A stretch of DNA of 11,685 bases, taken from assembly GCA_020200935.1 (NCBI GenBank), contig JAIVHR010000198.1:1-11685 (forward strand), written 5' to 3'. This document shows positions 1-11,685 of this stretch, one piece after another (the first letter of the stretch is position 1; every line of letters starts with the position of its first letter). The notes below the pieces were generated by a model, which saw only the letters and a list, made by a program, of their open reading frames with translations, did no database searches and had not been told where the DNA came from. The translations under genes were made by a program, and so were the position numbers. The DNA comes from Sphingomonadales bacterium. Lineage in GTDB: Bacteria; Pseudomonadota; Alphaproteobacteria; Sphingomonadales; Sphingomonadaceae.

Positions 1-80
1 GGCGGGAGAGCGAGGAAAGCGGCGATCCGGCCTCCGAGGTCGCCGACCGCATCGCCCAGCGGCTCATCGGGCGGGGTTAA
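1..80 (+). CDS. C-terminal fragment of an unidentified protein
   Basis: The window opens inside an open frame (codons from base 3) that ends at TAA 78-80. The visible tail is about 25 residues, acidic at first (several Glu and Asp) and then amphipathic and basic, ending in ADRIAQRLIGRG. The codons are GC-rich at third positions like those of the neighbours, so it is probably the real 3' end of a plus-strand gene. It converges on the DMT transporter gene. Too little is present to recognise a family, and no function is proposed. Confidence 0.5.
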   Translation, partial: RESEESGDPASEVADRIAQRLIGRG

Positions 81-100
81 GCCTCGAAACCCCCCGACGC

Positions 101-182
101 GTCATGCCGGACTTGATCCGGCATCCAGAGCCGCAAACGGCGTCGCCCGACGCTCTGGACCCCGGATCTAGTCCGGGGTGAC
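101..182. repeat. Palindromic dispersed intergenic repeat
   Basis: Two 30-base arms (101-130 and 153-182) are imperfect reverse complements with about five mismatches, around a 22-base centre. Each arm holds its own smaller dyad (GCCGGACTTGATCCGGC on the left, CCCCGGATCTAGTCCGGGG on the right). This resembles the dispersed palindromic units I remember between genes in sphingomonads and other alphaproteobacteria; copy number cannot be seen from one window. It fills the space between the two converging genes and ends three bases before the DMT gene's stop codon, so it could form the 3' end of both transcripts. No T-tract is present. Confidence 0.8.
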
Positions 183-185
183 GGG

Positions 186-1127
186 CTAAACGAGCCGCGC
201 CCGCCGGCGCTCTCGGTAGAGCGTGAACAGCCCCGATCCGACGATCAGCAGCGCGCCGGCCCAGGTCGCCGCGGCCGGAATGTCGCCGAAGACGATAAAA
301 CCGAGCCCGACCGCCCAGAGCAGCTGCGCATAATCGAACGGTGCGATCACCGGCACCGGCGCGAAGCGCAGCGACAGGGTGATGAAGATTTGCCCCAACC
401 CGCCGAACAGCCCGATCAGCGCGAGGATCAGCCACTGTTCGGCGCTATGCGGGCTGTAGATGAAGGGCATCAGCGCGCCGAGCAGGCAGACCGCGATCAC
501 CGAGAACCAGACGACGATCGCCTCGGCGCTCTCGCTGCGGCCGACCTGGCGGATGGTGACCGTCGCGCAGCCGACGCCGAAAGCCGCGCCGAGCGCGACC
601 AGCACGCCGATGAGCGGCAGATTGCCGGTCGAGGGCTGCATGACGATGGCGACGCCGGCGAGCCCGGCCGCGATTGCCGCCCAGCGATAGATGCCGACAG
701 CCTCCTTGAGCAGCAGCGCCGACAGCGCGGTGGCGAAAAGCGGCGCGGCGAAGCCGATCGTCAGCGCCTCGGCGAGCGGCAGCAGCGTCACCGACCAATA
801 GACCATATACATCGCGAAGAGCCCGACCCCGGCGCGCCAGAAATGCGCGCGGATGCGGTTCGGCCTGAGCCGCGCCAGCCCCGGCCCGAGCCACACCCAA
901 AGCAAGGTCGGCGGCAGCGCGAAAGCGAAGCGCCAGAAAATCATCTCGACCGTCTCGAGCCCGGTTTCGCCGCCCAGCTTGACCATCGTCGCCATCAACG
1001 CGACCGAGGAAACGGCGATGAGGCGAAACAGGATCCCGAGCATCGGCCGCTGTGTCGGGCGCTCGTTGGGCGCCGCGCGCGAGGTCCGGAAGGCCGAGGC
1101 GGGCGGAAAGAAGCGGAGGCGCGGCAT
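186..1127 (-). CDS. DMT superfamily (EamA-type) inner-membrane transporter
   Basis: A 313-residue, very hydrophobic protein with about ten membrane segments arranged as two similar halves, which is the EamA/DMT architecture (usual length about 290-310). Typical features include an early helix starting LGILFRLIAVSSVALM, the segment PLAEALTIGFAAPLF at the end of helix 4, and PVPVIAPFDYAQLLWA in the second half, all familiar from this family. The C-terminus is short and basic (RERRRARLV). The substrate cannot be read from sequence; members export amino acids, metabolites or drugs. The start at 1127 gives a 28-residue polar leader, and an ATG at 1043 would begin just before the first membrane helix and is an alternative. 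The gene diverges from ccmC with only 58 bases between the start codons and converges on the partial gene at 1-80. There is no sign of a functional link to cytochrome maturation. Confidence 0.9.
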   Translation of the reverse strand: MPRLRFFPPASAFRTSRAAPNERPTQRPMLGILFRLIAVSSVALMATMVKLGGETGLETVEMIFWRFAFALPPTLLWVWLGPGLARLRPNRIRAHFWRAGVGLFAMYMVYWSVTLLPLAEALTIGFAAPLFATALSALLLKEAVGIYRWAAIAAGLAGVAIVMQPSTGNLPLIGVLVALGAAFGVGCATVTIRQVGRSESAEAIVVWFSVIAVCLLGALMPFIYSPHSAEQWLILALIGLFGGLGQIFITLSLRFAPVPVIAPFDYAQLLWAVGLGFIVFGDIPAAATWAGALLIVGSGLFTLYRERRRARLV

Positions 1128-1141
1128 GCTTTCGCGCCTGC

Positions 1142-1171
1142 TTATGCTTTTCCCGCCGACGATGCTACGCT
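1142..1171 (+). promoter_or_regulatory. Possible sigma-70 promoter of the ccm operon
   Basis: TTATGC (1142-1147) and TACGCT (1166-1171) are separated by 18 bases and lie just upstream of ccmC in the 58-base divergent gap. Both hexamers match the consensus only partly. It is offered because the operon must begin here if ccmC is its first gene. A weak AAGG (1172-1175) precedes the ccmC ATG. Confidence 0.25.
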
Positions 1172-1185
1172 AAGGCTCCGGCGCA

Positions 1186-1902
1186 ATGCACCGGTTCGCC
1201 AATCCCACCCGTTTCCTGAAGGTCGCCCGGCCGCTGACGCCGTGGCTGTTCTGGGCCGGTCTGGCGATCGCCGGCTTCGCGCTCTTCGCCGGGCTGACGA
1301 TGACGCCGGCCGACTATCTGCAGGGCGAGAGCGTGCGCATCATGTATGTCCACGTGCCGGCCGCCTGGCTCGGCATGGCGGGCTGGAGCGCGATCCTCGT
1401 CGCCAGCGTCGTCCAGCTGGTTTGGCGGCATCCGCTGGCCGGGATCGCCGGGCGCGCGGTCGCCGCGCCGGGCGCGATGTTCACCGCGATCTGCCTCGTC
1501 ACCGGCTCGATTTGGGGGCGGCCGACCTGGGGCGCCTGGTGGGTCTGGGACGGGCGGCTGACCTCGATGCTGGTGCTGTTGTTTCTCTATTTCGCCTATA
1601 TCGCGCTCGCCGCGGCGAGCGAGGAGCGGGCGACGACGAGTCGGGCGGCGGCGATTTTCGGTGTGCTCGGCGCGATCAACCTGCCGATCATCCATTATTC
1701 GGTGACCTGGTGGAATTCGCTCCACCAGGCGCAGAGCATCACGCTGCAGGGCTCGACGATCGCCGGCAGCATCCTCTGGCCGCTGCCGATCGCGGTACTC
1801 GGTTTTTCGCTGATCTTCGCCGCCATCGTGCTGATGCGGATGCGCGGGTTGATCGCCGACATCCGGATCGAGGCGCGATTGAAGCGCCTGGCGGCGGCAT
1901 AG
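1186..1902 (+). CDS. ccmC: Haem exporter / haem-handling protein CcmC
   Basis: CcmC is the inner-membrane haem-handling protein of System I cytochrome c maturation; it binds haem at the periplasmic face and passes it to CcmE. The 238 residues form about six membrane helices. The tryptophan-rich WWD signature is clear at residues 110-124 (WGRPTWGAWWVWDGR). The two expected axial haem ligands are H56 (YVHVPAAW) and H170 (NLPIIHYSV), aligning by motif with H60 and H184 of E. coli CcmC. A further H180 lies in WWNSLHQ, as in relatives. Length and ends are normal. It is first in the ccm operon: ccmD begins ten bases after its stop, with the Shine-Dalgarno GGAGGGG overlapping the stop codon. The ABC components CcmA and CcmB that normally work with it are not next to it. 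Confidence 0.97.
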   Translation: MHRFANPTRFLKVARPLTPWLFWAGLAIAGFALFAGLTMTPADYLQGESVRIMYVHVPAAWLGMAGWSAILVASVVQLVWRHPLAGIAGRAVAAPGAMFTAICLVTGSIWGRPTWGAWWVWDGRLTSMLVLLFLYFAYIALAAASEERATTSRAAAIFGVLGAINLPIIHYSVTWWNSLHQAQSITLQGSTIAGSILWPLPIAVLGFSLIFAAIVLMRMRGLIADIRIEARLKRLAAA

Positions 1903-1912
1903 GAGGGGCGGC

Positions 1913-2050
1913 ATGGATCACTGGCCCTTCATCATCGCCGCCTATGCGCTGACCGTGCTCGGTACGCTCGGTCTCGCCGCCTGGAGCTTCGCGACGATGC
2001 GCGCGCGCGAACACAAGGCCGCGGCGTTGAGGCAGGAGCGCGGCGCATGA
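1913..2050 (+). CDS. ccmD: Haem exporter small subunit CcmD
   Basis: A 45-residue protein with one membrane helix (about residues 5-27, starting HWPFIIAAYALTVLG) and a basic cytoplasmic tail rich in Arg, Lys and Ala, the standard CcmD layout. CcmD joins CcmC and holo-CcmE and helps release haem-loaded CcmE from the CcmABCD complex. The HWPFIIAAY opening is typical of alphaproteobacterial CcmD. A good ribosome-binding site (AGGAGGGG, 1901-1908) sits five bases ahead of the ATG. Its stop overlaps the ccmE start (ATGA, 2047-2050), so translation of the two is probably coupled. The position between ccmC and ccmE confirms the call, which would be weaker from sequence alone. Confidence 0.93.
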   Translation: MDHWPFIIAAYALTVLGTLGLAAWSFATMRAREHKAAALRQERGA

Positions 2051-2478
2051 AGGCCAAGCATCAGCGGCTGACCCTCGCGCTGATCGCCATCGCCGCCGTG
2101 ATCGGCGCCGGCTTCCTGGCGCTCGCAGGGTTGCGCGACAATGCGGCGTTGTTCCGCACGCCCTCCGAACTCGCGCTTGAACCGGTACCGCCGGGGCAGA
2201 ACATCCGGCTCGGCGGCATGGTCGAGGACGGCTCGATTCGCCAGCTGCCCGACGGGATCACGATTACCTTCACCGTGGAAGACGGGGACGCCAGCGTACC
2301 GGTGCGTTTCTCGGGCATCACGCCCGATCTGTTCCAGGAAAATTCGGGCGTCGTCGCCGAGGGCGCCTTCGATCCGCGCGGCGTCTTCGTCGCCGACAAC
2401 ATCCTCGCCAAGCATGACGAGAATTACATGCCGCCGCCGCTCGAGGATATGGCGCAAGCGGACGATAGCGCCTCGTGA
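2047..2478 (+). CDS. ccmE: Periplasmic haem chaperone CcmE
   Basis: CcmE binds haem covalently in the periplasm and delivers it to CcmF for attachment to apocytochrome c. The 143-residue protein has a short basic N-terminus, one membrane anchor (about 8-29) and an OB-fold domain. The haem-attachment motif HDENY is at residues 123-127: H123 is the covalent ligand and Y127 the axial one by family knowledge. It is followed by the usual flexible acidic tail (MPPPLEDMAQ). An H-type motif (rather than the CXXXY variant) fits alphaproteobacterial CcmE. It overlaps ccmD at its start and ccmF at its end (GTGA, 2475-2478). Confidence 0.97.
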   Translation: MKAKHQRLTLALIAIAAVIGAGFLALAGLRDNAALFRTPSELALEPVPPGQNIRLGGMVEDGSIRQLPDGITITFTVEDGDASVPVRFSGITPDLFQENSGVVAEGAFDPRGVFVADNILAKHDENYMPPPLEDMAQADDSAS

Positions 2479-4397
2479 TCGCCGAGACCGGACTTGCCGC
2501 CCTGTGGCTGGCCGCAGCGCTCTGCGCGCTGCAGCTGGTGTTCGGTATCATGGCGCTGCGCAACGGCCGGGCCGATCTCGGCCGCGCCGTGCGGCCGGTG
2601 GCGATCGTCCAGGGCATCCTCACCGCGATCGCCTTCCTGATGCTGATCTGGCTGTTCCTGCGTACCGACCTTTCGGTCGAATTGGTCGCGCGCAACAGCC
2701 ATTCGGCCAAGCCCTGGCTCTACAAGTTCGCCGGGACCTGGGGAAATCACGAAGGCTCGATGCTGCTGTGGATCGCGGTGATGGCGATATCGGGGGCGCT
2801 GGTCGCGATCTTCGAGCGGCGCCTGAAGGAAAACACGCTGATCGCGACTTTGACCGCCCAGGCCGTCATCGGGCTCGGCTTCTACGCTTTTCTGCTCTTC
2901 GCCTCGAACCCTTTCGCCCGCCAGAGCCCGCCCGCGCCCGAAGGGCAGGGGCTCAACCCGCTGCTCCAGGATCCCGGTCTCGCCTTCCATCCGCCGACGC
3001 TTTATTTCGGCTATGTCGGGCTGTCGGTCGCCTTCTCCTTCGCCGTCGGCGCGCTCGTCACCCGCGATGTCGACGCGGTGTTCGCCCGCGCGATGCGGCC
3101 CTGGGTGCTCGGCAGCTGGATCTTCCTGACGCTCGGCATCGCGGCGGGCAGCTACTGGGCCTATTACGAACTCGGCTGGGGCGGCTGGTGGTTCTGGGAT
3201 CCGGTCGAGAATGCCTCGCTGATGCCGTGGCTCGCCGCCACCGCTTTGCTGCATTCGGCGACCGTGCTCGCGACGCGCGACAGCTTGCGCGCCTGGACGG
3301 TGATGCTCGCGGTGATCGCCTTTTCGATGTCGATGATCGGCACTTTCCTCGTCCGCTCGGGCATCCTGACCAGCGTCCATGCCTTCGCCGTCGATCCGCA
3401 GCGCGGCAGCTTCATCCTCGCGCTGCTGGTGCTCTATATCGGCGGCGCGCTGACTTTGTTCGGGTTGCGCGTGGGGACGGTGCGCGAAGGCGCGCAATTC
3501 GAGCCGGTCAGCCGCGAGGGCGCGCTGGTCGTCAACAACCTGCTGCTCTCGGCGATCCTCGGCATCGTGCTGGTCGGCACGCTCTATCCGCTGGCCGTCG
3601 AGGCGGTTAGCGGCAAGCAGCTGTCGATCGGCCCGCCTTATTTCAACGCCACCGCCGGGCCGCTGGCGCTGCTGCTGGTCGCCGCGATGGCGGCCGGCCC
3701 GTTGCTGCGTTGGCGGCGCGACGATTGGCGCAAGCTCGTTTCGCGTTTGTCGGTGCCGCTGTTGATGACGGCTCTGGCCCTGGCGGCGCTGGTGCTGTTC
3801 GCCAGCCCGATCGGCATCCTGCCGACGCTCGGACTGGTGCTCGCGGCCGGCATCGCCGCAGCCAGCCTGTCGCCGCTCTGGAAACGCAATCTGCGCCGTA
3901 CGCCGCTCTTCATCTACGGCATGGTGATCGCCCATTTCGGCGTCGGCGTGACGCTCGCCGGCATGGCCTTCGAGAGCGCCTTCACCGAGGAGGTGCTAGT
4001 CGCCTCGAGCCCGGGCGAAAGCCATGCGGTCGGCCCCTATACCGTCCGCTTCGACGGCACCGAGCCGATCGCGGGGCCCAACTGGACGGCGGTCGAAGCA
4101 AAACTGACGGTGGCGCGCGGCGATCGGGCGGCGCGCACTCTCCGCCCGCAATCGCGCATGTTCCCGACCCCCGAGACCGAAACCAGCGAGGCGGCGATCC
4201 TGACCTCGTGGGACGGGCAGCTCTATACCGTGCTTGGCAATGGCGGCGGCGGGCGCTGGCAATTGCGCTTGTGGTGGAAGCCCTTCGTCACGCTGATCTG
4301 GCTCGGCGGTGGGCTGATCGCGCTGGGCGGCTTGCTGGCCCTTATCGGCCGCGTGCGCCGCGAACGTCGGGCCATCGAACGCGAGCTATACGCATGA
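2475..4397 (+). CDS. ccmF: Cytochrome c haem lyase core subunit CcmF
   Basis: CcmF is the large membrane subunit of the System I haem lyase; it takes haem from CcmE and ligates it to CXXCH of apocytochrome c. The 640 residues have many membrane helices, the WWD domain at 234-246 (GWGGWWFWDPVEN), and a C-terminal periplasmic domain (about 495-600) before a last helix and a basic tail. Conserved histidines are all present: H172 (AFHPPTLY), H260 (LLHSATV), H302 (VHAFAVD) and H487 (VIAHFGVGV), matching H173, H261, H303 and H491 of E. coli CcmF by motif. The start is GTG at 2475, overlapping the ccmE stop; this gives the usual N-terminus one residue-pair before the first helix. It ends in an ATGA overlap with the thioredoxin-like gene. 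Confidence 0.97.
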   Translation: MIAETGLAALWLAAALCALQLVFGIMALRNGRADLGRAVRPVAIVQGILTAIAFLMLIWLFLRTDLSVELVARNSHSAKPWLYKFAGTWGNHEGSMLLWIAVMAISGALVAIFERRLKENTLIATLTAQAVIGLGFYAFLLFASNPFARQSPPAPEGQGLNPLLQDPGLAFHPPTLYFGYVGLSVAFSFAVGALVTRDVDAVFARAMRPWVLGSWIFLTLGIAAGSYWAYYELGWGGWWFWDPVENASLMPWLAATALLHSATVLATRDSLRAWTVMLAVIAFSMSMIGTFLVRSGILTSVHAFAVDPQRGSFILALLVLYIGGALTLFGLRVGTVREGAQFEPVSREGALVVNNLLLSAILGIVLVGTLYPLAVEAVSGKQLSIGPPYFNATAGPLALLLVAAMAAGPLLRWRRDDWRKLVSRLSVPLLMTALALAALVLFASPIGILPTLGLVLAAGIAAASLSPLWKRNLRRTPLFIYGMVIAHFGVGVTLAGMAFESAFTEEVLVASSPGESHAVGPYTVRFDGTEPIAGPNWTAVEAKLTVARGDRAARTLRPQSRMFPTPETETSEAAILTSWDGQLYTVLGNGGGGRWQLRLWWKPFVTLIWLGGGLIALGGLLALIGRVRRERRAIERELYA

Positions 4398-4981
4398 GCG
4401 AGACGCCGCCTCCTGCCGGAGATCCGACGATGGTCCACAAGCGGCGCTTGGTGCTCTGGGTGCCGTTGGCTTTCGCGCTGATCTTCTTCGGGATCTTCGC
4501 CTACACGCTCTATTTCGGCAATGATTCGCCGCAGCAGCGGGCGATCGAATCGCAGATGATCGGCGATCAGGTGCCGCCCTTCGCGCTCGAACCCGCGATC
4601 CCCGCCATGCCGGGACTCTCCTCAGCCGATCTCGCGCGCGGCGACGGGCCGCGGCTGGTCAACCTCTTCGCCAGCTGGTGCGTGCCCTGCATCGCCGAGG
4701 CGCCGCAGCTGATGCAGCTCGCCGAGGCCGGCGTGCCGATCGACGCGATCGCGATCCGCGACCGGCCCGAGGATGTCGCCGCCTTTCTCGGTCGCTGGGG
4801 CAATCCCTATCAGCGGATCGGCGCCGACGATGACAGCCGCGCGATGCTCGCCTTCGGCTCGTCGGGCGTCCCCGAAAGCTTCGTCGTCGATGCCGACGGC
4901 GTGATCACCCACCAGCATATCGGCGACATTCGCCCCGAGGACGTGCCGGCGATCCTCCAGGCGCTGGAGGAGGCGCGGTGA
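4394..4981 (+). CDS. ccmG: Thiol:disulfide interchange protein CcmG/DsbE
   Basis: A membrane-anchored periplasmic thioredoxin-like protein that keeps the cysteines of apocytochrome c (or of CcmH) reduced during maturation. The 195-residue product has one N-terminal helix (about 19-41) and a thioredoxin fold with the active site WCVPC (C96 and C99). The cis-proline loop is GVPES (158-162), the usual CcmG form being GxPE[ST]. The start at 4394 overlaps the ccmF stop (ATGA); the longer upstream open frame is only a shadow of ccmF. M13 is a possible second start and would keep the anchor intact. The 3' end overlaps the GTG of ccmH (GTGA, 4978-4981). The dsbE name is also used for this family. Confidence 0.95.
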   Translation: MSETPPPAGDPTMVHKRRLVLWVPLAFALIFFGIFAYTLYFGNDSPQQRAIESQMIGDQVPPFALEPAIPAMPGLSSADLARGDGPRLVNLFASWCVPCIAEAPQLMQLAEAGVPIDAIAIRDRPEDVAAFLGRWGNPYQRIGADDDSRAMLAFGSSGVPESFVVDADGVITHQHIGDIRPEDVPAILQALEEAR

Positions 4982-5478
4982 TTGCGGCAAAACCCCCGAT
5001 TCGTGTGCCTGCGAAGGCAGGAACCCAGGGTCGCCAGCGCCATCGCCCGATGCTCCGGGCTCCTGCTTTCGCAGGAGCACTGTTCTTCGCCGCAATCGGT
5101 GTCACCTCGCCTCTTCAAGCCCAGTCCCGCCTTCCCGAGGCCGAATGGGCGAACACGCAACTGCCCGACCCGGCACAGGAAGCCGAGGCGAGGGAATTGA
5201 TGGAATCGCTGCGCTGCCTCGTCTGCCAGGGTCAGTCGATCGCCGATTCGGACGCCGACATGGCGGCCGACATGCGGGCGATGGTGCGGCGCCGGATCGC
5301 CGCCGGCGAGGAGCCCGACGCGATCCGCGACTGGCTGATCGATCGCTATGGCCGCTGGATCACCTATGAGCCGCCCTTCGATGCGGTCACCTGGCCGCTC
5401 TGGCTGCTGCCGCTGCTTCTTCTCGGCGCCGGGCTCTGGCTCGCGCGGCGGCGTTTTCGGTTCGGGAAGAAGCGCTGA
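4978..5478 (+). CDS. ccmH: Cytochrome c maturation protein CcmH (CcmL-type), repeat in its signal-peptide region
   Basis: CcmH is the membrane-bound thiol oxidoreductase that acts on apocytochrome c with CcmG. The mature part has the LRCLVCQ motif (C80 and C83 counted from the GTG start), a three-helix region (SIADSDADMAADMRAMV onward) and a C-terminal membrane helix (about 138-156) with a basic end. This is the short CcmL-like form without a fused TPR domain. The GTG at 4978 overlaps the ccmG stop like every other junction in the operon, but gives a long basic n-region of 27 residues before the hydrophobic stretch APAFAGALFFAAIGV. An ATG at 5050 gives a compact 25-residue signal peptide ending PLQAQ. 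The N-terminal region between the two is encoded by a palindromic repeat (5005-5080), so the real start is uncertain. There is no clear ribosome-binding site ahead of 5050. Confidence 0.93.
   Translation: MIAAKPPIRVPAKAGTQGRQRHRPMLRAPAFAGALFFAAIGVTSPLQAQSRLPEAEWANTQLPDPAQEAEARELMESLRCLVCQGQSIADSDADMAADMRAMVRRRIAAGEEPDAIRDWLIDRYGRWITYEPPFDAVTWPLWLLPLLLLGAGLWLARRRFRFGKKR
5005..5080. repeat. Palindromic repeat embedded in the 5' end of ccmH
   Basis: Left arm 5005-5028 contains CCTGCGAAGGCAGGAACCCA. Right arm 5053-5080 contains CTCCTGCTTTCGCAGGAGCA. Their reverse complements agree except for a few bases (GCGAAGGC against GCGAAAGC, GAACCC against GAGCCC). Each arm also folds on itself (CCTGC/GCAGG). 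The type, with the core CCTGCGAAAGCAGGA, is one I remember as a dispersed repeat in sphingomonad genomes. Here it has no stop codon in the ccmH frame and encodes part of the leader (VPAKAGTQ... on the left arm, MLRAPAFAGAL on the right). Confidence 0.8.
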
Positions 5479-5865
5479 TGGGCTGGATCGCCGCGCTCCT
5501 GCTTATCGCGCTCGTGCTGTTCTGGCTCTGGCGGTTGGCCGGGTTCCGCGCGGCGCGTTCGAAGGCAAGGTTGGCGGCCGGGTTCATCCGTCCCTCGCCA
5601 TGAAGCAGCAGCGCGTTGCCGAGCCCCACCCAGAGATCGGGATTGTTCGGCTCGGCATCGAGAGCATTCCCAGGCGGGGCGGCTCGACGAGGCCGAGCAG
5701 ACCTGGTCCGATCTCCTCGCCCGTACGCCCGAGGACGCTCCCTACCGCGCCGATCTCGCGCTTCGGCTCGCCGATGTCCGGCGCGCGCTGGGGATGCCGG
5801 CGGAGGGGGGCGGGCAAGTGGAAGAGACGGCTGCCGAACAGGAGCTCGAGAGCCCTCTCCCATAG
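5478..5865 (+). pseudogene. ccmI/nrfG-type TPR gene disrupted by an internal inversion
   Basis: This is the expected last gene of the operon, a membrane-anchored TPR protein that binds the C-terminus of apocytochrome c. The ATG overlaps the ccmH stop (TGATG, 5476-5480). The first part reads MGWIAALLLIALVLFWLWRL, a normal single-helix N-terminus, but the frame stops at 5601-5603 after 41 codons. From 5671, in another frame, the plus strand reads QAGRLDEAEQTWSDLLARTP and continues to RADLALRLADVRRALG, the usual C-terminal TPR end of this family, stopping at TAG 5863-5865. Between them a TPR segment lies on the minus strand (about 5546-5668). Intact relatives are about 200 residues, so sequence is also missing: the second N-terminal helix and linker, and about 17 residues before QAGRL. 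A 41-residue one-helix peptide could still be made. Confidence 0.85.
5546..5668 (-). other. Inverted fragment of the ccmI-type gene
   Basis: Read on the minus strand, codons from about 5665 down to 5546 give ALDAEPNNPDLWVGLGNALL, then LHGEGRMNPAANLAFERAAR. This is the classic TPR motif of CcmI/NrfG proteins, which would normally come before the plus-strand piece QAGRLDEAEQ. Outside these limits the minus frame turns into Arg/Ser-rich nonsense. No start codon or ribosome-binding site is suitably placed, so it is a displaced gene piece and not a separate gene. Exact breakpoints lie within roughly 5538-5556 and 5664-5671. I see no convincing long inverted repeat at the ends. Confidence 0.85.
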
Positions 5866-5976
5866 GGAGAGGGTTGGGTGAGGGGTTCGGACCTATCGAG
5901 AGCGCGGAACCCCTCATCCAACTCCGCCTAGCGAGCAAGCTCGCAAGTCTCCGTATCCTTCTCCCCCTGGGAGAAG
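5853..5976. repeat. Composite palindromic repeat between ψccmI and ald
   Basis: Three nested dyads fill the gap between converging genes. A perfect 9-bp hairpin lies at 5853-5861/5865-5873 (CCCTCTCCC, loop ATA). A pair of 16-base arms at 5873-5888 and 5907-5922 are complementary at 15 positions (GTTGGGTGAGGGGTTC). A perfect 8-bp hairpin lies at 5958-5965/5969-5976 (CTTCTCCC, loop CCT). The unit resembles the GGGAGAGGGTTGGGTGAGGGG dispersed repeats known from many proteobacterial genomes. The first hairpin contains the TAG that ends the ψccmI C-terminal frame, and the last one starts four bases beyond the ald stop. The hairpins could serve as transcript 3' ends for both sides, though there is no T-tract. 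Confidence 0.8.
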
Positions 5977-5979
5977 AAA

Positions 5980-7074
5980 TCAGTTCAGAGGCAGATCGAG
6001 CGCTTCGGCGACGGCTTCGTGACGGATCTTGCCGTCGGACACGTTGAGGCCGCCGGCGAGATGCTCATTGTCGGCCAGTGCCTGGTCGACGCCCTTGTTC
6101 GCGAGTTGCAGCACATAGGGCAAGGTCGCGTTGTTGAGCGCGAAGGTCGAGGTGCGCGCGACGGCGCCCGGCATGTTGGCGACGCAATAATGGATGATGC
6201 CTTCCTCGACATAGACCGGATCGTCATGCGTCGTCGCCCGCGAAGTTTCGAAACAGCCGCCCTGGTCGATCGCGATGTCGACGACGACCGATCCGCGCTT
6301 CATCGTCTTCAGCATCTCGCGGGTGACGAGCTTGGGCGCCGCCGCGCCGGGCACCAGCACCGCGCCGATCACCAGATGCGCGGCCTTCACCGCATCGCCG
6401 ATCGCCGCCTGCGAGGCGTAGCCGGTCTTGATCTTGTTGCCGAAATGGGTGTCGAGCATCGCCAGGCGATCGTTCGAAATGTCGTAGATCGTGACGTCGG
6501 CACGCAGGCCGACCGCCATCTGCGCCGCGTTCAGCCCGGCGACGCCGCCGCCGATGATGACGACCTTGCCCGGCGGCACACCCGGCACGCCGCCGAGCAG
6601 GATGCCGCGTCCGCCCGGCTCCTTTTCGAGATAGTGCGCGCCGGCCTGAACCGACATGCGACCCGCGACCTCGCTCATCGGCATCAGCAGCGGCAGCGAA
6701 CGATTGGGCGAGGTCACCGTCTCATAGGCGATCGCCGTGGCGCCCGAGGCCATCAGCCCCTCGGCCTGCGGCTTGTCGGCGGCGAGATGGAGATAGGTGA
6801 AGAGGATGTGGCGGTCCTCGAGCAGTGCGATCTCCTGCTGCTGCGGTTCCTTGACCTTCACGATCATGTCGGACCGGGCGAAGACGTCGGGCGCCGTATC
6901 GACGATCGTCGCGCCGACGCGGCGGTAGGCATCGTCGGAAAAGTCGATTCCCGATCCGGCCTGCGTCTCGACGATGACCTCATGGCCGTTCTGGATGACA
7001 TCGAACGCCGAATCGGGGGTCAGCCCGACGCGATATTCGTGATTCTTGATTTCCTTGGGAACGCCGACGCGCAT
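5980..7074 (-). CDS. ald: Alanine dehydrogenase
   Basis: This cytoplasmic enzyme interconverts L-alanine and pyruvate plus ammonia with NAD. The 364-residue product starts [20 protein letters not shown], the family hallmark. Catalytic and binding residues are present: R15, K75 (KVKEPQ), H96 (YLHLAAD) and D270 (VDIAIDQGG), equal to the numbering of the Mycobacterium enzyme. The nucleotide-binding loop GGGVAG is at 175-180 and the ribose-binding aspartate is D198 (TIYDIS). Family length is about 370. The start at 7074 is supported by a strong Shine-Dalgarno AGGAGG (complement of 7080-7085) five bases upstream; the open frame continuing to 7377 is non-coding leader and kup antisense. The gene is divergent from kup and convergent with ψccmI. 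No Lrp-type regulator gene, often seen next to ald, is present here. Confidence 0.97.
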
Positions 7075-7119
7075 TCCAGCCTCCTGAAAAAATGCGAACA
7101 ACCCCGTGGGGTGGAGCGC

Positions 7120-7148
7120 CCTATAGCGGGACAAATGCCGCTTGTCCT
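7120..7148 (-). promoter_or_regulatory. Candidate sigma-70 promoter of ald
   Basis: On the minus strand AGGACA (complement of 7143-7148) and TATAGG (complement of 7120-7125) are separated by 17 bases. The -10 hexamer is the same as that of the tRNA promoter at 10740-10745. Transcription would start near 7113 and give a leader of about 40 bases. That leader opens with a small hairpin (complement of 7101-7112) followed by a run of six T (complement of 7086-7091) just before the Shine-Dalgarno. Confidence 0.4.
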
Positions 7149-7258
7149 CCATTGCCGCGCGCAAATTTAGGTGATAGTTCGCGCCGCTTGCGCGAGCCGC
7201 CCAGTAAAAACAGCGGCGCGCCGCAAACAGGCTCAACAAAAGGCCGCATTCGGCAACG

Positions 7259-9172
7259 ATGACCCAAACCTCCGCCAGCATTCCGCCCGGTATTCCGCAG
7301 GGTCCGCCGACGCGCGAGGGCGCGACCGCGAAGCTCGCGCTCGGCGCGATGGGGGTGGTCTTCGGCGATATCGGCACCAGCCCGCTCTATGCCTTTCGTG
7401 AGGCCTTCGCCGGCCACCATCCGCTGTCGCTCGCGCCGCTGCATATCTACGGAGTGCTGAGCCTCGTCTTCTGGTCGATGATGCTTGTCGTCTCGATCAA
7501 ATATCTGCTGATCATCATGCGCGCCGATAATCGCGGCGAGGGCGGCAGCCTGGCGCTGCTCGCGCTGATGGGCGGCAGGAAGGCGGTGCGGCGATGGTCG
7601 GGCGGCATCATCATCCTCGCCATCTTCGCCACTGCCCTGTTTTACGGCGACAGCATGATCACGCCGGCGGTCTCGGTGCTCGGCGCGGTCGAGGGGCTGA
7701 CGGTGGTCAATCCGGCGCTGAGCGGCTTCATCATTCCGATCGCTTTGTTCATCCTCGTCGGTCTGTTCCTGATCCAGCGCAGCGGGACGGCGCGGGTCGG
7801 CGCCTTTTTCGGGCCGATCATGCTGTTCTATTTCTTCGTCATCTCGGTGCTCGGCATCATGAGCATCGCCCAGACGCCCGAAATCCTCTTCGCGCTGAGC
7901 CCGCACCATGCGCTCAATTTCGCTTTCATCGAGCCGGTCGCGGCGTTCCTGGCGCTCGGCGCCGTGGTGCTGGCGGTGACCGGTGCCGAGGCGCTCTATG
8001 CCGATATGGGCCATTTCGGCCGCAAGCCGATTGGCCTGTCCTGGCTCGTCTTCGTGCTGCCGGCGCTGATGCTCAACTATCTCGGGCAGGGGGCGCTGAC
8101 CATGCGAGTGGGCCGCGAGGCGCTCGAAAACCCCTTTTTCCTGCTTGCGCCGGACGGCTTTCACCTGCCGCTGCTGATCGTCGCCACGCTGGCCGCGATC
8201 ATCGCCAGTCAGGCGGTCATTTCGGGCGCCTTCTCGGTGACCCAGCAGGCGATCCAGCTCGGCTTCATGCCGCGCCTGCGGATCCTCCATACCAGCGCCT
8301 CGACGATCGGCCAGATCTATATCCCGCTGGTCAACTGGGCGTTGATGATCGCGGTGATCCTGCTGGTGCTGTTCTTCAAGTCTTCCTCGAATCTGACCGC
8401 GGCCTACGGCGTGGCGGTGACCGGCGCGATGCTGATCGATACCTGCCTGGTGACCGTGCTGCTCTTCGGCTTCTGGAAGTGGCCGAAATTGTGGGCCGGA
8501 TTGCTCGTCGCGCTGTTCTTCGTCGTCGACGGCCTCTTCTTCGCCGCCAATCTCACCAAGATACCCGATGGCGGCTGGTTCCCGCTTGCCGTCGGCCTTG
8601 CCATCTCGATCCTGCTGACCACCTGGGCCAAGGGCCGCGCGCTGATCCTGGGGCGGATGCGCGAGGCGGCGATGCCGGTGCAGGTGTTCATCAAGTCGGC
8701 GGCCGGCCAAGCGACCCGAGTGCAGGGGACGGCGGTCTTCATGACCACCTCGCCCGAAGGCGTGCCGCATGCGCTGCTCCACAATCTCAAGCACAATAAG
8801 GTGCTGCATGAACGGCTCGTGCTGCTGACCGTCTCGATCCTCGACCAGCCCTATGTGCCCGACGAGGAGCGCGCCCATATCGAGGAACTCGGCGCCGGCT
8901 TTTATCGGATCATCCTGCGCTACGGCTTCATGCAGGACACCAACGTGCCGGTCGCGCTCGAAAGGATCACCGAGGCCGGGCCGCCCTTCCGGATGATGGA
9001 TACGAGCTTCTTCCTCGCCCGCCAGACATTGCGCGGCGCCGCCCACTCGCAAATGTCGCCGTGGCGCGAAAAGACCTTCGCCTGGATGCTGCGCAACGCC
9101 GAGAGCGCGATGCTGTTCTTCCGCCTGCCCGCCAATCGCGTGGTCGAGCTCGGCAGCCAGGTCGAGATCTAG
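7259..9172 (+). CDS. kup: KUP-family potassium uptake permease
   Basis: Kup is an inner-membrane, proton-coupled K+ importer of the KUP/HAK/KT family. The 637-residue protein is of normal family length, with about twelve membrane helices followed by a soluble cytoplasmic C-terminal domain (about 465-637). Signatures are [15 protein letters not shown] in the first helix (residues 32-46) and [13 protein letters not shown] (242-254). The C-terminal part contains the usual GTAVFMT and [14 protein letters not shown] segments. The start at 7259 gives a 28-residue polar leader before the first helix; the next ATG (7349) falls inside the signature helix and is unlikely. There is no clear Shine-Dalgarno. 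The 184-base divergent gap to ald holds only a weak plus-strand promoter candidate (TTGTCC 7142-7147, TTTAGG 7166-7171). The following gene begins at the base after its stop. Confidence 0.96.
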
Positions 9173-9739
9173 TTGCGCGCGGCTATCGTGCTGGCTGCCG
9201 GGCGCTCGCGTCGTTTCGGAGCCGTCAACAAGCTGCTGGTCAATTATCGCGGGAGCCCGCTGATGCACCATGCGCTGACCGCCGCCTGCGCGGCGCCGGT
9301 CGGCCGCGTTCTGCTGGTTGCCGGGGCCGATCCGCGCGTCGCGCGCTGTGCCCGCGCTTTCGGCAACCCGCGGGTTGCCATCGTCGATGCGGTGTCCAGC
9401 AGCAGCCGGCGCGACAGCCTCGCCGCCGCGCTGCGGAAGCTGCGCCGGCGCGAAACCGAAGCGATCGTGTTTCTCGCCGACATGCCGTTCGTCGCACCGT
9501 GGCTGGTTCGCCGGCTCGCCAATCGGGCAACCTCGGGAACCTACGCCGTGCGGCCGGTCTGGCGCGGCCAGCCCGGCCATCCGGTGCTGCTGTGTTATCC
9601 GGCGAGGGCGCTGGCCAGGATCGGGCAGGGGAGGGCGCCGTTCGATCCGGCCTCGGCCCGGGGAGTCGGCGCATCCCGATGCTGCATCATCGATATCGAC
9701 CGGCCCGGCGCCTTCAACCGGTCGGGGATAGCCCGATGA
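9173..9739 (+). CDS. MobA/MocA-like nucleotidyltransferase (NTP_transf_3)
   Basis: A 188-residue protein of the MobA-like NTP transferase group, which includes molybdenum cofactor cytidylyl/guanylyltransferases. The nucleotide-binding signature LAAGRSRRFGAVNK is at 7-20 (glycines, arginines and K20 in place). The metal-binding motif LADMP is at 101-105 (D103). GQPGHPVLL (132-140) and DIDRPGAF (174-181) match the usual [RG]G.PGHP and DIDTP segments. The start is a TTG at 9173, directly after the kup stop, because the signature begins only six residues later and no ATG is available. Translation is therefore probably coupled to kup. No molybdoenzyme or cofactor genes are nearby, so the nucleotide acceptor is unknown. 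It overlaps the next gene by ATGA (9736-9739). Confidence 0.85.
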   Translation: MRAAIVLAAGRSRRFGAVNKLLVNYRGSPLMHHALTAACAAPVGRVLLVAGADPRVARCARAFGNPRVAIVDAVSSSSRRDSLAAALRKLRRRETEAIVFLADMPFVAPWLVRRLANRATSGTYAVRPVWRGQPGHPVLLCYPARALARIGQGRAPFDPASARGVGASRCCIIDIDRPGAFNRSGIAR

Positions 9740-10239
9740 ATGCGCCGATCGTCGTCACCGCATTGTTCGGCGAAGCGGATTTCGCCTGGCTCGACGGCTT
9801 GCGCCGGGCGCATTTTCCGCCCGAACGCAATCTCGTGCCGGCGCATCTGACCTTGTTCCACCACTTGCCGCCCTCGCTCGACGCCGAGATTCGCCGGCGA
9901 CTCGCCGGGATTGCGCGCGGACCGAGGCCGCAAGCCTCGATCGAGCGCGTTATGCTGCAGGCGAGGGGCGTCGCCTTTGCCTTGCGCAGCCCGGAGCTGG
10001 AGGACATGCGCGCATCGCTGGCCGATGCCTTTGCCGGCATGCTGACGCCGCAGGACCAGCATGGCTGGCGGCCGCATGTAACGATCCAGAACAAGGTCGA
10101 TCCCGGCGAGGCCAAGGCGCTGCATCGCCGATTGTCGGCGGAATTTGAAGCCCGCCCACTCGCCATCGCTGGTCTTGCAGCCTGGGCCTATCGCGGCGGC
10201 CCGTGGGAGCCGCACTCGCGTCATCCCTTTCGCGGCTAA
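9736..10239 (+). CDS. 2'-5' RNA ligase / 2H phosphoesterase family protein
   Basis: A 167-residue protein with the two H-x-T motifs that define the 2H phosphoesterase superfamily: HLT at 37-39 (PAHLTLFHHLP) and HVT at 114-116 (RPHVTIQNK). Length and spacing fit the 2'-5' RNA ligase/LigT-like family, whose members act on 2',3'-cyclic phosphate or 2'-5' RNA linkages; the true substrate of bacterial members is often unknown. The start at 9736 overlaps the nucleotidyltransferase stop; the much longer open frame upstream is a shadow of kup and that gene. The last codon region overlaps the stop of the DUF3775 gene on the other strand (10236-10239). It seems to be the last gene of a kup-led transcription unit. 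Confidence 0.9.
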   Translation: MNAPIVVTALFGEADFAWLDGLRRAHFPPERNLVPAHLTLFHHLPPSLDAEIRRRLAGIARGPRPQASIERVMLQARGVAFALRSPELEDMRASLADAFAGMLTPQDQHGWRPHVTIQNKVDPGEAKALHRRLSAEFEARPLAIAGLAAWAYRGGPWEPHSRHPFRG

Positions 10240-10676
10240 TCGAGCTGTCCGACGCCCTCGCAGCTCAGATCGAAGGCGGCGAGCCCGGCGTCGAGATAGG
10301 CGGCGAGCATCGGCATATCCATCAGCTGCGCGATCGCGTCCTCGCTCTCGCCATCGGCGGCGGCTTCGATTGCATCGTCCCAGTCGGCGGGCTCGAAGGT
10401 GCCGCGGCCGACCCAGGCGAGCGCCAGCATTTCATAGAGTTCGTCCTCGGCGAGATCGTCGAGCAGGCCCTCGATTTCGTCCTCGACCGAGCTGTTCTTC
10501 CCGTCGATCATCGCGTCATATTGATCGTCGGTCTGGACCGGTTCGTCGTCATCGACTTCGTCGGGATCGGCCGAAGGGACCTGCGCTTCCCATTCGCGCG
10601 CGCGGACGATGAGTCGACAGATCGTGTCGAGCGGGGTTTCGAGTTCCATCTCGGGCTCGGGAGTTTCTGCGTTCAT
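10236..10676 (-). CDS. DUF3775 domain protein, function unknown
   Basis: A 146-residue, strongly acidic protein. The N-terminal part (about 14-30, LDTICRLIVRAREWEAQ) and the C-terminal part (LALAWVGRGTFEPADWDDAI, then LMDMPMLAAYLDAGLAAF) match my memory of the alphaproteobacterial DUF3775 family. They are joined by a poly-acidic linker. No catalytic motif is visible and no function is proposed. The open frame extends to 10778, but I chose the ATG at 10676. The extension is Pro/Arg-rich and unlike the family, and it overlaps a good plus-strand promoter for the tRNA. There is no strong Shine-Dalgarno. Its TAG stop overlaps the TAA of the facing RNA ligase gene. Confidence 0.85.
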   Translation of the reverse strand: MNAETPEPEMELETPLDTICRLIVRAREWEAQVPSADPDEVDDDEPVQTDDQYDAMIDGKNSSVEDEIEGLLDDLAEDELYEMLALAWVGRGTFEPADWDDAIEAAADGESEDAIAQLMDMPMLAAYLDAGLAAFDLSCEGVGQLD

Positions 10677-10717
10677 GGCCCAATCAACGACGGTCGGGCC
10701 GCCGGGTTCCTTCGAGG

Positions 10718-10745
10718 TTGACCGGTCCGGCCGCGCTGCTATAGG
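10718..10745 (+). promoter_or_regulatory. Sigma-70 promoter of the tRNA-Met gene
   Basis: TTGACC (10718-10723) and TATAGG (10740-10745) are 16 bases apart. This is the best housekeeping promoter match in the window. Transcription would start near 10752, leaving a leader of about 35 bases before the tRNA at 10788. Confidence 0.7.
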
Positions 10746-10787
10746 CCCCGCACGCCCGGCCGCGGCATATGGCATCACCGGAAATGT

Positions 10788-10864
10788 GGCGGAGTAGCTC
10801 AGCTGGTTAGAGCAGTGGAATCATAATCCATGTGTCGGGGGTTCGAGTCCCTCCTCCGCTACCA
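10788..10864 (+). tRNA. tRNA-Met (anticodon CAT), elongator type
   Basis: A complete 77-base cloverleaf. The acceptor stem is GGCGGAG with CTCCGCT, and the 3' CCA is encoded (10862-10864). The D arm is GCTC-AGCTGGTTA-GAGC. The anticodon stem is GTGGA/TCCAT around the loop ATCATAA, with CAT at 10822-10824. The T arm is GGGGG-TTCGAGT-CCCTC. The CAT anticodon allows Met or lysidine-modified Ile2. The ATCATAA loop and overall sequence resemble alphaproteobacterial elongator Met. A paired first base (G-U) and the D-arm sequence argue against the initiator. Confidence 0.93.
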
Positions 10865-10969
10865 ACCATCCTGCCGCATCGGCCGACAAAGTCATTCCCG
10901 AGGGGATTGCGGCGCGGCGCCGGCCGCCCCATCTGACCCCGAACGATCCAGTAGCGCGAAAGCCCTTCC

Positions 10970-11685
10970 ATGCACGAACAGCAGCGTAGCAGAATGCTCA
11001 TCCTCGGCTCCGGCCCGGCCGGGCTGTCGGCAGCAATTTACGGCGCGCGCGCCGGGCTCGAACCGATCGTCATCCAGGGAATCGAGCCGGGCGGCCAGCT
11101 GATGACGACCACCGACGTCGAGAATTATCCGGGCTTCGCCGATATCGTCCAGGGCCCCTGGCTGATGGAGCAGATGCAGAAACAAGCCGAAAGCTGCGGC
11201 GCCAAGCTGGTCTGGGACAGCATCACCCAAGTAGATCTGGCGCAGCGGCCGTTTCGCATGACCGGCGACGGCGGCACCGAATATGTCGGCGACACGCTGG
11301 TGATCGCCACCGGCGCCCAGGCGCGCTGGCTCGGCATCGAGAGCGAGACGGCGCTGCGCGGCAAGGGGATCTCGGCCTGCGCGACCTGCGACGGCTTCTT
11401 CTTTCGCGGCAAGAAGGTGGCGGTGATCGGCGGCGGCAACACCGCTGTCGAGGAGGCGCTCTATCTGACCAACCACAGCGACGACGTCACCTTGATCCAC
11501 CGCCGCGACGAATTGCGCGCCGAAAAGGTGCTGCAGGATCGGCTGTTCGCCCATCCCAAGATCAGCGTGCTGTGGGACAAGACTGTGGATAAGTTTGTGG
11601 GCGACGGCGATCCCGAGGGACTCGTCGCGCTCGATCTCAAGGACACAAAGAGCGGCGAGATCTCGCGGATCGAGGCCGAGGGCGC
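10970..11685 (+). CDS. trxB: Thioredoxin reductase, N-terminal 238 codons (3' end beyond window)
   Basis: TrxB is a cytoplasmic FAD enzyme that passes electrons from NADPH to thioredoxin. The visible part reads in one frame from the ATG at 10970 to the window edge. The FAD-binding loop GSGPAG is at 13-18. GGQLMTTTDVENYPGF (41-56) is highly typical. The redox-active pair is C137-A-T-C140 followed by DG. The NADPH-binding loop GGGNTA is at 155-159, with HRRDELR (177-183) giving NADPH preference. About 80-90 residues should remain outside. The start has no clear Shine-Dalgarno; MLILGSG at M9 is a second possible start. The 105 bases between the tRNA and this gene show no other gene or clear terminator. 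Confidence 0.96.
   Translation, partial: MHEQQRSRMLILGSGPAGLSAAIYGARAGLEPIVIQGIEPGGQLMTTTDVENYPGFADIVQGPWLMEQMQKQAESCGAKLVWDSITQVDLAQRPFRMTGDGGTEYVGDTLVIATGAQARWLGIESETALRGKGISACATCDGFFFRGKKVAVIGGGNTAVEEALYLTNHSDDVTLIHRRDELRAEKVLQDRLFAHPKISVLWDKTVDKFVGDGDPEGLVALDLKDTKSGEISRIEAEG

Follow-up and report, generated by a model that had tools for sequence, protein, structure and literature searches.

A ccmI-like gene in three pieces in a putative Parasphingopyxis draft genome, probably scrambled by a local assembly error

CcmI is a TPR protein that presumably brings apocytochrome c together with the haem lyase, and NrfG is a paralogue of CcmI and of the C-terminal domain of CcmH, as described in the available part of PMC3601427. 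Local assembly errors occur in metagenome-assembled genomes, where they are recognised by the absence of perfect read support, and the authors suspect IDBA-UD of showing them to an especially marked degree (PMC7111523, available portion). Chimeras formed during MDA carry inverted sequence with an intervening deletion and a priming homology of 2-21 nt, according to the accessible text of PMC1855051. In yeast, template switches from one short inverted repeat to the other, inverting the spacer, are documented (PMC8604942, in its available part). Micro-inversions flanked by inverted repeats have been found between human and chimpanzee, and for many of these the authors doubt template switching and propose break-induced replication (PMC8755829, in the part accessible).

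Here we analysed a stretch of 11,685 bp (the window), which is the entire contig C267 of a 2.1 Mb draft genome (G000; 343 contigs, 66% complete) that we infer to belong to the genus Parasphingopyxis. A sequence-only reading of the window had proposed that a ccmI-type gene was broken into three pieces by an internal inversion, and had named assembly error as an alternative to a mutation in the strain. We show below that the three pieces are real parts of one gene, and that their order is most probably a metagenome assembly artefact, a local misjoin, the organism itself carrying an intact ccmI gene. We put the probability of this account at about 0.75.

A ccmI-like gene in three pieces downstream of ccmH

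The operon upstream had been read as intact, and we found ccmC to ccmH in order, with ccmC to ccmG all open (Table 1). The stretch beginning at 5478 directly follows ccmC-D-E-F-G-H, and in this gene order after ccmH the window resembles the loci of CcmI and of the C-terminal domain of CcmH, which in System I provide the haem lyase with its TPR subunit. Intact relatives of the gene share with CcmI their N-terminal hydrophobic segments, judged by eye, and their TPR repeats (TPR_19 above cut-off). In three of them TPR_CcmH_CycH scored 27-35 bits against a cut-off of 42, and an NCBIfam scan of the intact relatives gave no CcmI-named match, only TPR families far below their cut-offs. We use the name CcmI because of the position after ccmH, the TPR repeats and the sub-threshold TPR_CcmH_CycH match in intact relatives. 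The intact protein would combine a TPR domain with two hydrophobic segments (by eye) and, going by the literature on the family, would help to present apocytochrome c to the haem lyase. Unlike CcmI, the intact relatives are of small size, with 218-226 aa in eight members of the genus, and the copy in the window lies in three pieces; after ccmH, the window does not offer one open frame in which membrane segments are followed by TPR repeats.

Table 1. Coordinates of the ccm genes and of the pieces and junctions of the ccmI-like gene in the window
Feature	Position	Strand	Evidence or remark
ccmC, ccmD, ccmE, ccmF, ccmG, in order	1186..4981	+	all open, 5' of ccmH
ccmH	4978..5478	+	directly 5' of the ccmI-like stretch; PF03918 E 6.5e-38
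Piece A, gene start, codons 1 to about 27	5478..5558	+	A1 profile and DNA match to eight relatives
CCGCGCGGCGCG, common to pieces A and B, first junction	5546..5557	.	overlap of forward and reverse matches
Piece B, central TPR, 41 codons, inverted	5546..5668	-	equals P0001 residues 79-119; opposite-strand DNA match in eight genus relatives
Second junction, B/C	5669..5670	.	at most 2 bp of possible microhomology; relatives' alignments and P0001 flanking residues
Piece C, the C-terminal TPR with its tail (64 codons, then stop)	5671..5865	+	equals P0001 residues 137-200

A profile built from 12 intact CcmI-like proteins (A1) was run on the draft genome. It matched piece A at 5478-5582 on the plus strand (model 1-34, E 6.7e-6), piece B at 5546-5668 on the minus strand (model 106-146, E 9.2e-18) and piece C at 5668-5820 on the plus strand (model 163-213, E 3.2e-14). 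Comparison at the DNA level took in eight relatives from the genus, without G006. In all eight, the forward match to piece A spanned gene nt 1 to nt 62-80 and piece B matched in reverse, from nt 314-343 to nt 434-455. Piece C matched forward in 7/8 at the threshold used, L047 being the exception, and the match began at nt 490 in five relatives and at nt 501 and 541 in two. Profile and DNA thus agree on order and strands, close to where the sequence-only reading had placed the three pieces, and the contig runs from piece A through the reverse complement of piece B to piece C. Piece A holds the first hydrophobic helix, judged by eye; its frame stays open until a stop at 5601-5603, which gives 41 residues from 5478. 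The frame of piece C differs from that of piece A, (5671-5478) mod 3 being 1, as had been noticed from the letters.

The inversion of the middle and the loss of sequence at both of its ends were also borne out. About 79 codons are lost at the A to B junction (78 of the recorded protein P0001 described below and about one before it), or about 237 bp, and 17 codons (LDPTHPGPPFFFGLALA), or 51 bp, are lost at the B to C junction. As judged from protein and relatives, the putative repeat or microhomology at the two junctions would come to at least 12 bp at the first and 0-2 bp at the second. CCGCGCGGCGCG occurs once in the window, and its reverse complement is absent elsewhere in it; in the intact gene, the first junction would lie inside an inverted repeat of at least 12 bp.

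That the minus-strand piece is neither TPR nor CcmI, its likeness arising by chance, might be argued from the domain libraries. In Pfam, the minus-strand ORF of piece B gave TPR_17 at E 0.0051 and the plus-strand ORF of piece C gave TPR_19 at E 0.026, both below the gathering score; TPR_CcmH_CycH had no match in the ORFs of the window, and an NCBIfam scan of its frames gave none. We regard chance resemblance as refuted for practical purposes, since all 41 residues of piece B equal those of P0001 and the A1 profile finds the TPR/CcmI similarity on the minus strand at the E value given above, a similarity whose absence the sequence-only reading had itself held to be fatal. It is this comparison with relatives, and not Pfam, that supplies the evidence for the identity of the pieces. 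Among the best 60 of 79 solved structures matching the A1 profile we saw TPR proteins, many of them designed, and nothing specific.

Intact genes in relatives and an intact copy on record

Relatives do not share the arrangement of the window. The ccmI-like gene reads in one frame in all nine other genomes of the genus: in eight it follows ccmH as a gene of 218-226 codons, and G006, the ninth, has its ccmH divided between two contigs, one of which carries the gene. The scan with the A1 profile covered the window together with 80 named loci and 29 from relatives, 110 sources in all, with some genomes in both sets. Only the window had matches above 20 bits on both strands. A match covering more than 75% of the model was present at 67 of the 80 named loci and at 27 of the 29 relatives' loci. 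The other two of the latter were L051, with two partial matches on one strand, and L068, which has none and ends at a contig end; the other 13 named loci comprised 12 without a match near ccmH, scanned over up to 4 kb on each side, and one (L136) cut by a contig end.

Fixed loss of CcmI in the lineage, with cytochrome c maturation going on without it, would agree with E. coli, where the C-terminal part of CcmH that corresponds to CcmI is dispensable, whereas CcmI is not dispensable in R. capsulatus (both from the available part of PMC3601427). Natural loss in relatives seemed to be suggested by the 12 of 80 loci, and was dropped when all 12 of these Sphingomonas-type genomes, searched together with two gene-bearing genomes as controls, proved to have a full-length A1 match elsewhere. 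In one (G066) the best match contains a stop and a second match in the same genome does not. Because all 12 carry such a match, either the operon is split in them or the ccmH concerned is a second copy. The loci in which ccmI does not come after ccmH are L080, L091, L108, L111, L113, L115, L117, L118, L126, L137, L142 and L144; at nine of the 12, the frame after ccmH is one that we take, by eye, to be GST-like, luciferase-like or P450-like.

A second copy elsewhere in the genome, which had been put forward as one way out for the strain, was not found in the 66%-complete draft with either the A1 profile or P0001 as query, and this much speaks for fixed loss. The next A1 match was an unconvincing one in a 562-aa frame on C289 (E 5.7e-6). 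The P0001 query returned pieces B and C and weak matches on C289, C70 and C166; piece A was not returned because P0001 lacks the first piece.

An intact copy is nonetheless on record. When the minus-strand frame 5387-5938 was taken as a protein query, with 7988 candidates scored, 74 proteins were found, and the best of these, P0001, was the only one with 100% identity over piece B. This is a protein of 200 aa recorded as 'MAG: tetratricopeptide repeat protein, partial [Parasphingopyxis sp.]' (ncbi) on a contig of 6423 bp. It agrees with the window in 41/41 residues of piece B and 64/64 of piece C, including the tail EQELESPLP, and the absence of any amino-acid difference in these 41 + 64 residues accords with the recency that had been read from the clean codons of the displaced piece. 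P0001 opens with EWLG, and the full-length relative P0002 reads FRAARLEWLG, from which P0001 starts at codon 29, two codons beyond the last one supplied in full by piece A. Its start is therefore the first breakpoint, piece A ending at codon 27 or 28.

The size of the P0001 contig can be recovered from the window: 3 x 201 + (11685 - 5865) = 603 + 5820 = 6423, exactly the recorded length, if the first codon of P0001 is the first base of its contig and the contig ends on the last base of the window. Among the 40 of 112 candidates scored, the last 200 bases of the window matched only themselves in their own genome. As independent assemblies would rarely end on the same base within a unique gene, we infer that the P0001 record and the window are assemblies of the same reads, on the strength of one length coincidence and of identity at the protein level. 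The CcmH protein of the window, P0075, is recorded on two contigs, the longest of 11685 bp, as expected if a second assembly exists; this fits, and is not proof. From the 105/105 identical residues and the contig size, P0001 would likewise come from the same organism as the window. With an intact copy on record, apparently from the same species and probably from the same reads, and with full-length matches in 12/12 genomes that lack the gene beside ccmH, fixed loss becomes highly improbable, and the proposal of a strain using its haem lyase without CcmI is not upheld. Neither the absence of CcmI nor a CcmI-free haem lyase should be inferred from C267.

Misassembly and template switching compared

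P0001 crosses the second junction and each end of piece B without interruption, so the rearranged order caused no break at these points in that assembly. Two true alleles should branch the assembly graph at the ends of piece B as well as at the second junction, and P0001 stops at the first junction only; it is on this ground that an artefact is favoured. The pattern of P0001 resembles a loss of support at a single GC-rich repeat, not the presence of two alleles. We therefore find assembly error, the alternative held in reserve by the sequence-only reading, to be the best-supported account. As proposed here, two assemblies were made from the same reads, and one of the two assemblies erred locally at a short inverted repeat of at least 12 bp. 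The assembly would lose support just after gene nt 80, at the GC-rich inverted repeat, continue the wrong way through the other repeat arm, and re-enter the gene at a point 51 bp past the inverted piece. Such a local misjoin was perhaps seeded by chimeric reads.

With the local assembly errors of PMC7111523, as the available text describes them, the locus shares a local scramble, a fragmented draft with N runs and an alternative record that disagrees; P0001, apparently from the same organism, shows a different and conserved order. An exact end overlap of 119 bp joins two contigs of the draft among 38 complete contigs compared (the window and 37 others, of which one is all N). In five of 41 sequences there is a single run of 39-106 N, and a sixth, L164, is all N. 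The overlap and the N runs are features of a scaffolded de Bruijn assembly; the assembler is a guess, and the short N runs might also be masked stretches. An overlap misjoin of contig tips was considered as the whole cause and rejected, as it fits the first junction (at least 12 bp) and not the second (0-2 bp).

Against an artefact counts the scarcity of like errors: no inversion other than that of the window was found in about 112 kb of contigs of the draft aligned to the relative G001, which suggests that the assembly is not generally prone to them. This comparison took 40 of the 343 contigs, three of them cut at 20 kb, against 1.6 Mb of the 3.67 Mb of G001; 20 aligned and 20 had no match, and contigs with counterparts in the other 56% of G001 were not judged. 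Two opposite-strand matches (L181, L196) were dispersed repeats. We also rejected a single-cell MDA chimera as the main cause. MDA chimeras, in the accessible text of PMC1855051, have the same anatomy as the window, but the MAG label of P0001 and the lack of a second event in about 112 kb oppose amplified single-cell DNA.

The same freedom from further inversions suits a real and very recent mutation in one strain, which would have destroyed ccmI in part of the population. During replication, a nascent strand would have departed from its template at the inverted repeat, used the opposite strand as template for 123 bp in the backward direction, and come back to its own 51 bp farther along. The putative repeat of at least 12 bp at the first junction, the 0-2 bp at the second, the single inverted segment and the loss on each side of it are what one template-switch event would leave, and the yeast precedent lends it support. 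The window shares with the micro-inversions at short inverted repeats in the available parts of PMC8604942 and PMC8755829 an inverted segment, one junction of which lies in a putative short inverted repeat. It differs in size, at 123 bp against 17-33 nt in PMC8755829, in the loss of about 237 and 51 bp, and in having almost no homology at the second junction. A mixed population should moreover show branching, whereas P0001 runs unbroken past the second junction and past each end of piece B, and the gene is in one frame in 9/9 other genomes of the genus. Such a mutation is thus unlikely, although it deserves to be kept in view. Just as doubtful is its fuller form, in which a one-step switch at an inverted repeat in an environmental Parasphingopyxis inverted 123 bp and deleted about 237 + 51 bp, and intact and scrambled alleles coexist, showing System I without its TPR subunit.

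If the scramble were true, the 41-residue membrane peptide from 5478 would be the only product read, and the locus would present an unusually clean bacterial template-switch micro-inversion together with a natural ccmI null. A search for a protein on record with the scrambled order, using this 41-residue frame, found nothing: none of the candidates had three words in common with it. With misassembly as the preferred account, the locus serves mainly as a warning: the striking disruption of this gene, seen in a draft genome from a metagenome, is contradicted by another record seemingly from the same reads.

Neighbouring genes and dispersed repeats

After the scrambled ccmI stretch comes an alanine dehydrogenase gene on the opposite strand, followed farther along the window by potassium transporter, MobA-like, 2'-5' RNA ligase-like and DUF3775 genes and by tRNA-Met. 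Of the last gene the window holds the start only; it matches Pyr_redox_2 in Pfam, and we take it to be thioredoxin reductase-like.

A possible ATG start of ccmH lies at 5050, as in P0075. Between ccmG and ccmH, at 5002-5080, there is a dispersed palindromic repeat with many copies in the genome, which reads in frame into the N-terminus of CcmH (MLRAPAFAGAL...), and part of the CcmH signal peptide may perhaps be supplied by it. The distance from ccmG to the CcmH core, measurable in 4/9 sources, is 153 bp in the window, 153 bp in G007, 69 bp in G001 and 177 bp in G004, and the reading of G007 at this repeat resembles that of the window. A second dispersed repeat (5849-5985) lies directly 3' of ccmI and overlaps the 3' end of the gene, whose final residues (ESPLP) and stop codon it contains, likewise in P0001; the first part of the repeat matches 21 other places in the genome, and further places match the rest, among the matches listed. 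A third dispersed repeat is present at 100-185, and for the first 200 bases of the window the genome gives 68 matches, a figure that includes the self-match and counts many places once on each strand.
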